Shown piece after piece: positions 1 through 64,000 of a stretch of DNA of 64,000 bases. Below the pieces are notes generated by a model that ran no database searches, was not told where the DNA came from, and saw nothing but the letters and a program-made list of their open reading frames with translations. Origin of the DNA: Ectothiorhodospiraceae bacterium (GTDB lineage: Bacteria > Pseudomonadota > Gammaproteobacteria > Nitrococcales > Aquisalimonadaceae); contig JAFIFU010000001.1 of NCBI GenBank assembly GCA_020831885.1, positions 124,001-188,000 of the forward strand. The letters run 5' to 3'. The translations under genes and the position numbers were made by a program. Position 1 is the first letter of the stretch, and each line of letters starts with the position of its first letter.

Positions 1-17
1 GACGACGGTTGACCAGA

Positions 18-1520
18 ATGAAACAGGCAGATTTCGACCAGTTGGCCCGCCAGGGCCATAACCGCATCCCTGTGATCCGCGAGGTGCTGGCGGATCTCGA
101 TACTCCGCTTTCCACATACATGAAGCTGGCCCATGGGCCGTATTCCTTCTTGCTGGAATCCGTGCAGGGTGGCGAGAAGTGGGGCCGGTATTCCATTATC
201 GGACTGCCCTGCCGCACGGTGCTGCGGGTCTACGATCACGAGATCTCGGTGACCGAGGACGGACGCGAGGTGGAACGCCTGCGCTCCGAGGACCCTCTGC
301 GCTGGATCGAGGATTTTCATGCCCGGTACCAGGTGCCCACGCCGCCGGGCTTTCCGCAGCTTCCGCGCTTTCTTGGCGGGCTGGTGGGCTACTTCGGCTA
401 CGACACCATCCGCTACATCGAGCGTCGGCTGAAACGGCCGGTGCACCAGCTCGATGACGTGCCGGTGCCGGACATCCTGCTGATGGTGGCCGAAGAAGTG
501 CTGGTGTTCGATAACCTGGGCGGCCGTCTCTACCTGGTGGTGCACGCCGATCCGGCGGAAGCCGGTGCACTGGCGCGGGCTGAAGCGAGGCTGGACGAAC
601 TGGTGGGCACGCTGCGGGCCGCCACCACCGAATACCAGCCGGAGCACCCGCGACGCCGGGTGACCGAGGCCGATTTCCGCCATAACATGGACCAGCCGGC
701 CTTCGAGGAGGTGGTGCGTCAGATCAGGCAGTACATCATTGACGGCGACGCCATGCAGGTGGTGCCGTCCCAGCGCATGAGCTGCGACTACGGCGCTGCG
801 CCGCTGGATGCCTACCGGGCCCTGCGTGCCACCAACCCATCGCCCTACATGTACTTCCTGGACCTGGGGGATTTCCATGTGGCCGGCTCCTCGCCGGAAA
901 TCCTGGTGCGGGTGGAGGACGGTGACATCACCGTGCGGCCTCTGGCCGGCACCCGCAAGCGGGGCGCCACGGAAGACGAGGACCGGACCCTGGAGAAGGA
1001 GCTGCTGGCGGACCCCAAGGAAATCGCCGAACACCTGATGCTGATCGACCTGGGGCGCAACGACGTGGGCCGGGTCAGCCGTACCGGCAGTGTGCGGGTG
1101 ACGGAGCGGATGGCCGTGGAGCGCTACTCCCACGTCATGCATATCGTCTCCAACGTCACCGGCCGTCTGAAGGACGGTCTGTCGCCCATGGACGTGTTAC
1201 GGGCTACCTTCCCGGCGGGAACCCTGAGCGGTGCGCCGAAGATCCGGGCAATGGAGATCATCGACGAAGTGGAGCCCACCCGGCGCGGCCTGTATTCCGG
1301 AGCCGTGGGCTATTGGAGCTGGTCGGGCAACATGGATACCGCCATCGCCATTCGCACGGCCGTGATCCGGGACGGCCGGCTGTATGTGCAGGCGGGTGCC
1401 GGCGTCGTCTACGACTCCGTGCCTGCCAGCGAATGGGAAGAGACGGTGAACAAGGGGCGCGCCGTGATGCGCGCGGTAGCCATGGCCGAGCAGGGCCTGG
1501 ACAGGCTCGACCAGCGCTGA
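18..1520 (+). CDS. trpE: Anthranilate synthase component I
   Basis: Chorismate-binding subunit of anthranilate synthase. It makes anthranilate from chorismate and the ammonia released by TrpG, the first committed step of tryptophan synthesis. The product is 500 residues, normal for the family. The LLES tryptophan-sensing segment is at about residues 45-48. The C-terminal chorismate-binding fold shows PLAGTRKRG (about 310), [12 protein letters not shown] (about 345) and [13 protein letters not shown] (about 405). I chose ATG 18; an in-frame TTG lies nine bases upstream, but too little upstream sequence is present to judge it. It heads the trpEGDC run, with trpG starting 8 bases after its stop. 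Feedback inhibition by tryptophan is family knowledge. Confidence 0.96.
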
Positions 1521-1528
1521 GGTGTGCC

Positions 1529-2122
1529 ATGCTGCTGATGATCGACAACTACGATTCCTTTACCTACAACCTGGTGCAGTACTTCGGCGAGCTGGGCGCC
1601 GATGTGCAGGTTCACCGTAATGACGAGATCAGTGTCGCGGAGATCGAGCGCCTGGCTCCGGAGCATCTGGTCATTTCCCCCGGTCCCTGTGCGCCGGATC
1701 AGGCGGGCATCTCACTGGCGGCGGTGCGCCATTTCGCCGGTCGCGTGCCCCTGCTGGGCGTGTGCCTGGGACACCAGGCCATCGGCCAGGCCTTCGGAGG
1801 GTACGTGGTGCATGCCGGCCGGGTCATGCACGGTAAGACCTCGCCGGTGTACCACCGGGATCAGGGGGTGTTCCAGGGCCTGCCCAACCCCATGATCGCC
1901 ACGCGCTATCATTCCCTGGTGGTGGACAAGGCACGTTTGCCGGACTGCCTGGAGATCACCGCATGGACCGAGAACGCGGACAGCAGCATGGAGGAGATCA
2001 TGGGCCTGCGACACCGGGAGCTGGACGTGGAAGGGGTGCAGTTCCACCCGGAATCCATCCTGACCACCGAAGGACACGATCTGTTGCGCAATTTCCTCAG
2101 GCGCCGGAAATCGGAGGGCTGA
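1529..2122 (+). CDS. trpG: Anthranilate synthase component II (glutamine amidotransferase)
   Basis: Class I glutamine amidotransferase that supplies ammonia to TrpE. 197 residues from ATG 1529, which lies 8 bases past the trpE stop; longer in-frame extensions run back inside trpE and are not credible. The family signature [14 protein letters not shown] is near the N terminus, the nucleophile cysteine sits in [15 protein letters not shown] (about residues 76-90), and the catalytic His-Glu pair lies in FHPES near the C terminus. In some bacteria the same protein also serves PabB for folate. The trp context and the dedicated neighbour make tryptophan synthesis its main role here. The trpD start follows one base after its stop. 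Confidence 0.96.
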
Positions 2123-2123
2123 C

Positions 2124-3155
2124 ATGGACATGCAGAGCGCCATTCGGGCGGTGACCGAGGGCCACAATCTGAGCCGCGAGGACATGACCACGGTGATGCG
2201 GACCATCATGACCGGCGAGGCCACGCCGGCGCAGATCGGCGGGTTCCTGGTGGGTTTGCGCATGAAGGGTGAGACCGTGGACGAGATCGCCGCGGCCGCA
2301 ACCGTGATGCGCAGTCTGGCGACCCGGGTTGAGGTGAACGGTGTCCATCTGGTGGATACCTGCGGCACCGGGGGGGACGCCCGGGGTACGCTGAACGTCT
2401 CCACGGCGGCCGCCTTTGTGGTGGCGGCCGCCGGTGGCCGGGTGGCAAAACACGGCAATCGCTCCGTGTCCAGCAGTTCCGGCAGTGCCGATGTGCTGGA
2501 ACACGCCGGTGCCCGGCTGGACCTGAACCCGGCCCAGGTGGCCGAAAGCGTGGAGCGCACCGGCGTGGGGTTTCTGTTCGCACCGCTGTTCCACTCCGCC
2601 ATGAAGCACGCTATCGGTCCACGCAAGGAGATGGGGGTGCGCACGATTTTCAATCTGCTCGGGCCGCTGACCAATCCGGCCGGTGCGCCGAACCAGTTGA
2701 TGGGGGTGTTCGCGGAGCACTGGGTCGCGCCTCTGGCCCGGGTGCTCAAGGACCTGGGCAGCCAACGGGTGCTGGTGGTCCATGCGGAGGACGGGCTGGA
2801 CGAGATCAGCATCGGCAGCCCCACCGCAGTGGCGGAGCTGCGGGACGGCCATCTCCACGAGTACCGGGTGGAGCCGGAGGATTTCGGCATGCAGCGGGCT
2901 TCCCTGGACAGCATCCGCGTGGAGAATGCCGACGAGAGCCTGGCCATGATCCGCGCCGCATTCGCCGGCGAGCAGGGGCCCGCCGGCGATATCATTGCCC
3001 TGAACGCCGGCGCCGCCATCTACGTGGCGGGCCTGGACGAGAGTCTGGCCGGTGGTGTTCGGCGGGCCCGGCAACTGCTGGCGGAAGGGGCCGCTGGCCG
3101 CAAGCTGGAAGACTTCGTGGCCTGTACCCAGGCCTTGCAGGTGTCCTATGAATGA
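2124..3155 (+). CDS. trpD: Anthranilate phosphoribosyltransferase
   Basis: Joins anthranilate to PRPP, the second step of tryptophan synthesis. 343 residues, the usual size. The glycine-rich PRPP loop DTCGTGGDA (about residues 80-88), the [18 protein letters not shown] segment (about 109-126) and the acidic metal motif in [10 protein letters not shown] (about 222-231) are all present. It starts one base after the trpG stop and overlaps the trpC start by eight bases, so translation is probably coupled across the operon. Nothing looks damaged in this gene, unlike trpC immediately downstream. Confidence 0.96.
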
Positions 3156-3915
3156 TGCGCTGAAACGGATCCTGGCGCGCAAGGCCGAGGAAGTGGCCGA
3201 GCGCAGCCAGGGAATCGACATCAAGAGCATGCGCCATGCGGCGCTGGCGGCGGACCCGCCCCGGGGCTTTCGCCGGGCCCTGCTCCGTGCGCTGGAGCAG
3301 GGCGGCGCCGGTGTCGTTGCCGAGATCAAGAAAGCCTCACCCAGCAAGGGACTGTTGCGTGCGGATTTCGACCCGGAAGCGATCGCGGTGAGCTACGCCC
3401 GGGGCGGCGCCACCTGCCTGTCGGTGCTCACCGATGAGGACTTCTTCCAGGGTCACGACATGAATCTGCAACTGGCCCGGAGGGTCTGCGAGCTGCCGGT
3501 GCTGCGGAAGGATTTCATGATCGATCCCTACCAGATCTGGGAATCCCGCATGCTGGGTGCGGACTGTGTGCTGCTGATTGTGGCTGCCCTGAGTGACGAT
3601 ATGCTCCGTGAGCTGGGTGATCTGGCCCGGGAACTGGGCATGGATGTGCTGGTGGAAGTGCATGATGAGGCCGAGCTGGAGCGGGCGCTGGTGCTGCAGC
3701 CGGACCTGCTGGGGGTGAACAACCGCAACCTGCGGACGTTCGAGACCGACGTCGCCACCACCCTGCGGCTGCGCCATCTGGTGCCCGACGGCGTGCTGCT
3801 GGTCACCGAGAGCGGGATCGGCACCCGGGAGGATGTGGACGCCATGCGGGCGCCTGGCGGCCCCTGCTTTCTAGTGGGTGAGTGCTTGATGGGTGCCCCC
3901 GAGCCGGGGGATTAA
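3148..3915 (+). CDS. trpC: Indole-3-glycerol phosphate synthase, 3' end duplicated and cut short
   Basis: Cyclises CdRP to indole-3-glycerol phosphate, the fourth pathway step. From ATG 3148, overlapping the trpD stop, the protein is 255 residues, about 10-25 shorter than common relatives. The TIM-barrel landmarks are intact: [10 protein letters not shown] (about residues 56-65), [36 protein letters not shown] and FLVGE. The frame ends at TAA 3913. In the same frame an 88%-identical copy of the last 69 bases follows at +84 and ends normally with PEPGDKLRELFG. The early stop is that lysine codon changed from AAA to TAA. The truncated product lacks only the final helix and one arginine (LMR reads LMG), so it may still work. 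See findings. Confidence 0.85.
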
Positions 3916-4016
3916 CTGCGGGGACTGTTGGGGTCGTTGGCCCTCCACTGCTTTCTCGTGGGAGAGAGCTTGATGCGTGCCCCGGAGCCGGGGGATAAAC
4001 TGCGGGAACTGTTCGG
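3864..4016 (+). repeat. Imperfect in-frame tandem duplication of the trpC 3' end
   Basis: Bases 3864-3932 recur at 3948-4016, offset 84 bases (28 codons, so the frame is kept), with 8 mismatches in 69. Nearly all mismatches are transversions. The first copy carries the stop TAA where the second has AAA. The second copy codes the ending expected of the family (HCFLVGESLMRAPEPGDKLRELFG, stop at 4018-4020). The 15 bases between the copies resemble nothing nearby. This is either an old slippage duplication followed by decay of the first copy, or a sequencing or assembly fault. Confidence 0.85.
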
Positions 4017-4045
4017 CTGAACAGGCTCCGCCGTGGCTCCTGGGG

Positions 4046-4690
4046 TCAGCGGGTATTGAAAATCACCATGGTCTTTCCGGAGACGGAGATCAGATCCCGT
4101 TCCTCCAGGTCCTTCAGCACCCGCCCCACCATTTCCCGGGAGCAACCGACGATGCGGCCCAGTTCCTGGCGCGTGATCCGGATCTGCATGCCGTCCGGAT
4201 GGGTCATGGCGTCCGGCTCCCGGCACAGATCCAGCAGAGTCCGCGCCACGCGACCGGTGACGTCCAGAAAGGCCAGGTCGCCCACCTTGCGGCTGGTGCG
4301 GCGCAGGCGTTCCGCCATCTGGCTGGCCAGGAACATGACGATTCCGGGATCATCCTGTGCCACTTGGTGAAACCGCGCGTAACTGATCTCGGCGATTTCG
4401 CAGGCGGTGCGGGTGCGGACCCAGGCGCTGCGGGTGCTCTCTTCCGTGAACAGGCCCAGTTCGCCGAAGAAATCCCCCGCGTTCAGGTATGCCAGCACGA
4501 TCTCGTGGCCGTTCTCGTCCTCGATCACGACGCTCACCGAACCCTCGGTGATGTAGTAAAGCGCATCGGGCCGGTCGCCGGCGTAGATGATGCCGGTTTT
4601 GGCCGGATAGCGGCGGCGGTGACAGTGTTTGAGAAGATTATCGACGGACCAGTTGCGGAGTGTACCGCGTGAGGGGGGGATGCTCGCCAT
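4046..4690 (-). CDS. crp: cAMP receptor protein, Vfr/Crp type
   Basis: Global transcription regulator of the CRP family. 214 residues from ATG 4690, with AGGGTAGG as ribosome site; an in-frame start at 4774 has no such site and would add an unconserved tail. The cyclic-nucleotide domain shows [10 protein letters not shown] (about residues 72-81) and RSAWVRTRT (about 87-95), the phosphate and purine contacts of cAMP binders. The C-terminal helix-turn-helix is [18 protein letters not shown]. Length and motifs match Pseudomonas Vfr. The trp genes converge on it. A cAMP phosphodiesterase gene (cpdA) lies 14 kb away, so both a cAMP reader and a cAMP eraser are in the window. Confidence 0.93.
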
Positions 4691-4816
4691 ATGCCTACCC
4701 TGTGTCGCCGGTTTCCGTTCGCGAAATCCGTGGCACAGCCTCCGGATCCGGATTTCCATGTCATCATAGTACACCAGACGGCGGTCGCAGGGGGTTTCAT
4801 GCCCCGAGGCAAGGGC

Positions 4817-4844
4817 TTGCGCCGCCGACGCTTGCCATTATAAT
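4817..4844 (+). promoter_or_regulatory. Probable sigma-70 promoter of the OsmC-family gene
   Basis: TTGCGC (4817-4822), a 16-base spacer and a perfect TATAAT (4839-4844) lie about 100 bases before the OsmC-like start, in the divergent gap between crp and this gene. No other hexamer pair in the gap fits as well on the plus strand. Confidence 0.5.
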
Positions 4845-4945
4845 GCGCGACACGTTCGGGAAAGGGTCTCTGCTGGTTCTTGATACAGGAAGCAGGAGAG
4901 ATCCTTTCTTGCTTTTGCAAGGCGAGTGCAGGCGAGGAGAGGCGC

Positions 4946-5362
4946 ATGCGGGCGACGGTGAAGTGGACGGGCGAGGCCAGCTTCGAAGGCACGTCCGGCA
5001 GCGGCCACACGGTGATCATGGACGGGCCGCCGGATGCGGGCGGGCGCGACCTGGGTGTGCGTCCCATGGAGATGCTGCTTCTGGGGCTGGGCGGTTGTAC
5101 GGCCTTCGACGTGGTCTACATTCTTCAGCGCGGCAGGCACCCGGTCAGCGACTGCGTCGTGGAGGTGGAGGCGGAGCGGGCGGACACGCCCCCCAAGGTG
5201 TTCACGAAGATCCACCTGCATTACAAGGTCCGGGGCAAAGGCCTGAAGGATGCCGTGGTGGAGCGGGCCGTGCGGCTCTCGGCGGAGAAATACTGTTCCG
5301 CGTCCATCATGCTGCGTGAAGCGGCGGAACTCAGTCACGACTTCGAGGTTCTCAGCGACTGA
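4946..5362 (+). CDS. OsmC/Ohr-family thiol peroxidase-like protein
   Basis: Small cytoplasmic protein of the OsmC superfamily, whose members reduce organic hydroperoxides with two cysteines. 138 residues from ATG 4946, preceded by GAGGAGAGG; a longer reading from 4880 lacks a ribosome site. The two cysteines expected of active members are in GLGGCTAF (about residue 54) and EKYCSAS (about 115). The gene belongs to the YhfA-like subgroup, often found beside crp in gammaproteobacteria, whose physiological substrate is unclear. It is divergent from crp and followed by speD. Peroxidase activity is inferred from the paired cysteines only. Confidence 0.85.
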
Positions 5363-5427
5363 GGCTCGAGTCATTGCATGCCGGCCGCGGCGGCGGCCAC
5401 CGTCGATATGCGGAGGACGGGCAGTTG

Positions 5428-6258
5428 GTGCATTCAGACAAACTTCGGCTCCACGGTTTCAACAACCTGACCAAGTCGCTGAGCTTCAACATCTACGATG
5501 TCTGCTATGCGCGGAACGCGGAGCAGCGACAGGCGTACATCGATTACATCGACGAGGTGTACAACGCCGAGCGTCTGACCCAGATCCTGACCCAGGTGGC
5601 CAATATCATCGGCGCCAATATTCTCAACATCGCCCGGCAGGATTACGACCCGCAGGGTGCCAGCGTCACCATTCTCATTGCCGAAGAGGAGCTGGTGGAT
5701 GAGTCCCAGGTGGGTGAGGCGGCCCCCGGCCCGTTGCCGGAAACCGTACTGGCGCACCTGGACAAGAGCCATATCACGGTGCATACGTACCCGGAAACCC
5801 ATCCGGATCATGGCGTGAGCACCTTCCGCGCGGATATCGACGTGTCCACTTGTGGGGTGATCTCGCCCCTGAAGGCGCTGAACTTCCTGATTCATTCCTT
5901 TGACTCGGACATCGTCACCATGGACTACCGGGTGCGCGGATTCACCCGCGACGTGGAAGGGCACAAGCACTTCATCGATCACGAGATCAACTCGATCCAG
6001 AACTACCTCTCCGAGGACACCAAGGAGCGGTATCACATGATCGATGTGAACGTTTACCAGGAGCACATGTTCCACACCAAGATGCTGCTCCGGGAGCCGA
6101 AACTGGACAGCTACCTGTTCGGCGAATCCGCAGAGGATTTCTCGGAGGAGGACAGGGCCATGATCCGCAAGCAGTTGCGTCGCGAGATGGCCGAGATCTT
6201 CTACGGTCGCAACCTGCGTCCCGGCCAGGAGGTGGCCCTGGGCCTGGATTTCCTGTGA
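5428..6258 (+). CDS. speD: S-adenosylmethionine decarboxylase proenzyme, E. coli type
   Basis: Decarboxylates AdoMet to give the aminopropyl donor for spermidine. The proenzyme cleaves itself to form a pyruvoyl cofactor; the cleavage serine is in [14 protein letters not shown], and the second core motif [13 protein letters not shown] is present. Similarity to the E. coli enzyme begins at [13 protein letters not shown], so I place the start at GTG 5428 (TTG 5425 is an equal alternative), with GGAGG upstream at 5412-5416, rather than ATG 5374. That gives 276 residues against 264 in E. coli. The gene follows the OsmC-like gene in the same direction. No spermidine synthase is in the window. Confidence 0.95.
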
Positions 6259-6288
6259 TCCCCGCCCGGCCCGCGGCCCCGCTGCCGG

Positions 6289-6933
6289 CTATACGCAGCG
6301 GGTGGTGGCCGTCATCATCCGGCTACTGAGTTTCATCAGCGCTTTTACCGGCAGGGGCAGTTCCGCGGCGCCGTTGAGTTCCGCGGTCTGGGCATGGCGT
6401 GCTTCGTCATCCCGCATCTGCGTGACAATGGCCCGGCTGACGGCATCCTGTTCCGGCAGGCGCTCCAGGTGCCGGTTGAGATGCGCCGTGACCTGGTGTT
6501 CGGTCTCGGCGAGAAACCCCAGGCTCCAGCGGTCGCCGGCCAGCCCCGCCAGGGTGCCGATGCCCAGCGCGCCCAGATAGAACAGCGGATCCAGCCGGCT
6601 GGTGCGACTGTCCAGCTCCTCCAGTCGTTGCCGGCACCAGGCAAGATGGTCGTTCTCCTCGTCCGCTGCCTGCTGCATGGTTTCGCGCACCTGGGCATCG
6701 CGGGCGGTGATTGCCTGTCCCTGGTACAACGCCTGGGCGCAGACCTCGCCGCAATGATTGACCCGCATCAGGCCCGCGGCCAGGGCGCGATCCTGATCGG
6801 TGAGTTCACCCTCGCGCACGTCCGCCGCCGGGTGGGGGCGGCCCGTCATCGGCGGGCGGCCGAAAACGCTGCGTATCCCGCGGTCAAGCTCCATCAGCAG
6901 GTGGTCCACAGGGCTGTAGTGTCTGAGTGCCAT
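6289..6933 (-). CDS. coq7: Demethoxyubiquinone hydroxylase (Coq7 type)
   Basis: Di-iron membrane-associated monooxygenase that adds the last ring hydroxyl in ubiquinone synthesis, the alternative to UbiF. 214 residues from ATG 6933; a TTG two codons earlier is less likely. Iron ligands are visible in order: Glu in NHCGEVCAQ, the ExxH pair in DEENDHLAWC, Glu in ETEHQV and the ExxH pair in DDEARHAQT. The hydrophobic loop LFYLGALGIGTLAGLAG fits membrane docking. It points away from the ferredoxin gene that follows, leaving an 80-base divergent gap. Confidence 0.95.
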   Translation of the reverse strand: MALRHYSPVDHLLMELDRGIRSVFGRPPMTGRPHPAADVREGELTDQDRALAAGLMRVNHCGEVCAQALYQGQAITARDAQVRETMQQAADEENDHLAWCRQRLEELDSRTSRLDPLFYLGALGIGTLAGLAGDRWSLGFLAETEHQVTAHLNRHLERLPEQDAVSRAIVTQMRDDEARHAQTAELNGAAELPLPVKALMKLSSRMMTATTRCV

Positions 6934-7014
6934 GGTCAATCCAGGGTGTGAGTTCAGCCTGACCCAATGCTACTATCCGGCCCTCGGCCCGGCCAGCACG
7001 AGGATCATAGAGCC

Positions 7015-7332
7015 ATGTCCTATTACCGGCATCATGTGTTTTTCTGCACCAATCGGCGCGAGGACGGTCGCGAGTGCTGCGCCAACTGCGGCGCCAGCGA
7101 GGCCCGGGCCTATGTGAAGGACAGGGTCAAGGCGCTGGGGCTGGCCGGGAAGGGTGGCGTCCGGATCAACAACGCCGGTTGTCTGGACCGTTGCAGCGAA
7201 GGCCCGGTGGTGGTCGTGTATCCGGACGAGACCTGGTACACGTATGTGGACCGCGAGGACCTGGACGAGATCATCCAGCGCCATCTGGTCCGGGGCGAGA
7301 AGGTCGAGCGGCTGATGCTGGATGGTGATTAG
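7015..7332 (+). CDS. Thioredoxin-fold [2Fe-2S] ferredoxin
   Basis: 105 residues from ATG 7015. Cysteines in FFCTNRREDGRECCANCG and NNAGCLDRCSEGPVVVVYP form the pattern of the small thioredoxin-like 2Fe-2S ferredoxins (the NuoE-like and Azotobacter shethna-type group), with the usual ending in which the C-terminal part runs YPDETWYTYV. Such proteins are soluble electron carriers whose partner is often unknown. It lies alone between coq7 and the rplM promoters. A link to Coq7, which needs electrons, is possible from adjacency only. Confidence 0.85.
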   Translation: MSYYRHHVFFCTNRREDGRECCANCGASEARAYVKDRVKALGLAGKGGVRINNAGCLDRCSEGPVVVVYPDETWYTYVDREDLDEIIQRHLVRGEKVERLMLDGD

Positions 7333-7358
7333 GTCGATGCTGTGGCGCACCAAACAGA

Positions 7359-7387
7359 TTGACTGTTGCGACGCAGCATTCGATAAT
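7359..7387 (+). promoter_or_regulatory. Strong sigma-70 promoter upstream of rplM with an overlapping palindrome
   Basis: TTGACT (7359-7364), a 17-base spacer and GATAAT (7382-7387). The spacer holds TGTTGCGACGCAGCA (7364-7378), a near-palindrome that matches 14 of 15 bases of a palindrome in the phasin promoter at 43088-43102. A repressor bound there would cover this promoter. Confidence 0.6.
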
Positions 7388-7393
7388 CCGGTT

Positions 7394-7484
7394 TGTCGAC
7401 GTGGTCTCCTTCTCGTTGACGCTACTCCTCCATCCTCCTCTTGGTGGATCTTTCAGGCGCGGCCCGCGGACCGCGCCGTTTTTT
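7394..7484 (+). ncRNA. Possible small RNA or attenuated rplM leader
   Basis: Transcription from the promoter at 7359-7387 would start near 7394 and meet an intrinsic terminator at 7456-7484, giving an RNA of about 90 nucleotides with no convincing reading frame. It contains a pyrimidine run, CTCCTCCATCCTCCTC (around 7424-7440), that could pair with ribosome-binding sites. Because a second promoter follows before rplM, the RNA may be independent; it could instead be an attenuator of rplM-rpsI. This is inference from layout only. Confidence 0.35.
7456..7484 (+). terminator. Intrinsic terminator before rplM
   Basis: Perfect 7-bp GC stem (GGCGCGG 7456-7462 with CCGCGCC 7471-7477), 8-base loop, then one G and six T. 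It sits between two promoters and 100 bases ahead of the rplM start. Confidence 0.65.
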
Positions 7485-7509
7485 GTCGTGTTCCGGCGTT
7501 CCCGGATGC

Positions 7510-7538
7510 TTGATCGGCCTGGGCCTTTCGGGTACCAT
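7510..7538 (+). promoter_or_regulatory. Second candidate promoter for rplM-rpsI
   Basis: TTGATC (7510-7515), a 17-base spacer and TACCAT (7533-7538), 47 bases before the rplM ATG and after the terminator. The -10 match is modest. Confidence 0.4.
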
Positions 7539-7584
7539 TCCGGCCCTTCTTACTGGGAACGACGGCTCTCGGAGAGAGTTTCTA

Positions 7585-8013
7585 ATGAAGACGTTCAGCG
7601 CCAAGCCTGCAGAAGTGGAGCGCGACTGGTTCCTGGTCGATGCCGATGGCAAGACCCTGGGCCGTCTCGCAAGCGAGATCGCGCACCGCCTGCGTGGCAA
7701 GCATAAAGCAGAATACACGCCGCACGTGGACACGGGCGACTACATCGTCGTGGTGAACGCGGAAAAGGTTCGCGTCACCGGGCGCAAGACCACGGACAAG
7801 ATGTACTACCGGCATACCGGTTACATCGGTAACATGAAGAGCGCCAGCTTCTCCAAGCTGATCGAAGAGAAGCCCGAGCGGGTGCTGGAACTGGCCGTGA
7901 AGGGCATGCTGCCCAAGAACCGGCTGGGCCGCGCCATGTTCAAGAAACTGAAGGTGTATGCCGGTCCCGAGCATCGCCATACCGCCCAGCAGCCGCAGCC
8001 GCTGGACATCTAG
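7585..8013 (+). CDS. rplM: 50S ribosomal protein L13
   Basis: Large-subunit ribosomal protein, one of the first to bind 23S rRNA. 142 residues, identical in length to the E. coli protein. The family signature is plain: [20 protein letters not shown] near the N terminus, [28 protein letters not shown] and [20 protein letters not shown] 7585 follows GGAGAGAG. It is paired with rpsI 28 bases downstream, the universal bacterial arrangement, and transcribed from one or both promoters upstream. Confidence 0.98.
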
Positions 8014-8041
8014 GGCACGATCAGGAACCACGGTAAGGACT

Positions 8042-8434
8042 ATGGCAGAGCAGCAGTATTACGGTACCGGTCGCCGCAAGACCTCCACGGCCCGCGTGTT
8101 CCTGCGTGCAGGCGGTGGCAACATCACCGTCAATGGTCGCCCGCTGGACGAATATTTCGGCCGGGAGACCTCGCGCATGGTGGTGCGTCAGCCGCTGGAG
8201 CTGGTGGAGTCGGTTGACAAGTTCGATATCAATGTTAACGTCTCCGGCGGTGGCGCCAGCGGTCAGGCCGGTGCGATCCGGCACGGCATCACCCGCGCGC
8301 TGATGGATTACGACGAGGCGCTTCGCGGCACCCTGCGCAAGGCCGGCTTCGTGACCCGCGACGCACGCATGGTGGAGCGGAAGAAGGTCGGCTTGCACAA
8401 GGCCCGCCGCGCGACCCAGTTCAGCAAGCGTTAA
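8042..8434 (+). CDS. rpsI: 30S ribosomal protein S9
   Basis: Small-subunit protein whose C-terminal tail reaches the P-site tRNA. 130 residues, the E. coli length. [19 protein letters not shown] at the N terminus and the basic ending [17 protein letters not shown] are diagnostic, including the terminal Lys-Arg. Cotranscribed with rplM. tRNA-Gln begins 18 bases after its stop with no terminator between, so the tRNA may be read from the same transcript. Confidence 0.98.
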
Positions 8435-8452
8435 CGGCCCTGCACCGTTTAT

Positions 8453-8526
8453 TGGGGGATCGTCTAGCGGTAGGACTACGGACTCTGACTCCGTCAACCC
8501 AGGTTCGAATCCTGGTCCCCCAGCCA
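8453..8526 (+). tRNA. tRNA-Gln (anticodon CTG)
   Basis: 74 bases with encoded CCA. Acceptor TGGGGGA (8453-8459) pairs with TCCCCCA (8516-8522). The D arm is GTC-TAGCGGTAG-GAC, the anticodon arm ACGGA-CTCTGAC-TCCGT with anticodon CTG, and the T arm contains GGTTCGAATCC. An intrinsic terminator follows within 10 bases. Confidence 0.96.
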
Positions 8527-8530
8527 ACAG

Positions 8531-8559
8531 AAAACCCCGCCGGCCGGCGGGGTTTTTTT
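8531..8559 (+). terminator. Intrinsic terminator of rplM-rpsI-tRNA-Gln
   Basis: Perfect 18-base palindrome CCCCGCCGGCCGGCGGGG (8535-8552) flanked by AAAA and seven T. Confidence 0.93.
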
Positions 8560-8641
8560 GTGTGTATTCGCGATTTCTGCCGGCAGGATCCCGGTGTAGA
8601 CTGAAGTGCTTTACGTACAAGCCATCTACGGGAGAGTCTTG

Positions 8642-9442
8642 ATGTCGCCTGTCCGCACAGAGAAAAACGGCCCGGTCACCACCGTGATTCTGGACCGTCG
8701 TCATGCCCGGAACGCCGTGGATCCGGAAACGGCCCGCGTGCTCTATCAGGCTTTCCTGGACTTCGAGGCGGATGATGCGGCCCGGGTGGCCGTGTTCTGG
8801 GGTGATAACGGCACGTTCTGCGCCGGTGCCGATCTGAAGGCGGCCTCCAGCACGGATATGGAGGGCTACCTGGACGGGTTGCACGTGGAGGCTGAGGGCA
8901 TGCAGCAGGCCATGGGGCCCATGGGGCCCTCGCGCCTGCTCCTGAGCAAGCCCGTCATTGCGGCCGTTTCCGGTTACGCGGTGGCCGGTGGCATGGAACT
9001 GGCGCTCTGGTGCGACATGCGGGTGGTGGAAAAGAGCGCCTGCTTCGGTGTCTACTGCCGCCGCTGGGGGGTGCCGCTGATCGACGGCGGAACCGTGCGC
9101 CTGCCCCGCATCATCGGCCTGGGGCGGGCACTGGATCTGATTCTCACCGGCCGCACCGTGCCGGCGGATGAGGCCTATGCCATGGGCTTGGCGAACCGCG
9201 TGGTGGACGACGGCCAGGCGCGGGCAGCGGCGGAACAGTTGGCCGCGGAGTTGGCGCGCTTTCCCCAGCGCTGCATGCGGGCCGACCGCTACAGCGCCTA
9301 CGCCCAGGGCGGGCTGTCGTTGGGCGCGGCGCTCCATCAGGAGTACACGCGAAGCGTTGACGCGTTTCGGCAGGAGGGCCGCGCCGGCGCCGCCCGTTTC
9401 GCTTCGGGCCACGGTCGGCACGGCAACTTCGACGACATCTGA
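8642..9442 (+). CDS. Enoyl-CoA hydratase/isomerase (crotonase) family protein
   Basis: 266 residues from ATG 8642, after GGGAG. Crotonase landmarks: NGTFCAGADLKA (first oxyanion-hole segment, about residues 57-68) and KPVIAAVSGYAVAGGMELALWCD (second segment, about 103-125). The position of the second catalytic glutamate of true hydratases (after GVPLIDGG) is not obviously an acid, so a hydratase reaction is not assured. Isomerase, lyase and thioesterase relatives share this fold. It is convergent with a thiolase gene and belongs to an acyl-CoA gene group running to 12.9 kb. Confidence 0.85.
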   Translation: MSPVRTEKNGPVTTVILDRRHARNAVDPETARVLYQAFLDFEADDAARVAVFWGDNGTFCAGADLKAASSTDMEGYLDGLHVEAEGMQQAMGPMGPSRLLLSKPVIAAVSGYAVAGGMELALWCDMRVVEKSACFGVYCRRWGVPLIDGGTVRLPRIIGLGRALDLILTGRTVPADEAYAMGLANRVVDDGQARAAAEQLAAELARFPQRCMRADRYSAYAQGGLSLGAALHQEYTRSVDAFRQEGRAGAARFASGHGRHGNFDDI

Positions 9443-9447
9443 AGGAT

Positions 9448-9480
9448 GCACGGCCATGGCCAGGGGCCATGGCCGTGCAG
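9448..9480. terminator. Long perfect hairpin between convergent crotonase and thiolase genes
   Basis: Fifteen-base perfect arms (TGCACGGCCATGGCC 9448-9462 and its complement 9466-9480) around a 3-base loop, right after the crotonase stop and just before the thiolase stop. There is no T run on either side, so it may block or protect 3' ends rather than act as a classical terminator. Confidence 0.6.
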
Positions 9481-9498
9481 GCAGTCCGCCTGCCGCGT

Positions 9499-10686
9499 TC
9501 AGGCCATGAGCTCGATGGCCATGGCTGTGGCCTCGCCGCCGCCGATACACAAGGATGCCACGCCGCGCTTGAGGCCACGTGTCTGCAGCGCGTTGATCAG
9601 CGTGACGATGATACGGGCCCCGGAGGCGCCGATGGGGTGTCCCAGCGCGCATGCGCCGCCATTGACGTTGACCCGGTCGTGGGCGATATCCAGCTCCTGC
9701 ATGGCCGCCATCACCACCACTGCGAAGGCTTCGTTGATCTCGTACAGATCCACCTCGCCGTTGCTCCAGCCGGTGCGCTCGAAAAGCTTCTGGATAGCGC
9801 CCACGGGAGCAGTGGTGAACCAGGCCGGTTCCTGGGCATGGCTGGCATGGCCGCGAATGGCGGCCAGGGGTTTCAGCCCCCGCTTCTCCGCTTCGCTGAG
9901 CGGCATCAGCACCAAGGCGGCAGCGCCGTCGGAGATGGAGCTGGCATTGGCGGCGGTGACCGTGCCGTCCTTGGCGAAGGCCGGTTTCAGCGTGCGGATT
10001 TTCTCCAGAGACGCGTTCCGGGGTTGCTCGTCACGGGCAACCTGGCGCTCGCCCTTGCGCTCTTTCACGGTGACGGACGTGATCTCGGCGTCGAAGACGC
10101 CGTTCTCGCCGGCCTCGCGGGCGCGGGTCAGGGAGGTTTCCGCATAATGGTCCTGGCTGTCCCGGCTGAAGCTGTAGTGGCTGGCGCAGCGTTCGGCGAA
10201 GCGCCCCATCAATTCACCCTTGTCATAGGCGTCCTCCAGGCCGTCGAAGAACATGTGGTCCACCACGCGCCCATGGCCCAGGCGATAGCCCCCGCGGGCC
10301 TTGTCCAGCAGGTACGGCGCCCGGGACATGTTCTCCATGCCGCCGGCCACGGCAATGCGGCCGTTCCCCGCCCGCAGGCCGTCATGAGCCAGCATGGTGG
10401 CCTTCATGCCGGACCCGCAGACCTTGCTGACCGTGGTGCACGGTACGGACTGTGGCAGACCGGCGCCGAGCGCTGCCTGGCGTGCGGGCGCCTGGCCGAG
10501 GCCGGCCGGCAGCACATTGCCCATATAGACCTCGTCCACCGCATTCAGCGGCACGCCGGCCCGGTCCAGCGCCGCGGAGATGCTGGCGCTGCCGAGTTCC
10601 GGCGCGGGAACCGCGGAAAGTTCGCCCATCAGGCCGCCCATGGCGGTGCGGGCCATTCCCACAATCACGATCGGATCGTCTTGCAT
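9499..10686 (-). CDS. Acetyl-CoA acetyltransferase (thiolase)
   Basis: Thiolase II-type enzyme that condenses or cleaves acyl-CoA units; biosynthetic members make acetoacetyl-CoA, including for polyhydroxybutyrate. 395 residues from ATG 10686, with AGGAG eight bases upstream; GTG 10695 is an alternative. The acyl-accepting cysteine is in VSKVCGSGMKA (about residue 89). Catalytic histidines and cysteine are in EINEAFAVV, GGACALGHPIGASGAR and CIGGGEATAM. Phasins elsewhere in the window make a polyester role possible, but no PHB synthase or reductase is present here. Confidence 0.93.
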   Translation of the reverse strand: MQDDPIVIVGMARTAMGGLMGELSAVPAPELGSASISAALDRAGVPLNAVDEVYMGNVLPAGLGQAPARQAALGAGLPQSVPCTTVSKVCGSGMKATMLAHDGLRAGNGRIAVAGGMENMSRAPYLLDKARGGYRLGHGRVVDHMFFDGLEDAYDKGELMGRFAERCASHYSFSRDSQDHYAETSLTRAREAGENGVFDAEITSVTVKERKGERQVARDEQPRNASLEKIRTLKPAFAKDGTVTAANASSISDGAAALVLMPLSEAEKRGLKPLAAIRGHASHAQEPAWFTTAPVGAIQKLFERTGWSNGEVDLYEINEAFAVVVMAAMQELDIAHDRVNVNGGACALGHPIGASGARIIVTLINALQTRGLKRGVASLCIGGGEATAMAIELMA

Positions 10687-10729
10687 GATCTGCACTCCTG
10701 GATAGTCGGGGGTTTTTCAATCCGGCACT

Positions 10730-10741
10730 TTTACCTGTAAA
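10730..10741. promoter_or_regulatory. Candidate operator between thiolase and dehydrogenase genes
   Basis: Inverted repeat TTTAC-CT-GTAAA in the 175-base divergent gap, 44 bases upstream of the thiolase start. It looks like a small dimeric repressor site, but I cannot name the regulator and no regulator gene is adjacent. Confidence 0.3.
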
Positions 10742-10861
10742 GTTTCGTGATTGTCGATCTGGAGCTTGGTCGAGTCCAGCCCCGTTTTCGCGATACCAAT
10801 GGCCTGGCCGGCGCTCGGTCGCCGGCGGCTGTTGATTCCATAGACCGGACGAGGAGGCGTT

Positions 10862-11629
10862 ATGCAGATCAAGGACCGCGTGTTTCTGGTGACTGGCGGT
10901 GCATCGGGTTTGGGTGAGGCGACGGTCCGCCGGCTGGTGGGTCAGGGCGGCAAGGCGGTGATTGCCGATGTGCAGGATGAACGCGCAGCGAAGCTGGTGG
11001 ACGACCTGGGCGACGCGGCCGTCGCTGTTCATTGCGATGTGGCCAGTCCCGATGATGCAGCGGCGGCGGTCAAGGCCGGCGTGGACGCCTTTGGCGCTCT
11101 TCACGGGCTGGTCAACTGCGCTGGCGTGGGCACGCCGGAGAAGGTGCTGACCCGGGAGGGGCCCCAGGATCTGGAGCGGTTCAACCGGGTGGTGCAGATC
11201 AATCTGGTGGGCAGCTTCAACATGATCCGGGTTGCCGCGGCGGCCATGGCCGCCCAGGAGCCGGACAGCGAGGGTGAGCGGGGCGTTATCGTCAATACGG
11301 CGTCCGTGGCCGCTTTCGACGGTCAGATCGGCCAGCCGGCCTATTCCGCGTCCAAGGCCGGCGTGGTGGGGATGACCTTGCCCATTGCGCGGGAACTGGC
11401 GCGCCATGGCATCCGCGTCGTGACCATCGCCCCGGGCCTGTTCGAAACCCCCATGCTGCTGGGGCTGCCACAGGACGTCCAGGACGCCCTGGGTCGCAGC
11501 GTGCCGTTCCCGCCCCGCCTGGGCCGCCCCATGGAGTTCGCGCATACGGTCCAGTACATCGTGGAGAACACCATGATGAATGGGGAGACCATCCGTCTGG
11601 ATGGCGCCATCCGGATGCAGCCCAAATAG
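10862..11629 (+). CDS. Short-chain dehydrogenase, 3-hydroxyacyl-CoA dehydrogenase type 2-like
   Basis: Rossmann-fold NAD-dependent oxidoreductase, 255 residues. Cofactor motif TGGASGLGEATVRRL is at about residues 11-25, an acidic residue after beta-2 (ADVQDE) favours NAD, NCAGVG is at about 87-92, and the catalytic Ser-Tyr-Lys set is in NTASVAAFDGQIGQPAYSASKAG. The insertion around MAAQEPDSEGERGVIVNTAS and the ending GETIRLDGAIRMQPK match the HSD17B10-type group, which oxidises 3-hydroxyacyl-CoA, often from branched-chain substrates. Lying between thiolase and acyl-CoA dehydrogenase genes, it completes most of a beta-oxidation set. The substrate is inferred. Confidence 0.88.
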   Translation: MQIKDRVFLVTGGASGLGEATVRRLVGQGGKAVIADVQDERAAKLVDDLGDAAVAVHCDVASPDDAAAAVKAGVDAFGALHGLVNCAGVGTPEKVLTREGPQDLERFNRVVQINLVGSFNMIRVAAAAMAAQEPDSEGERGVIVNTASVAAFDGQIGQPAYSASKAGVVGMTLPIARELARHGIRVVTIAPGLFETPMLLGLPQDVQDALGRSVPFPPRLGRPMEFAHTVQYIVENTMMNGETIRLDGAIRMQPK

Positions 11630-11723
11630 CCGCATGTGTCCGCGGGGCTCCGGCCCCGTCGCGCCCGTTCGAAGGTCCAGGCTTCCGGCCGGTCGCCCCA
11701 GGCGATCGGCCGGATCGCCGGCG

Positions 11724-12863
11724 TCAGCGGCCGAGAATGGAGCGGGCGATAATCTCCTTCATGATCTCGTTGGTTCCGCCGTAGATCCGCTGCACGCGGG
11801 CATCCACGAAATCACGGGAGATGGGGTATTCCCGCATGTAGCCGTAACCGCCGAATAGCTGCAGACAGGTGTCCGCCACCTTGCACTGCAGGTCGGTACT
11901 GGTGAGCTTCGCGATGGACGCATTCGTCGTACTCAGTGCGTCCGCCTCGTACTCGGTCTGGCACTGACGGATGAATGCCTTGTGGACCTCCACCTGGGCC
12001 TTCAGCTCCGCCAGAGTGAAGCGGGTGTTCTGGAAGGCCCCGATGGGCTGGCCGAAGGCCTTGCGTTCCTGGACGTAGGTGAGGGTTCGCTCCAGCATGC
12101 CCTCGCAAGCGGCGATGGCGCCGATGCTGAGGATCAGGCGTTCCCGCGGCAGTTCGTTCATCAGGTTGGCGAAGCCCTTGCCTTCGCCGCCCAGGATCTG
12201 ATCGGCGCCCACCCGCACGTCCTCGAAGAACAGTTCCGCCGTGTCGGAACCCGTCTGTCCGATCTTCTCCAGCTTCCTCCCCTTGCTGAAGCCGGGCAGG
12301 CTGGTATCCACGGTGAACAGGGTCATGCCACGGGCTCCGGCACCCGGGTCGGTCTTGGCCGACAGGATATGCACGTCAGCGTGATAGCCGTTGGTGATGA
12401 AGGTCTTCTGGCCGTTGATGATGTAAGCGTCCCCATCCTTGACGGCCCGGGTCTTCATCCCCTGCAGGTCGGAGCCCGCGGCGGGCTCACTCATGCCGAT
12501 GGAGCCCACCGCCTCGCCGGAAACCATGCGCGGCAGCCAGGTCTTCTTCTGCTCCTCCGTGCCCAGGTGCAGGATATACGGGGCGACAATGTCGGAATGC
12601 ACCGAGAGATTGGTGCTAAGCCCGCCGAAACCCATCTTCGCCACTTCCTCGATCACCACGGCGGACAGGCCGAATGTGCCGCCGAAACCGCCGTACTCTT
12701 CCGGGACGTCCACGCAGAGGAACCCGTTTTCACCCAGCCGGTTCCACAGCGCCCGCGGGAACAGCTGCTCGCGCTCCCACTGGTCGTAATGGGGCGCGAC
12801 TTCCTTTTCCAGGAATCGGCGCAGCGTCTCACGAAACAGGTCGACTTCACTCGCGTCGAGCAT
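11724..12863 (-). CDS. Acyl-CoA dehydrogenase
   Basis: FAD enzyme introducing the 2,3 double bond into acyl-CoA. 379 residues from ATG 12863, after AGGAGGAG. Motifs: SIGMSEPAAGSDLQGMKTRA (FAD/substrate loop, about 120-140), KTFITNG, and the C-terminal catalytic region LQLFGGYGYMREYPISRDFVDARVQ with the family ending YGGTNEIMKEIIARSILGR. The length and the base region fit short/branched-chain or medium-chain members. It is convergent with the short-chain dehydrogenase. A 7-bp inverted repeat (12895-12917) lies just upstream of its start. Confidence 0.92.
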   Translation of the reverse strand: MLDASEVDLFRETLRRFLEKEVAPHYDQWEREQLFPRALWNRLGENGFLCVDVPEEYGGFGGTFGLSAVVIEEVAKMGFGGLSTNLSVHSDIVAPYILHLGTEEQKKTWLPRMVSGEAVGSIGMSEPAAGSDLQGMKTRAVKDGDAYIINGQKTFITNGYHADVHILSAKTDPGAGARGMTLFTVDTSLPGFSKGRKLEKIGQTGSDTAELFFEDVRVGADQILGGEGKGFANLMNELPRERLILSIGAIAACEGMLERTLTYVQERKAFGQPIGAFQNTRFTLAELKAQVEVHKAFIRQCQTEYEADALSTTNASIAKLTSTDLQCKVADTCLQLFGGYGYMREYPISRDFVDARVQRIYGGTNEIMKEIIARSILGR

Positions 12864-12894
12864 TGGCTCCTCCTGATAGATGCAATGCCATTCT

Positions 12895-12917
12895 CCGGTG
12901 CACGAGCTTAGCACCGG
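12895..12917 (-). promoter_or_regulatory. Inverted repeat upstream of the acyl-CoA dehydrogenase
   Basis: CCGGTGC and GCACCGG separated by 9 bases, 32 to 54 bases before the start codon. It could be a leader hairpin or an operator; nothing in the sequence decides between them. Confidence 0.3.
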
Positions 12918-12992
12918 GAACGGCCTAAGTCGTTAACGCGTTAGTTTGTTTGGTGTCCACCGGCTCCCCGGCCGGCATGCCACCACGGACGT

Positions 12993-14204
12993 TCAGGGCA
13001 TCTCCGAGGCCGGAAGCACACGGCAGAACCAGGTTTTCAGGTAACGTGTCTCGGGGATCGCCGGGTGGACCGGGTGATCCGGTGCCTGCTGACCGGCCTC
13101 GATCACCTGCAAACCGCGGTCCAGGTGCCGTGCTGCGCTCAGGGCTTCCTGCAGCAGGGCATCGGCCGTGACATGGGATGAGCAGGATGCGGTGATCAGG
13201 ATGCCGTTCTTCTCCAGCACCTGCATGGCCAACTGGTTCAGTCGCCGATAACCGGCCAGTCCCTTTTTCAGATCCTTCTTCCGCTTGACGAAGGCCGGTG
13301 GATCCACGATCACCACATCGTAGCGCCGGCGTTCCTCCCGCAGCGCCTGGAGGACTGTGAAGGCGTCTCCCTCCACCGTCGCAAGACGGTCGGGCACGTG
13401 GTTCAGGGCGGCGTTCTCCGCGGCCCGGTCCAATGCCGCGGAGGAGCTGTCCACACAGGTGACGTTGTCTGCCCCGGACACCAGGGATTGCACACCCCAG
13501 GCTCCCACATAAGAGAACACGTCCAGCACCCGCTTGCCGCGGACATAGGGTTGCAGCCTGGCCCGGCTGGCCCTGTGGTCGTAATACCATCCTGTCTTCT
13601 GCGCGTCCTGGCTGGCCACCCGGAACCGTGCGCCGTTCTCCCGCAGTTCCAGGACTTCCGGCCCCGGTTCATCCACCCAGCGCTGGTAGCGGTCCAGGCC
13701 TTCCAGCTCCCGCATGGGACTGTCCCCCCGGAGCAGGATGTGCCGAGGCGCCACCGTCGCCCGCAATGCCGTAATGACATGGCTCAGCGCCCGTTCCATG
13801 CCCGCCGTATTGGCCTGCACCACGCAGCTATCGCCATAGCGGTCGATGATCAGCCCGGAAAGGCCGTCCCCGTCCCCGTGCACCAGCCGGTAGCAGGGCT
13901 CCGGAAACAAGCGTACCCGCAGGGCCAGCGCCTGGCCCAGCCGCTCGGTCAGCAGCGCCGTGTCCAGTGTGCGATTCGGATCCCGGCTGACCAGCCGCGC
14001 GCAGATCAGCGAGTGGGGGTTCACGTAGACAGTGCCGATGGGCCGGTCCGCATGGTCCCGGAGCAGGGCCGGTTGCCCCGGTTCGAAAGCCTTGAGGGGG
14101 GTTTCGGTGTTATCCACCTCGTTGCTGAATACCCAGAGATGCCCCCCGCGCAGGCGACGGTCCTCTCCCTTCTTCAGTTTTAGGGAAGGCAGCCACTCAG
14201 GCAT
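12993..14204 (-). CDS. rlmI: 23S rRNA (cytosine-5) methyltransferase, RlmI type
   Basis: Class I methyltransferase that puts m5C on 23S rRNA (C1962 in E. coli). 403 residues from ATG 14204. The N-terminal PUA-like domain is visible (KKGEDRRLRGGHLWVFSNEVD), then an EEHEE-type middle (GDGDGLSGLIIDRYGD). The SAM-binding domain has VLDVFSYVGAWGVQSL (about 222-237), DVVIVDPPAFVKRKKD with the DPP motif (about 289-304), and the catalytic cysteine in TASCSSHV. Paralogues with other targets exist, so the exact base is family-based. Confidence 0.9.
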   Translation of the reverse strand: MPEWLPSLKLKKGEDRRLRGGHLWVFSNEVDNTETPLKAFEPGQPALLRDHADRPIGTVYVNPHSLICARLVSRDPNRTLDTALLTERLGQALALRVRLFPEPCYRLVHGDGDGLSGLIIDRYGDSCVVQANTAGMERALSHVITALRATVAPRHILLRGDSPMRELEGLDRYQRWVDEPGPEVLELRENGARFRVASQDAQKTGWYYDHRASRARLQPYVRGKRVLDVFSYVGAWGVQSLVSGADNVTCVDSSSAALDRAAENAALNHVPDRLATVEGDAFTVLQALREERRRYDVVIVDPPAFVKRKKDLKKGLAGYRRLNQLAMQVLEKNGILITASCSSHVTADALLQEALSAARHLDRGLQVIEAGQQAPDHPVHPAIPETRYLKTWFCRVLPASEMP

Positions 14205-14222
14205 GGCAATACTCTCTGAAAG

Positions 14223-14252
14223 CCTAGTAAGGTGGGGCAATTCTACTAACCG
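14223..14252. repeat. TAGTAAGG/TACTAACC motif pair
   Basis: CCTAGTAAGG (14223-14232) and CTACTAACCG (14243-14252) lie between divergent rlmI and the SH3 gene. The same two words occur in the opposite order upstream of the phosphofructokinase (26541-26570). On the minus strand TAGAAT inside this segment could be an rlmI -10 box. Confidence 0.35.
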
Positions 14253-14363
14253 TTAAGGTGGTAAAGCCATGGGCCGGGCGCCATGCTGTCTCCCCTAGGC
14301 GTCAACTTGCGATGGCCTTATGCTGGGATAGAATGCTGCCCACCTATCCAACCGGAGGTTGTT

Positions 14364-15023
14364 GTGAGCCGTCTCGTCGCTGTCGTCCTTTTGCTGCTTC
14401 TGTTGTCGCCCGCCGCGGCGCTCGCCCAGCAGACGCGTTTCATCAGCGATGAGCTGTCACTGGACCTCCGGGCCGGCCCCGGCAACCAGTACCGCATCCA
14501 GCGGATGGTCCCGGCCGGGACCCGCGTTCAGACCCTGGAGGAACAGGCCGGCTGGACCCGGGTGCGCCTGGCCGACGGGCTGGAGGGCTGGGTGCTGACG
14601 CGGTTACTGTCCGGCGAGCCCAGCGCCCGTAGCCAGTTGGACGATGTGCAGCGGAATCTGACCCAGGTCCAGGAGGAAAACACGCAGTTGCAATCCGCCC
14701 TGGACGAGGCACGGGCACGGGTGGAGGAGCTGGAAGCCGTCCTGGCTGACACCTCAACGGAACGGGATGCCCTGGAGCAGCGCGTGGAGCAGGCGTCCCG
14801 TGGCTTGCAGCTCCATCAGGAAAACGAGGAACTGAAGAAGGAAGTCATCGACCTGCGCCGGGAGATCCAGGACCTCAGCCACGAGACCGAGCGGTTGCGT
14901 GATCGCAACGAGCAACGCTGGTTCATCGTGGGTTCCGGGGTGCTGGCTTTCGGCATCCTCATGGGGCTCATCCTGCCGCGCATCCGCTGGCGTCGCCGAA
15001 ACAGCTGGAGCGGCGGCCTGTAA
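14364..15023 (+). CDS. SH3-domain envelope protein (YgiM-like)
   Basis: 219 residues from GTG 14364, with GGAGG five bases upstream. Signal peptide of about 22 residues (VSRLVAVVLLLLLLSPAAALA), then a bacterial SH3 domain (about 23-85) with the typical LDLRAGPG and GWTRVRLADGLEGWVL. A coiled coil of about 100 residues follows (QVQEENTQLQSALDEARARV onward). One transmembrane helix near the C terminus (FIVGSGVLAFGILMGLILP) ends in RIRWRRR on the cytoplasmic side. This is the architecture of the YgiM/TIGR04211 family, thought to sense or bind peptidoglycan. Function is not established. Confidence 0.82.
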   Translation: MSRLVAVVLLLLLLSPAAALAQQTRFISDELSLDLRAGPGNQYRIQRMVPAGTRVQTLEEQAGWTRVRLADGLEGWVLTRLLSGEPSARSQLDDVQRNLTQVQEENTQLQSALDEARARVEELEAVLADTSTERDALEQRVEQASRGLQLHQENEELKKEVIDLRREIQDLSHETERLRDRNEQRWFIVGSGVLAFGILMGLILPRIRWRRRNSWSGGL

Positions 15024-15071
15024 GCTTGCCGCCGTTCCCGGCTTTCCCCAGAATCATCCCAGTGACCCGTG

Positions 15072-15096
15072 GCCGGGCGTTGCCCCGGCTTTTATT
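15072..15096 (+). terminator. Intrinsic terminator after the SH3 protein gene
   Basis: GCCGGG (15072-15077) pairs with CCCGGC (15084-15089) around a 6-base loop, followed by TTTTATT. It lies 22 bases before the argE start, so argE needs its own promoter or readthrough. Confidence 0.65.
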
Positions 15097-15117
15097 CCGC
15101 GTTTCCCGGAGACCGCC

Positions 15118-16287
15118 ATGGCCAGACAGCCGCCACCGCTGATGGACATGCTCCAGCAGCTGATCGCAATCCCGTCCGTGAGCAGCGTGAATCCCGCGCT
15201 GGATCAGGGTAACCGGGCCGTGGTGGAGCGGCTGGCCGAATGGTTGGAAGCCCTGGGTTTCGCCTGCGAGTTGCAGCAGGTCCCCGATGCCCCGGACAAG
15301 GCCAACCTGATTGCCAGCCTGGGTCGGGGCGAGGGAGGACTGGTACTGGCCGGACACACGGATACGGTACCCTACGACGAAACCGGCTGGTCCTCGGATC
15401 CGTTCTCACTGCAGGAACGTGACGGCCGCCTGTACGGCCTGGGCACCTCGGACATGAAGTCCTTCATGGCACTGATCGTGGAGGCGGTGCGTGAACTGGA
15501 TGCCGGACAGATGCAGCGTCCGCTGGTGGTCCTGGCCACCGCCGATGAGGAAAGCGGCATGACCGGCGCCAAGGCTCTGGTGGATGCCGAGCGGCGCCTG
15601 GGCCGGCATGCGGTGATCGGCGAACCCACCGGGCTGCGGCCGGTGCATGCGCACAAGGGCGTGATGATGGAGTCCATCCGCCTGCAGGGGCGCTCGGGAC
15701 ATTCCAGTGACCCGTCGCTGGGCGTCAGCGCGTTGGAAGGGATGGTGCGCGTGCTGAACGATCTGGTGGCCTGGCGCCAGCAATTGCAGTCCAAGCATGT
15801 GGACCACCGCTTTGCGGTGCCGGTGCCCACCATGAATCTGGGGCATGTGCATGGCGGCGACAATCCGAACCGGATCTGCTCCCATTGCGAGTTGCAGATC
15901 GATGTGCGTCCCCTGCCGGGGATGTCGCTGGAGGAGCTTCGCGGTGTGCTGCGGCAGCGACTGGAACGCACCCTGGTGGAGAGCGGGCTGCAACTGGAGT
16001 TCACGCCCTTGTTCCCCGGCCTGCCGGCCCTGGAGACACCGGTCTCCGCGCCCATCGTGCGGGCCGCCGAGATGCTGACCGGCAGCGAGGCGCGGGCCGT
16101 GGCCTTCGGCACCGAGGGGCCTTTCCTGCGACAACTGGGCATGGACGTGGTGGTGCTCGGCCCCGGTGATATCGAGCAGGCCCACCAGCCGGACGAGTTT
16201 CTTGCCATGGATCGCCTCCGGCCCACGGTGGATCTGCTGCGGGATCTGATCCGGCGTTTCTGTCTGGCAACGGGGGGGCGTACATGA
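15118..16287 (+). CDS. argE: Acetylornithine deacetylase
   Basis: Zinc metallopeptidase-family hydrolase releasing ornithine from N-acetylornithine in the linear arginine pathway. 389 residues from ATG 15118, after CCCGGAGA. M20 metal-site motifs: LAGHTDTVPYDE (His and Asp, about residues 79-90), GLGTSDMKSFMA (bridging Asp), ATADEESGMTGA (catalytic Glu-Glu) and GEPTGLRP. Its stop overlaps the argA start by four bases (ATGA), so the two are coupled. ArgE beside ArgA, with no ArgJ visible, points to the linear acetyl cycle as in Enterobacteria. Confidence 0.93.
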   Translation: MARQPPPLMDMLQQLIAIPSVSSVNPALDQGNRAVVERLAEWLEALGFACELQQVPDAPDKANLIASLGRGEGGLVLAGHTDTVPYDETGWSSDPFSLQERDGRLYGLGTSDMKSFMALIVEAVRELDAGQMQRPLVVLATADEESGMTGAKALVDAERRLGRHAVIGEPTGLRPVHAHKGVMMESIRLQGRSGHSSDPSLGVSALEGMVRVLNDLVAWRQQLQSKHVDHRFAVPVPTMNLGHVHGGDNPNRICSHCELQIDVRPLPGMSLEELRGVLRQRLERTLVESGLQLEFTPLFPGLPALETPVSAPIVRAAEMLTGSEARAVAFGTEGPFLRQLGMDVVVLGPGDIEQAHQPDEFLAMDRLRPTVDLLRDLIRRFCLATGGRT

Positions 16288-17612
16288 GTCGCAACGAGGC
16301 GGATTTCGTCAGCTGGTTCCGCAGCAGCGCGCCCTACATCAATGCCCATCGCAATAAGGTGTTCGTCATCAGTGTTGGTGGAGAGGCGGTGGCCGATGCC
16401 CGCTTCCCGCATCTGGTGCATGATCTGGCCCTGCTGAACAGCCTGGGGATCCGGGTGGTGCTGGTGGCGGGAGCGCGGCCGCAGATCGATGCCCGGTTGG
16501 CGGAGCGCGGAGTGCAGGCCCGGTTTCACCAGGGCTTGCGGGTTACCGATGCCGCCGCCCTGGAGTGCGTGAAGGAGGCGGCGGCAACCGTACGGGTCGA
16601 TATCGAGGCCCTGCTGTCCATGGGAGTGGCCAACTCCCCCATGGCCGGCTTCCGCATTCACGTGGCCTCCGGCAACTATGTCACCGCGCGGCCCGTGGGG
16701 GTCCGGGACGGGGTGGATTTGCTCCATACCGGCCAGGTCCGCCGGGTGGACGTGGATGCGCTCCGGGAGCGGTTGGAGGCGGGTAGCATCTGCCTGTTGG
16801 GGCCCCTGGGTTACTCACCCACCGGCGAGGTGTTCAACCTGTCGGCGGAGGAAGTGGCGCTGGCGGCGGCGCAGGCGCTGCGGGCCGACAAGCTGATCTA
16901 CATCGGAGAGGAGGAGCCGCCCGCCGATGGGGATGGCGCGTTGATCCGCGAGCTGGATCTCCATCAGGCCGTCGCGCTGTTGCATCGCTGGCGGGAATCG
17001 GGTTCCGACCGGGAGTCCGTGCGCCTGCTGGACGGTGCGGTGCGTGCCTGTCAGGGCGGTGTGCGTCGCGTCCATTTGCTCAATCGCCGGCAGGATGGCG
17101 CCCTGCTTCTGGAACTGTTCACCCGTGATGGTGTCGGCACCCTGGTCGCCGGGGACCCCTTCGAGACGGTGCGCCGCGCCACGGTGGATGATGTCGGGGG
17201 CATCCTGGAACTGATCGAACCCCTGGAGCGCGACGGGGTTCTGGTGCGGCGCTCGCGGGAAGCCCTGGAGACCGGAATCGACGAATTCATCGTGATGGAA
17301 CGCGACGGCATGATCATCGCCAGCGCGGCGTTGTCGGTGCACCCGGAAGAGGCGATGGCGGAGCTGGCCTGTTTCGCCATCCACCCGGAATACCGCAGTG
17401 GCGGCCGCGGTGATCGCCTGCTCCGCCATGTGGAGCGGGAAGCCCGCCGACAGGGTGCGGCTGGCCTGTTTGTCCTGACCACGCAGACCGCTCACTGGTT
17501 TCAGGAGCGGGGTTTCGAACCGGCCTCGCTGAGCGATCTGCCCGTTGCCCGCCAGGCACTTTACAATCTGAAGCGGAACTCCCGTGTCTTCATCCGGCAG
17601 TTGGCCGGCTGA
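16284..17612 (+). CDS. argA: N-acetylglutamate synthase
   Basis: First enzyme of arginine synthesis, transferring acetyl from acetyl-CoA to glutamate. 442 residues. It has an N-terminal amino-acid kinase-like domain (VISVGGEAVADARF, VVLVAGARPQID, ICLLGPLGYSPTGEVFNL), which carries arginine feedback control in the family, and a C-terminal GNAT domain (ELACFAIHPEYRSGGRGDRLL with the acetyl-CoA loop, about 367-387). This is the classical long ArgA type. It overlaps argE by four bases and converges on a lipoprotein gene eight bases beyond its stop. Confidence 0.95.
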   Translation: MSRNEADFVSWFRSSAPYINAHRNKVFVISVGGEAVADARFPHLVHDLALLNSLGIRVVLVAGARPQIDARLAERGVQARFHQGLRVTDAAALECVKEAAATVRVDIEALLSMGVANSPMAGFRIHVASGNYVTARPVGVRDGVDLLHTGQVRRVDVDALRERLEAGSICLLGPLGYSPTGEVFNLSAEEVALAAAQALRADKLIYIGEEEPPADGDGALIRELDLHQAVALLHRWRESGSDRESVRLLDGAVRACQGGVRRVHLLNRRQDGALLLELFTRDGVGTLVAGDPFETVRRATVDDVGGILELIEPLERDGVLVRRSREALETGIDEFIVMERDGMIIASAALSVHPEEAMAELACFAIHPEYRSGGRGDRLLRHVEREARRQGAAGLFVLTTQTAHWFQERGFEPASLSDLPVARQALYNLKRNSRVFIRQLAG

Positions 17613-17620
17613 AGAACAGG

Positions 17621-18022
17621 TCACTCAGGGGGCTGCGGTTGCTCTGCCGCCGTCTCGGGCCGCTCCTGGTGCAGGCGCGTGCCGATACCGGCCAACTGGC
17701 CCAGGGCTTGCACTGCCCGACGGCTGCCGTTATTGGCCGCGGTCTGGATCCAGCGCAGCGCAGCCTGTTCGTCCTGCTGAACGCCCTGGCCCTGGTAGTA
17801 CATGTATCCCACGGTGTACTGGGCATCCGCATTACCGTCCTCCGCCTCCCGTAGCAGCAGTTCGAAGGCGCGGCTGTAGTTGCCGGCGAGATAGGCCTCG
17901 CGCCCCTCGGCGAAACGCTCCGGGGAACCCGGTGTGGGCGGCGTGGTCGCGCAGCCGGTCAGTGCCAGCAGGACCATGATCAGGCCAAGGCCCAAGGCCA
18001 GTTGTTGCAGTCCTTTCCTCAT
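17621..18022 (-). CDS. Lipoprotein with a Sel1-type repeat
   Basis: 133 residues. A lipoprotein signal peptide ends in LLALTGC (lipobox, Cys about 24), so it is probably anchored to a membrane facing the periplasm. The mature part carries at least one Sel1/TPR-like repeat (ADAQYTVGYMYYQGQGVQQDEQAALRW). Such proteins act as small protein-binding scaffolds. The start overlaps the stop of the O-methyltransferase gene (ATGA), so the two form an operon. Specific function unknown. Confidence 0.8.
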   Translation of the reverse strand: MRKGLQQLALGLGLIMVLLALTGCATTPPTPGSPERFAEGREAYLAGNYSRAFELLLREAEDGNADAQYTVGYMYYQGQGVQQDEQAALRWIQTAANNGSRRAVQALGQLAGIGTRLHQERPETAAEQPQPPE

Positions 18023-18714
18023 GGTGCGTCCTGAGTGGTGGTGCCGTGTGTGTGCCGTTTCACTGCAAGCGTGAGCCCGTCGCCGATCGGGATGACGGCG
18101 TGCAACACCCGCGGATCCTGACGCAATCGCGCATTGAAGGTTCGAATGGCCTCCGTGGTGGGGTCGCTGTCCTCCGGGTCGGCCACCTTGCCGTGCCAGA
18201 GCACATTGTCCACCACGATCAGGCCGCCGGGACGCAATAGCATCAGGCAGCGCTCGAAATAGTGCCAGTAATTGTGCTTGTCAGCATCTATGAATGCGAG
18301 ATCGTAACTAGCCGCTTCCCCGTCGGCCAGCAGGGTGTCCAGCGTCTCCAGCGCGGGGCCGATCCGCAGGTCGATCCGCTCGGTCACACCGGCCTCTTCC
18401 CAGTAGCCGCGCGCCCGGGCCGTGACCGCTGCGTCCACATCCATGGCCACGACCTTGCCGTGGGCGGGCAGGGCGCGAGCCACCGCCAGGGTGCTCAGCC
18501 CCGTGAAGACGCCGATCTCCAGGGTGCGTTCCGCCCCGGTGCAGGCGGTGAGCACTGACAGCAGACTGGCCTGCTCGGGGGCAATCTGCATATTGGCGCC
18601 AGGAAGTTGCGCCGTTTCCTCGAGCATGCGTTGTTCCAGGGGTGGCAGTGGGGGTTGCGCCTGTTGCAGGTAGTGGTACAGCGCATCCGAGAGTGCCAGT
18701 GTTTTTCGACTCAT
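18019..18714 (-). CDS. SAM-dependent O-methyltransferase, caffeoyl-CoA type family
   Basis: 231 residues from ATG 18714; an upstream extension to 18906 is unconserved and would overlap the cpdA start. Class I methyltransferase: TLEIGVFTGLSTLAVA (SAM loop, about residues 61-76), VVAMDVDA (acidic end of beta-2), DLAFIDADKHNYWHYFERCL (metal-binding aspartates typical of family 3 O-methyltransferases) and GGLIVVDNVLWHGKVADP. Plant homologues methylate catechols; the bacterial substrate is unknown. Operon with the Sel1 lipoprotein, divergent from cpdA. Confidence 0.88.
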   Translation of the reverse strand: MSRKTLALSDALYHYLQQAQPPLPPLEQRMLEETAQLPGANMQIAPEQASLLSVLTACTGAERTLEIGVFTGLSTLAVARALPAHGKVVAMDVDAAVTARARGYWEEAGVTERIDLRIGPALETLDTLLADGEAASYDLAFIDADKHNYWHYFERCLMLLRPGGLIVVDNVLWHGKVADPEDSDPTTEAIRTFNARLRQDPRVLHAVIPIGDGLTLAVKRHTHGTTTQDAP

Positions 18715-18878
18715 GGTGCCAGTCTTCCCAATGCAGTTGACCCGTTGTTGCCGCGCCGGCGGCTCCGCTTGTGGTGATGTCAGCGAATTGTGACGTTGGC
18801 GGCAGACTGGAGTGTCGGCAGCCGCTACAGTGTCCAGCATACCTTGCCTTATCGCTGTGTTCAGGAATCCAGTCAGCC

Positions 18879-19688
18879 ATGGAGCATAATCGCGCCGGGG
18901 CGCCACTGCGCGTACTGCATATGACCGATACCCACCTGTTCGGTGATCCGACGGTGACGCTGGCCGGCGTGGCCACGGACCGGACGTGTCTGGATGTGCT
19001 GGAGCACGTGCGGGCCCATGCCGGTCACCTGGATCTGATCCTGTTGACCGGTGATCTGGTCCATGATCGCAGTATGGATGCGTATCTGCGCCTGCGGGAA
19101 CGCATGCTGGCGTTCCAGGTGCCGGTGCGGGTGATCCCGGGCAACCATGACGATCAGCGTCTCATGCGGGAGCTGTTCGACGCGCCGCCGGTGCAGTGGG
19201 GATTTCAGTTTCGCATGGGTGACTGGCTGCTGGTCACGCTGGACTCGTCCATTCCCGGGAAACCCGGTGGCCGCCTGCAGGACGAGGAGTTGGAACGGCT
19301 GGACACGCTGCTGGGGCAGGAGCCAGGACGGCATGCGCTGATCTGTCTGCATCATCAGCCCGTGCCCATGGGCTCGGAGTGGCTCGACCGCAGTGGCGTG
19401 GAGAACGCGGCGGCCCTGCTGGAGATCATCGGCCGGCATGCCAGTGTGCGCGCCGTGCTCTGGGGGCATGTGCACCAGGACTCGGAACGCCGGCAGGGGC
19501 AGGTGCGGATGCTGTCCACCCCGTCCACTTGTATTCAGTTCCGTCCCGGCCAGGCAGGGTTCTCGCTGGATGCCCTGCCGCCCGGGTACCGGGTGCTGGA
19601 GTTGCACGGAGACGGACGGGTGGACTCCCGACTCTACAGGCTTCCGGCCACGCCCCAGGGGTTGGAGCTGGGCACCGAGGGTTACTGA
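18879..19688 (+). CDS. cpdA: 3',5'-cyclic AMP phosphodiesterase
   Basis: Class III metallophosphoesterase that degrades cAMP. 269 residues from ATG 18879. Ordered metal motifs: DTHLFG (about 20-25), GDLVHDRS (about 56-63), PGNHDDQR (about 88-95), CLHHQPV (about 157-163) and WGHVHQDSE (about 196-204). CpdA usually begins with this short N terminus and the GDLVxD/GNHD set. With crp in the same window it sets cAMP levels for Vfr-type regulation. A TGTGA half-site lies upstream, but no full CRP box. Confidence 0.92.
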   Translation: MEHNRAGAPLRVLHMTDTHLFGDPTVTLAGVATDRTCLDVLEHVRAHAGHLDLILLTGDLVHDRSMDAYLRLRERMLAFQVPVRVIPGNHDDQRLMRELFDAPPVQWGFQFRMGDWLLVTLDSSIPGKPGGRLQDEELERLDTLLGQEPGRHALICLHHQPVPMGSEWLDRSGVENAAALLEIIGRHASVRAVLWGHVHQDSERRQGQVRMLSTPSTCIQFRPGQAGFSLDALPPGYRVLELHGDGRVDSRLYRLPATPQGLELGTEGY

Positions 19689-19798
19689 GCGCCCCGGCGG
19701 CCTGCGGCATGGTATTGCGCCGGTAAAGCCGGTTATGCTTCGGGAACGCCGGCATCGCGCCGGTCCTGCCCCTACGGAGTTCTGGAGGATGTGCCGGC

Positions 19799-20983
19799 AT
19801 GTCGGGAGCGCGAGACGCAGACAGACTGCGGCAGGAACTGGATCAGGTGCGTCGGCGATTGGAGGATGAAGTCGCCTATCATCGCGGCCAGGCCGAGGCA
19901 GCCCGACGTCAGGCTGAAGCCGAGCATCTGCGTGCCCAGGCGGCGGAGGTCGCCCGGAGGCGGCGTCTGGAGGACCGCGTTGCTGATCTGGAGGCGCAGC
20001 TCCGGGAGTCTCAGGATCACGCCGCACGCCTGCAGCGACGTTACGACGAACTGGCCCAGCAGTTCATGCATCAGGAGGAGGCCGCGCGGTCCACTGCCCA
20101 GGAAGAGGTGGAACGGTATCGCGCGACCGCCCGGGAGGCGTGGCGCAGCGCGGAGGAAGAGGTGGAGGCCATGGAGGCCGAGGTCTCCCGTCAGCGGGAG
20201 GCGCTTGAGCAGGAGCGCGCCCGTGTGCGGCAACTGGAGGATACCTTGCGCACCCTGCAGGGGGTCGGCGGCGACAGCGCTGAGGACCAATTGGACGGGC
20301 TGCAGGCGGAAGCGGCAACCCTCAAGAAGGCGCTGAACCTGTCCGAGCGGGCCCGGGCCCAGGCCCAGCGGCGGGCTGTCCGGCTCGCGGAACAACTTGT
20401 GGAGCTGGAAGCCTTGCTGCACGGTCGGCCAGCGGAGGCCGGAACCACGGAGACGGCTGGTTCCGGCGCGCGGCAGCCGGGCCCCTTTCCCGCATCGCCG
20501 CTGGGCTCATCAGCCAGTCCCCAGGAAGTGGATCTCAGCGAGGCCAACGCGGTCCTGCGCCGCGCGTTTGCCGATTCGGGGCACATGGAACCGGTGCATG
20601 CCGGTGCATCAGAGGGTGTGGTGGACCTGGACGGGGATCTGTCGGACGAGTTCCTGCTGGTGGGTGCCGACGAGTCGCTGGACCGGTCCAAACTGGCGCG
20701 TCTGCAGCGGGAGGTGGAAACGGCGGAACAGGAAGACCGCCGCCATCAGGAAGCCTGGCAGCAGCGTCGCCGGAACGCCTTGCTGGGGCAGGCGGCGGAG
20801 CAGGGTCCCACCGATGGCCCGGAAAAACGGGCCATCGCCACCGGTCGCTCCCACAGGGAGGAAGCAGCCGCTCCCGGTCCTTCGTCGCCGGGTCGCGGCG
20901 TATCATGGCCGGTGGTGATCGTGGTCATGGTGTCGCTGGTTGCCGCGGCGGGCGGGGCGATCTGGCTCCTGGGCGGTGGCTGA
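19799..20983 (+). CDS. Unknown coiled-coil protein with C-terminal membrane anchor
   Basis: 394 residues from ATG 19799, after GGAGG. I do not recognise a family. Residues 5-215 are an almost unbroken charged coiled coil rich in Glu, Arg, Ala and Gln (for example RLEDRVADLEAQLRESQDHA). A Pro/Ser/Gly linker follows, then an acidic patch (VDLDGDLSDEFLLVGADESLD, about 280-300), a second short coiled segment, and a single membrane helix (VVIVVMVSLVAAAGGAIWLL) ending two residues from the C terminus. That makes it a tail-anchored topology with nearly everything in the cytoplasm. It lies between cpdA and convergent rubredoxin. See findings. Confidence 0.75.
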   Translation: MSGARDADRLRQELDQVRRRLEDEVAYHRGQAEAARRQAEAEHLRAQAAEVARRRRLEDRVADLEAQLRESQDHAARLQRRYDELAQQFMHQEEAARSTAQEEVERYRATAREAWRSAEEEVEAMEAEVSRQREALEQERARVRQLEDTLRTLQGVGGDSAEDQLDGLQAEAATLKKALNLSERARAQAQRRAVRLAEQLVELEALLHGRPAEAGTTETAGSGARQPGPFPASPLGSSASPQEVDLSEANAVLRRAFADSGHMEPVHAGASEGVVDLDGDLSDEFLLVGADESLDRSKLARLQREVETAEQEDRRHQEAWQQRRRNALLGQAAEQGPTDGPEKRAIATGRSHREEAAAPGPSSPGRGVSWPVVIVVMVSLVAAAGGAIWLLGGG

Positions 20984-20999
20984 TCAGATTTCGATCAGC
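20979..20999. terminator. Hairpin spanning the stop codons of two convergent genes
   Basis: GCTGATC and GATCAGC with a 7-base loop. The two genes end at 20983 and 20984, so both stops lie inside the hairpin. No T run; weak evidence of termination. Confidence 0.35.
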
Positions 21000-21154
21000 T
21001 CGAAGTCATCCTTGCCCGCCCCGCACTCCGGGCAGGTGAAGCTGTCCGGAACGTCTTCCCAGCGTGTGCCGGGCGGGATGCCCTCATCCGGCAGGCCTTC
21101 TTCTTCGTCATAGATCCATCCGCAGATCACGCACATGTAGGACTTGTATGTCAT
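20984..21154 (-). CDS. Rubredoxin
   Basis: 56 residues from ATG 21154. Two CxxC knuckles, YMCVICGWIYDEEEG and FTCPECGAGKDDF, bind a single iron, and the whole protein is the rubredoxin fold with no extra domain. Electron carrier, often for alkane hydroxylases or oxidative-stress enzymes; none of those is adjacent. The order rubredoxin, thiE, hemL is common in gammaproteobacteria. It is divergent from thiE. Confidence 0.95.
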   Translation of the reverse strand: MTYKSYMCVICGWIYDEEEGLPDEGIPPGTRWEDVPDSFTCPECGAGKDDFELIEI

Positions 21155-21253
21155 GGGTTTCCCGTGGTCGGTCGGTGACGCAACGGCTGTGTACTCTACA
21201 GCCTCCGCCCGGGGCCGCAAAGCCTTGCTGCGCCTGGAGCTCCCTGCCACAGT

Positions 21254-21898
21254 ATGCCCATGAACGCGGCTGACCATGTTCGTGGGGTGTACCTGATCAC
21301 CGACGGTGTGCCCCGGTCCGACCCGGCGCTGAGGGCTTATTACGGGCCCTTGCTTGCCGCGGGCGTTGCGGTGCTCCAGTACCGCGATAAGGGTGATGAC
21401 CAGGCGCAGCGACGCCGGGAGGCGATGCTGCTGGCTGCGTTGTGCCGTCGGCAGGGCGTCTTGTTCATCGTCAATGACGATGTGGATCTGGCGCTGTACA
21501 GTGGCGCCGATGGGGTGCACCTGGGCCGGGAGGATGCACCCATTGCGGGGGCGCGGGCCCGGCTCGGGGAGCGGGTGGTTATCGGTGTCTCCTGTTACGG
21601 CAGTCTGGAGCGCGCCGAACGCCTGGCGGCCGCGGGGGCCGATTACCTGGCCTTCGGCGCGGCGTATCCCTCAGCCACGAAACCCGGTGCGCCAAGGGCC
21701 AGTCTGGAGACGCTGGCCGCCGCCCGCCAGCGGTTCGCGTGCCCAGTGGTGGCCATCGGGGGGATCAACCCGGATAATGCGGCGCCGCTCGTCCGTGCCG
21801 GCGTCGATGCGCTGGCGGTGATCCACGGTGTGCACGGTGCCCGGGACCCGGTGGCTGCGGTGCGCCGCCTGGCGGAATTGATGCGACAAGCCCTGTGA
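21254..21898 (+). CDS. thiE: Thiamine-phosphate synthase
   Basis: Joins hydroxymethylpyrimidine-PP and the thiazole phosphate to make thiamine phosphate. 214 residues from ATG 21254 (ATG 21260 is equally possible). Motifs: YLITDG (about 13-18), VLQYRDKG (about 40-47), [26 protein letters not shown] (pyrophosphate-binding, about 70-95), [19 protein letters not shown] and [11 protein letters not shown] complete TIM barrel. Followed 16 bases later by hemL in the same direction. No other thi gene is in the window. Confidence 0.94.
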
Positions 21899-21914
21899 GC
21901 GAGGTTCAGTTCCC

Positions 21915-23195
21915 ATGAAACACTCAGAAGCCCTTTTCGAGACCGCCCGCCAGCATATCCCGGGAGGCGTGAACTCCCCCGTGCGGGCTTTCCGTGGAGT
22001 GGGCGGGACGCCGGTGTTCATTCGCCGGGCCCAGGGGCCGTACCTGTATGACGAGGATTTCACCCGGTATATCGACTACGTCTGCTCCTGGGGGCCGGCC
22101 GTGTTGGGTCATGCACACCCGGAAGTGGTGGAGGCGGTGCAGCAGGCGGCGGCGGGCGGTCTGAGCTTCGGTGCACCCACCGAAGCGGAAACGCGCATGG
22201 CGCAGCAGGTGAAGAAACTGGTTCCGTCCATGGAGCTGCTCCGCATGGTCAGTTCCGGGACCGAGGCGACCATGAGCGCGCTGCGCCTGGCCCGGGGCTT
22301 CACGGGGCGCGACACCATCGTGAAATTCGAGGGCAACTACCATGGCCACGTGGACGCCTTGCTGGTCAAGGCCGGTTCCGGGGCATTGACCCTGGGCACA
22401 CCCACATCCCCCGGGGTGCCGGCCAGTGTGGTGGCGGATACCCTGACCCTGGATTACAACGATGTGGAGCAGGTGGAGCGGGTGTTCGCCGAACGGGGCG
22501 AGCGCATCGCCGCCGTCATCGTGGAACCCGTGGCCGGGAACATGAACTGCGTGCCCGGCACGCCGGAGTTCCTGCAGGCACTGCGCACCGCCTGCACCGC
22601 CCACGGCAGCGTGCTGATCTTCGATGAGGTGATGTGCGGTTTCCGCGTCAATCTGGGCGGCGCCCAGGCCCATTACGGCATCACCCCGGATCTCACCTGC
22701 CTGGGCAAGGTGATCGGCGGGGGCATGCCCGTCGGTGCCTTCGGTGGGCGGCGGGACATCATGGAACACCTGGCACCCCTTGGGCCGGTGTACCAGGCGG
22801 GAACCCTGTCGGGCAACCCGGTGGCGATGGCCGCGGGGCTCAAAACACTGGAGGTGCTCAGCCGGCCGGGGACTTTCGAGTTCATCGAGCGGCAGACCCG
22901 GCGCCTGGCTGAGGGGATCCGTAGTCGCGCCGCCGGCGCCGGCGTGCCTGTGCAGGTGAACCAACTGGGCAGCATGTTCGGGGTGTTCTTCACCGACCAG
23001 CCTGCGGTCACCAGTTATCAGCACGTGATGTCATGCGATGCGGAGCGCTTCAAGCGGTTTTTCCACGAGGTGCTGGAGCAGGGCATCTACATGGCGCCCT
23101 CCCCCTTCGAGGCCGGTTTCGTGTCCAGTGCCCATGACGATAATGTCATCGAGACCACGCTGGACGTGATGGGGCGGGTGCTGGCGAAACTGTAA
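21915..23195 (+). CDS. hemL: Glutamate-1-semialdehyde 2,1-aminomutase
   Basis: PLP enzyme making 5-aminolevulinate in the C5 haem pathway. 426 residues, the family norm. N terminus [15 protein letters not shown] is diagnostic. [42 protein letters not shown] (Asp to the PLP ring) and the PLP lysine in [17 protein letters not shown] (about residue 265) are all present. Reads from the thiE transcript. Right after the stop comes a degenerate copy of the dispersed repeat (23197-23216). Confidence 0.96.
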
Positions 23196-23196
23196 A

Positions 23197-23216
23197 GAAA
23201 GCGCTGGTCGGAACCC
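23197..23216 (-). repeat. Degenerate copy of the GGAAGCG repeat, after hemL
   Basis: GAAAGCGCTGGTCGGAACCCA-like segment beginning two bases after the hemL stop. It matches the minus-strand repeat consensus GGAAGCGCTGATCGATTCCC with about 5 mismatches in 21. The weakest member of the family. Confidence 0.4.
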
Positions 23217-23251
23217 ATGTTGCCCTGGCTTTGCGGTGTGGCCGGAAGCCG

Positions 23252-23833
23252 TCAGTCATCCAGACGCAGGTCCGGCACCATGGGTTGCAGGGCCCGGAGA
23301 CGTTCCAGCGGGTCGTCCAGCTCCAGCAGGCGCTGGCGTTGCGGCAAATCCAGCGGCAGGATCTCCGCCAGGCGGCAACCGAGCCACAGAGCGTTCCGTT
23401 CATCGCGGGTGATGTGCTCGTAGCCCAGCCCCGGAAGGCGGAGGATCTCGTCCAGGGTGCGGCGCAGGGCCGGGCCTTGTTCCGGCAAGGTCTTGCCGAG
23501 GGGGTCTTCCAGCAGATCCACCTCCCCCCAGAGCAAGCCGTTGGCGCCCACCTCGGTATCCAGGATCCGGAAACGTTGCTCCCCGATGGCGACCAGGCCC
23601 AGCAGCCCGTCCGCGCAACGGCTCCAGTCCACGATCCGGGCCAGTGTGCCCACCGCATGGGGTTCCGCCGGCCGGCCGGTTTCCTGTCCCCGCCGGATCA
23701 GACAGACGCCGAAGGCGCTGTCCTCGCGCAGACAACGGCTGACCATGTCCAGGTACCGTGTTTCGAAGATGCGCAGCCGCAACGGGCCGCCGGGGAACAG
23801 GACCGTGCGAAGCGGAAACAGCGGTACGCGCAT
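23252..23833 (-). CDS. LON N-terminal (substrate-binding) domain protein
   Basis: 193 residues from ATG 23833, after GAAGG; GTG 23842 is possible. It consists of only the PUA-like N-terminal domain of Lon protease: VPLFPLRTVLFPGGPLRLRIFETRYLDMV, then AFGVCLIRRG and the mid-domain DGLLGLVAIGEQRFRI. No ATPase or protease part is present. Such stand-alone proteins are common in gammaproteobacteria near ubiX/mpl. They are assumed to bind unfolded protein or cereblon-like ligands, but the role is unproven. Transcribed after ubiX in the same direction. Confidence 0.85.
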   Translation of the reverse strand: MRVPLFPLRTVLFPGGPLRLRIFETRYLDMVSRCLREDSAFGVCLIRRGQETGRPAEPHAVGTLARIVDWSRCADGLLGLVAIGEQRFRILDTEVGANGLLWGEVDLLEDPLGKTLPEQGPALRRTLDEILRLPGLGYEHITRDERNALWLGCRLAEILPLDLPQRQRLLELDDPLERLRALQPMVPDLRLDD

Positions 23834-23853
23834 GGGAGACACCTTCAGTCGGT

Positions 23854-24483
23854 TCAGCCCCGGTCGGGCAGGCCCCAGCGGGGCATCAGCTCCTGCGGAA
23901 TATCCAGATGGTCCAGAATGCGGGCCACAACGAAGTCCACCAGTTCGTCCACCCGCGTAGGTCGATTATAGAAGCCCGGGCATGGCGGCATGATGATCGC
24001 CCCGTTGCGGCTCAGGCGCAGCATGTTTTCCAGGTGCAGTGTGGACAGCGGCATTTCCCGTGGAACCAGAATGAGCTGACCGCGTTCCTTCATGACCACA
24101 TCGGCGGCACGCTCTATGAGGTTGTTACTGGTGCCGGCCGCAAGGCTGCCCAGGGTGCCGGTGGTGCAGGGGCAGACCACCATCCGTTTCGGGGCGCCCG
24201 AACCGGAGGCCGCCGGTGAAGTCCACTCGCTGCTGCCGTATAGCCGCAACTGCCCCGGCGCCGCCCCGAAACGCTCCGAGAGATAGCGTTCCGCATCCCG
24301 GTTGCGGCCCGGCAGGCGCTCATCGGTCTCCAGGCCGATGACCACGCGGGCCGGGTCGGAAATGAGCAACAGGACGGGCCGCCCCGCCGCCAGCAGGCAT
24401 TCCAGCAGGCGCAATCCGTACTGCACGCCGGATGCGCCGGTCATTGCCAGGGTAATCCCCCGTTCCCGGTTCTCAGTGCTCAT
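23854..24483 (-). CDS. ubiX: Flavin prenyltransferase UbiX
   Basis: Makes prenylated FMN, the cofactor of the UbiD decarboxylase in ubiquinone synthesis. 209 residues. FMN-binding [16 protein letters not shown] (about 13-28), the conserved [30 protein letters not shown] region and [16 protein letters not shown] are all family hallmarks. Overlaps the mpl stop by four bases, so the order mpl-ubiX-LON domain looks like one transcript. coq7, another ubiquinone gene, is 17 kb upstream. Confidence 0.95.
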
Positions 24484-25844
24484 CCCGTTTCCTCTCCGTC
24501 GGCCAGGGCGTCCAGCAACCTGGTATGAATACCGCCAAAGCTGCCGTTGCTCATGATCAGCAGGCAGTCGCCGGGACGGGCTTCCGCCACCACCGCGGCC
24601 ACCAACGCCTCCAGGTCCGGCCGCCAGTCGGCGCGATCCCCCAGCGCCGCGGTCACCTCGGCCACGGGCCAGTCGACGCCCGGAGGCTGGAACAGCCAGA
24701 TCCGGTCGGCGCCGGCCAGGGCCTGCGGGAGGCGCTCCCGGTGCGTGCCAAGGCGCATGGTGTTCGAGCGTGGCTCCAGGATCGCGATCAGCCGACCCTC
24801 ACCGACCCCCGGGCGGAACGCGTCGATGGTGGCCTGAATCGCCGTGGGATGGTGAGCGAAATCGTCGTAAACTCGGACGCCCCGGACCGTGCCCCGGAGT
24901 TCCTGACGTCGGCGCATGCCGCGGAAATCGCGAAGCCAGACCAGCCCCTGCTGCGGCGGGACGCCCACGTGGCGCGCCGCCAGGAGCGCTGCCAGGGCAT
25001 TGTGTGCATTGTGGGCGCCGGCCATGTCCCAGTCGAGGGGTGTGGGGGGCAGGTCCGGACCCCGTACCCGGTAACCGGTGCCATCCGGTTCCAATCGCCA
25101 GTCATTGCCGGATTCGGTCCCGAATCGGGTCACGGGCGTCCAGCAGCCCATCTCCAGCGTCTGCCGTACGCTGGTCTGATCGCCGTTGGCGATGATGGAT
25201 CCACCGCCGGGGACGGTCCGCACCAGGTGGTGAAACTGGCGCTGGATGGCGGCAAGGTCCGGGAAGATGTCTGCGTGATCATGCTCCATGTTATTGATCA
25301 CCAGTGTCCGGGGGCGGAAGTGGACGAACTTCGAGCGCTTGTCGAAGAAGGCGCTGTCGTATTCGTCGGCCTCGATCACGAAAAACGGCGTGCTTCCCAG
25401 GCGGGCGGAGCGATGGAAATTTCCCGGGACGCCGCCAATCAGGAAGCCCGGATCCATGCCGGCGGCGTCCAGCAGCCAGGCCAGCAGTCCGGCTGTGGTG
25501 GTCTTGCCATGGGTGCCGCTGACCGCAAGCACCCACCGCCCCTGGAGAATGTGTTCGGCCAGCCACTGGGGACCCGAGGCGTAGGGCAGGCCGCGGTCAA
25601 GAACGGCCTCCACCACGGGGTTGCCGCGGGTCATGGCATTGCCGATCACCACGCAATCCGGGGGCGGGTCCAGTTGGGCGGGATCGTAGCCCTGGGTGAT
25701 GGTGATCCCCTGCGCCGTCAGCATGTCGCTCATGGGAGGGTAGACATTCTGGTCGCAACCGCTTACCCGATGGCCCTGTTCCCGGGCCAGCAAAGCCAGG
25801 CTGCCCATGAAGGTGCCGCAGATGCCGAGGATGTGGAGGTGCAT
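24480..25844 (-). CDS. mpl: UDP-MurNAc:L-alanyl-gamma-D-glutamyl-meso-DAP ligase
   Basis: Recycles the murein tripeptide by joining it to UDP-MurNAc. 454 residues. Mur-ligase domains in order: Rossmann-like start [18 protein letters not shown]-loop [15 protein letters not shown] (about 106-120), carbamate/metal region [41 protein letters not shown] and C-terminal [15 protein letters not shown]. The N-terminal GTFMG form and lack of the MurC insert favour Mpl over MurC. Soluble lytic transglycosylase (slt) at 38.7 kb feeds the same recycling route. Confidence 0.95.
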
Positions 25845-25859
25845 GGATTCCGTCCGTTG

Positions 25860-26366
25860 TCAGTGCAGCAGGCTGCCGGTAAGCATGGAGGTGATGAAAA
25901 GCAGGATGGCCACGCCAAGCCCGGCGAGCATGGAGGTGTCCAGCGCATGCCGGAAGATGTGTCCGGTCACGGCCACCGTCCATACCGCAACACCCAGCAG
26001 CCACAACGCGGCCCAGGCGGGTGCCTGCTCAGGGGCGGCGCCGGCCAGGGCCAGGGCCGGGGGCAGAGCCGCCGCCGTGAGCAGCGCGTTGGTGCCAAAC
26101 AGCGTCGTGGTCGTCTGCACGAAGCGGTTGGCCAGCCCCCAGGCGCGTAGCACCAGGTAGCAGAAACACAGCGCCACCGCGGTTCCCAGCAGTGCCTGGG
26201 CGGGGGGCGACCCGGGGCCCTGGGCCTGGCCGAGGAACACCACTGACAGGCCCGTGTTCAGCGCCAGGGCGATGACCAGCAGGTTGACCGAGTATGCCTG
26301 GTCCTGGGGGCCGGCGCGCAGTCGGCACACAGCCAGCCAGTGGAGCAGAATCCGGTAAGGGTCCAT
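25860..26366 (-). CDS. Small membrane protein next to mpl
   Basis: 168 residues with about four hydrophobic helices (VNLLVIALALNTGLSVVFLG; TAVALCFCYLVLRAWGL; the NALLTAAALPPALALAG stretch; LLGVAVWTVAVTGHIFRHAL; LGVAILLFITSMLTGSLL). No catalytic motif. A gene of this kind commonly precedes mpl in gammaproteobacteria, so a cell-envelope role is plausible but not shown. The N terminus MDPYRILLHWLAVCRLRAGP is basic and probably cytoplasmic. Separated from mpl by 15 bases. Confidence 0.7.
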   Translation of the reverse strand: MDPYRILLHWLAVCRLRAGPQDQAYSVNLLVIALALNTGLSVVFLGQAQGPGSPPAQALLGTAVALCFCYLVLRAWGLANRFVQTTTTLFGTNALLTAAALPPALALAGAAPEQAPAWAALWLLGVAVWTVAVTGHIFRHALDTSMLAGLGVAILLFITSMLTGSLLH

Positions 26367-26718
26367 GTCTCTCCGAACGGATCAGTGAATGTTCGCATGG
26401 CGACCGGCACGCCAGTCCGGCGCGCCGGCTTCGCCGCCGGCCCGGGCGGCGGCGTCCATGATGCCGGCTGTCGGCGAACAGCGACAACGGTTCCAGTCCC
26501 TGGCAGGGGAGTGTTCCCCGGGATGCCTCCCCACGACTATCTTACTAACCTTTCGGAAGGCTTAGTAAGGGGACGTCAGGCCCGGCTCGCAGGTCCATCC
26601 TCCTGCACAGGCTTGAATTTTACTGTATGCTTCGCGCCAGTTTTCCGGCGCTGCGGCAGACCCTGCCGCGGCATGGAACGCAACCAGTCCAGAACGAGTT
26701 TCGCGAGGAGTGGGGAGC
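26367..26718. other. Gap before the phosphofructokinase gene
   Basis: 352 bases between the divergent membrane-protein and phosphofructokinase genes. It holds a hairpin-forming palindrome (26541-26569, listed separately). A possible -10 TATGCT (26626-26631) has no good -35. I find no convincing reading frame. Confidence 0.6.
26541..26569. promoter_or_regulatory. Palindrome upstream of the phosphofructokinase gene
   Basis: CTTACTAACCTT (26541-26552), TCGG loop, AAGG, one unpaired base, TTAGTAAG (26562-26569): twelve base pairs with a single bulge. It is either an operator or a transcript hairpin. The flanking words TACTAACC and TAGTAAGG recur at 14223-14252. Confidence 0.5.
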
Positions 26719-27984
26719 ATGGCCCTCAGGAATGCCTTCTATGCGCAGTCCGGCGGCGTCACGTCGGTTATCAACGCCAGTGCCTGCGGTCTTATCGAGA
26801 CCGCGCGCCAGCACCCGGATCGCATCGGCAAGGTCTATGCGGGCCGGAACGGCATCATCGGCGCCCTCCAGGAAGACCTGATCGATACCAGCCTGGAGTC
26901 GGAGCAAGCCATTGCCGCGCTGCGTCATACGCCGGCCGGCGCCTTCGGTTCCTGCCGTTACAAGCTCAAGGGTCTGGAGGAGAACCGGGCAGAGTACGAG
27001 CGTCTGATCCAGGTGTTTGAAGCGCACGACATCGGCTATTTTTTCTACAACGGTGGCGGGGACTCCCAGGACACCGCCCATAAGGTGTCCCAGTTGGGGG
27101 AGAAGCTGGGTTACCCGATCACCTGCATCGGCATTCCCAAGACCGTGGACAACGATCTTCCCGTAACCGATTGCTGCCCCGGTTTCGGTTCGGTGGCGAA
27201 GTATGTGGCGGTGTCGACGCTGGAGGCCGGTCTTGATGTGCGCTCCATGGCGGAAACCTCCACCAAGGTCTTCGTGCTTGAGGTGATGGGCCGTCATGCG
27301 GGCTGGATCGCCGCCGCCTCGGCCCTGGCCGCGGAAGAGGATGGGCAGCCGCCGCACATCATCCTGTTGCCGGAGGTGCCCCTGAACCAACAGGCTTTCC
27401 TGCGCAAGGTCCAGGAAACGGTGGAGCGCCATGGTTACTGTGTGGTGGTGGTCTCGGAAGGCTTGCTGGATGCCGATGGCCGCCTGCTGTCGGATGCCGG
27501 GGTCCGGGACGCCTTCGGGCATGCACAACTGGGCGGCGTGGCGCCGATCATCGCGCGGATGTGCAAGGACGCCCTGGGTTACAAGTACCATTACGCGGTG
27601 GCGGACTACCTGCAGCGCTCCGCCCGGCATATCGCCTCGAAGACGGATGTGGACCAGGCCTATGCCGTCGGGGTCGCGGCCGTTCGGCTGGCGCTGGAGG
27701 GACGCAATGCGGTGATGCCGACCATCGTGCGCAAGCGCGATGAGCCCTATCAGTGGGAGATCGGCAGCGTGGATCTGGCGCTGGTGGCCAATGTGGAGCG
27801 GAAACTGCCTCCCGCCTACATCGCCGAGGACGGTATGGGAGTGACCGAGGAGTGTCTCCGCTATCTCCGGCCGTTGATCCAGGGGGAGGATTTTCCGCCG
27901 TACCGTGATGGTCTGCCTCAGTATGTCCGCCTGAAGAATGCCTCGGTGGCGAAGCGCCTGGGAACCGTTTTTGAACTGCGCTGA
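26719..27984 (+). CDS. 6-phosphofructokinase, pyrophosphate-dependent type
   Basis: Phosphorylates fructose 6-phosphate. 421 residues from ATG 26719, after GGGGAG; GTG 26710 is less likely. YNGGGDSQDTAHKV at about residues 105-118 has Asp where ATP enzymes have Gly (GGDGS). PKTVDNDLPVTDCCPGFGS has the lysine typical of PPi users. Catalytic TVDND, MGRHAGWIA and the substrate-binding region are intact. These two residues are the accepted markers of PPi dependence, so the enzyme probably works reversibly with pyrophosphate. Pyrophosphatase follows 40 bases later, so both enzymes compete for PPi. Confidence 0.9.
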   Translation: MALRNAFYAQSGGVTSVINASACGLIETARQHPDRIGKVYAGRNGIIGALQEDLIDTSLESEQAIAALRHTPAGAFGSCRYKLKGLEENRAEYERLIQVFEAHDIGYFFYNGGGDSQDTAHKVSQLGEKLGYPITCIGIPKTVDNDLPVTDCCPGFGSVAKYVAVSTLEAGLDVRSMAETSTKVFVLEVMGRHAGWIAAASALAAEEDGQPPHIILLPEVPLNQQAFLRKVQETVERHGYCVVVVSEGLLDADGRLLSDAGVRDAFGHAQLGGVAPIIARMCKDALGYKYHYAVADYLQRSARHIASKTDVDQAYAVGVAAVRLALEGRNAVMPTIVRKRDEPYQWEIGSVDLALVANVERKLPPAYIAEDGMGVTEECLRYLRPLIQGEDFPPYRDGLPQYVRLKNASVAKRLGTVFELR

Positions 27985-28024
27985 GCGCGCTTTTTTCTGA
28001 ATCCAATCCAGTTAAGGGGGTCGC

Positions 28025-28558
28025 ATGAACGTTGCAGAGATTCCTGCCGGCAAGTCGGTGCCGGATGATATCAATGTGATTATCGAGATTCCGCAGCACG
28101 CGGATCCCGTGAAGTATGAGGTGGACAAGGCCAGCGGGGCGCTGATGGTGGACCGGTTCATGGCGACGGCCATGCACTACCCCTGCAACTACGGCTACGT
28201 ACCGCATACCCTGTGCGGGGACGGGGATCCGGCGGATGTCCTGGTGGTTGCGCCATTTGCCCTGGTGCCCGGTTCCGTGATCCGCAGCCGACCGGTGGGC
28301 GTGCTGGAGATGGAAGACGAGTCCGGCGAGGATGCCAAGATTCTGGCTGTTCCCGTGGACAAGCTCACCCCCTTCTACAGTAACGTCAAAGGGCCTGATG
28401 ACCTTCCCCAGCTCCTGCTGGAGCAGATCAGCCACTTCTTCGAGCACTACAAGGATCTGGAGAAAGGCAAATGGGTCAAGGTCGTGGGCTGGAAAGGGGT
28501 TGACGCCGCCCGTCAGGAGTTGCTGGACGCCGTCAAGCGCCACGACGAGCAGGGTTGA
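28025..28558 (+). CDS. ppa: Inorganic pyrophosphatase, family I
   Basis: Soluble enzyme hydrolysing PPi. 177 residues, close to the 176 of E. coli. The metal-binding signature [10 protein letters not shown] (about residues 65-74) and [26 protein letters not shown] and [11 protein letters not shown] supply the active-site Lys, Tyr, Asp and Glu. AAGGGGG precedes ATG 28025. It follows the PPi-type phosphofructokinase at 40 bases in the same direction, so they probably share a transcript. Confidence 0.96.
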
Positions 28559-28613
28559 ACCCACAGTCACTCCGCGTTTTGCCCCGGCGTTTCGCCGTGG
28601 CGTGACCGGATCG

Positions 28614-28642
28614 TTGGATTTTGTTGTCAGGTTCCCTATAAT
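28614..28642 (+). promoter_or_regulatory. Strong sigma-70 promoter of the small unknown gene
   Basis: TTGGAT (28614-28619), exactly 17 bases, perfect TATAAT (28637-28642). Predicted start near 28649 leaves a leader of about 105 bases. Confidence 0.7.
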
Positions 28643-28652
28643 CGCGCCCAAT

Positions 28653-28675
28653 ATGCACTGCATACAGCAGTGCAT
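28653..28675 (+). promoter_or_regulatory. Perfect hairpin at the 5' end of the leader
   Basis: ATGCACTGC (28653-28661), loop ATACA, GCAGTGCAT (28667-28675). It begins about 4 bases after the predicted transcription start and could act as a 5' stabiliser or an operator. Confidence 0.6.
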
Positions 28676-28754
28676 GGCGCGCATTTTCAGTTGCCTGGCC
28701 GGTTCGGTCACCCCCGGACCGGCGGTTCGCCAGCAGCAGTCGCGAGGTGTCTGT

Positions 28755-29081
28755 ATGGCACGGGTGATGACGAAGCAGCGGCTTGTCCGGGAGAACCTGG
28801 CCTATCGCCATACCGGCGGGGTCAGCGAGGAGAACCGCTGCAGCGGATTTGTTCCGGCCTTCCACGATACCGAAACCGGCGAGGTCTACCCGTCGCTCTG
28901 TGCCAGTGGCCGTCCCGTGCCGTTCCACTGCCTGGATGGGCTTCCCGATGCGGTGGTGCTTCAACGGGATACCAGCGGTACCCCCATCACCCTCAAAGCG
29001 TCGCTGGTGGCGGGCTTTCTCCGCGATGGCGTGTTCTACACCCGAGACCAGGCTGCGGACTGCGTTGCCACCGGCGGGTAG
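28755..29081 (+). CDS. Small conserved-looking protein of unknown function
   Basis: 108 residues from ATG 28755. I recognise no family. The sequence is compact and soluble-looking: VRENLAYRHTGGVSEENRCSGFVPAFHDTETGEVYPSL, then HCLDGLPDAVVLQRD and a C-terminal KASLVAGFLRDGVFYTRDQAAD. Three cysteines occur but no metal knuckle. The codon pattern matches its neighbours, and a strong promoter with a structured leader points straight at it, so it is very likely expressed. It lies between ppa and prmA on the same strand. Confidence 0.7.
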   Translation: MARVMTKQRLVRENLAYRHTGGVSEENRCSGFVPAFHDTETGEVYPSLCASGRPVPFHCLDGLPDAVVLQRDTSGTPITLKASLVAGFLRDGVFYTRDQAADCVATGG

Positions 29082-29167
29082 TCCCGAAACCGACGCCGTC
29101 CGACGGAGCCCGGTGGCTCCTGTCTCCCCCGATCCCTGTTCAGCCGGCCCCCACCGGAGTCATACCC

Positions 29168-30052
29168 ATGCCTTATGTCCAGATCGCCTGCCAGCTTGAT
29201 GCCGGTTTCTGCCGGTTGGCGGAGGACGTGCTTATGGAACGGGGCGCCATGTCTGTGACCTTCCAGGATCCCGGCGGGAAGCCTGTGCTGGAGCCGGCGC
29301 CGGGGAGCAACCCGTTGTGGGATCGGGTAACCGTGCTCGCGTTGTTTCACGCCGGGGTGGATGCCGGCGCCCTGCGCCGTGCCCTGCAGCGGGAGCTGGG
29401 TGACGTTGCCGTCGCCCATTGGCAGGTGCAGGAGCTGCAGGATCGCGTTTGGGAACGGGCCTGGATGGATGACTTTCATCCAATGCGCTTCGGTGAGCGG
29501 CTCTGGGTGTGTCCCAGTAACGGGCGGGTGCAGCAAGCGGGGGCCGTGGTGCTGAAGCTGGATCCGGGGCTGGCTTTCGGAACCGGTACCCATCCCACCA
29601 CGGCGTTATGCCTGCGATGGTTGGACACGGCATCCCTGGATGGTTTACGGGTCATCGATTACGGCTGTGGTTCCGGTATTCTGGGTATTGCCGCGCTGTT
29701 GCTGGGTGCCCGGTCCTGCCACGGTGTGGACAATGACCCGCAGGCGCTGACCGCCAGCCGTGAGAACGCGGAACGGAATGGCGTTGCCCAACGGCTGACG
29801 CTGAGCCTGGCCGAAGAAGGGTCGCTGCCGGAGCCGGCGGATGTGCTGCTGGCGAATATCCTGTCCGGTGTGCTGATCCGCCTGGCCCCGCGCCTGTCAA
29901 CGCTGGTGGTGCCCGGCGGTCGCGTGGTCCTTTCGGGTGTTCTTCGGGAGCAGGCCGAAGAGGTCATGGAGGCCTATCGCGATGTGTTCCGCTTTGACGC
30001 GCCCCGGGTGGACGGCGACTGGGTGCTGCTGTCGGCCCGGAAGGCCGGCTGA
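29168..30052 (+). CDS. prmA: Ribosomal protein L11 methyltransferase
   Basis: Trimethylates lysines and the N terminus of L11. 294 residues from ATG 29168. The N-terminal L11-recognition domain (YVQIACQLDAGFCRLAEDVLMERGAMSVTF) is followed by PGLAFGTGTHPTTALCLRWL (about 135-154), SAM loop VIDYGCGSGILGIAALLLGA (about 162-181), GVDNDPQA and ADVLLANILSGVLI with the NxL motif. It is in the gammaproteobacterial prmA-...-fis neighbourhood, but here it is preceded by the small unknown gene rather than accC. Confidence 0.95.
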   Translation: MPYVQIACQLDAGFCRLAEDVLMERGAMSVTFQDPGGKPVLEPAPGSNPLWDRVTVLALFHAGVDAGALRRALQRELGDVAVAHWQVQELQDRVWERAWMDDFHPMRFGERLWVCPSNGRVQQAGAVVLKLDPGLAFGTGTHPTTALCLRWLDTASLDGLRVIDYGCGSGILGIAALLLGARSCHGVDNDPQALTASRENAERNGVAQRLTLSLAEEGSLPEPADVLLANILSGVLIRLAPRLSTLVVPGGRVVLSGVLREQAEEVMEAYRDVFRFDAPRVDGDWVLLSARKAG

Positions 30053-30147
30053 ACGCACGCGTCCCGTGGTGCCGAGCGGTTCACACCGTGGGCTGTGTGG
30101 TTCGGCTATGATTGTTGGCTGGATTCCAGGGGCGACTAGAGCGAGCG

Positions 30148-31017
30148 ATGTATACGCAGTGCCCGGCGTGTGCGGCCCTGTACCGGGTCACGGAAGAACG
30201 GATCACGGCCGCGGATCGTCGTGTCCGCTGCGCCATGTGTCTGGTCGTGTTCGATGCCGGGCGGCGCTGGACGGATGTCCTGCCCCCGGACGTGCAGGTG
30301 CTGGTGGACCGCCATGCCGGGCACACGGCCATGCCCCCGCCGTCGCCGGTTTCCTCCGGCTCCGAGCCCGTACCCACGCATGAGGCCGGGCGGCCGGCCG
30401 GTGCCGAAGACCCGGCCGAGCCCGCAGTCCACCCGGGGGAGGCGGATTCCGTCAACGATCTGGGGGGGGCGGACTGGCAACTGGCGTCCGGTCTGGAACT
30501 GGAGGCCCGCACAGCCCCGCAAAGGCGAACAGCAACCGGGGCAGCCGTTTGGGCCTGGGTGGCCGGAATTCTGCTGTTGAACCTTCTTCTGGTGCTCCAG
30601 GTGGTCTACACCCAGCGCGAGGAGCTGGCGAGATACGCGCAATTGCGCCCCTGGCTGGAACCGCTGTGCCGGGTGGCAGGGTGTGAGTTGCCGCTTCAGC
30701 GCGATCCGGAGCGCCTGCGGATGCTGCGCAGCCAGGTGACGGACCATCCGTCCCGGTCCGGTGCGCTGGTTGCCACAGCGGTGATCATCAATCAGGCGCC
30801 TTTTCGCCAGCCCTACCCCTTGCTAAGGTTAACCCTGCTGGATCAGAATCAGCGGGTGGCGGGGGAGCGCTGGTTTCATCCCGCCGATTACCTGCATGAC
30901 CCGGGGCTTCGAGAACGCTGGGACGCAGGAATGCCCGTGGAGCATCCGGTCGCCGTGCGGCTGGAGCTGCTGGATCCGGGCAGTGGTTCGGCCCAGTACA
31001 TCTTCGAGATGCGTTAG
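30148..31017 (+). CDS. Zinc-ribbon DUF3426 membrane protein
   Basis: 289 residues from ATG 30148. The N-terminal MJ0042-type zinc ribbon is CPACAALYRVTEERITAADRRVRCAMC (two CxxC, residues 5-34 approx). A long Pro-rich low-complexity linker, one membrane helix (AWVAGILLLNLLLVLQVVY, about 140-160) and a periplasmic DUF3426 domain follow (RSGALVATAVIINQAPFRQPYPLLRLTLLD). This family regularly sits between prmA and dusB/fis in gammaproteobacteria; its job is unknown. Fis is next, 250 bases on. Confidence 0.87.
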   Translation: MYTQCPACAALYRVTEERITAADRRVRCAMCLVVFDAGRRWTDVLPPDVQVLVDRHAGHTAMPPPSPVSSGSEPVPTHEAGRPAGAEDPAEPAVHPGEADSVNDLGGADWQLASGLELEARTAPQRRTATGAAVWAWVAGILLLNLLLVLQVVYTQREELARYAQLRPWLEPLCRVAGCELPLQRDPERLRMLRSQVTDHPSRSGALVATAVIINQAPFRQPYPLLRLTLLDQNQRVAGERWFHPADYLHDPGLRERWDAGMPVEHPVAVRLELLDPGSGSAQYIFEMR

Positions 31018-31125
31018 CTCCGTGTATCTCTCCGTTGCCCGTTGCCGCGGTTTCGGCGCGTGGGTGGCGGCACGGCGTTGGGGTGGGTGCTCCGAGCCGG
31101 CAGTTTGTGATCCGTCGCGACAGGC

Positions 31126-31153
31126 TTGCATGGTCAGGCCATTGCTTTACGAT
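31126..31153 (+). promoter_or_regulatory. Candidate fis promoter
   Basis: TTGCAT (31126-31131), 16-base spacer, TACGAT (31148-31153), about 107 bases before the fis ATG in an otherwise featureless 249-base gap. A GC-rich discriminator follows (AGCCGGC), as expected of growth-rate-controlled promoters. Confidence 0.4.
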
Positions 31154-31266
31154 CGATAGCCGGCATGGAGAGGGTGCTGCGGTCGGCCGCCAGTCTGCAG
31201 GCGGGTTCTTGTCATTCATCGGGGGGGCGATTGCCATCCTTATCAGGAGGCACGCACACAACGGTC

Positions 31267-31560
31267 ATGAACGAACACGCTAGGCGAATCGACGAGCAGC
31301 TTGGCAGTTGTCCGGCGCCGGAAGCCGGTACCGGGCCCATTCGCGCCTGCGTGGCGGATGCGCTGGACCAGTACCTGTCGCGTCTTAACGGTCACGAGTG
31401 CTCCGAGCTCTACAAGCTGGTGCTGCAGGAAGTGGAGCCGCCTCTGCTGGAGGCGGTGTTGCGCTATTGCCAGGGGAATCAGACCCGGGCCGCCCGCATG
31501 CTCGGGATCAATCGCGCCACCCTGCGCAAGAAGCTGGTTCACTACGGACTGTCCGAGTGA
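31267..31560 (+). CDS. fis: DNA-binding protein Fis
   Basis: Nucleoid protein that bends DNA and stimulates rRNA promoters. 97 residues from ATG 31267 (E. coli Fis has 98). The C-terminal helix-turn-helix is almost identical to known Fis: VLRYCQGNQTRAARMLGINRATLRKKL. The middle helix LYKLVLQEVEPPLLEAVL is likewise conserved. The usual upstream partner dusB is absent here; the gene appears to have its own promoter. purH follows. Confidence 0.96.
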   Translation: MNEHARRIDEQLGSCPAPEAGTGPIRACVADALDQYLSRLNGHECSELYKLVLQEVEPPLLEAVLRYCQGNQTRAARMLGINRATLRKKLVHYGLSE

Positions 31561-31713
31561 TGCGGCTGCCGTGACCGCGGCTCCGTGGCCCGCATCGGAC
31601 CCGACACCCGGCCTGGCAGGCGGCCAAACGCGCCGGGACATGGCCTCGCCTCCTGAAAGGCGGGTATAATCGCGCCCCGCCCAATCCATCTGATTCGAGA
31701 AAGGACCAACGCC

Positions 31714-33294
31714 ATGACTGCCAAGGCCGGGTTACGCCCCGTTCGGCGTGCGCTGCTCAGTGTTTCCGACAAAACCGGCATCGTGGATTTCGCCCGCGCA
31801 CTGGCGGAGCGCGGTGTGGAGCTTCTGTCCACCGGCGGCACCGCCCGCGCGCTCCGCGACGCCGGCCTCACCGTCACGGACGTCTCCGATGTGACCGGTT
31901 TTCCCGAAATCATGGCCGGGCGCGTCAAGACGCTGCATCCGCTGGTTCACGGTGGTCTGCTGGGGCGCCGGGGCACGGACGAGGGGGTCATGGCGGAGCA
32001 CGGCATCCGGCCCATCGATCTGCTGGCGGTGAACCTTTACCCGTTCCAGCAGACGGTGGCGAAGCCGGATTGCAGCTTCGAGGACGCCATCGAGAACATC
32101 GACATCGGTGGCCCCGCCATGGTCCGCGCCGCGGCCAAGAATCATGATGGTGTCGTTGTGCTCACCGACCCGGCGGACTACGACCGTGTGCTGGCGCAAC
32201 TGGCCGAGCAGGACGGGACCGATTCGGATCTGCGGTTGGATCTGGCCACCAGGGCTTTCGAACACACGGCCGCCTACGATGGTGCCATCGCGAGCCATCT
32301 GGGCAGCCTCAATGCCCAGCGCAGACCCGAAGGGTATCCCCGCACCCTGAACCTGCAGTTCCACAAGGCCCAGGACATGCGCTACGGCGAAAACCCCCAT
32401 CAGGGTGCCGCCTTCTACCGGGAGCGTTATCCCGCCGAGCCCTCTGTGGCCACCGCCCGGCAGCTTCAGGGCAAGGAGCTCAGCTTTAACAACGTGGCTG
32501 ATACCGATGCCGCCCTGGAATGTGTCAAGAGCTTCAGCGCGCCGGCCTGCGTCATCGTCAAGCACGCCAATCCTTGCGGTGTGGCCGAAGGCGCCAGCCT
32601 GCGGGAGGCCTATGAGCGGGCCTTCGTCTGCGACCCCACCTCCGCCTTCGGCGGCATCATCGCCTTCAACCGCACCCTGGATCAGGCCACGGCCCAGGCC
32701 ATTATCGATCGTCAGTTCGTGGAGGTGATTATCGCCCCCGAGGCCGACCCCGGTGCGGTGCAGGCCGTGGCGGCCAGGAAGAACGTACGCCTGCTGGTCT
32801 GCGGTCGGTGGGGGGGCGAGCGTAAGGGGCAGTTGGATTTCAAGCGCGTGAACGGCGGCCTACTGGTGCAGGATGCCGATATTGCGCAGGTGGCCGACAG
32901 CGAGCTGCGGGTGGTGACCAGCCGCCAGCCCACCCCGCAGCAACTGCGCGATCTGCGCTTCGTCTGGCAGGTGGTGCGCTACGTGAAGTCCAACGCCATC
33001 GTCTTTGGCCGTGATGGACAGACCGTTGGTATCGGCGCCGGGCAGATGTCCCGCGTGTGGAGCGCACGCATCGCCCGGGAGAAGGCGCTGGATGCCGGCT
33101 TGCCGGTAGAAGGCGCGGTGATGGCCTCGGATGCGTTTTTCCCGTTCCGGGACGGCATCGACCAGGCAGCCGAGGCCGGCATTGCCGCGGTCATCCAGCC
33201 CGGCGGCTCCATCCGTGACGAGGAAGTGATTGCCGCCGCCGACGAGCACGGCATGGCCATGGTGTTCACCGGCATGCGCCACTTCCGGCACTGA
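31714..33294 (+). CDS. purH: Bifunctional AICAR transformylase / IMP cyclohydrolase
   Basis: Performs the last two steps of IMP synthesis. 526 residues from ATG 31714. The N-terminal MGS-like cyclohydrolase domain shows [31 protein letters not shown] and [15 protein letters not shown]. The C-terminal transformylase shows [27 protein letters not shown] (catalytic Lys and His, about 275-288) and [18 protein letters not shown] perfect TATAAT (31665-31670) lies 44 bases upstream. purD follows at 30 bases, the standard pair. Confidence 0.97.
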
Positions 33295-33324
33295 CAGGGG
33301 CAAAGGGCAGGTGAGGACGAGGAC

Positions 33325-34617
33325 ATGAAGGTACTGATTATCGGCGGCGGCGGCCGTGAGCATGCGCTGGCCTGGGCCTCCGCACGATCACCCCGGGTGG
33401 AGCAGGTGTTCGTTGCCCCGGGCAACGCGGGCACGGCGCTGGAAAATAAGTGCGAGAACGTGGCCATTGCCGTGGACGATATGGATGCCCTGGTCGCGTT
33501 TGCCCGCGAGGAAGCCGTGGATCTGACCATCGTCGGGCCCGAGCAGCCCCTGGTCATGGGCGTGGTGGATGCCTTCCGGAAGGCCGGCCTGGCCTGCTTC
33601 GGCCCCAGCAAGGGTGCCGCCCAGTTGGAAGGCTCCAAGTCCTTCACCAAGGATTTCCTTGCCCGGCACCGAATCCCCACGGCCGCTTACGCCACCTTTA
33701 CCGAGGCCGCGGAAGCCAGGGCCTACGTGGAAGCCCAGGGGGCGCCCATTGTGATCAAGGCGGACGGCCTGGCCGCCGGCAAGGGCGTGGTGGTGGCACA
33801 GACCGTGGAGGAAGCCATCGCCGCCGTGGACAGCATGCTGGAGCAGAACACCTTTGGCGATGCCGGCGCCCGCGTGGTGGTGGAGGAATTCCTGCAGGGC
33901 GAGGAAGCCAGCTTCATCGTCATGGTGGACGGCGAGCATATCCTGCCATTGGCAAGCTCCCAGGATCACAAGGCCCGGGACGAGGGTGACCGCGGCCCGA
34001 ACACCGGTGGCATGGGCGCCTACTCCCCGGCCCCGGTGCTCACGCCCCAGGTGCACGAACGTGCCATGCGCGAGGTGATCGAGCCCACGGTCCGCGGCAT
34101 GGCCGCCGAAGGCAACCTGTACACCGGGTTCCTCTATGCCGGCCTCATGATCGCGCCGGACGGTACGCCCAAGGTGCTGGAGTTCAATTGCCGCATGGGC
34201 GATCCGGAAACCCAACCCATTCTGCTGCGGCTGGAATCCGATCTCACCGAACTGTGCCAGGCGGCGCTGGAAGGCCGGCTTCACCAGGTGGATTGCCGGT
34301 GGTCGCCGAAGGTCAGCCTGGGTGTGGTGCTGGCCGCCGGTGGCTATCCTGCCGGTTACCGCAAGGGTGACGTGATCCAGGGGCTGCCGCAGCAGGAACG
34401 GGCCGGCAGCAAGGTTTTCCACGCCGGGACAGCCACTGACGAACAGGGCCGGGTGGTGACCAGCGGTGGTCGGGTGCTGTGCGTCTGCGCCCTGGGGGAC
34501 TCCGTCACCCAGGCCCAGCAGAATGCCTATGCGCTGGTGGATACCATCCACTGGGAGGGCATGTTCTGCCGTCGGGACATCGGCTACCGGGCCGTGGCAC
34601 GGGAACGGACCGGGTAG
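33325..34617 (+). CDS. purD: Phosphoribosylamine-glycine ligase
   Basis: ATP-grasp enzyme making GAR in purine synthesis. 430 residues. N-terminal [23 protein letters not shown]-binding [18 protein letters not shown] (about 141-158), [25 protein letters not shown] (metal and substrate loop) and [18 protein letters not shown]. Operon with purH. Downstream begins a long repeat element (34618-34925) instead of another pur gene. Confidence 0.97.
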
Positions 34618-34925
34618 GCACGTTCGGCGCGCTTCCCCCGGCGGGGTATTTCCGGCAAGCTTTGCCGGAGACACCAGGCTTTTCCAGCGTATGGCCATGC
34701 CTCGGTGGTGGCCTGCGCCGTCGTGGCAAGGCGCGGCTCGCAGGCAATGGCGAGCCCTTGGCAAGAGGCGTAACACCGCACCCGGACACGCTGCAAAGCC
34801 CCGAGGGGCTCCGCAGAGCACCGTGGGGATCGATCAGCGCTTCCCTGGCTGACAGGCTGCACAATGGCGCTGAGGTATGGCCCTGCGTTCGAAGAGCTGA
34901 GGAAAACGCACAGGGAGCAAGTGTC
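34618..34925 (+). repeat. Long member of the GGAAGCG dispersed repeat family
   Basis: The 308-base gap after purD carries no gene. Bases 34727-34779 match 38513-38565 (opposite strand) at 48 of 53 positions without gaps. The right end holds GGATCGATCAGCGCTTCC (34827-34844), the family core. Foldable segments include TCCGGCAAGCTTTGCCGGA near 34650 and GCCTGCG...CGCAGGC (34711-34745). GCGCGCTTCCC at about 34627-34637 may be a second, worn copy of the end. Confidence 0.8.
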
Positions 34926-35489
34926 GTGGAACTGAGTACCGTAATCGTCATCGGCGTGCTCGTGTTGCTGGGTTTCTACCTGGTGAGCACCTACAACCGC
35001 CTGGTCAAGCTGCGAAACCAGGTGCGCAATGGCTGGCGCCAGATCGATGTGCAGCTCAAGCGCCGCCACGACCTGATTCCGAACCTGGTGGAAACCGTCA
35101 AGGATTACATGGGTTACGAACAGGAGACCCTGCGCCAGGTGATCGAGGCCCGCAGCCGTGCCGTGGCCACCGAGGGCAAAGGGCCGGAGGAGGCCCTCCC
35201 CGCCGAGCAGATGCTCAGCGGGGCGTTGGGCCGGCTGTTCGCCCTGATGGAAAATTATCCCGATCTCAAGGCGAACCAGAACGTCGCCCGGCTGATGGAG
35301 GAGCTCAGCAGCACGGAGAACCGCATCGCCTTTTCCCGCCAGCATTACAACGACAGCGTCATGGCCAAGAACACAGCCGTGGAGTCCTTCCCCTCCAATC
35401 TGGTGGCGCGGCTGTTCGGCTTTCGCCATGCCGCCTACTTCCAGATCGACACCCAGGAACGCGCCGTGCCCAAGGTGTCGCTGCGCTGA
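34926..35489 (+). CDS. lemA: LemA family protein
   Basis: 187 residues from GTG 34926, after AGGGA. One N-terminal membrane helix (VIVIGVLVLLGFYLVSTYNRLV) is followed by a long helical cytoplasmic or periplasmic domain with the LemA pattern NQVRNGWRQIDVQLKRRHDLIPNLVETVKDYM and AFSRQHYNDSVMAKNTAVESFP. Function unknown in general. LemA is very often paired with a membrane M48 peptidase, which is exactly the next gene, 15 bases on, so they probably act together in membrane protein quality control. Confidence 0.93.
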   Translation: MELSTVIVIGVLVLLGFYLVSTYNRLVKLRNQVRNGWRQIDVQLKRRHDLIPNLVETVKDYMGYEQETLRQVIEARSRAVATEGKGPEEALPAEQMLSGALGRLFALMENYPDLKANQNVARLMEELSSTENRIAFSRQHYNDSVMAKNTAVESFPSNLVARLFGFRHAAYFQIDTQERAVPKVSLR

Positions 35490-35504
35490 CCCAGGGGGTG
35501 CGGC

Positions 35505-36653
35505 ATGCCGGCACGTATTTCCTGCCCCTACTGCGGCGCTGAGAACCGGCAGGGCGCCAGCACCTGCCGCCTGTGCGGGGATCCGCTGAGCGCCGAAGCC
35601 GGTTTCAGGCCGGCGGCGCAGCGCAAACTGCTGCGCCGCACCGATTTCGTTGCTGCCGCCCGGGCCAACCGTCAGGCCACCACCCGGCTGGTGCTGCTAC
35701 TGCTCGCCATCGGGGCCGGGTTGGGCTACGTGGTGGGGTGGAATCTGGAGATCTTTCTGGGCGACGCCATACGGGTTGCGGACAGTTACCGCGCCTACGA
35801 GCAGCCTGGTCACGACAGCATCTGGTTCCTGAGCGCCTGGGGGCTCTGGGGCATGGCCATCGTCCTCTCGCTCAGTGTGGTCTGGACACTGATCGCCCTG
35901 CGCCAGGGGGATCGGATCGTGCTCCGCATCACCGGGGCGCGGCCGGTTACCGTGGACGAGGAGCCGGTGCTGCACAACGTGGTGGAGGAGATGGCCATTG
36001 CCGCCGGGATTCCCAAGCCCCAGGTGGTGGTGATCGAGACGGAGGCCCTGAACGCCTTCGCCACCGGGCTGTCCACCCGGCGCAGTGCCGTCGGCGTGAC
36101 CCGGGGCCTGCTGGAGGCGCTGGACCGGGACGAATTGCAGGGGGTGATCGGCCATGAGCTGGGCCACATCGTTAACCTGGACATGCGCTATGCCACAGCG
36201 GTCAGCACCCTGGTGGGTTTGATCGCCCTGGTGGCGGACGCGGCCTGGCGGGTGGTCTACGTCAGCGGTCGCGCTGGAGCGGCGCGGCGCGTTGGCGGGC
36301 GGCCCGGCGGGCGCGGTGGCGGGGGTGGCGCCGCGGTGGCGATACTCATCCTGTTTCTGGTGGCGGCGCTGGCGCCGGTGTTCGCCAAACTGGTCCAGAT
36401 GGCGGTGTCGCGGCAACGGGAGTTCCTGGCGGATGCCACCAGTGTGCGCTTGACCCGGAACCCCCACGGGCTGATATCGGCCCTGGAGAAGCTGTCGCAG
36501 CAGGCCGCGCCGTTTCCGGGCGCCAACCGGGCCACCCAGCACCTGTTCATCGTCAATCCGTTCAAGCACTTTCCGGAGAAGGCCAGCCGCCTGATGGCAA
36601 CCCATCCGCCGCTGGAGGCACGTATCCGTCGCCTGGGGAATCTGGGTGGGTGA
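35505..36653 (+). CDS. M48 membrane metalloprotease with N-terminal zinc ribbon
   Basis: 382 residues. HtpX-like peptidase: the zinc site HELGH is in GVIGHELGHIVNLDMRYA (about 220-237), with the third ligand in REFLADATS (about 304-312). Hydrophobic segments are at about 60-82, 108-130, 238-255 and 282-305. The extra feature is an N-terminal zinc-ribbon, CPYCGAENRQGASTCRLCG (residues 6-24), not found in ordinary HtpX. C-terminal LMATHPPLEARIRRL matches HtpX. It degrades damaged membrane proteins in the family. Paired with lemA. Confidence 0.9.
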   Translation: MPARISCPYCGAENRQGASTCRLCGDPLSAEAGFRPAAQRKLLRRTDFVAAARANRQATTRLVLLLLAIGAGLGYVVGWNLEIFLGDAIRVADSYRAYEQPGHDSIWFLSAWGLWGMAIVLSLSVVWTLIALRQGDRIVLRITGARPVTVDEEPVLHNVVEEMAIAAGIPKPQVVVIETEALNAFATGLSTRRSAVGVTRGLLEALDRDELQGVIGHELGHIVNLDMRYATAVSTLVGLIALVADAAWRVVYVSGRAGAARRVGGRPGGRGGGGGAAVAILILFLVAALAPVFAKLVQMAVSRQREFLADATSVRLTRNPHGLISALEKLSQQAAPFPGANRATQHLFIVNPFKHFPEKASRLMATHPPLEARIRRLGNLGG

Positions 36654-36750
36654 GGTTTGCACCTGCATGTCAAAGTAATCGGCCTCTCAACTCCGGCGCA
36701 AGTCCCCGTTATACTGGTGCGCTTTACACTCACGACCGGATAGTCAACGC

Positions 36751-37965
36751 ATGCGAGCCATCAGTAAGTCCCACAAGCTGGCCGATGTCTGTTACGACAT
36801 TCGCGGGCCGGTGCTGGAGGAGGCCAAGCGTCTGGAGGACGAAGGCCATCGGATCATGAAGCTGAACATCGGCAATCCCGCGCCGTTCGGCTTCGAGGCG
36901 CCCGACGAGATTCTGCAGGACGTGATCTACAACCTGCCGACTGCACAGGGCTATTCCGACGCCAAGGGTATCTTCTCGGCACGCAAGGCCATTCAGCAGC
37001 AATGGCAGCAGCGCGGGGTGCGCGACGTGAGCCTGGATGACATTTTTCTGGGCAACGGTGTCAGCGAGTTGATTGTCATGGCCATGCAGGGGCTGCTGAA
37101 CAACGGCGACGAGCTGCTCATCCCGGCGCCGGACTACCCCCTGTGGACCGCCGCCGTGAGCCTCTCCGGTGGCCGGCCGGTACACTACCACTGCGATGAG
37201 ACGCAGGACTGGCAGCCGGATCTGGCTGACATGGAAGCCAAGATCACCGAGCGCACCCGGGGCATCGTCGTCATCAACCCCAACAACCCCACCGGGGCGG
37301 TCTACAGCCGGCAGGTGCTGGAGCAGATTGTCGAACTGGCGCGTCAGCACGATCTCATCCTGTTCGTGGACGAGATCTACGACAAGATCCTGTATGACGA
37401 CGCCCAGCATGTGTCCATGGCGACCCTGACGGACGATGTGCTGACGGTCACGTTCAGCGGGCTGTCCAAGGTCTACCGGGTTGCGGGCTTCCGCTCCGGA
37501 TGGATGAGCATCACCGGCCCCAAGGATCACGCTCAGGACTACATCGAGGGCCTGAACATCCTTGCCTCCATGCGGCTGTGCGCCAATGTGCCTGCGCAGC
37601 ACGCCGTTCAGACCGCGCTGGGGGGCTATCAGAGCATCAACGATCTGATCGTGCCCGGTGGGCGCCTGTACGATCAACGGGAGCTCGCTTACGAGATGCT
37701 GAATGAGATTCCCGGGGTCACCTGCATGAAACCCCGGGGGGCGCTATACTGCTTCCCGCGACTGGATCCGGCCGTCTATCCGGTGACTGACGACCGGCAG
37801 GTGGTGCTGGAACTCCTCCGCCAGGAACACTTGTTGCTGGTGGAGGGGACCGCTTTTAACTGGCCGCGGCCGGATCATCTGCGCCTGGTGTTTCTGCCGC
37901 ACCGGGATGAACTGGAGGCGGCGCTGGACAAGTTCGCGCGATTCCTGGAGCGCAGGAGGAAGTGA
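36751..37965 (+). CDS. alaA: Alanine/glutamate-pyruvate aminotransferase (AlaA type)
   Basis: Class I PLP aminotransferase, 404 residues. MKLNIGNPAPFGFEAPDEI, DDIFLGNGVSELIVMAMQ, NPNNPTGAVYS, FVDEIYDKILYDD and the PLP lysine in TFSGLSKVYRVAGFRSGWM (about residue 240) match the AlaA subgroup closely, including the N-terminal SKSHKLADVCYDIRGPV. It makes alanine from pyruvate and glutamate. TATACT (36710-36715) is a possible -10 box 40 bases upstream. Its stop overlaps the next start. Confidence 0.92.
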   Translation: MRAISKSHKLADVCYDIRGPVLEEAKRLEDEGHRIMKLNIGNPAPFGFEAPDEILQDVIYNLPTAQGYSDAKGIFSARKAIQQQWQQRGVRDVSLDDIFLGNGVSELIVMAMQGLLNNGDELLIPAPDYPLWTAAVSLSGGRPVHYHCDETQDWQPDLADMEAKITERTRGIVVINPNNPTGAVYSRQVLEQIVELARQHDLILFVDEIYDKILYDDAQHVSMATLTDDVLTVTFSGLSKVYRVAGFRSGWMSITGPKDHAQDYIEGLNILASMRLCANVPAQHAVQTALGGYQSINDLIVPGGRLYDQRELAYEMLNEIPGVTCMKPRGALYCFPRLDPAVYPVTDDRQVVLELLRQEHLLLVEGTAFNWPRPDHLRLVFLPHRDELEAALDKFARFLERRRK

Positions 37966-38435
37966 TGATGCGGTTCCGTCGCTGCTTGCGCCTTTCATCG
38001 GCGCTGGCCGGTCTGGCTTTCGGGGGGGCGTTGCTGGCGGACTCGCCGGAGGGGTACTGGCTCACCGAGGCAGGCACCGCTCAGGTGGAGATCCGGCCCT
38101 GCGGCGAGGATACTTATTGCGGTTACACCGTCTGGCTGGAGGATCCCCACGATGAGCGGGGCGAACTGCGGCGCGACGTGAACAACCCGGAGGAAGAACT
38201 GCGTGACCGGGAGCTCGTCGGCTTGAAGATCCTCTGGGACATGACGCCGGCAAGGCGTGATGGCCGTTGGGACGGCGGTCGGGTCTACGATCCCGAGAAC
38301 GGGAACACCTATCGGGCGCGAATGGATCTGGTGGATCCGGATACGCTGGAGTTGCGGGGGTACGTGGGCTCGCCGTTGTTCGGTCGCACCACCGTCTGGG
38401 CGCGGGAGGAAGAGCGGCGCCCGCTTTCCGAATAG
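37965..38435 (+). CDS. DUF2147 periplasmic protein
   Basis: 156 residues from ATG 37965, which overlaps the alaA stop (TGATG); GGAGGAAG lies upstream. Signal peptide to about residue 22 (LSSALAGLAFGGALLA). The mature domain is DUF2147: SPEGYWLTEAGTAQVEIRPCGEDTYCGYTVWL, then GLKILWDM and NGNTYRARMDLVDPDTLELRGYVGSPLFGRTTVW. Two cysteines may pair. Family members in several proteobacteria are small exported beta-rich proteins of unknown role. A large repeat follows. Confidence 0.87.
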   Translation: MMRFRRCLRLSSALAGLAFGGALLADSPEGYWLTEAGTAQVEIRPCGEDTYCGYTVWLEDPHDERGELRRDVNNPEEELRDRELVGLKILWDMTPARRDGRWDGGRVYDPENGNTYRARMDLVDPDTLELRGYVGSPLFGRTTVWAREEERRPLSE

Positions 38436-38455
38436 ACCCGCCACATTCCCTTTGA

Positions 38456-38617
38456 GGAAGCGCGGATCGATTCCCAGGGCGCTCCGCGGCGCCCTTCCAG
38501 TGCGCGGACAAGGCGGTGTTGCGGCTCTCGCCAAGGGCTCGCCATTGCCCGCCAGCCGCGCCTTGCCCCCGGACAGCCTGCCACGCCGGAGCGCCCTGGG
38601 AATCCATGAGCGCTTCC
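38456..38617. repeat. 162-base inverted-repeat element (long GGAAGCG family member)
   Basis: Terminal arms: GGAAGCGC (38456-38463) with GCGCTTCC (38610-38617), a 5-base mismatch bubble, then 18 perfect pairs, GATTCCCAGGGCGCTCCG (38469-38486) with 38587-38604. Inside, CAAGGCGCGGCT and its partner AGCCG...CGCCTTG form a second stem on the minus strand. Block 38513-38565 is 48/53 identical to 34727-34779. No reading frame. It resembles a palindromic mini-element or composite REP unit. Confidence 0.85.
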
Positions 38618-38689
38618 TTGCATCAATCCCTTTATTTCAGAGGCTTCTGCGTGCATGCTAAGAAAACTTCTGAATATTCCGGGGCGATC

Positions 38690-40660
38690 ATGAAACGCTG
38701 GTTCTCGCTGCTGCCGCTGCTTGCCGCCTTGCTGCTTTCCGGGTCTGTCATGGCCGCCGGTCAGCAGGAGCAACAGCGCGAACGCTTTCTGGATGCCTGG
38801 CAGGCATTGCGCGATGGCAAGACGATAGATCTGGAGGCGCTTGAGCGGGAGCTGGCCGACTACCCGCTGACGCCCTATCTGCGCTTCCACGCACTCAACG
38901 GGCGCCTGGGGTCGGTGACGGCCGATGAGTTGGAGCGGTTTCTGGAACGGCATGGGGATCTGCCCGTGACCGGCCAGTTGGCCTACCGCTGGTTGCTGCA
39001 TCAGGGGCGCCGGGGAGACTGGGAGGCCTTCCGGGCCGCCGACCGCGGTCAGGGTGGCGCCGCCATGGACTGCTATCGGCTGCGGGCCGAGCGTCATCTG
39101 GACGGGGTTGACGAGGCCTGGCTGGAGCGGACCCGCACCCTATGGACCGTCGGCCACTCCCAGCCCGATGCCTGTGATCCCGTGTTCGCCGAACTGTACG
39201 AACGCCAGGCGATCAGTGCCGAGCGCGGCTGGGAGCGCATCCGTCTAGTCATGGGCGCGGGCAACATCGCGCTGGCGCGGGCCCTGTCCGGCCGGCTGGA
39301 GCGCAACGAGCAGCGCTGGCTGGAACACTGGTTGGCGGTGGCCGCCGATCCGCAGCGGGCACTGCAGACCCCCGCCTTCGATGTCCACACGTCCCGGGGC
39401 CGGCAACTGGTGTCCGACGGGATCCGCCGGCTGGGTGTGCGGGACCAGGATGCGGCCGTGACGCTGCTGGACCGGTATCAGGACCGCGGCTGGCTGATTC
39501 CCGAGGAGGAAGCGCGGTTACGGCGGCACGTGGCCCTGCGTGCCGCCTTCAGCGGGCACGAGAATGCCCAGGCCTGGCTGGACGCGCTTCCTGAGGCGGC
39601 GATGGACGATCAGGTCCGGGAGTGGGCTGCACGCACGGCCCTGCGGCGGCAGGACTGGCCACGGTTGCGGGAGGCCGTTCAGGCCCTGCCGCCGGCGTTG
39701 CAGGCTCAGGCGGAGTGGCGCTACTGGGACGCCCGGGCGCTTCTGAAAACCGGTGATACGGAGCAGGGCCGGGCGCTGTTGCGGGAGCTGGCGGGCGAGC
39801 GCCACTACTACGGCTTCCTGGCGGCGGACACCCTGAATCTTCCCTACAGCATGAATCACCGGCCCGGCCCGCGGGATGAATCCCGGCTGCAGGAACTGGC
39901 GGACCGCTCCGGAATCCGCCGGGCGCAGGAGTTCCTGGCCATCGGGTACCACGAGGAGGCTCGCCGCGAATGGCTCGCCGCCCTGTCCGGTGCCGGGAGC
40001 GAGGACTGGGCTCAGGCGGCGCAACTGGCCCGGGACTGGGGGTGGTACGATCGCATGGTCCATGCGGCCAACCGGGCCGGATTGCACGATGCGCTGGAGC
40101 TGCGCTTTCCCCTGGCGTTCCGGGAGCTGATGGCACAGCGGGCGACCCAGGGCGACCTGGATCTCGGGCTGGCCTATGCTCTGATGCGCAAGGAAAGCGC
40201 CTTCTCGCCGGATGCCCGATCCCCCGCCGGAGCGCTGGGCCTGATGCAGGTCATGCCCGCTACCGGCCAGCGTGTGGCCGAGCGCCTGGGGTTGGACGGG
40301 TTCGGGACAGGGCTGCTCCTGGAGCCGGAAATCAATGTGCAGCTGGGCGCAGCCTACCTGGAACAGATGCTGGAACGCTTCGGCGGCAACCTCATCCTGG
40401 CGGCGGCGGCATACAATGCCGGCCCCAGCCGGGTGGACCGTTGGCTGGAGGATTACACCGGGCAGCCGGCTGACGTCTGGATCGAGCGCATCACGTTTGG
40501 GGAAACCCGGGACTATGTGAAGAGCGTGCTGGCATTTCGTGCGGTGTTCGATTGGCAGCTCTACGGCGAGCCGCGCAGGCTCGCCGGTGTCATGCCGCAG
40601 ATGCCCTTCTTCGACGAGAGCCTGCAACTGGCCCTGCGTGAGTCCGATCAGGGGGAATGA
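38690..40660 (+). CDS. slt: Soluble lytic murein transglycosylase
   Basis: Periplasmic enzyme cutting peptidoglycan to 1,6-anhydro products. 656 residues from ATG 38690, the usual size (E. coli Slt70 has 645). Signal peptide to about residue 23 (LLPLLAALLLSGSVMAA). A long alpha-superhelical U and L domain covers about 30-480. The lysozyme-like domain has catalytic Glu in ALMRKESAFSPDARSPAGAL (about 507-526), GLMQVMPATGQRVA and AAAAYNAGPSRVDRWL. It overlaps or abuts the next gene. Products feed recycling by mpl. Confidence 0.95.
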   Translation: MKRWFSLLPLLAALLLSGSVMAAGQQEQQRERFLDAWQALRDGKTIDLEALERELADYPLTPYLRFHALNGRLGSVTADELERFLERHGDLPVTGQLAYRWLLHQGRRGDWEAFRAADRGQGGAAMDCYRLRAERHLDGVDEAWLERTRTLWTVGHSQPDACDPVFAELYERQAISAERGWERIRLVMGAGNIALARALSGRLERNEQRWLEHWLAVAADPQRALQTPAFDVHTSRGRQLVSDGIRRLGVRDQDAAVTLLDRYQDRGWLIPEEEARLRRHVALRAAFSGHENAQAWLDALPEAAMDDQVREWAARTALRRQDWPRLREAVQALPPALQAQAEWRYWDARALLKTGDTEQGRALLRELAGERHYYGFLAADTLNLPYSMNHRPGPRDESRLQELADRSGIRRAQEFLAIGYHEEARREWLAALSGAGSEDWAQAAQLARDWGWYDRMVHAANRAGLHDALELRFPLAFRELMAQRATQGDLDLGLAYALMRKESAFSPDARSPAGALGLMQVMPATGQRVAERLGLDGFGTGLLLEPEINVQLGAAYLEQMLERFGGNLILAAAAYNAGPSRVDRWLEDYTGQPADVWIERITFGETRDYVKSVLAFRAVFDWQLYGEPRRLAGVMPQMPFFDESLQLALRESDQGE

Positions 40661-40692
40661 GGCATGCACGGACATTACGGAGCCGCTCATCC

Positions 40693-41262
40693 ATGGTGAA
40701 ACTCACGCGCATCTATACACGGACCGGCGACAGCGGGACCACCGGGCTGGGTGACGGTAGCCGCGTGGACAAGCACGGTCTGCGGGTGGCCGCCTATGGC
40801 ACCGTTGATGAGGCCAATGCGGCGCTGGGCGTCGCCCGCCTCCACGTGCCCTCCGAGCTGGATGCGGCCATCGAGCGGGTTCAGAACGATCTGTTCGATG
40901 TGGGCGCCGACCTCTGCATGCCGGAGCGGGACGATCCTCCGTATCCCCCGCTACGGGTCACCGAGGCGCAGGTTCGCTGGCTGGAACAGGACATCGACAG
41001 GATGAACGCCGGGCTGCCATCCCTGCGTTCCTTTGTGCTTCCGGGAGGAACGGCCGCCGCAGCCTATCTGCACCTGGCGCGGACTGTGGCGCGCAGGGCG
41101 GAGCGGGATGTTGCCGCGCTGGCCGGGGAGGAGCAGATCAATCCGCTGGTGCTGAGCTATATGAACCGGTTATCAGACTGGGTGTTCGTGGCCGCCAGAC
41201 ATGTGAACCACGCTGCCGGGCGTGGGGATGTGCTCTGGCAGCCGGGGCAGAACCGGGCTTAG
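40693..41262 (+). CDS. Cob(I)alamin adenosyltransferase, PduO type
   Basis: Transfers adenosine from ATP to cob(I)alamin, giving adenosylcobalamin. 189 residues from ATG 40693, where family similarity begins (VKLTRIYTRTGDSGTTGLGDG); ATG 40657, overlapping slt, is possible but unconserved. The ATP site is RTGDSGTTGLGDGSRV (about 9-24). FVLPGGTAAAAYLHLARTVARRAER (about 115-139) and NRLSDWVFVAARHVN are hallmarks. The product is the ligand of the riboswitch found upstream of nrdA, 12 kb away. The stop abuts the palindrome at 41263. Confidence 0.94.
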   Translation: MVKLTRIYTRTGDSGTTGLGDGSRVDKHGLRVAAYGTVDEANAALGVARLHVPSELDAAIERVQNDLFDVGADLCMPERDDPPYPPLRVTEAQVRWLEQDIDRMNAGLPSLRSFVLPGGTAAAAYLHLARTVARRAERDVAALAGEEQINPLVLSYMNRLSDWVFVAARHVNHAAGRGDVLWQPGQNRA

Positions 41263-41281
41263 GGAAGCGATCAGCGCTTCC
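41263..41281. repeat. GGAAGCG palindrome exactly filling a convergent gap
   Basis: GGAAGCGATCAGCGCTTCC: 7-bp arms, 5-base loop. The adenosyltransferase stop ends at 41262 and the phasin stop begins at 41282, so the 19-base repeat is the entire intergenic space and can serve as the 3' hairpin of both transcripts. Confidence 0.85.
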
Positions 41282-41656
41282 TTAGGCGCCGTTTCGCCCG
41301 GAGCGCTGAAGGAACTCGGCCATGGAGATCACGTTTTGCTCCGTGGCGTCGTCCAGTTCCTCCCGGAGGCGCTCGCCGAGCCCGGTAAGGCGTTCCATAT
41401 CCCGGCCCCACACCCCGGTCGCCGCCAGCAGCAGTTGCTGCTGGGTCTGCAGATAGTGCTGCAGACCCGCAGTTCCGCCCAGCTGGTTCAGGGCGCGCAG
41501 TTGATCCAGACCGATTCGGGTGTAGGCCTCCACGGCATCGAGCTGCAGGGAAACAAGACGCGCCGCGTGGTCGATCATCAGCTCGCCCATGTGGTTGAAA
41601 CCCAACTGGCCTGCCAGCATCCGCCGCTGGGTCTGGTGAAACAGTGCGTGAAGCAT
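41282..41656 (-). CDS. Phasin-like protein
   Basis: 124 residues, all helical. Phasin features: FNHMGELMIDHAARLVSLQLDAVEAYTRIGLDQLRAL, with the amphipathic spacing of PHA-granule surface proteins, and a C-terminal helix ERLREELDDATEQNVISMAEF. Phasins coat polyhydroxyalkanoate granules. A second phasin is at 42691-43050 beyond purU. It lacks the palindromic operator found at that gene. Family assignment rests on overall pattern, so moderate. Confidence 0.7.
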   Translation of the reverse strand: MLHALFHQTQRRMLAGQLGFNHMGELMIDHAARLVSLQLDAVEAYTRIGLDQLRALNQLGGTAGLQHYLQTQQQLLLAATGVWGRDMERLTGLGERLREELDDATEQNVISMAEFLQRSGRNGA

Positions 41657-41771
41657 ATGACACCTCGCGGTTGCCGGAACGGGCGCCGTCTCGTCAGTCC
41701 CTGATGATCCGACATCCCCATAGTGGTGGTAAACTTGCGCGCTGTCACCAGATTTTCACCGGAAGCGCGAC

Positions 41772-42644
41772 ATGAATCACAGAGAATCCCGACCATCTGC
41801 CCAGTTGCTGATCCATTGCCCGGACCGGAAGGGGTTGATTGCCGCCGTCACCGATTTCATCGCGCGGAATGACGGCAATATCCTGGACCTGGACCAGCAC
41901 GTGGATGCCACCCGCGGCGTGTTCTTCATGCGGGTGGAGTGGGAGCTGGAGCGGTTCCGACTGTCACGGGAAACGATTGCCGGCGCTTTTGAGACCGAAT
42001 GCGGCATACCCTTCAGCATGCACTGGAAGCTGCACTTTTCGGACGAGATGCCGCGCATGGCGCTGTTCTGTTCGCGGCTTTCCCACTGCGTGTACGACGT
42101 GCTGGCCCGTTGTCAGTCCGGGGAATGGCGGGTGGAGATCCCGCTGATCGTCAGCAACCACGAGGATCTTCGGTCTGTGGCGGAGAGCTTCGGTATCCCG
42201 TTCCATGCAGTCCCGGTGACCCCGGAGACCAAGCCGGAGGCGGAGGCCCGCCAACTGGCTCTGCTGCGGGAGCACAAGGTGGATTTCGTCGTGCTGGCCC
42301 GCTACATGCAAATTCTGTCCGCCGACTTCATCAGCCGCTACCCGGAGCGGATCATCAACATCCATCATTCCTTCCTCCCCGCTTTCGCCGGTGCCCGTCC
42401 TTACCATCAGGCCCACGACCGGGGGGTGAAAATCATTGGCGCCACCAGCCACTACGTGACCACGGAACTGGATGCGGGACCGATCATCGAGCAGGATGTG
42501 GCCCGGGTGACACACAAGGATTCGGTGGAGGATCTGGTGCGCAAGGGGCGGGATCTGGAGAAGATCGTGTTGGCGCGCGCCATCTGGAAGCACCTGCAGC
42601 GAAAGGTGCTGTGTTACGACAACAGGACCGTGGTTTTCGGCTGA
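41772..42644 (+). CDS. purU: Formyltetrahydrofolate deformylase
   Basis: Releases formate from 10-formyl-THF and balances one-carbon pools. 290 residues. N-terminal ACT domain (LLIHCPDRKGLIAAVTDFIA, about 12-31) and a C-terminal formyltransferase domain with the active-site Asn-His-Asp set: NHEDLRSVAESFGIPFH, IINIHHSFLPAFAGARPYHQ and ATSHYVTTELDAGPIIEQD. It is divergent from the first phasin with a 115-base gap and converges on the second. Confidence 0.95.
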   Translation: MNHRESRPSAQLLIHCPDRKGLIAAVTDFIARNDGNILDLDQHVDATRGVFFMRVEWELERFRLSRETIAGAFETECGIPFSMHWKLHFSDEMPRMALFCSRLSHCVYDVLARCQSGEWRVEIPLIVSNHEDLRSVAESFGIPFHAVPVTPETKPEAEARQLALLREHKVDFVVLARYMQILSADFISRYPERIINIHHSFLPAFAGARPYHQAHDRGVKIIGATSHYVTTELDAGPIIEQDVARVTHKDSVEDLVRKGRDLEKIVLARAIWKHLQRKVLCYDNRTVVFG

Positions 42645-42690
42645 ACCCCCGCAGACCACCGGGGTCTGTGGGGGTGGCCGATCGTTTGCC

Positions 42691-43050
42691 TCAGGCAGCC
42701 TTGCCGGGCTTGCCGAAGCTGCCGACGCTCTCCTGGGCCAGCTTCTGCACTTCCGTGCCGAAGTCCTTGCCCAGGCCGGCCAGGGTGGAAGCGTCCTGGC
42801 TCAGCTTCTCGCCCAGGGTCTTGGCAGCTTTGGCCTGACCCTCGGCGAAGGCCTGCAGCCCTTGCGGATCCGAGACCTTGACCAGGGAACGCAGTTGCTC
42901 CATCCCCAGGTCGGAGTAGGCGCGCGCCGCTTCCAGCTGGTGGTTGGCGAGCTTGGCGACATAGTCCACATACAGGGTGCTCAGCTTGCGCTGCGGGGCC
43001 AGCAGTTGCTCGAACTGGGTATTGGCCTGTTTGATGAAATCGTCGTACAT
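42691..43050 (-). CDS. Phasin family protein
   Basis: 119 residues. The phasin core is clear: LAPQRKLSTLYVDYVAKLANHQLEAARAYSDLGMEQLRSLVKVSDPQGLQAFAEGQ, followed by a helical tail and a short flexible Gly-Lys-Ala end. No signal peptide, as expected of a cytoplasmic granule protein. It implies that the organism stores polyhydroxyalkanoate, though no synthase is in the window. ATG 43050 follows GGAGG. The promoter at 43099-43127 carries two related palindromes. Confidence 0.9.
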   Translation of the reverse strand: MYDDFIKQANTQFEQLLAPQRKLSTLYVDYVAKLANHQLEAARAYSDLGMEQLRSLVKVSDPQGLQAFAEGQAKAAKTLGEKLSQDASTLAGLGKDFGTEVQKLAQESVGSFGKPGKAA

Positions 43051-43087
43051 GATGTTTCCTCCAGAGCGATGATCCAGGGGGACTCCC

Positions 43088-43128
43088 TGTTGCGACGCAA
43101 CATACCACTGGATGTTGTGCGTTGCAAT
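43088..43128 (-). promoter_or_regulatory. Phasin promoter with overlapping palindromic operators
   Basis: On the minus strand TTGCAA (43127-43122), 17 bases, TATGTT (43104-43099). TGTTGCGACGCAACA (43088-43102), 7+1+7, overlaps the -10 box. A weaker cousin TGTTGTGCGTTGCAATA (43113-43129) covers the -35. Repressor PhaR controls phasins in many PHA producers and is the obvious candidate; I infer this from position, not from a proven consensus. Confidence 0.6.
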
Positions 43129-43151
43129 ATCGCTGCCGCGGACCGGGGCGA

Positions 43152-43763
43152 TCAGAAACGGAAGTTGACGCCGGCGTGGACCGCCCGCTGATTTCTGCCT
43201 TCCACGAAGACCCGCTGTCCTTCGGCACTGAACCGGTCGCTGAAATCAGTGAACAGGTAGCGATACCCGATTTCGGCCTGAACGCGGGAGGTGACTTCGA
43301 TCAGTCCGCCCAGGCGTATGCCGGCCAGCCAACTGGTGGTGGTGTTACCCCGTGCGCCGAAATCCAGGTCGCCTCCCAGCAGATCGTTACTGCGCCAGCG
43401 CAATCGCCCCCAGCCCAGGGCCACTCCGGCGTAGCCGCTGAAAATCTCTCCTCCGGGAATGACGTAATCCAGGAAGGCGGTGCCGTACCAGACCTCGGCC
43501 TCATCGTAGCGCACGCGCATCAGATCCAGTCCGTAGCGTGCCGGTCGACCGTATCTGCCGAGCCTTACAACGGGTGTATCCGACAGGGTGTTGGCGTTTC
43601 CACCGGCGGCCGCGTCCGAGCGAAAGCGGCTTTGGGAGGTGGCGCCGCCGACCCCGATGAACCAGCGCCGCTCCGCCTCGAATGCCACGGCGCGATCGCT
43701 GCCGCTAGCGGCAGTGGGCAGCAGGAGAAGCAACGCCAGGAGTGCGGATCCGATCCTGCGCAT
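43152..43763 (-). CDS. Outer-membrane beta-barrel protein
   Basis: 203 residues. Signal peptide to about residue 21 (SALLALLLLLPTAASG). Alternating-residue strands follow: WFIGVGGATSQSRF, VVRLGRYGRP, YGLDLMRVRYD, VWYGTAFLDYVIP, GEIFSGYAGVALGWGRL, SWLAGIRLGGLIEV and RVQAEIGYRYLFT. It ends in VHAGVNFRF with a C-terminal Phe, the outer-membrane assembly signal. About eight strands, of the OmpA/OmpX size class. No further function is visible. Confidence 0.82.
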   Translation of the reverse strand: MRRIGSALLALLLLLPTAASGSDRAVAFEAERRWFIGVGGATSQSRFRSDAAAGGNANTLSDTPVVRLGRYGRPARYGLDLMRVRYDEAEVWYGTAFLDYVIPGGEIFSGYAGVALGWGRLRWRSNDLLGGDLDFGARGNTTTSWLAGIRLGGLIEVTSRVQAEIGYRYLFTDFSDRFSAEGQRVFVEGRNQRAVHAGVNFRF

Positions 43764-43866
43764 GAATCATCAGTCCGGGTGACAGCCAGGGGCGGCAATG
43801 ACCGCCCATTGTCTCGTCCATGGCCCGGCGGAGCAACGGTGTCCCGTACGCAGGTGGCGGCGCAGG

Positions 43867-43923
43867 CCGGGCATTCCGGCAAGCCGTGGCGGCTGCATCC
43901 GCCTGGATTGCCGGAATGCCCGG
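43867..43923. repeat. Large intergenic hairpin (16-bp perfect arms)
   Basis: CCGGGCATTCCGGCAA (43867-43882) with its exact complement (43908-43923), 25-base loop, in the 171-base gap between the glycine-zipper gene and the beta-barrel gene. A hairpin with the same loop length occurs at 49927-49979. Confidence 0.7.
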
Positions 43924-43934
43924 ATAACGGGCCA

Positions 43935-44387
43935 CTAGCAGCGGCCCTGGCGCGCGAGACCGGGCGGGCAATGACCACTGCGCCCGCGGCTGTGCTGATG
44001 GTAGTGGTAATGGTAATGGTGCTGCGGCCGGGAGGCGCCCCGGTACTTGTGGCGGTGGTGCCGGTGGCCACGGTAATGGTGCCGGGGTGGTTGATAGCGG
44101 TGCTCGTGATAATGGTAATGACGGGACGGCTTCGACCGATGCAGGTGGCTTGTGCTGTACCTGCGATGACCGTAGCCGTCGGTGGCGATGGCGGTGCCGG
44201 TAAGCCCGCCCAGGGCGCCGCCAAGCAGCGCCCCCTCGCGGCCCCCCAGTTCGGCCCCGAGATAGCCGCCCACGGCACCACCGATCGCGCCACCCACCAG
44301 CGCCCGTTCGGACAGGCGGCTGTCCGCCATGGCCATGCCGGGCACCAGCAGGGCGAGACTCAGAAGACCTGCGGCTAGACGTTTCAT
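43935..44387 (-). CDS. Glycine-zipper protein with a histidine-rich tail
   Basis: 150 residues from ATG 44387, after GAGGAG. Signal peptide to about residue 22. A glycine-zipper membrane segment follows, GGAIGGAVGGYLGAELGGREG and GALLGGALGGLTG (about 32-66), typical of small outer-membrane lipoprotein-like families. The C-terminal half is extraordinarily rich in His, Tyr and Arg (HYHYHEHRYQ, HHYRGHRHHRHKYRG, HHYHYHYHQHS; over 20 His in about 60 residues) and ends with two Cys. Metal binding or surface adhesion is plausible. No close relative comes to mind. Confidence 0.72.
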   Translation of the reverse strand: MKRLAAGLLSLALLVPGMAMADSRLSERALVGGAIGGAVGGYLGAELGGREGALLGGALGGLTGTAIATDGYGHRRYSTSHLHRSKPSRHYHYHEHRYQPPRHHYRGHRHHRHKYRGASRPQHHYHYHYHQHSRGRSGHCPPGLARQGRC

Positions 44388-44462
44388 GTCGGCACTCCTC
44401 TCAGTGTGATCCTGCCGCCAGTCTGCCGATGGGATCCTGAACAGGGGCTGAACGCCGGAGGG

Positions 44463-44481
44463 GGAAGCGATCAGCGCTTCC
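44463..44481. repeat. GGAAGCG palindrome abutting the pirin stop
   Basis: GGAAGCGATCAGCGCTTCC, identical to 41263-41281, ends one base before the pirin stop codon (44482-44484, minus strand). The hairpin therefore begins the pirin 3' untranslated region. Confidence 0.85.
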
Positions 44482-45330
44482 TCAGTGGCCGGGAATCCGG
44501 CCGAAACGGCCCGCCCGGTAATCGGCCTGAAACCGGCGGATGGCCTCCAGGCTCTCAAGGGCGCAGTTGTCCCGCACCACCGGTGGCGGCTCCAGGGGCT
44601 CCCCCCCCAGCAACAGTGCCCGCGCCGGCGCATTCGTGTGCAACTGTACGTAATCCTGCTGCGGCAGGCGCATCAGTGTCGCCGGGCCGGCGGTCCCGTC
44701 CACCCCCGCGGCTTCCACGTCGCCTTCCAGCACGTACAGCGCGAGTTCGAAGGCGGGTGAGACATCCAGGCTCAGACTGCTGCCCGCCGCCAGTTCCAGA
44801 TCGGCATACAGCAGCGCGGAATGGGCATGCACCGGCGAAGTCCGGTCCGAGAGGTGTCCTGCCAGCAGCCGGATCTCGGCGCCGCCTTCGTTCCACCGCG
44901 GCAGCGTGCCTTGCGGATGGTGTACGAAATCCGGCGCGATACCGCGCTTTTCCGCCGGCAGCCCCACCCAGATCTGGACCAGGTGGAGCGGTTCCCCGGT
45001 CCCCACCGCTGACGGCCGCCCGTCCTCGATATGGGCGATGCCGCGCCCGGCTGTCATCCAGTTCACATCACCCGGGCGGATTTCCTGCCGATGGCCGAGA
45101 CTGTCCTGGTGCAGCAGCGCTCCGGACAGCAGATAGGTGACGGTTTCCAGGCCGGCATGGGCATGGGCCGGCACATACAGCGACTGACCCGCCGGCATGG
45201 CCTCGGGCGGCAGATGGTCCAGGAAGATGAACGGCCCCACCATCCGGCAGTGGTGCCGGGGCAGGCCGCGGCGCACGTACAGGTCATCAATGAGCCGTTG
45301 CCTGCGGGCCGGGAAAATCGCCTGATCCAT
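44482..45330 (-). CDS. Pirin family protein
   Basis: Bicupin of 282 residues. Metal-binding residues of pirin are conserved: VPAHAHAGLETVTYLLSG (His-x-His, about 54-71) and NWMTAGRGIAHIED (His and acidic ligand, about 90-103). The C-terminal cupin covers about 170-260. Bacterial pirins such as YhaK and quercetinase YhhW oxidise flavonoids or act as redox sensors; which applies here cannot be told. It stands alone, with 50 bases separating it from the hotdog genes. Confidence 0.9.
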   Translation of the reverse strand: MDQAIFPARRQRLIDDLYVRRGLPRHHCRMVGPFIFLDHLPPEAMPAGQSLYVPAHAHAGLETVTYLLSGALLHQDSLGHRQEIRPGDVNWMTAGRGIAHIEDGRPSAVGTGEPLHLVQIWVGLPAEKRGIAPDFVHHPQGTLPRWNEGGAEIRLLAGHLSDRTSPVHAHSALLYADLELAAGSSLSLDVSPAFELALYVLEGDVEAAGVDGTAGPATLMRLPQQDYVQLHTNAPARALLLGGEPLEPPPVVRDNCALESLEAIRRFQADYRAGRFGRIPGH

Positions 45331-45380
45331 GATCCATCTCCACCGGACGCGGGTTCCAGTGACCAGTATGGATGAGGTCT

Positions 45381-45761
45381 TCAGCGTTTGAACAGCACCA
45401 GCGATTCGCCGTCGCAGATGATGCGTCCGTCCTCGCCGGTGCAGCGGCTGGCCAGGTTCACCAACGCCTTGTCCGGCCGCAGCCGGGTGATGGTGACCGT
45501 GGCGGTGAGTTTCTCGTCCACCCGGCCATGATCGGGAAAGCGCATGTGCTGCTTCAGGTAGTTGGTACCGTGGCCCGGCAGCTTCTCACCCAGCAGGTAC
45601 GAGAACAGGGCCGCGATCAGCGGCTCCGGCACCTGGTCCCCTGACTCCGGGGCCCGGGCAATGCGGGCCCAGGTCTGGAGTTCCCGGTGACTGTAGCGCC
45701 GGCTGATGCTGGCGCTGTCACCCGTGTTCAGGCGGGCGAATGCGGCAAGCCGGGTGCTCAT
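45381..45761 (-). CDS. Hotdog (MaoC-like) protein lacking the hydratase motif
   Basis: 126 residues from ATG 45761, overlapping the upstream hotdog gene by four bases. Hotdog pattern: SISRRYSHRELQTWARIARAP, VPEPLIAALFSYLLGEKLPGHGTNYLKQHMRFPDHGRVDEKLTATV, LVNLASRCTGEDGRIICDGESLVLF. The Asp-x4-His pair of R-specific hydratases (present in its neighbour) is missing here. The most likely role is as the non-catalytic half of a two-subunit hydratase. Product of tandem duplication or of a split double-hotdog gene. Confidence 0.72.
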   Translation of the reverse strand: MSTRLAAFARLNTGDSASISRRYSHRELQTWARIARAPESGDQVPEPLIAALFSYLLGEKLPGHGTNYLKQHMRFPDHGRVDEKLTATVTITRLRPDKALVNLASRCTGEDGRIICDGESLVLFKR

Positions 45762-46153
45762 ACATGATCCTCCGGCAGTTGCAGCAGGCACTCGCCGGTC
45801 AGTCCGTGGCGCTGGTCCGGCTTGATCACCCGGGTGGTCAGGCGCAGTTGGCCGGCGGTGGGCCGGTCCAGCGGCTCCAGCACCAGGCGTACCGTCTCGC
45901 CGGCATAAGTGGGTGCCTCGAACATCAGATTCTGGGACAGCATCCGGCTGCCCGGGTAGTGCCGGGCGATCAGCCCGCGGACGGCGCTGAACAGCATCAT
46001 GCCGTGGGCCACCGTGGCGCCGAAGGCGGTGTCGGCGGCGAAGTCCGGATCCACGTGGATGGGGTTGTGGTCACCGGACAGATCCGCGAAGGCGTTGAAC
46101 TCCGCCTGGGAGAACGCCCGTCGTTCTTCGAGGGGCGTGTATTCAGCGGGCAT
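45758..46153 (-). CDS. MaoC-family (R)-specific enoyl-CoA hydratase-like protein
   Basis: 131 residues. The hydratase-2 motif is present: FADLSGDHNPIHVDPDFAADTAFGATVAHGMM, with catalytic Asp and His and the GxxxAHGM loop. PhaJ-type enzymes convert enoyl-CoA to (R)-3-hydroxyacyl-CoA, which can feed PHA synthesis. Its start overlaps the acyl-CoA ligase stop by 11 bases and its stop overlaps the second hotdog gene. Substrate is not determined. Confidence 0.82.
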   Translation of the reverse strand: MPAEYTPLEERRAFSQAEFNAFADLSGDHNPIHVDPDFAADTAFGATVAHGMMLFSAVRGLIARHYPGSRMLSQNLMFEAPTYAGETVRLVLEPLDRPTAGQLRLTTRVIKPDQRHGLTGECLLQLPEDHV

Positions 46154-47660
46154 TGCGCAGCTCCTGTTTCTGGATCTTCCCCAGGGCGTTGCGGGGCAGG
46201 GCGCTCATCCACTGTACCTGGGCGGGTACCTTGTAGCCGGCCAGGCGTTCCCGGCACCAGGCACGGAGATCGTCCGTTTCCGGTACAGGGGTGCCGGAGC
46301 GGGCCACCAGGAAAGCCTTGCCCACCTCGCCCCAGCGCGCGTCCGGAACGCCCACCACGGCCACCTCGGCCACGGCCGGGTGCTGTTGCAGCACCTGTTC
46401 CACTTCCGCCGGATAGACATTCTCGCCGCCGGAGATGTACATGTCCTTCCAGCGGTCGACAATGTAGTAGTAGCCGTCGGCGTCGCAGCGGGCCACGTCG
46501 CCGCTGTGCAGCCAGCCGTCGGGCTCGATGGCCTCGCGGGTCGCGTCCGGGCGGTTCCAGTACCCGGGGGTGACGCCCGGGCCGCGGATCAACAGCTCCC
46601 CGGGCTCGCCGGGGGGAAGATCCCTGCCCCGGCGGTCCACGACGCGTACCTCCGCCAGTAGTTGCGGGCGGCCCACGGAGCCGATCTTGTCGCGCACATG
46701 GATTTCGTCGGTGAGAAAGACGGTGGGCCCGGTTTCAGTCATGCCGAAGCCGGTACGGATGGCGATGCCTGATTCCAGATAGCGCTCCGCCACCGGCAAG
46801 GGCAAGGCAGCGCCGCCGCAGCCCCAGGAGCGCACGCCGGCGAGCTTCTCCCCGCTGAAATCCGGGTGTTCCAGCAGCATCTGGTACACCGCCGGCACCC
46901 CGAAGAACACCGTGCAGCGCTGCCCCAGTGTGCGCAGGGCCTCGCCGGGTTCGAAACTGCGCTGCACGATCACGGTACCGCCCACCAGCAACACCGCGGT
47001 GCAGTACAGGTTGATGCCGCCGGTGTGGAACATGGGCAGGACGTTCAGGAAGACGTCGTCCTCCCGCAGGCTGACCGGCAGACCGATGTTCAGATAGTTG
47101 GCCAGCATCATGCGGAAGGTCTGGATCACGCCCTTGGGCTTGCCGGTGGTGCCGGAGGTGTACAACAGGTACCAGATGGAGTCCGGCGAGCGCTCCGGGT
47201 GGGGGCGCAGATCCGGTTTCACCCCGTCCAGGTCCGCGGTGTAGTCACGACTGCGTCCTTCCCCGTCCCCCAGGGAGATCAGCGCCATGTCACCGAAACA
47301 TTCCCCCAGCTCCCGTGCCGCATCGGTGAATTCCTCCCCGTGGATCAGCGCTCCGGGCGCGCAATCCTCGATCAGGCCGGCCAGTTCCGGCACCGCCAGA
47401 CGCCAGTTCAGCGGCACCAGTACCAGGCCGGCCTTGGCGCAACCGAACAGCATGACAAAGAACTCGGCCCGGTTGTGGCCAAGATAGGCCAGGCGGTCGC
47501 CTTCCTTGAGATCCCAGCGTTCGGCGGCCGCCACCGCGAAACGGGCGGCGCGTTCATTGAGTTCCGCATAGGTATAGCGGGTGCCGTCCGCCAGGTCTTC
47601 CAGGGCCTGCTTATCCGGGGTGACCCGTGCCCGGTGGGCGGTCAGGTCGAACATCTGCAT
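46143..47660 (-). CDS. Acyl-CoA synthetase (class I adenylate-forming)
   Basis: 505 residues from ATG 47660, after AAGGAG. Adenylate-forming motifs: LLYTSGTTGKPKGVIQTF (P-loop A3, about 156-173), FGMTETGP (A5, about 296), GYWNRPDATREAI, GWLHSGDVARCDADGYYYIVDRWKDMYISGGENVYPAEVEQVL (A7-A8) and the C-terminal lysine in LPRNALGKIQKQEL (A10). Activates a carboxylate to acyl-CoA; chain length cannot be read. First of an operon with two hotdog proteins, downstream of a crotonase gene, with a repeat copy just ahead of it. Confidence 0.92.
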   Translation of the reverse strand: MQMFDLTAHRARVTPDKQALEDLADGTRYTYAELNERAARFAVAAAERWDLKEGDRLAYLGHNRAEFFVMLFGCAKAGLVLVPLNWRLAVPELAGLIEDCAPGALIHGEEFTDAARELGECFGDMALISLGDGEGRSRDYTADLDGVKPDLRPHPERSPDSIWYLLYTSGTTGKPKGVIQTFRMMLANYLNIGLPVSLREDDVFLNVLPMFHTGGINLYCTAVLLVGGTVIVQRSFEPGEALRTLGQRCTVFFGVPAVYQMLLEHPDFSGEKLAGVRSWGCGGAALPLPVAERYLESGIAIRTGFGMTETGPTVFLTDEIHVRDKIGSVGRPQLLAEVRVVDRRGRDLPPGEPGELLIRGPGVTPGYWNRPDATREAIEPDGWLHSGDVARCDADGYYYIVDRWKDMYISGGENVYPAEVEQVLQQHPAVAEVAVVGVPDARWGEVGKAFLVARSGTPVPETDDLRAWCRERLAGYKVPAQVQWMSALPRNALGKIQKQELRNAR

Positions 47661-47664
47661 GGCT

Positions 47665-48459
47665 CTACTCCTTGGGGAATCGATCAGTGCTTCCCTGGTG
47701 TTCGCCGAGGAAGGCGGCCATGCCGCGGTCCGCTTCCCCGGTGGCAATCTGGTCGACAAAGTTCTCCAGTTCCACATCCAGGGCTGCCGCCACCCGCTGC
47801 GGATCCGGGCGGGTCAGTTGCAGGGTTCGCCGCACGCTGCCCGGGATCTTCCCGCGGATCGCGTGCGCCAGGCGATGCGCCTCATCCCGTACCCGGCCGT
47901 CCTCGGCCAGCCGGGTGGCCAGACCCCAATGCAACGCCTCGTCGGCGTTGATACTGTGATTCAGCAGTTGCACGTCCAGCGCCCGGGCCCGGCCGATACG
48001 TTCCGGCATCAGCGCCGTCCATCCGCCGTCCGGGCTGTAGCCCACGTTGACGTACCACGGGGCGAAACTGGCCTTGGGGCCCACTACAACGATATCGCAG
48101 GCCAGCACCAGCCCGATGGAGCCACCGGTCACCATGCCATGGACGGCGGCAATGCTGGGGCAGGGCAGACGCAGCAGGTCCAGGATCGCCTGGTTGAGCT
48201 GACCGACGATCCGCCGGGAGTAGCGTTGCCGTTCCGGCCGGGGACAGGCATAGAATCCCCCCACATCGCCACCACTGGAAAAGGAGCGACCCTCGGCGGC
48301 CAGGATCAGCGCCCGTGGGGGCTCCTGGGTACAGGCATCCAGTTCGGCGCGCAGAGCATCCAGCAGTTCGGGGACCAGGGCGTTATGCCGCTCGGGTCGG
48401 TTCAGGGTCAGCGTGAGGATGTCATCGTCACGCTGGGTTGTGACCAGGCTTTGAGTCAT
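47665..48459 (-). CDS. Enoyl-CoA hydratase/isomerase family protein, repeat-encoded C terminus
   Basis: 264 residues from ATG 48459; TTG 48501 would add 14 residues and has no ribosome site either. Oxyanion segments are GRSFSSGGDVGGFY (about 56-69) and PSIAAVHGMVTGGSIGLVLACDIVV (about 97-121). The catalytic glutamate position carries VGYSPDGG, where Asp replaces Glu, as in isomerase/lyase-like members. The last nine codons (GSTDRFPKE) are read from the dispersed repeat (47674-47694). The operon continues into the acyl-CoA ligase. Confidence 0.87.
   Translation of the reverse strand: MTQSLVTTQRDDDILTLTLNRPERHNALVPELLDALRAELDACTQEPPRALILAAEGRSFSSGGDVGGFYACPRPERQRYSRRIVGQLNQAILDLLRLPCPSIAAVHGMVTGGSIGLVLACDIVVVGPKASFAPWYVNVGYSPDGGWTALMPERIGRARALDVQLLNHSINADEALHWGLATRLAEDGRVRDEAHRLAHAIRGKIPGSVRRTLQLTRPDPQRVAAALDVELENFVDQIATGEADRGMAAFLGEHQGSTDRFPKE
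47674..47694 (+). repeat. GGAAGCG-family repeat inside the end of a crotonase gene
   Basis: GGGGAATCGATCAGTGCTTCC. It matches the family core with one change (GCGC to GTGC). It overlaps the last codons of the minus-strand crotonase gene and lies 14 bases from the start of the ligase gene. Confidence 0.75.
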
Positions 48460-48490
48460 GGATTTCGGCTGGTTTGATGTGTTTTGTGAA

Positions 48491-48519
48491 ACATGACTCA
48501 ATTGTCATTATGCTGTCAA
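48491..48519 (-). promoter_or_regulatory. Promoter and palindrome of the crotonase-ligase operon
   Basis: Minus-strand TTGACA (48519-48514), 17 bases, TCATGT (48496-48491). Between the boxes lies ATGAC-TCAATT-GTCAT (48493-48508), an inverted repeat that could be a fatty-acid regulator site. Confidence 0.5.
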
Positions 48520-48566
48520 GGCCCCCATGGCTGACCGCTTCGCCGAAACTTTGGTACGGCGGTGCG

Positions 48567-48683
48567 TGGTCTGTGGTTCTGGTGACCTCGAGCCGGCACT
48601 GGGCGGAGGCGTCAACCCTGGTCCGCCAGTGTACCCCCCGGTGGCGGCGGGCCCGGAGCCACCAACGCCATGAACCACAGACC
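48567..48683. repeat. Nested inverted repeat downstream of nrdB
   Basis: Outer arms GGTCTGTGGTTC (48568-48579) and GAACCACAGACC (48672-48683) are perfect. The middle arms CACTGGGCGGA (48597-48607) and TCCGCCAGTG (48622-48631) have one bulge, and GGTGGC pairs with GCCACC further in. It has no reading frame. A repeat-family core follows at 48712. Confidence 0.65.
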
Positions 48684-48711
48684 TCTACATCCCGCATAGC
48701 ATCATGGGACT

Positions 48712-48724
48712 GGATCAGCGCTTC
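48712..48724 (+). repeat. Short GGAAGCG-family core after nrdB
   Basis: GGATCAGCGCTTC, 13 bases. It begins 12 bases beyond the nrdB stop (minus strand), and GCGATTC-GGC-GAAGCGC there forms a hairpin with one mismatch. Confidence 0.55.
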
Positions 48725-48736
48725 GCCGAATCGCCA

Positions 48737-49840
48737 TCAGTCCCAGCTCAAGGCGCCCCCGGTGCGGTACTCCGTGACCCGGGTCTCGAAGAAATTCTTC
48801 TCTTTCTTCAGATCCATGATCTCACTCATCCAGGGTAGCGGGTTCTGGGCGCCGGGAAAGGCCACCGGCAGGCCGATCTGGACCAGGCGCCGGTTGCAGA
48901 TGAAGCGCAGGTACTCCGCCATCATGTCCGCGTTCATGCCCAGGACGCCCCGGGGCATGGTGTCCCGGGCGTAGGCGGCTTCCAGCTCCATGCCTTCGAT
49001 CACCAGGTGTCGCATCTCGTCCTGGAAATCGTCTGTCCACAGATGCGGGTTCTCCAGCTTGATCTGGTTGATGACGTCTATTCCGAAATTCATGTGCATG
49101 GATTCATCCCGGAGGATGTACTGGAACTGCTCGGCGGTGCCGGTCATCTTGTTGCGCCGCCCCAGGCTCAGCACCTGGGCGAAGCCGGTGTAGAAGAAGA
49201 TGCCTTCGAACACCACGTAGAAGGCGATCAGATCCCGCAGCAGCCGCTGGTCAGTCTCGGGTGTTCCGGTGACGAACCCCGGATCCCCCAGGCTCCGGGT
49301 GAAGGGCAGTGCCCATTCGGCCTTGGCAGCGACGGAGGGTACCTCGCGGTACATGTTGAACACCTCGCCCTCGTCCATGGCCAGCGATTCGATAATGTAC
49401 TGATAGGCGTGGGTATGGACGGCTTCCTCGAAGGCCTGCCGCAGCAGGTACTGCCGGCATTCCGGATTGGTGATGTGGCGGTAGACGGCGAGTACCAGAT
49501 TGTTGGCCACCAGTGAGTCGGCGGTGGAGAAAAAGCCGAGGCTGCGTTTGACGATGGTGCGTTCGTCGTCGCTGAGGCCGTCCGGCGATTTCCACAGTTC
49601 GATGTCCCGGCCCATGGGGATTTCCTGGGGCATCCAGTGGTTTTCCGAACCGGCCAGGTATTTCTCCCAGGCCCACTGGTATTTGAAGGGCACGAGTTGG
49701 TTGAGGTCGGCGCGGCAGTTGATGATTTTCTTGTCATCCACCTGAACCCGGCGGGCGCCCAGCTCGATGTTCTCCAACCCGGTGGCGCCGGCGGTGCCCT
49801 GATCGCTCCTTCTGTCCTCGACGGTGTTCCGGTCCAGCAT
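48737..49840 (-). CDS. nrdB: Class Ia ribonucleotide reductase, small (radical) subunit
   Basis: Generates the tyrosyl radical for NrdA. 367 residues. Di-iron ligands: Asp in [12 protein letters not shown], Glu and His in [13 protein letters not shown], Glu in [12 protein letters not shown], Glu and His in [12 protein letters not shown]. The radical tyrosine is in VHTHAYQ, four residues after the His ligand, exactly as Tyr122 of E. coli. A complete class Ia R2. It is 265 bases downstream of nrdA on the same strand, in a gap holding a large hairpin. Confidence 0.95.
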
Positions 49841-49926
49841 GAGATCTTCTCCTTGATTGCGATTGGTCGTCTGTGCTCTCTGATGTCGGGTGCTCAGACC
49901 GAAGCGGCGGTTTTGTGGCTTCGCTC

Positions 49927-49979
49927 AGGCCAGGGATGGGGACAGGTCTGCGGACACGCCGTGAACCCATCCCTGGCCT
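49927..49979. repeat. Large hairpin between nrdA and nrdB
   Basis: AGGCCAGGGATGGG (49927-49940) with its exact complement (49966-49979), loop 25 bases. It could adjust the nrdA/nrdB ratio by protecting or ending the upstream message. Loop size equals that of the hairpin at 43867-43923. Confidence 0.65.
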
Positions 49980-50105
49980 TGCTTGGGTGGCCCCGTGCCC
50001 GGTGGTCCCGCGTACTGCGGAGCCACCGGAGCTGCCCGGCGGCGGCCGGAACGAAGCCCGCGAACCTCCCCAGCGCCCAGAGCACCCGACGTGTTCACCG
50101 GGCTG

Positions 50106-52901
50106 CTACTGGCAGGCCTCGCAGTCCGGGTCGTCGATGGCGCAGGCCTGGGGTTGTGGCGATGGCGCGGTCGGCACCCGGTTCAGCGCACCGTCGGTGA
50201 CCGTGCTTTTCTCCACATGCGTGGCCCCCATGGAGCGCAGGTAGTAGGTGGTCTTCAGTCCCTGTCGCCAGGCCTCCAGGTACAGGTTCTCCAGCTTCGG
50301 TCCGGAGGGTTCGGCCATGTACAGGTTCAGGCTCTGTGCCTGGTCCAGCCACTTCTGCCGGCGTGATGCCGCCTTCACCAGCCAGAGGGGATCCAGTTCG
50401 AAGGCGGTGGCGAACAGGGCCTTGAGGTCTTCCGGCATACGGTCGATGCGCTGCACGCTGCCGTCGAAGTACTTCAGGTCGTTGACCATCACGGCATCCC
50501 AGAGTCCACGCGCCTTCAGGGTCCGCACCAGGTAGGGGTTGACCACCGTGAACTCGCCGGAAAGATTCGATTTCACGTACAGGTTCTGGTACGTGGGATC
50601 GATACCCTGGGAGACGCCGACGATGTTGGCGATGGTGGCGGTGGGGGCGATGGCCAGGCAGTTGGAGTTGCGCATGCCGCCGCGCACTTTCCCGCGCAGG
50701 CTATCCCAGTCCATCCGCTGAGCCGTGTCCATCTCGCAACCGCTCTCCCGGGCCTCCGCCACATAGCGGATGGAATCGATGGGCAGCACACCCCGGCTCC
50801 AGAGCGAGCCGTCGAACGTGGGGTAGCTGCCCCGCTCCCGGGCCAGATCCGCCGAGGCTTCAATGGCGTAGTAGCTGATGGCTTCCTGGCTTTCGTCGGC
50901 GAACGCCACCGCCTGTTCGCTGGCGTAGGGAACGCCCAGCCGGTACAGCGCATCCTGAAAGCCCATCATGCCCAGCCCCACGGGCCGGTGACGCAGGTTG
51001 GAGCGACGGGCCTGGGGCACGCCGTAGTAGTTGATGTCGATGACGTTGTCCAGCATCCGCATGGCGGTGCGTATCGTTCGCCGCAAGCGTTCGTGGTCGA
51101 TGCCATCCTCCCCGACGTGGGCTGCCAGGTTCACCGATCCCAGGTTGCAGACGGCAATCTCCTCGTCCGAGGTGTTCAGCGTGATCTCGGTGCACAGATT
51201 GGAGCTGTGCACCACGCCGGTGTGCCGTTGGGGCGAGCGGAGGTTGCAAGGATCCTTGAAGGTGATCCACGGGTGACCGGTTTCGAACAGCATGGACAGC
51301 ATCCTGCGCCAGAGCCGCTTCGCGGAGACCACCTTGAAGTGGCGGATCTCCCCCCGGGCCGCCCGGGCTTCCAGCTCCTGATAGGCCTCGCGGAATTCCC
51401 GACCGTAGAGTTCGTGCAGGTGGCCGGCCTCGTCCGGCGAGAACAGAGTCCAGTCGGCGTCGGACTGGACCCGTTCGATGAACAGGTCGGGAACCCAGTG
51501 GGCGGTGTTCATGTCGTGGGTGCGTCGGCGGTCGTCCCCGGTGTTCTTGCGCAGCTCCAGAAATTCCTCCACATCCAGGTGCCAGGTCTCCAGATAGGCG
51601 CAGACGGCGCCCTTGCGTTTGCCGCCCTGGTTCACCGCCACGGCGGTGTCGCTGGCAACCTTGAGGAACGGCACCACCCCCTGGGATTTGCCGTTGGTGC
51701 CTTTGATGGGGGCTCCCAGGGCGCGCACCCGTGTCCAGTCGTTACCCAGGCCGCCGGCGAATTTGGACAGCAGTGCGTTATCCCGGATCGCGCCGTAAAT
51801 GCCAGCAAGATCATCCGGCACCGTGGTCAGGTAACAACTGGAGAGCTGCGGCCGCAGGGTGCCGCTGTTGAACAGCGTGGGCGTGGAGCTCATGAAGTCG
51901 AAGCCGGAGAGCAGCCGGTAGAACTCAATGGCACGCTCTTCGCGATCGATCTCGTTCAGCGCCAGGCCCATGGCCACGCGCATGAAAAAGGCCTGGGGCA
52001 GTTCGAAACGGGTTTCCTCCCGGTGCAGGAAGTAGCGGTCATACAAGGTCTGGAGCCCCAGGTAGTTGAACTGCAGGTCGCGGCCCGGCTCCAGTTCCGC
52101 GGCCAGTCCCTCCAGGTCGAACTCCAGCAGCCGGGGGTCCAGCAGTTCCAGCGCCACCCCGCGGTGGATGAATGCCGGAAAATACGTGGCGTAGCGCTGA
52201 TCCATGTCGGCGGCAGTGGCTTTCTCCGGTCGGCCGGCGAGGAACGACAACGCTTCCGCGCGCAACTGGTTCAGCAGCAGCCGCGCGGTGGCGAAGCTGT
52301 AGGCCGGCTCCTGCTCGATCAGGCTGCGGGCGCACATGATCAGCGCCCGGTTCAGTTCCGACTCGCCCACCCCGTCGTAAAGGTTGCGCTTCACGTCCTC
52401 CAGGATACGGGCGGGATCGGTTTCCGGCAGGCCCTCGCAGGCCTCCTCCAGCAAGCGGCCCAGAGCGCTGTAATCCAACGGCACATGCCGACCGTCCGCA
52501 CCGGTCATGTGCAGACGCGGCCCGTCGTCGTCTCCGGGCGGCTGGGCCTCAGCACGGCGTCGGGCGTGTTCTTCGCGGTAAAGCACATAAGCGCGGGCGA
52601 CCTTGTGCTCGCCGGCCCGCATCAGGGCCAGTTCCACCTGGTCCTGAATGTCCTCGATGTGAATGGTGTCCAGCTCCGGCTGCCGTGTGAGTGCGCTGAC
52701 AACCTGTTCGGTAAGGCGCGCGACCCGCTCCTGAATGCGGCTGGAATCGCCGGCCTGTCCGCCCTCCTGTGCGAGAAAGGCCTTTTTCATGGCCAGACTG
52801 ATCTTTCCCGGGTCGAAATCGGTCAGTTCGCCGCTGCGACGAATGACCCGCAAGCCCTGGTGCGCCTGGGTTCGGGATAGGGTTTCAGCAAGTGCTGACA
52901 T
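50106..52901 (-). CDS. nrdA: Class Ia ribonucleotide reductase, large (catalytic) subunit
   Basis: Reduces ribonucleoside diphosphates. 931 residues from ATG 52901, after AGGAGG. An N-terminal ATP-cone (about 17-110, IRRSGELTDFDPGKISLAMKKAF) mediates ATP/dATP control. A longer N-terminal region follows, as in Pseudomonas. Active-site cysteines: LSSCYLTT (about 356), SNLCTEITLNT and AVCNLGSVNL. The C-terminal shuttle pair is in PDCEACQ together with ACAIDD, and the radical-transfer tyrosines lie near TYQNLYVKSN. Expression is probably controlled by an adenosylcobalamin riboswitch and a hairpin covering its ribosome site. Confidence 0.96.
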   Translation of the reverse strand: MSALAETLSRTQAHQGLRVIRRSGELTDFDPGKISLAMKKAFLAQEGGQAGDSSRIQERVARLTEQVVSALTRQPELDTIHIEDIQDQVELALMRAGEHKVARAYVLYREEHARRRAEAQPPGDDDGPRLHMTGADGRHVPLDYSALGRLLEEACEGLPETDPARILEDVKRNLYDGVGESELNRALIMCARSLIEQEPAYSFATARLLLNQLRAEALSFLAGRPEKATAADMDQRYATYFPAFIHRGVALELLDPRLLEFDLEGLAAELEPGRDLQFNYLGLQTLYDRYFLHREETRFELPQAFFMRVAMGLALNEIDREERAIEFYRLLSGFDFMSSTPTLFNSGTLRPQLSSCYLTTVPDDLAGIYGAIRDNALLSKFAGGLGNDWTRVRALGAPIKGTNGKSQGVVPFLKVASDTAVAVNQGGKRKGAVCAYLETWHLDVEEFLELRKNTGDDRRRTHDMNTAHWVPDLFIERVQSDADWTLFSPDEAGHLHELYGREFREAYQELEARAARGEIRHFKVVSAKRLWRRMLSMLFETGHPWITFKDPCNLRSPQRHTGVVHSSNLCTEITLNTSDEEIAVCNLGSVNLAAHVGEDGIDHERLRRTIRTAMRMLDNVIDINYYGVPQARRSNLRHRPVGLGMMGFQDALYRLGVPYASEQAVAFADESQEAISYYAIEASADLARERGSYPTFDGSLWSRGVLPIDSIRYVAEARESGCEMDTAQRMDWDSLRGKVRGGMRNSNCLAIAPTATIANIVGVSQGIDPTYQNLYVKSNLSGEFTVVNPYLVRTLKARGLWDAVMVNDLKYFDGSVQRIDRMPEDLKALFATAFELDPLWLVKAASRRQKWLDQAQSLNLYMAEPSGPKLENLYLEAWRQGLKTTYYLRSMGATHVEKSTVTDGALNRVPTAPSPQPQACAIDDPDCEACQ

Positions 52902-52905
52902 GGTG

Positions 52906-52929
52906 TCCTCCTGTTGTCCGTTCGGAGGA
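52906..52929 (-). promoter_or_regulatory. Hairpin that can sequester the nrdA ribosome-binding site
   Basis: On the minus strand TCCTCC (52929-52924) can pair with the Shine-Dalgarno GGAGGA (52911-52906), a 6-bp stem with a 12-base loop, five bases before the ATG. A plausible expression platform for the riboswitch 95 bases upstream. Confidence 0.6.
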
Positions 52930-53023
52930 ACCATCGCGGGAATGCGGGGCGGGATACCGGTCGTCCACCGTGGCCGGTTTCCCGGTGTGGTACGACGGGG
53001 GTTGATCCTTCCCCAGTCACCTT

Positions 53024-53168
53024 TGACGCGAAGGCTCCTGGCTCATCCTCGGAGGTATTCGGGCTCGATGGCGGGGGCATTGACCCCCTGCCATCACACC
53101 GTTGCGCGACAGCCCCGGATTCTCACCGGTGTTCCCCTCTCGACCGTTGCACCATATGTGGTGCGTCA
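53024..53168 (-). promoter_or_regulatory. Adenosylcobalamin (B12) riboswitch controlling nrdA
   Basis: Reading the minus strand, 53168 to 53024: a closing helix TGACGC ... GCGTCA, the core GGGGAACACCGGTGAGAA then TCCGGGGCTGTCGCGCAACGG, an arm AGGGGGTCAATGCCCCC, the run GAGCCCGAATACC, and a B12-box-like GAGCCAGGAGCC. Known cobalamin riboswitches share GGGAA, CCGGTGnnAATCCGG, the CTGTCGCGCAACGGT core and the GAATACC/B12 box in this order. The rest of the 329-base metR-nrdA gap holds a promoter upstream and about 120 bases to the nrdA start with GC-rich foldable segments. Class Ia reductases under B12 control are known in species that also carry B12-dependent class II enzyme. Confidence 0.93.
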
Positions 53169-53185
53169 GGTGAGGACAAAGACAA

Positions 53186-53213
53186 GATATAGTTGTTTTC
53201 CCCGTGTGACAAG
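53186..53213 (-). promoter_or_regulatory. Candidate promoter of the riboswitch-nrdA transcript
   Basis: Minus strand CTTGTC (53213-53208) with a 16-base spacer to TATATC (53191-53186), about 15-20 bases before the riboswitch. It is the only A/T-rich stretch between metR and the aptamer. Confidence 0.4.
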
Positions 53214-53230
53214 CGGTGGAATGCGGAATC

Positions 53231-54148
53231 CTACAGGGGATGGATGCCGCTGAGGGTCTGGCTGGTGCGCACACGGGCCAGGCGGATGAAGGCATCCATG
53301 TAGGGGCGATCGCGGTCCTCCCTGCGGACGGCGGCGTACAGTGTGCGCCAAAGACCTGTCGGCCCCAGCCGCAGCGCGGCCAGGTTGTCCCTGTCCAGGT
53401 ATTCGGTGAGGGCCCAGTTGGGCAGCGCGGCCACGCCGCGGCCGTTGGCCACCAACTGGATCAGCATGACCGTGAGTTCCGCGGTGCGTTCCGCTGCGGG
53501 TTGCACGCCGGCCGGGTCCAGGAAACGGTGGAAGATGTCCAGGCGGCTACGGCAGACCGGATAGCTGATCACGGTCTCCGGTGCCAGATCCGCCGGCTCC
53601 ACCCATGCCCGGCCGCCCAGCCGGTGCTGGCCGGGGATGGCCAGCAGCATTTCGTAGCGGAACAGCGGCACGTAATCCAGACCGCCCAGATCCTCCGGAT
53701 CCGAGGTGATCACCAGGTCCACCTCGCCCCGGTAGAGCGCGGGGAGCGGATGAAAACTGTATCCCAGTGAAAGGTCCAGCTCCACCTGGGGCCACTGACT
53801 GCGGTAATCGTCCATGGCCGGCATCAGCCAGTCGAAACAACTGTGACACTCCACCGCCGTGTGAAGCCGGCCCTGCTGGCCGGCGCCGGTGTCCCTGAGC
53901 GCCTGTTCCGCCGCATCCACCTGGGGCAGTATCCCCTCGGCCAGCGCCAGCAGCCGTTCACCCGCCGGCGTCCAGCGCAGCGGCCGCGTCTTGCGGAAAA
54001 ACAGCCGGGCGCCGAAGTAGTCCTCCAGCGCGCGGATCTGGTGTGACAATGCGGATTGCGTCAGATGCAGCTGCGCTGCCGCGCCGGACAGGCTGCCGTG
54101 ACGCTGGATGGCCTTCAGGCTGCGGAGGTGTCGGAGTTCCAGGAACAT
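53231..54148 (-). CDS. metR: LysR-type regulator MetR
   Basis: 305 residues. Helix-turn-helix: LRSLKAIQRHGSLSGAAAQLHLTQSALSHQIRALEDYFGARLFFR (about 8-52). The effector domain carries the MetR pattern HTAVECHSCFDWLMPAMDDYRSQWPQVELDL, with the histidine/cysteine region that binds homocysteine. It is divergent from metE with a 95-base gap containing a MetR box, the standard arrangement. It should activate metE when homocysteine accumulates (family knowledge). nrdA lies downstream on the same strand behind its own promoter. Confidence 0.93.
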   Translation of the reverse strand: MFLELRHLRSLKAIQRHGSLSGAAAQLHLTQSALSHQIRALEDYFGARLFFRKTRPLRWTPAGERLLALAEGILPQVDAAEQALRDTGAGQQGRLHTAVECHSCFDWLMPAMDDYRSQWPQVELDLSLGYSFHPLPALYRGEVDLVITSDPEDLGGLDYVPLFRYEMLLAIPGQHRLGGRAWVEPADLAPETVISYPVCRSRLDIFHRFLDPAGVQPAAERTAELTVMLIQLVANGRGVAALPNWALTEYLDRDNLAALRLGPTGLWRTLYAAVRREDRDRPYMDAFIRLARVRTSQTLSGIHPL

Positions 54149-54178
54149 GAGATTTATTCATATTGATAGTTAGAAAAT

Positions 54179-54191
54179 AGAAATTGTTTCA
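54179..54191. promoter_or_regulatory. MetR binding site
   Basis: AGAAATTGTTTCA fits the MetR consensus TGAAnnTnnTTCA at all but the first fixed base. It lies 52 bases before metE and 31 from metR, in the AT-rich divergent gap. Confidence 0.65.
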
Positions 54192-54243
54192 CGTTCCTCC
54201 CGTTCCCACAATGCCGGGCAGGATTGGTACAGGAGGGTGAGCC

Positions 54244-56547
54244 ATGGCGGTGACGCATAATCTGGGTTTCCCGCGAATCGGCGCGGGACGGGAGCTGAAA
54301 CAGGCCGTGGAGGCCTACTGGCGGCAGGAGATCGACCGGGAAACCCTGGAGCGCCGGGGCGCGGAGTTGCGGGCCCGCCACTGGGAACTGCAGGCGGCGG
54401 CCGGGCTGGACTGGCTGCCGGTGGGCGATTTCTCATGGTACGACGGTGTCCTGGACACGGCACTGATGCTGGGCGCCGTGCCGGTCCGGTTCGGCGCGGG
54501 GCGCGATCTCGATACCGCATTCCACATGGCGCGGGGGCGCGCTCCAGGGCGCAGGGACGCGCCGCCATGCGCCATGCTGAAGTGGTTCGATACCAACTAC
54601 CACTACATCGTTCCGGAGCTGGCGTCCGGTCAGGACTTCGAGTTGCATCCGGAGGCGCTGCTTGATCAGGTCCGGGAACTGCAGGCGCTGGGGTATCGGG
54701 GCAAACCCGTGCTCCTGGGGCCGGTGAGTTTCCTGTTGCTGGGCCGTTATCAGGGGGACGGCCATGTACTGGAGCTGTTGGACGCGCTGTTGCCCTGTTA
54801 CGGGCGTTTGCTGGAGCTGCTGCGGGATGCCGGCTGCGAATGGGTGCAACTGGACGAACCCTGCCTGGCCACCGACCTGGACGAACGGGCGGTGCGGGCC
54901 CTGGAGCAGGCCTACCACCGGCTTCAGGTCCCCGGGCTGAAGCTCTTGCTGGCCAGTTATTTCGGGGATCCGGGTGAACACCTGGATCTGGTCATGCACC
55001 TGCCCACGGATGGGCTCCATGTGGATCTGGTCCACGGCACGCTGGATCTGTCCACCCTGCTGGACCGGCTGCCCCCTTACAAGGTGCTGTCCGCGGGTGT
55101 GATCGACGGTCGCAACATCTGGCGCGCCGATCTGGAGGCGCTGCTGGACCGGCTGGAGCCTGTGTATCGCCGGCTGCAGGAGCGTTTGTGGCTGGCGCCG
55201 TCCTGTTCGCTCCTGCATGTGCCGGTGCGGCTGGACCGGGAAGATGGTCTGGATCAGGAACTGCACCGCTGGTTGGCATTCGCGCGGGAGAAGGTTCAGG
55301 AGCTTGTCCTGCTCGGGCGGGGGCTGGCCGACGGGCGGGATGCCGTGCGTAAGCAACTGGCCGAGTGCCGCCGCGCATTGCAGACCCGGCGGCACTCGGG
55401 GCGTATCCGCGATGAGGCGGTGCGGGAGCGTCTACGGGCGCTGCCGGCGGACGCCGATCGCCGTGCCAGCCCTTTCCCGGTGCGGGCCGCCTTGCAGCAG
55501 CGACGGTTGCAGCTTCCGCTGTTTCCCGTGACCACGATCGGCTCGTTTCCGCAGACCACCGAAATCCGGCGCCTGCGGCGGGATCATCGGGCCGGGCGGG
55601 TATCGGATCACGATTACCGCACCGCCATGCAGCGGGAGATTGCCGAAGCCGTGGCCCGTCAGGAGCGGCTTGGCCTGGACGTGCTTGTGCACGGGGAGCC
55701 GGAGCGTAACGATATGGTGGAGTACTTCGGCGAGCAGTTGTCCGGTTATGCGTTTACCCGCCAGGGCTGGGTGCAGAGTTATGGAACCCGCTGCGTGAAA
55801 CCGCCCATTCTCTACGGTGATGTGTCACGTCCGCGGCCCATGACTGTGGACTGGGCACGCTACGCGGCGGGCCTCACCGAGCGGCCCATGAAGGGCATGC
55901 TGACCGGGCCGGTGACGCTGATGCAGTGGTCCTTCGTGCGCGATGATCTGCCACCGGACACTGTCTGCCTGCAACTGGCCCTGGCGCTTCGTGACGAGGT
56001 AGAGGATCTGGAGCGGGCCGGCTTGCCCATCATACAGATCGACGAGCCGGCCCTGCGCGAAGGGCTGCCGTTGCGCCGCGCGGGCTGGGGAGATTATCTG
56101 GATTGGGCCGTCCGGTGCTTCCGGGTGGCCAGCAGCCCGGTCGCAGACGGCACGCAGATCCATACCCACATGTGTTACTCCGCGTTCAATGACATCATGC
56201 CCGCCATCGCCGCCCTGGATGCTGACGTCATCACCATCGAGGCCACCCGGTCCGGCATGCGGTTGCTGGATGCCTTCGCCGATTTCAGCTATCCCAACGC
56301 CATCGGTCCCGGGGTGTACGATATCCATTCGCCCCGGGTGCCGGCGGTGGAGGAAGTGCTGGAACTGCTGCGCCGCGCTCTTCGTGTGTTGCCCGCGGAA
56401 CGGCTCTGGGTGAACCCGGATTGCGGCCTGAAGACAAGGAGCTGGCCGGAGGTCGAAGCCGGCCTTGCGGTGCTGGTGGCGGCGGCCCGGCGGCTTCGGG
56501 AGGACTATGCGGGGGCGGATGTGGACCCGCGGCGCGTACGGGTCTGA
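54244..56547 (+). CDS. metE: Cobalamin-independent methionine synthase
   Basis: Methylates homocysteine from 5-methyl-THF-glutamate using zinc. 767 residues, the normal size, with the duplicated TIM-barrel layout. N terminus [22 protein letters not shown]. Zinc ligands: His and Cys in [15 protein letters not shown] (about 640) and Cys in [11 protein letters not shown] (about 725). Substrate contacts are in [13 protein letters not shown] and [23 protein letters not shown] precedes ATG 54244. It is the B12-free alternative to MetH, next to the B12-switched nrdA. Confidence 0.97.
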
Positions 56548-56571
56548 CCGCCGCCGGGGCGCCGGCCATGC

Positions 56572-56600
56572 TTGCATTGGGTACTGCGCTTTCATAAACT
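56572..56600 (+). promoter_or_regulatory. Promoter of tRNA-Gly
   Basis: TTGCAT (56572-56577), 17-base spacer, TAAACT (56595-56600), 19 bases before the tRNA. Confidence 0.5.
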
Positions 56601-56618
56601 GCCGCCATCTGGACGCAG

Positions 56619-56694
56619 GCGGGTGTAGCTCAGCTGGTAGAGCACAACCTTGCCAAGGTTGGGGTCGAGGGTTCGAGTCCCTTCACCCGCTCCA
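56619..56694 (+). tRNA. tRNA-Gly (anticodon GCC)
   Basis: 76 bases with encoded CCA. Acceptor GCGGGTG (56619-56625) pairs with CACCCGC (56684-56690). D arm AGCTCAGCTGGTAGAGC, anticodon arm CAACC-TTGCCAA-GGTTG giving GCC, and the T arm with GGTTCGAGTCC. Own promoter upstream, terminator downstream. Confidence 0.97.
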
Positions 56695-56702
56695 GTATCC
56701 GG

Positions 56703-56734
56703 CGCCTCGCGGTGAATCCATCGCGGGGCGTTTT
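56703..56734 (+). terminator. Intrinsic terminator of tRNA-Gly
   Basis: CGCCTCGCG (56703-56711) pairs with CGCGGGGCG (56722-56730), nine pairs including one T-G, then TTTT. Confidence 0.75.
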
Positions 56735-56761
56735 CGCTTTGGCCTGTGGATTGTAGGCATC

Positions 56762-57310
56762 ATGCGTGACACCTATCGGATCTCGGTCGGCGCCGTCAGC
56801 CGCGACCTCCCGTTGTTCCAGGTCAGGCCGGGTTTGCGCATCGCGGTGCTGAACATCCTCGGTGATACCGAGCTGACAGAGGAGGCGGCCACGGTGCTTG
56901 CCGGCCGGCTGGTCGGTGTCGACGGCCATGTGCTGGTCACCCCCGAGGCGAAAAGTATTCCCCTGGCACATGCCCTGTCGGCACGCACCCGGCTGCCCTA
57001 CGTGGTGCTGCGCAAGAGCTACAAGCCGTACATGGGCGATGCGCTGGAGGCCACCACCTTGTCCATCACCACCGGTACGCCGCAGACGCTCTACCTGGAC
57101 GAGAAGGACCGCAGTCTGATTCAGGGCCGGCGCGTGCTGCTGCTGGATGACGTGATCAGCACCGGTTCCACCCTGCAGGGAATGCGGGCGCTGATGGCGC
57201 AGGGCGGCGCCCAGGTGGCGGCGGTTGCGGCCATCTGTACGGAAGGCGATGCGGGGCAGGACGCCGGGGTGATCGCCATAGCGCACCTTCCGGTGTTCAC
57301 CGAACGCTGA
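56762..57310 (+). CDS. Adenine phosphoribosyltransferase-like protein
   Basis: 182 residues from ATG 56762. Type I PRTase: the PRPP-binding loop VLLLDDVISTGSTLQGMRAL (about 128-147) is canonical. The flap region has RLPYVVLRKSYKPYMGDALEATTLS, and VLVTPEAKSIPLAHALSA (about 60-77) resembles the APRT PPi loop. This subgroup (xanthine/adenine type) is distinct from the classical apt gene, so I leave the symbol open. It lies after the tRNA terminator and converges on lrgB. Confidence 0.85.
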   Translation: MRDTYRISVGAVSRDLPLFQVRPGLRIAVLNILGDTELTEEAATVLAGRLVGVDGHVLVTPEAKSIPLAHALSARTRLPYVVLRKSYKPYMGDALEATTLSITTGTPQTLYLDEKDRSLIQGRRVLLLDDVISTGSTLQGMRALMAQGGAQVAAVAAICTEGDAGQDAGVIAIAHLPVFTER

Positions 57311-57326
57311 ACCCCGGTGGGGTCGT

Positions 57327-58058
57327 TCACCGGCCGAGTCCGGGTAGCCAGCCCACCACGGCCGGTAGCAGGAAGGCGGTCATGATCCCGGCCAGGGTAA
57401 GTCCCAGACCGGCGAAGGCGCCTGCGGTGGCGCTGATCCCGAAAGCCTGGGCGGTTCCGAAGCCGTGGGCCGACAGCCCCATGGCAAACCCCTTCACCCG
57501 ATCATCCCGGATCCGCAGCAGCCGGATGATGACCGGCGCCAGGATGCAACCGATGGCGCCGGTCAGCAAAACCAGCGCAGCGGTGAGCGACGGCAGACCG
57601 CCCAGCTTTTCGGTCACGCCCATGGCGATGGGTGAGGTGACGGATTTCGGCGCCAGAGACAGGAGCGTGGGCGCTCCGGCCCCCAGCGCTCCGGCAATCA
57701 GTACCGCACTGATCGCCGCAGTGGCGGCACCCCCCATGCCCGCCGCCAGCAAGGGCAGCAGCAGGGCGCGGATCTGGTGGCGGTTCTCGTACAGGGGAAT
57801 GGCCAGCGCCACGGTCGCCGGGCCCAGCAGGAAGTGGATGAACTGGGCACCGTCGAAATAGGTCTCGTAATCGGTGCCCGTCAGGAGCAGAATCCCGATG
57901 AGTAGCGCCATGGACAGCAGCACCGGGTGGAGTACCGGGCTGCCGCCCAGCAGCCGGTTCAGCCAGAGACTGAGCCGGAAAACCAGTAAGGTCATGGTCA
58001 GCCACAACAGCGGGCTGGCCGCCAGAAACGCCCAGATGTCGGTGATGTCCTCAGTCAT
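57327..58058 (-). CDS. lrgB: LrgB/CidB family membrane protein
   Basis: 243 residues, with about seven membrane helices from residue 8 on (LAASPLLWLTMTLLVFRLSLWL; LLSMALLIGILLLTG; and others). Conserved segment FLLGPATVALAIPLYENRHQI is the signature of the LrgB family, as are SVTSPIAMGVTEKLGGLPSLTAALVLLTGAIGCILAPVI and GLSAHGFGTAQAF. Holin/antiholin-like, or glycolate/pyruvate efflux in some bacteria. Overlaps lrgA by eight bases; the two proteins form one system. Confidence 0.92.
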   Translation of the reverse strand: MTEDITDIWAFLAASPLLWLTMTLLVFRLSLWLNRLLGGSPVLHPVLLSMALLIGILLLTGTDYETYFDGAQFIHFLLGPATVALAIPLYENRHQIRALLLPLLAAGMGGAATAAISAVLIAGALGAGAPTLLSLAPKSVTSPIAMGVTEKLGGLPSLTAALVLLTGAIGCILAPVIIRLLRIRDDRVKGFAMGLSAHGFGTAQAFGISATAGAFAGLGLTLAGIMTAFLLPAVVGWLPGLGR

Positions 58059-58407
58059 CGCCCGCGGTCCCGCGGTGTCGGATGAGCCAGTGCAGCATTA
58101 CCATGGTCACCCCCAGGGCCAGCGCGGTGCTCCCCACCAGCCCGGCCAGGATCGGCAGCCAGTCGCGGGCCACCAGACCGAAATGCACCATCAGCCCGAC
58201 CCCCGCCGGTACGAACAGCAGAGCCAGATGGCGCAGTAGCGTATCGCTGGTGCGCTTGACCGGATCCGGTACACCGCCATGGATCACCAGGCCGGTGAAC
58301 AGGAACAACATGCCCAGTACCGGGCCCGGGAACGGAAGGTCCAGCAACAGCACCAGAACTTCGCCGGCCAACTGGCAGAGCAGAATCAGGATGATGGCGT
58401 TGAGCAT
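58051..58407 (-). CDS. lrgA: LrgA/CidA family holin-like protein
   Basis: 118 residues from ATG 58407; a start at 58443 would add an unconserved 12-residue tail. Four hydrophobic helices: AIILILLCQLAGEVLVLLLDL, PGPVLGMLFLFTGLVI, LRHLALLFVPAGVGLMVHFGLV and ILAGLVGSTALALGVTMVMLHW. The motif LALLFVPAGVGLM is the family hallmark. It works with LrgB in control of murein hydrolase export or organic acid efflux, by family knowledge. No LytSR-type regulator is adjacent. Confidence 0.9.
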   Translation of the reverse strand: MLNAIILILLCQLAGEVLVLLLDLPFPGPVLGMLFLFTGLVIHGGVPDPVKRTSDTLLRHLALLFVPAGVGLMVHFGLVARDWLPILAGLVGSTALALGVTMVMLHWLIRHRGTAGDD

Positions 58408-58483
58408 GCTTGGTGCCCCTGGATCTGCCTCCCGCCGTGCCATGCTCGGAACGTAAGCCTGTCTGTGGGGTGGCAGACGTCTA

Positions 58484-59140
58484 TCAATGGCGCAGACTGA
58501 TCGTGGGCCACCCCCGTTCCCGGGCAAGCGCCCGCAAGGTGTCGTCCGGATCCACGGCCACCGGGTTGGTCACCTGCTCCAGCAGCGGCACGTCGTTATG
58601 CGAGTCGCTGTAAAACCAGCTCTGTCGCGGGCGGTCCTGCTGGGCCTCCAGCCAGTTCTCCAGCGCCTGTACCTTGCCCTCCCGGAATGTGGGCAGGTCG
58701 ACGAAATCGCCGGTATAGCGGCCGTCCCGGAACTCGGGCGTGGTGGCCAGCAGATGGTCCACCCCGAAGAGTTCGGCAATTGGTGCGGTGATGAAGCGAT
58801 TGGTGGCCGTAATGATCATGGTCACGTGTCCGCGCCGGGCGTGGTCCCGCACCAGTTCCTCGCCGGCCTTGAGCACGATGGGCCGGATCATCTCGTCGAT
58901 GAACAGCGCGCGCCAGGCATGGAGTTCCTCCGCGGGGTAACGGGTCAGCGGCTCCAGAGCGAAACGCAGATAGGCGTGCACGTCCAGTTCGCCACGCTGA
59001 TACGCCTCGTAGAAGTGCCGGTTCGTGGCCTCGTACTGCTCGGCGTCCACCAGGCCGTGCTTGACGATGAATCGTCCCCACAGGTAATCGCTGTCTCCCG
59101 CCAGCAGCGTGTTGTCCAGGTCAAAGATGGCCAGTGTCAC
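58484..59140 (-). CDS. HAD-superfamily (IB) phosphatase
   Basis: 218 residues from GTG 59140, with GGAGAGG upstream. HAD motif I is LAIFDLDNTLLAGDSD (nucleophile DLD, about 5-9), motif II is TMIITATN (about 107), and motif IV is WFYSDSHNDVPLLE (about 171-184). The cap region sits between motifs I and II, as in SerB-like and histidinol-phosphatase-like members. It dephosphorylates a small phosphomonoester; the substrate is not readable. In gammaproteobacteria it commonly sits beside rppH, as here, on the opposite strand. Confidence 0.9.
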   Translation of the reverse strand: MTLAIFDLDNTLLAGDSDYLWGRFIVKHGLVDAEQYEATNRHFYEAYQRGELDVHAYLRFALEPLTRYPAEELHAWRALFIDEMIRPIVLKAGEELVRDHARRGHVTMIITATNRFITAPIAELFGVDHLLATTPEFRDGRYTGDFVDLPTFREGKVQALENWLEAQQDRPRQSWFYSDSHNDVPLLEQVTNPVAVDPDDTLRALARERGWPTISLRH

Positions 59141-59280
59141 GAATCCTCTCCGATTACGCTCGGCTCCCGGCTCCGCCACGAGCGACAGGCGCCATTGTAG
59201 CGATTCGTCGCCCAATTTGCCGATTCGCCGTCGGCTGTGGAAAAATAGGCCTGATAAACGTGATCTGGAAAAATATATAA

Positions 59281-59829
59281 GTGATTGATTCCGAAGGCTT
59301 TAGGGCAAACGTCGGTATAATTCTGACCAATGACGAGGGGCGCGTGTTCTGGGCCCGTCGCATTGGGCAGAATGCCTGGCAGTTCCCGCAGGGCGGAATC
59401 AGGCACAACGAGTCGCCGGAACAGGCGCTTTACCGGGAACTGGCGGAGGAGGTGGGGCTGCAGCGGGAGCATGTGGAATTGGTGGGCTCCACCACCCGCT
59501 GGCTCCGTTACCATCTGCCCCGGCACCTGGTCCGCCGCAATCGCAAGCCGGTCTGTATCGGCCAGAAACAGCTCTGGTTCATGCTGCGCCTGGTGGGGGG
59601 CGAGCATGACGTTCGTCTGGATGCCAGCGAGCGGCCCGAGTTCGACGACTGGTGCTGGGTGGATTACTGGAAGCCGGTGCGCGACGTGGTGTTCTTCAAA
59701 CGCCACGTGTATCAGCGCGCGCTGCAGGAACTGGCGCCGCTGGTGTTCCCGGAAGGGGCGCCGGAGCCGCCTGCCATGCCCTCGTCATCTGCGCGCCCCC
59801 GGCGGCGCAGGCAGAGTGGCCGCGGCTGA
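59281..59829 (+). CDS. rppH: RNA pyrophosphohydrolase
   Basis: Nudix hydrolase that removes 5' pyrophosphate from mRNA to start decay. 182 residues from GTG 59281, where family similarity starts ([16 protein letters not shown]). Nudix box [23 protein letters not shown] (about 37-59) with REL and EE is intact. [30 protein letters not shown] and [16 protein letters not shown] match RppH strongly. The C-terminal 20 residues are basic and unconserved. An AT-rich stretch (around 59255-59280) precedes it. ptsP follows, as in E. coli. Confidence 0.95.
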
Positions 59830-59864
59830 GCCGTCGCCCGACAAGCCTCCGGAAGGGTCACCGA

Positions 59865-62129
59865 ATGCTTCAGACGCTCCACAGCATCGTCCAGGAAGTC
59901 AACGCTGCGCGGGGGCTCGACCATGCGCTGAACATCATTGTGAAGCGGGTTGCCGAAACCACCCATGTGGACGTCTGTTCCGTGTATCTGGTGGATCCGG
60001 ACACCCAGGAGTACGTGCTCATGGCCACCCGCGGGCTGAACCCGGATGCCGTGGGACGGGTGCGCCTGCGCCTGGACGAGGGGCTTGTTGGCCTGGTGGG
60101 CGAGCGCAAGGAGCCCCTGAATCTCGAGGATGCCGAAGCGCATCCCCGGTTCCGCTATTTCCCGGAGACCGGCGAGGAACGGTTCCACTCGTTCCTCGGG
60201 GCGCCCATCATCCATTTCCGCCGCCTGCTTGGAGTTCTGGTGGTCCAGCAGGCCGCGCGCCGGCGTTTCGGCGAGGAGGAGGTGGCCTTTATCGTCACCA
60301 TGGCGGCGCAACTGGCCGGCGCCATCGCCCATGGCGAGGCCACGGGGACCACCACACGGCTGGCCGGTGGCGGCCGCCTGTCCCGCCGGCCGATAACGGG
60401 GGTTCCCGGTTCTCCCGGGGTGGCCATGGGGCGCGCCATGGTGGCCTATTCCCCCGCGGATCTGTTCGCCGTGCCGGACCGGCCCGCGGAGGACGTGGAG
60501 CGGGAGATTGCCGCCTTCCATGCGGCCTTGGAGGCGGTGAAGGAGGAGGTCAAGGACATGTCCTCCCGCCTGGCGGATGCGGTCTCCGCTGACGAGCACA
60601 GTCTGTTCGACGTCTACCTGCGGATGCTGGAGAGTGACAGCCTGGTGAAGGGCACGGAGCAGCGCATCCGGGATGGCAACTGGGCCAGTGGTGCGCTCCG
60701 TGACAGTATTGCCTCGCATGTGAGCGTGTTCGATGAGATGGAAGACCCCTACCTGCGCGAGCGGGCGGGGGACATCCGGGATATCGGACGCCGGATACTG
60801 ATGCGTCTGCAACTGGATGCCGGCGATCAGCGCTCCGTGCCGGAGGGAACCGTGCTGGTGGGCGAGGAGATCAGTGCCTCGCAACTGGCGGAAGTCCCCA
60901 CGGATCGGCTGGTGGGGGTGGTGACCGCGAGGGGGTCCGGGAATTCCCACGTGGCGATTCTGGCCCGGGCGCTGAACATCCCCGCGGTAATGGGGGTGGC
61001 GGAGCTGCCGGTGAACCGGCTCGAGGGGCGCGAGCTGATCGTTGATGGCTACGCGGGACGCGTCCACATCGAGCCGACCCCCGGCGCGAAAAAGGAATAC
61101 CGGCGCCTGCTGCGCGAGGACGCGGAACTGTCGGAAGAGCTGCAGGCGCTCCGCGAGTTGCCGGCGGAGACGCCCTGTGGGTACCGGGTCGGGCTGTATG
61201 CCAATACGGGGCTGATGGCCGATATCACGTCCAGCCTGGCCAGCGGCTGTGATGGTATCGGCCTCCACCGTACCGAATTCCCGTTCATGATTCGGGAACG
61301 GTTTCCCGGCGAGGATGAGCAGACGCTGGTTTACCGTCAGGTGCTGGAGCCCTTCGTGCCGCGCCCGGTGGTGTTACGCACGCTGGATGTGGGCGGTGAC
61401 AAGCCGCTGCCTTATTTTCCCGTGCACGAGGAAAACCCCTTCCTGGGCTGGCGCGGCATACGACTGACCCTGGACCACCCGGAGATTTTCCTGACGCAGC
61501 TACGGGCCATGCTGCGCGCCAATGCGGGCTGCGGCAACCTGCGGGTCATGTTCCCCATGATCAGTCGTGTCGCTGAGCTGGATGAAGCCGTGGGCCTGCT
61601 GGAGCGTGCCCGGGACGAACTCCAGGAAGAAGGGATCGACGTGGAGATGCCCCGGGTGGGGGTGATGATCGAGGTGCCCTCCGCGGTTTACGAGACGGAC
61701 AGATTGGCCGCCAAGGTGGATTTCCTGTCCATTGGTTCCAACGATCTGACCCAGTATCTGCTGGCCGTGGACCGGAATAACGCGCGGGTGGCGGATTTGT
61801 ATGACGAGTTGCATCCAGCCGTGCTCTCGGCCATGAACCACGTGGTACAGGCGGCCCGTCCCCACGGGACCACGGTGTCGGTCTGCGGCGCCATGGCTGG
61901 TGATCCGGTGGCAGCCGTGCTGTTGCTGGGCATGGGCGTACAGGGGCTGAGCATGAGTGTCTCCAGCCTGCTGAAGATCAAGTGGGTGATCCGCAGCTTC
62001 ACCCGGAAGAAGGCGCGGGCGCTGTTGGAGCAGGCCTGGTCCATGGAACGATCCCAGGACGTCCGCCATCTGCTCAACGGCGCACTGGAGGAGGCAGGGC
62101 TTGGTGGTCTGGTGCGCGCGGGGAAATGA
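59865..62129 (+). CDS. ptsP: PTS-Ntr enzyme I (EI-Ntr)
   Basis: Phosphoenolpyruvate-protein phosphotransferase of the nitrogen-linked phosphotransfer chain. 754 residues from ATG 59865. GAF sensory domain at about 1-150 (LDHALNIIVKRVAETTHVDVCSVYLVD). The EI part has the phospho-histidine loop in TARGSGNSHVAILARALNIPAVMG (about 350-373), then the PEP-binding barrel with LRTLDVGGDKPLPYF, FRHTEF-like GLHRTEFPFMI, and the catalytic cysteine in TTVSVCGAMAGDP (about 670). Partners (NPr, EIIA-Ntr) are outside the window. Follows rppH. Confidence 0.96.
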   Translation: MLQTLHSIVQEVNAARGLDHALNIIVKRVAETTHVDVCSVYLVDPDTQEYVLMATRGLNPDAVGRVRLRLDEGLVGLVGERKEPLNLEDAEAHPRFRYFPETGEERFHSFLGAPIIHFRRLLGVLVVQQAARRRFGEEEVAFIVTMAAQLAGAIAHGEATGTTTRLAGGGRLSRRPITGVPGSPGVAMGRAMVAYSPADLFAVPDRPAEDVEREIAAFHAALEAVKEEVKDMSSRLADAVSADEHSLFDVYLRMLESDSLVKGTEQRIRDGNWASGALRDSIASHVSVFDEMEDPYLRERAGDIRDIGRRILMRLQLDAGDQRSVPEGTVLVGEEISASQLAEVPTDRLVGVVTARGSGNSHVAILARALNIPAVMGVAELPVNRLEGRELIVDGYAGRVHIEPTPGAKKEYRRLLREDAELSEELQALRELPAETPCGYRVGLYANTGLMADITSSLASGCDGIGLHRTEFPFMIRERFPGEDEQTLVYRQVLEPFVPRPVVLRTLDVGGDKPLPYFPVHEENPFLGWRGIRLTLDHPEIFLTQLRAMLRANAGCGNLRVMFPMISRVAELDEAVGLLERARDELQEEGIDVEMPRVGVMIEVPSAVYETDRLAAKVDFLSIGSNDLTQYLLAVDRNNARVADLYDELHPAVLSAMNHVVQAARPHGTTVSVCGAMAGDPVAAVLLLGMGVQGLSMSVSSLLKIKWVIRSFTRKKARALLEQAWSMERSQDVRHLLNGALEEAGLGGLVRAGK

Positions 62130-62144
62130 AAACCCATACTGCTG

Positions 62145-62184
62145 TTGACAATCACTCGCATTTGCATTCATGCTATGAATGCAA
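62145..62184 (+). promoter_or_regulatory. bfd promoter with a 23-bp palindrome
   Basis: TTGACA (62145-62150), 18 bases, CATGCT (62169-62174). TTGCATTCAT (62162-62171), GCT, ATGAATGCAA (62175-62184) is a perfect 10+3+10 inverted repeat over the -10 box. Iron repressor Fur is the usual regulator of bfd, and Fur sites are AT-rich inverted repeats, but this one is not a textbook Fur box. Confidence 0.65.
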
Positions 62185-62198
62185 TGGGGAGGGTTGCC

Positions 62199-62426
62199 AT
62201 GTACGTTTGCCTGTGTCACGGCGTTACCGATGGTCACATTCGGGAGGCGGTTTCCCAAGGGGTCCGTTCCATGCGTGATCTGCGTCGGGAGCTGGGGCTC
62301 TGCGGCAGTTGTGGCCGCTGCGGCCCGCATGCCCGCGAGGTGCTGACAGAGGCGACGGCGGAAATCTCCGCAACCGCGGTCCGGATTCCCCTGCCCGGGA
62401 CGGAGCCGGCATATTCGTCGATCTGA
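62199..62426 (+). CDS. bfd: Bacterioferritin-associated ferredoxin
   Basis: 75 residues from ATG 62199, after GGGAGGG. [2Fe-2S] binding CLCHGVTDGHIREAV and GLCGSCGRCGPHAREVL give four cysteines in the BFD pattern (CxC ... CxxC). Donates electrons to bacterioferritin to release iron. The bacterioferritin gene follows 140 bases later on the same strand. A palindrome covers its promoter, consistent with repression. Confidence 0.94.
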   Translation: MYVCLCHGVTDGHIREAVSQGVRSMRDLRRELGLCGSCGRCGPHAREVLTEATAEISATAVRIPLPGTEPAYSSI

Positions 62427-62566
62427 ATCAGAATGGGAATACATCCTGTTCGTTTCCTTTGATGCCGTTACCATCGCCTGTTCTGCCTGTACTAGACTGG
62501 TGGCGCAAAGGCGCAGCATGTTGCATGCCGTGACGCGCCAGACATTCAGCCAAGGTGGAGGCAGAT

Positions 62567-63031
62567 ATGAAAGGCGATCCCAAGGTCATCGAATTCCTCA
62601 ACCAGGTGTTGTTCAACGAACTCACCGCCATCAACCAGTATTTTCTCCATTCCCGCATGCTCCGTGACTGGGGTCTGGAGAAGCTGGCCGAGAAGGAGTA
62701 CCAGGAATCCATTGAGGAAATGCAGCACGCCGACAAGCTGATCGAGCGCATACTGTTCCTGGAGGGGCTGCCCAACCTGCAGGACCTGGGGAAGCTGCTC
62801 ATCGGCGAGAACGTGCGAGAGATCCTGCAGTGCGACCTGAAGCTCGAGGAAGCCGGGTGCCCGGTCCTCAGAGATGCCATCGCCTATTGTGAAACAGCGC
62901 GTGACTACGTGAGCCGTGACCTGTTCCAGCATATCCTCAACGCGGAGGAAAGCCACGTGGACTGGCTGGAGACCCAGCTTGAGTTGATCGATCGTCTGGG
63001 GCTTGAGAATTACCAGCAGTCACAGCTCTGA
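62567..63031 (+). CDS. bfr: Bacterioferritin
   Basis: Haem-containing iron storage protein, 24 subunits per cage. 154 residues from ATG 62567, with GGTGGAGG upstream. Ferroxidase ligands: [16 protein letters not shown] (Glu about 18), [18 protein letters not shown] (Glu 51, His 54; haem Met 52), Glu about 94 in DLKLEEAG, and [16 protein letters not shown] (Glu 127, His 130). Close to E. coli Bfr in length and pattern. Paired with bfd for iron release. Confidence 0.97.
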
Positions 63032-63217
63032 CTCCCGCAAGGCCTTGAGAAAGTGCCACGCTGTCCCAGCGCCGTCGTGAGACCTGTCAGTCGGGCGCCC
63101 GCGCCCGTGTGGGCATCCCACCTCAGGTGAGGGCAACGACGGGCCCTGCAGCGGCGCAGTCACCCCCTGAGTACACGGTCAGACGTTCTGAATGGTGAGC
63201 GATATCCGGCGACTCGC

Positions 63218-63246
63218 TTGTGCCGCGGGGGCGGAGCCTATATATA
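63218..63246 (+). promoter_or_regulatory. Candidate promoter of the fmdB gene
   Basis: TTGTGC (63218-63223), 17 bases, TATATA (63241-63246), about 36 bases before the start. The rest of the 250-base gap after bfr shows short GC-rich repeats but no gene. Confidence 0.45.
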
Positions 63247-63281
63247 AGGCCTCGTTGAAGTTCTAGTCGAGGAGCCCGATC

Positions 63282-63575
63282 ATGCCGATCTACGAGTATC
63301 AGTGTCAGGCGTGCGGCCACGCGCTTGAGGCCATCCAGAAGATGAGTGACGCGCCGTTGCGCGATTGCCCCGAATGCGGCAAGCCGTCGTTGGGCAAGAA
63401 GATCTCCGCGGCCGGTTTCCGCCTCAAGGGCGGCGGCTGGTACGAGACCGACTTCAAGTCCGGGAGCAAGCGCAACCTGGCCGGCGACTCCGGGGCCGCT
63501 ACCGGCAGCGATTCCGGCAGCTCCGCCGGCAGCAATTCCGGAAGCACCGGCGACAAGCAGGCGGCATCCGCCTGA
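63282..63575 (+). CDS. FmdB-family zinc-ribbon protein
   Basis: 97 residues from ATG 63282, after CGAGGAG. Zinc ribbon MPIYEYQCQACGHALEAIQKM and DCPECGKPSLGKK gives two CxxC knuckles, with the FmdB family core ISAAGFRLKGGGWYETDFKSG. The last 30 residues are Ser/Gly-rich and low in complexity (SDSGSSAGSNSGSTGD). Named after a putative formamidase regulator; real function unknown. Its position just before aspS is conserved in many proteobacteria. Confidence 0.9.
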   Translation: MPIYEYQCQACGHALEAIQKMSDAPLRDCPECGKPSLGKKISAAGFRLKGGGWYETDFKSGSKRNLAGDSGAATGSDSGSSAGSNSGSTGDKQAASA

Positions 63576-63738
63576 TCCCGGCGGCCTTCTGTGATCCGCC
63601 CCGGACGGCCACAGCCTTGCGCCGTCCAGGGCGACGCCTTACCATCCCCGCTTCCCCGGCAGGCATCGCGCGGCGTCCGCCGTCCCCGGTGGCCTGCCCC
63701 CGATCAAGCACTTGACAGCAACCGGGCCGAACAGACTC

Positions 63739-64000
63739 ATGCGTACTCATTACTGCGGGCAGGTCACCGAAAACCATCTGGACACGGAAGTGGAACTCTG
63801 CGGCTGGGTGCATCGGCGGCGGGACCACGGTGGCGTGATCTTCATCGATCTGCGCGACCGGGAAGGCTTGGTGCAGGTGGTGTTCGATCCGGACCGTGCC
63901 GAGGTTTTCGCCACCGCCGAGCGCGTACGCAGCGAGTACGTGCTGCGTATCCGTGGCCGGGTGCGTCGCCGCCCCGCGGGTACCGAGAACCCGAACCTGA
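63739..64000 (+). CDS. aspS: Aspartate-tRNA ligase, 5' part
   Basis: First 87 codons only; the gene runs off the window. ATG 63739 begins [20 protein letters not shown]. The N-terminal OB-fold anticodon-binding domain is clear: [20 protein letters not shown], then [10 protein letters not shown] and [21 protein letters not shown]. This start and OB fold are those of the bacterial-type AspRS. The catalytic class II domain is not in the window. It follows the fmdB-like gene, the usual order. Confidence 0.96.

Follow-up and report, generated by a model that had tools for sequence, protein, structure and literature searches.

The class Ia ribonucleotide reductase operon nrdAB, carried on the 64-kb stretch of DNA analyzed here (the window), is directly preceded on the same strand by an element that is confirmed, at the level of sequence comparison, as a genuine cobalamin riboswitch, and the reading favored here, with a probability of about 0.8, is that this riboswitch switches off nrdAB translation when coenzyme B12 is high. 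The genes that surround it are as follows.

50106–52901, minus strand: nrdA, class Ia ribonucleotide reductase alpha subunit with ATP cone (NF005544, 1643 bits; PF03477; PF02867)
48737–49840, minus strand: nrdB, beta subunit (NF005550, 680 bits; PF00268)
53231–54148, minus strand: metR-like LysR regulator, upstream (best NCBIfam match MetR NF011950, 302 bits, below the cut-off of 382)
54244–56547, plus strand: metE, B12-independent methionine synthase, divergent (TIGR01371, 1043 bits)

The start of nrdA is most likely the ATG at 52901, which lies behind GGAGGA, while the list of open reading frames takes an earlier ATG. No riboswitch was found before metE in an Rfam search of the window and the genome. 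On the 3' side of nrdB, the frames at 46143–48501 (minus strand) resemble an enoyl-CoA hydratase and an acyl-CoA ligase by eye.

Identity and Borders of the Aptamer

A cmscan of the whole window against Rfam returned a single RF00174 match at 53011–53182 on the minus strand (35.9 bits, E = 1.9e-5), only 4.4 bits above the gathering score of 31.5 bits and flanked by the MetR-like gene and nrdA. The initial annotation had read a cobalamin riboswitch on the minus strand between metR and nrdA and had proposed an RF00174 search of that strand as a check, and the match above the gathering score bears this reading out. The parts of the aptamer, with borders set by alignment with relatives, are listed below.

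53045–53177, minus strand: cobalamin aptamer (RF00174, 35.9 bits)
53177–53172 with 53050–53045, minus strand: P2, from the alignment with relatives; covaries
53095–53090 with 53072–53067, minus strand: P6, covaries in relatives
53137–53131, minus strand: aptamer core GGGGAAC
53054–53067, minus strand: B12 box CGAGCCCGAATACC, from the alignment of relatives
53103–53110, minus strand: L5 loop GTCGCGCA, with CGCG at 53108–53105, the expected partner of L13, from a pattern search of relatives

The alignment that Rfam gives for the 3' part of the window element is out of register: it places the B12 box on a look-alike, GAGCCAGGAGCC (53044–53033), which forms part of P13 and of the antisequestor strand described below. 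The span first proposed, 53024–53168, thus contained a real element with a wrong 3' border, its last 20 bases being P13 and the antisequestor strand according to the relatives. The L5 pattern is present in 41 of the 42 scanned loci, L193 being the exception; the pattern scan for the B12 box missed nine of these 42 loci, so that the CGCG listing is empty for those nine.

The same element occurs in two other genomes of the window's genus and in four of a sister genus, where the P2 helix of the window, GUCCUC...GAGGAU, is altered on both sides to GUCUUC...GAAGAC. Across 22 relatives, 21 of whose rows are distinct, pairing reaches 88.6% in P2 and 100% in both P4 and P6, although P4 carries no covariation weight because it is invariant across the aligned relatives. 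Among the 21 distinct rows, 35 double-changed cells were observed against 13.4 in shuffled alignments, with none of 500 shuffles reaching as high, and sliding the helix partners gave at most seven such cells. On the whole structure, two of the five covariation measures (pairs with a double change, and further pair types) were not above the shuffles, being reached by 172 and 198 of 500. Many columns of the core are invariant in the 22 aligned relatives as well as in seven close ones; under a covariance model made from seven sequences, the window reaches 141 bits, a value that is high by construction, the window sequence being among the seven. That the element is a decayed and functionless relic, as its low Rfam score and the G.U closing pair of the window P2 might suggest, is highly improbable in the face of this covariation and invariant core, and of an aptamer, P13, switching strand and Shine-Dalgarno hairpin that are kept in three genomes of the genus.

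Promoter and Expression Platform

The regions that flank the aptamer contain a promoter-like site and a set of strands with competing partners.

53184–53212, minus strand: sigma-70-like promoter TTGTCA-17-TATCTT (one found versus 0.1 in shuffles; similar spacing by eye in relatives)
53019–53035, minus strand: P13 hairpin GCCTT/AAGGT with loop L13, CGCGTCA (53030–53024); motif in 22 of 22 loci and present in the fold of the window
53027–53039, minus strand: antisequestor strand AGGAGCCTTCGCG, which resembles the Shine-Dalgarno strand and overlaps the 5' part of P13
52926–52938, minus strand: switching strand CGCGATGGTTCCT, for which the antisequestor competes with the Shine-Dalgarno and AUG; its CGCG is invariant in 22 of 22 aligned rows
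52900–52934, minus strand: P14-like hairpin that sequesters the Shine-Dalgarno and AUG, ATGGTTCCTCC with GGAGGA.C.ACCAT, from a predicted fold

The RNA probably starts near 53177, the first base of the aptamer, as judged from the promoter-like site. An NrdR box that would overlap the promoter (CTATATCTTGT) was rejected as a candidate; inspection by eye revealed no further box at the customary spacing.

Two mutually exclusive folds of the leader are predicted at nearly the same energy (−60.0 and −58.8 kcal/mol), one with the hairpin that hides the Shine-Dalgarno and AUG, the other with a helix in which the antisequestor (53039–53027) and the switching strand (52938–52926) form 12 pairs and one mismatch. 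In a set of 22 loci, composed of 15 nrdA loci, four g2 loci and three g171 loci, the best fold without the Shine-Dalgarno hairpin lies within 3 kcal/mol of the best one without the antisequestor helix in 15 loci and within 5 kcal/mol of it in 20; a gap above 3 kcal/mol, of either sign, is seen in L163, L164, L170, L175, L179, L187 and L188. Over the same loci, the expected number of pairs is 5.1 versus 0.64 in dinucleotide shuffles for the antisequestor helix and 6.4 versus 2.0 for the Shine-Dalgarno hairpin, and for 21 of the 22 the sum over both helices is larger than in the shuffles; in L165, among the 22 loci folded, neither helix is predicted. The antisequestor duplex changes on both sides in relatives (for example, GAACC/GGUUC, GAGCC/GGCUC and GAAUC/GAUUC), and each locus's own duplex is stronger than swapped ones, with −14.2 versus −12.9 kcal/mol (permutation p = 0.02; 16 distinct of 22). 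A pairing of the GGGGAAC core with the anti-Shine-Dalgarno strand was rejected as the main alternative fold; it was seen in one fold, and its partner is, by eye, not kept in several relatives.

The Shine-Dalgarno of nrdA leaders is paired at 0.77 with the riboswitch (n = 35) versus 0.53 without (n = 76), a comparison that partly reflects base composition, since GC is 0.57 versus 0.50 and shuffling the upstream part alone lowers the value from 0.77 to 0.72; 25 of the 35 leaders are above their own shuffles. The CGCG of L5 and of L13 is found in both loops in 22 loci and is invariant and palindromic, so that the kissing loop between them carries no covariation support.

Proposed Mechanism of Control

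In the favored reading, transcription would begin at or near the first aptamer base, as the promoter-like site and its spacing suggest. When B12 is scarce, AGGAGCCTTCGCG would pair with CGCGATGGTTCCT and leave the Shine-Dalgarno and AUG accessible, a state indicated by the predicted fold and by the comparison of relatives. When B12 is bound, the kissing of L5 and L13 would fix P13 and withdraw the antisequestor strand, whereupon ATGGTTCCTCC could fold onto GGAGGACACCAT and hide the start site; the sequence allows this pairing, and the action of the ligand is modeled on the btuB and metE literature. The B12-dependent class II reductase NrdJ, the gene of which is present in the genome, would then supply DNA precursors.

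The opposite sign of control, in which B12 turns nrdAB on, is very unlikely. An activating corrinoid riboswitch is known from A. halodurans cobT (described in part of PMC10653944), and fold predictions alone do not give the sign; against this, P13 and the antisequestor share one strand, so that fixation of P13 favors the Shine-Dalgarno hairpin and hence a repressing wiring, the genome encodes NrdJ, and its two further riboswitches precede nrdD and a btuB-like gene.

The same riboswitch might instead act mainly on transcription, by exposing a Rho site or by early termination, with translation affected secondarily. The window leader offers about 110 nt between P13 and the AUG, the E. coli btuB riboswitch causes Rho-dependent termination after translational repression (in a portion of PMC11162775), and much of the nrdAB transcription of Propionibacterium acnes seems to end before the first gene (in a portion of PMC3848588). 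No intrinsic terminator was found between the aptamer and nrdA, the conserved features sit on the Shine-Dalgarno, and Rho would add to sequestration rather than replace it; mainly transcriptional control is judged unlikely, and translational repression is retained as the preferred reading.

B12 Physiology of the Genome and the Likely Ligand

The genome (4.13 Mb, 99.99% complete) contains three RF00174 matches, located before nrdA, before nrdD and before a btuB-like gene. The nrdD riboswitch scores 80.4 bits, with NrdD at 356.9 bits on a partial stretch of DNA, and the btuB-like gene lies after reading frames that resemble an ABC permease and an ATPase by eye. An intact NrdJ is encoded on contig C96 (575.6 bits; cut-off 399.95), a contig without any RF00174 match; this search supplied the class II enzyme that the initial annotation had required elsewhere in the genome.

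In the family (14 genomes), MetH is above its cut-off in every genome. CobB/CbiA has no match in five genomes of the 14, including the present one and G006, and in G007 the match falls just under the cut-off. Because CobB/CbiA, the one pathway gene examined, has no match here, the genome probably imports B12 from outside rather than making it.

That the ligand is methylcobalamin, hydroxocobalamin or a broader set of corrinoids, in place of adenosylcobalamin, is unlikely, though slightly less so than mainly transcriptional control; if it were true, nrdAB would answer to total corrinoid or to the light state and not to the NrdJ cofactor itself. Such a ligand would fit the window aptamer, which is without the large P6 accessory region found in the nrdD copy, and RF01482 outscores RF00174 in L141, L142, L148 and L091, although the matches in L148 and L091 are under the RF01482 cut-off. 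On the other side, RF01482, a model named for AdoCbl, fits relatives before nrdA, and class II reductases use AdoCbl as their cofactor. Corrinoid sensitivity is described as broad in the cobalamin riboswitch class in part of PMC9600662, a point that again speaks for the wider range.

Distribution in the Order and the Class

Within the family, class I NrdA above the cut-off is confined to genus g1 (3/3 genomes), in which all copies carry the riboswitch. Across the order (54 genomes), the element model R1 gives 23 matches in 20 genomes, and by tblastn of the flanks 15 of these precede nrdA, four a small g2 gene, two a btuB-like gene and two nrdD. Every one of the 15 canonical class Ia nrdA loci detected in the order has the riboswitch in front; TIGR02506 is above its cut-off in 16 of the 54 genomes, and the count of 15 omits G051 (540 bits, apparently class Ib) and G038 (in pieces) and comprises the remaining 14 together with G016, the gene of which is cut by a contig end. 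Eleven of these 15 loci have a MetR-like sequence upstream, some of the contigs ending early. G032 shares its scaffold coordinates with the named locus L007 and is accordingly taken as Nitrococcus mobilis Nb-231, which would make this the order of Nitrococcus (Ectothiorhodospiraceae in NCBI).

Two side observations were made in these genomes. In G051, locus L150 shows an RF00174 match of 146.6 bits (oriented 211–398) before an nrdI-like frame, followed by NrdE- and NrdF-like frames by eye, which points to a class Ib operon with a cobalamin riboswitch in front of it. The NrdJ profile match is split by at least about 1 kb within one open frame in G012, G020, G022, G023, G024, G026, G029, G030, G032, G034, G035 and others, a pattern suggestive of an intein within this class II enzyme; the NrdA of G034 is likewise split within an open frame.

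Among 369 genomes drawn evenly across the class Gammaproteobacteria, R1 matches 31, probably a lower bound because the search filters were strict. The riboswitch stands before nrdA in 24 of the 369, spread over 19 families (22 by tblastn, with G117 and G321 by coordinates), and in the other seven the downstream gene is btuB-like (G053, G339), nrdD (G208) or of unknown function (G207, G317, G413, G287). The matches number 36 in all: six are without a locus of their own, of which one was read as L184, those of G117 and G321 were assigned by coordinates, and three are second matches in G256, G142 and G307. Outside the order, 13 of 20 class nrdA loci have a MetR-like sequence no more than 1.5 kb upstream. 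In G256, the second match lies at C1:11846–13735 before nrdA-like pieces that lack the middle of the profile, the riboswitch-nrdA locus being elsewhere in that genome.

NrdJ accompanies the riboswitch-nrdA pair in 22 of the 24 genomes, in 21 of them above the cut-off or with an E-value far below that of the NrdA-like match, and in G088 as two pieces at contig ends; G256 and G368, both recorded at 99% completeness, show NrdA-like matches only and no NrdJ. The claim that the arrangement makes sense only if NrdJ exists is thus nearly but not wholly borne out, these two genomes being the exceptions. The riboswitch occurs in 2 of 105 genomes without NrdJ versus about 20 of 220 with NrdJ above the cut-off, an association (Fisher p = 0.01 to 0.03, depending on how G088, G117 and G321 are counted) that is approximate, the lists being hand-read and most genomes being scored by the best E-value in the genome table. 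The group without NrdJ consists of 104 genomes with a single NrdA-like match, one of them with the riboswitch, and G256.

A riboswitch before nrdAB is of a known kind and is more widespread than first assumed: the initial annotation regarded it as known mainly from actinobacteria and notable in this lineage, a view not supported by its recurrence in 24 genomes and 19 scattered gammaproteobacterial families. At the same time, R1 finds no element in 78 of 80 named nrdA loci, some with little upstream DNA, and only the two Nitrococcus loci match; for Caulobacter crescentus, a species with both NrdJ and class I subunits, riboswitches are given only before btuB and metE in the portion of PMC6538847 that bears on it. 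Together, these two results indicate that the pairing of the riboswitch with nrdA is far from universal.

The Riboswitch before Small Genes of Unknown Function

What stands out most is that the switch is retained before small genes in genomes where class Ia nrdA was not found. In four of the five g2 genomes (L163–L166 in G001, G004, G003 and G005), an nrdA-type riboswitch precedes a gene of about 140 amino acids, located about +75 to +500 after the aptamer, and class I NrdA above the cut-off is present in none of the four. The protein has no significant Pfam match (G004 and G001 copies, and the N-terminal part of the G003 copy) and no NCBIfam match (G004 copy).

Similarly, L186–L188 (G207, G317 and G413 of genus g171 in another family, f159) carry a close copy of the riboswitch, at 84–90 bits, before a protein of 132–160 amino acids that is present in all three sampled g171 genomes and differs from the g2 protein. 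Its G413 copy gives weak winged-helix matches below the cut-offs (MarR_2, 6.6e-05), and its G207 copy gives next to none; the three genomes contain NrdJ and no NrdA-like match. The g2 and g171 loci keep the aptamer, P13 and the CGCG switching strand, and most keep the Shine-Dalgarno hairpin. It is conceivable, if doubtful, that these small genes encode regulators of the reductase system, or partners of it, that are repressed by B12 and would replace nrdA in the circuit. Elsewhere, in L202 (G287), a cobalamin riboswitch precedes, at +137, a protein of 181 amino acids, the middle of which resembles half an ATP cone by eye; Pfam gives no support for this half cone.

Relation to Known Systems

Borovok et al. 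(2006), cited in PMC5962746 and PMC8620254, reportedly described a cobalamin riboswitch of Streptomyces nrdABS under a title that speaks of transcription control. The window shares with that system a cobalamin riboswitch before a class Ia reductase operon, and differs from it in phylum and in having the Shine-Dalgarno as the likely target. In P. acnes, cobalamin riboswitches lie before nrdAB and nrdDG, with none given before nrdRJ in the portion of PMC3848588 concerned. As in the present genome, the B12-free reductases of classes I and III there have the riboswitch and class II does not; unlike it, P. acnes is an actinobacterium in which transcription appears to end before the first gene. B12-elements before nrdDG are described for Desulfovibrio vulgaris and Desulfuromonas, genomes with NrdJ, in a part of PMC545781 that credits earlier sightings in other genomes to a Rodionov paper; a B12-free isozyme is likewise placed under a B12 riboswitch with NrdJ in the genome, although in those bacteria it is of class III only.

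For the E. coli btuB riboswitch, parts of PMC11162775 and PMC10653944 describe an L5–L13 kissing loop that fixes P13 and favors a hairpin over the ribosome binding site. A kissing loop, P13 and a P14-like Shine-Dalgarno hairpin are proposed for the window element too, on the basis of its sequence. The target in E. coli is a B12 transporter gene, whereas here it is nrdAB, and in the present case it is the anti-Shine-Dalgarno strand itself, at a distance of about 90 nt, that is proposed as the alternative partner of the P13 strand. Among plasmid records, just four matches turned up, all from Deinococcus; the aptamer core of a Deinococcus plasmid B12 uptake locus (NC_015170.1) is 83.1% identical over 89 bases, but the gene behind that aptamer encodes the substrate-binding protein of an ABC transporter, with cobO and then cobyrinate a,c-diamide synthase further downstream.

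Further surveys bear on nrd control to varying degrees. The nrd genes of P. aeruginosa are said to respond independently of a B12 riboswitch (part of PMC5962746), and in Chlorobi riboswitches are described for btuB, metE and nrdD, mainly translational (part of PMC8620254). The main text of a study of B12-elements in three metagenomes names no nrd gene in the portion available (PMC2211319), and the available portion of PMC3766115 contains no nrd term. Among the literature matches listed, by titles and the starts of abstracts, none concerns a gammaproteobacterial nrdA riboswitch; Rodionov 2003 and Vitreschak 2003 may list cases.

Implications

Predicted B12 control of the aerobic reductase extends beyond the actinobacteria to 19 sampled gammaproteobacterial families, in a recurrent layout that is often metE-metR-riboswitch-nrdAB and nearly always has NrdJ in the same genome. 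The predicted bistable leader is small, with clear and opposite effects expected of mutations in it, and the mechanism and its physiology are thereby directly testable. In a probable B12 scavenger such as this bacterium, the supply of DNA precursors would be tied to a vitamin obtained from its neighbors.
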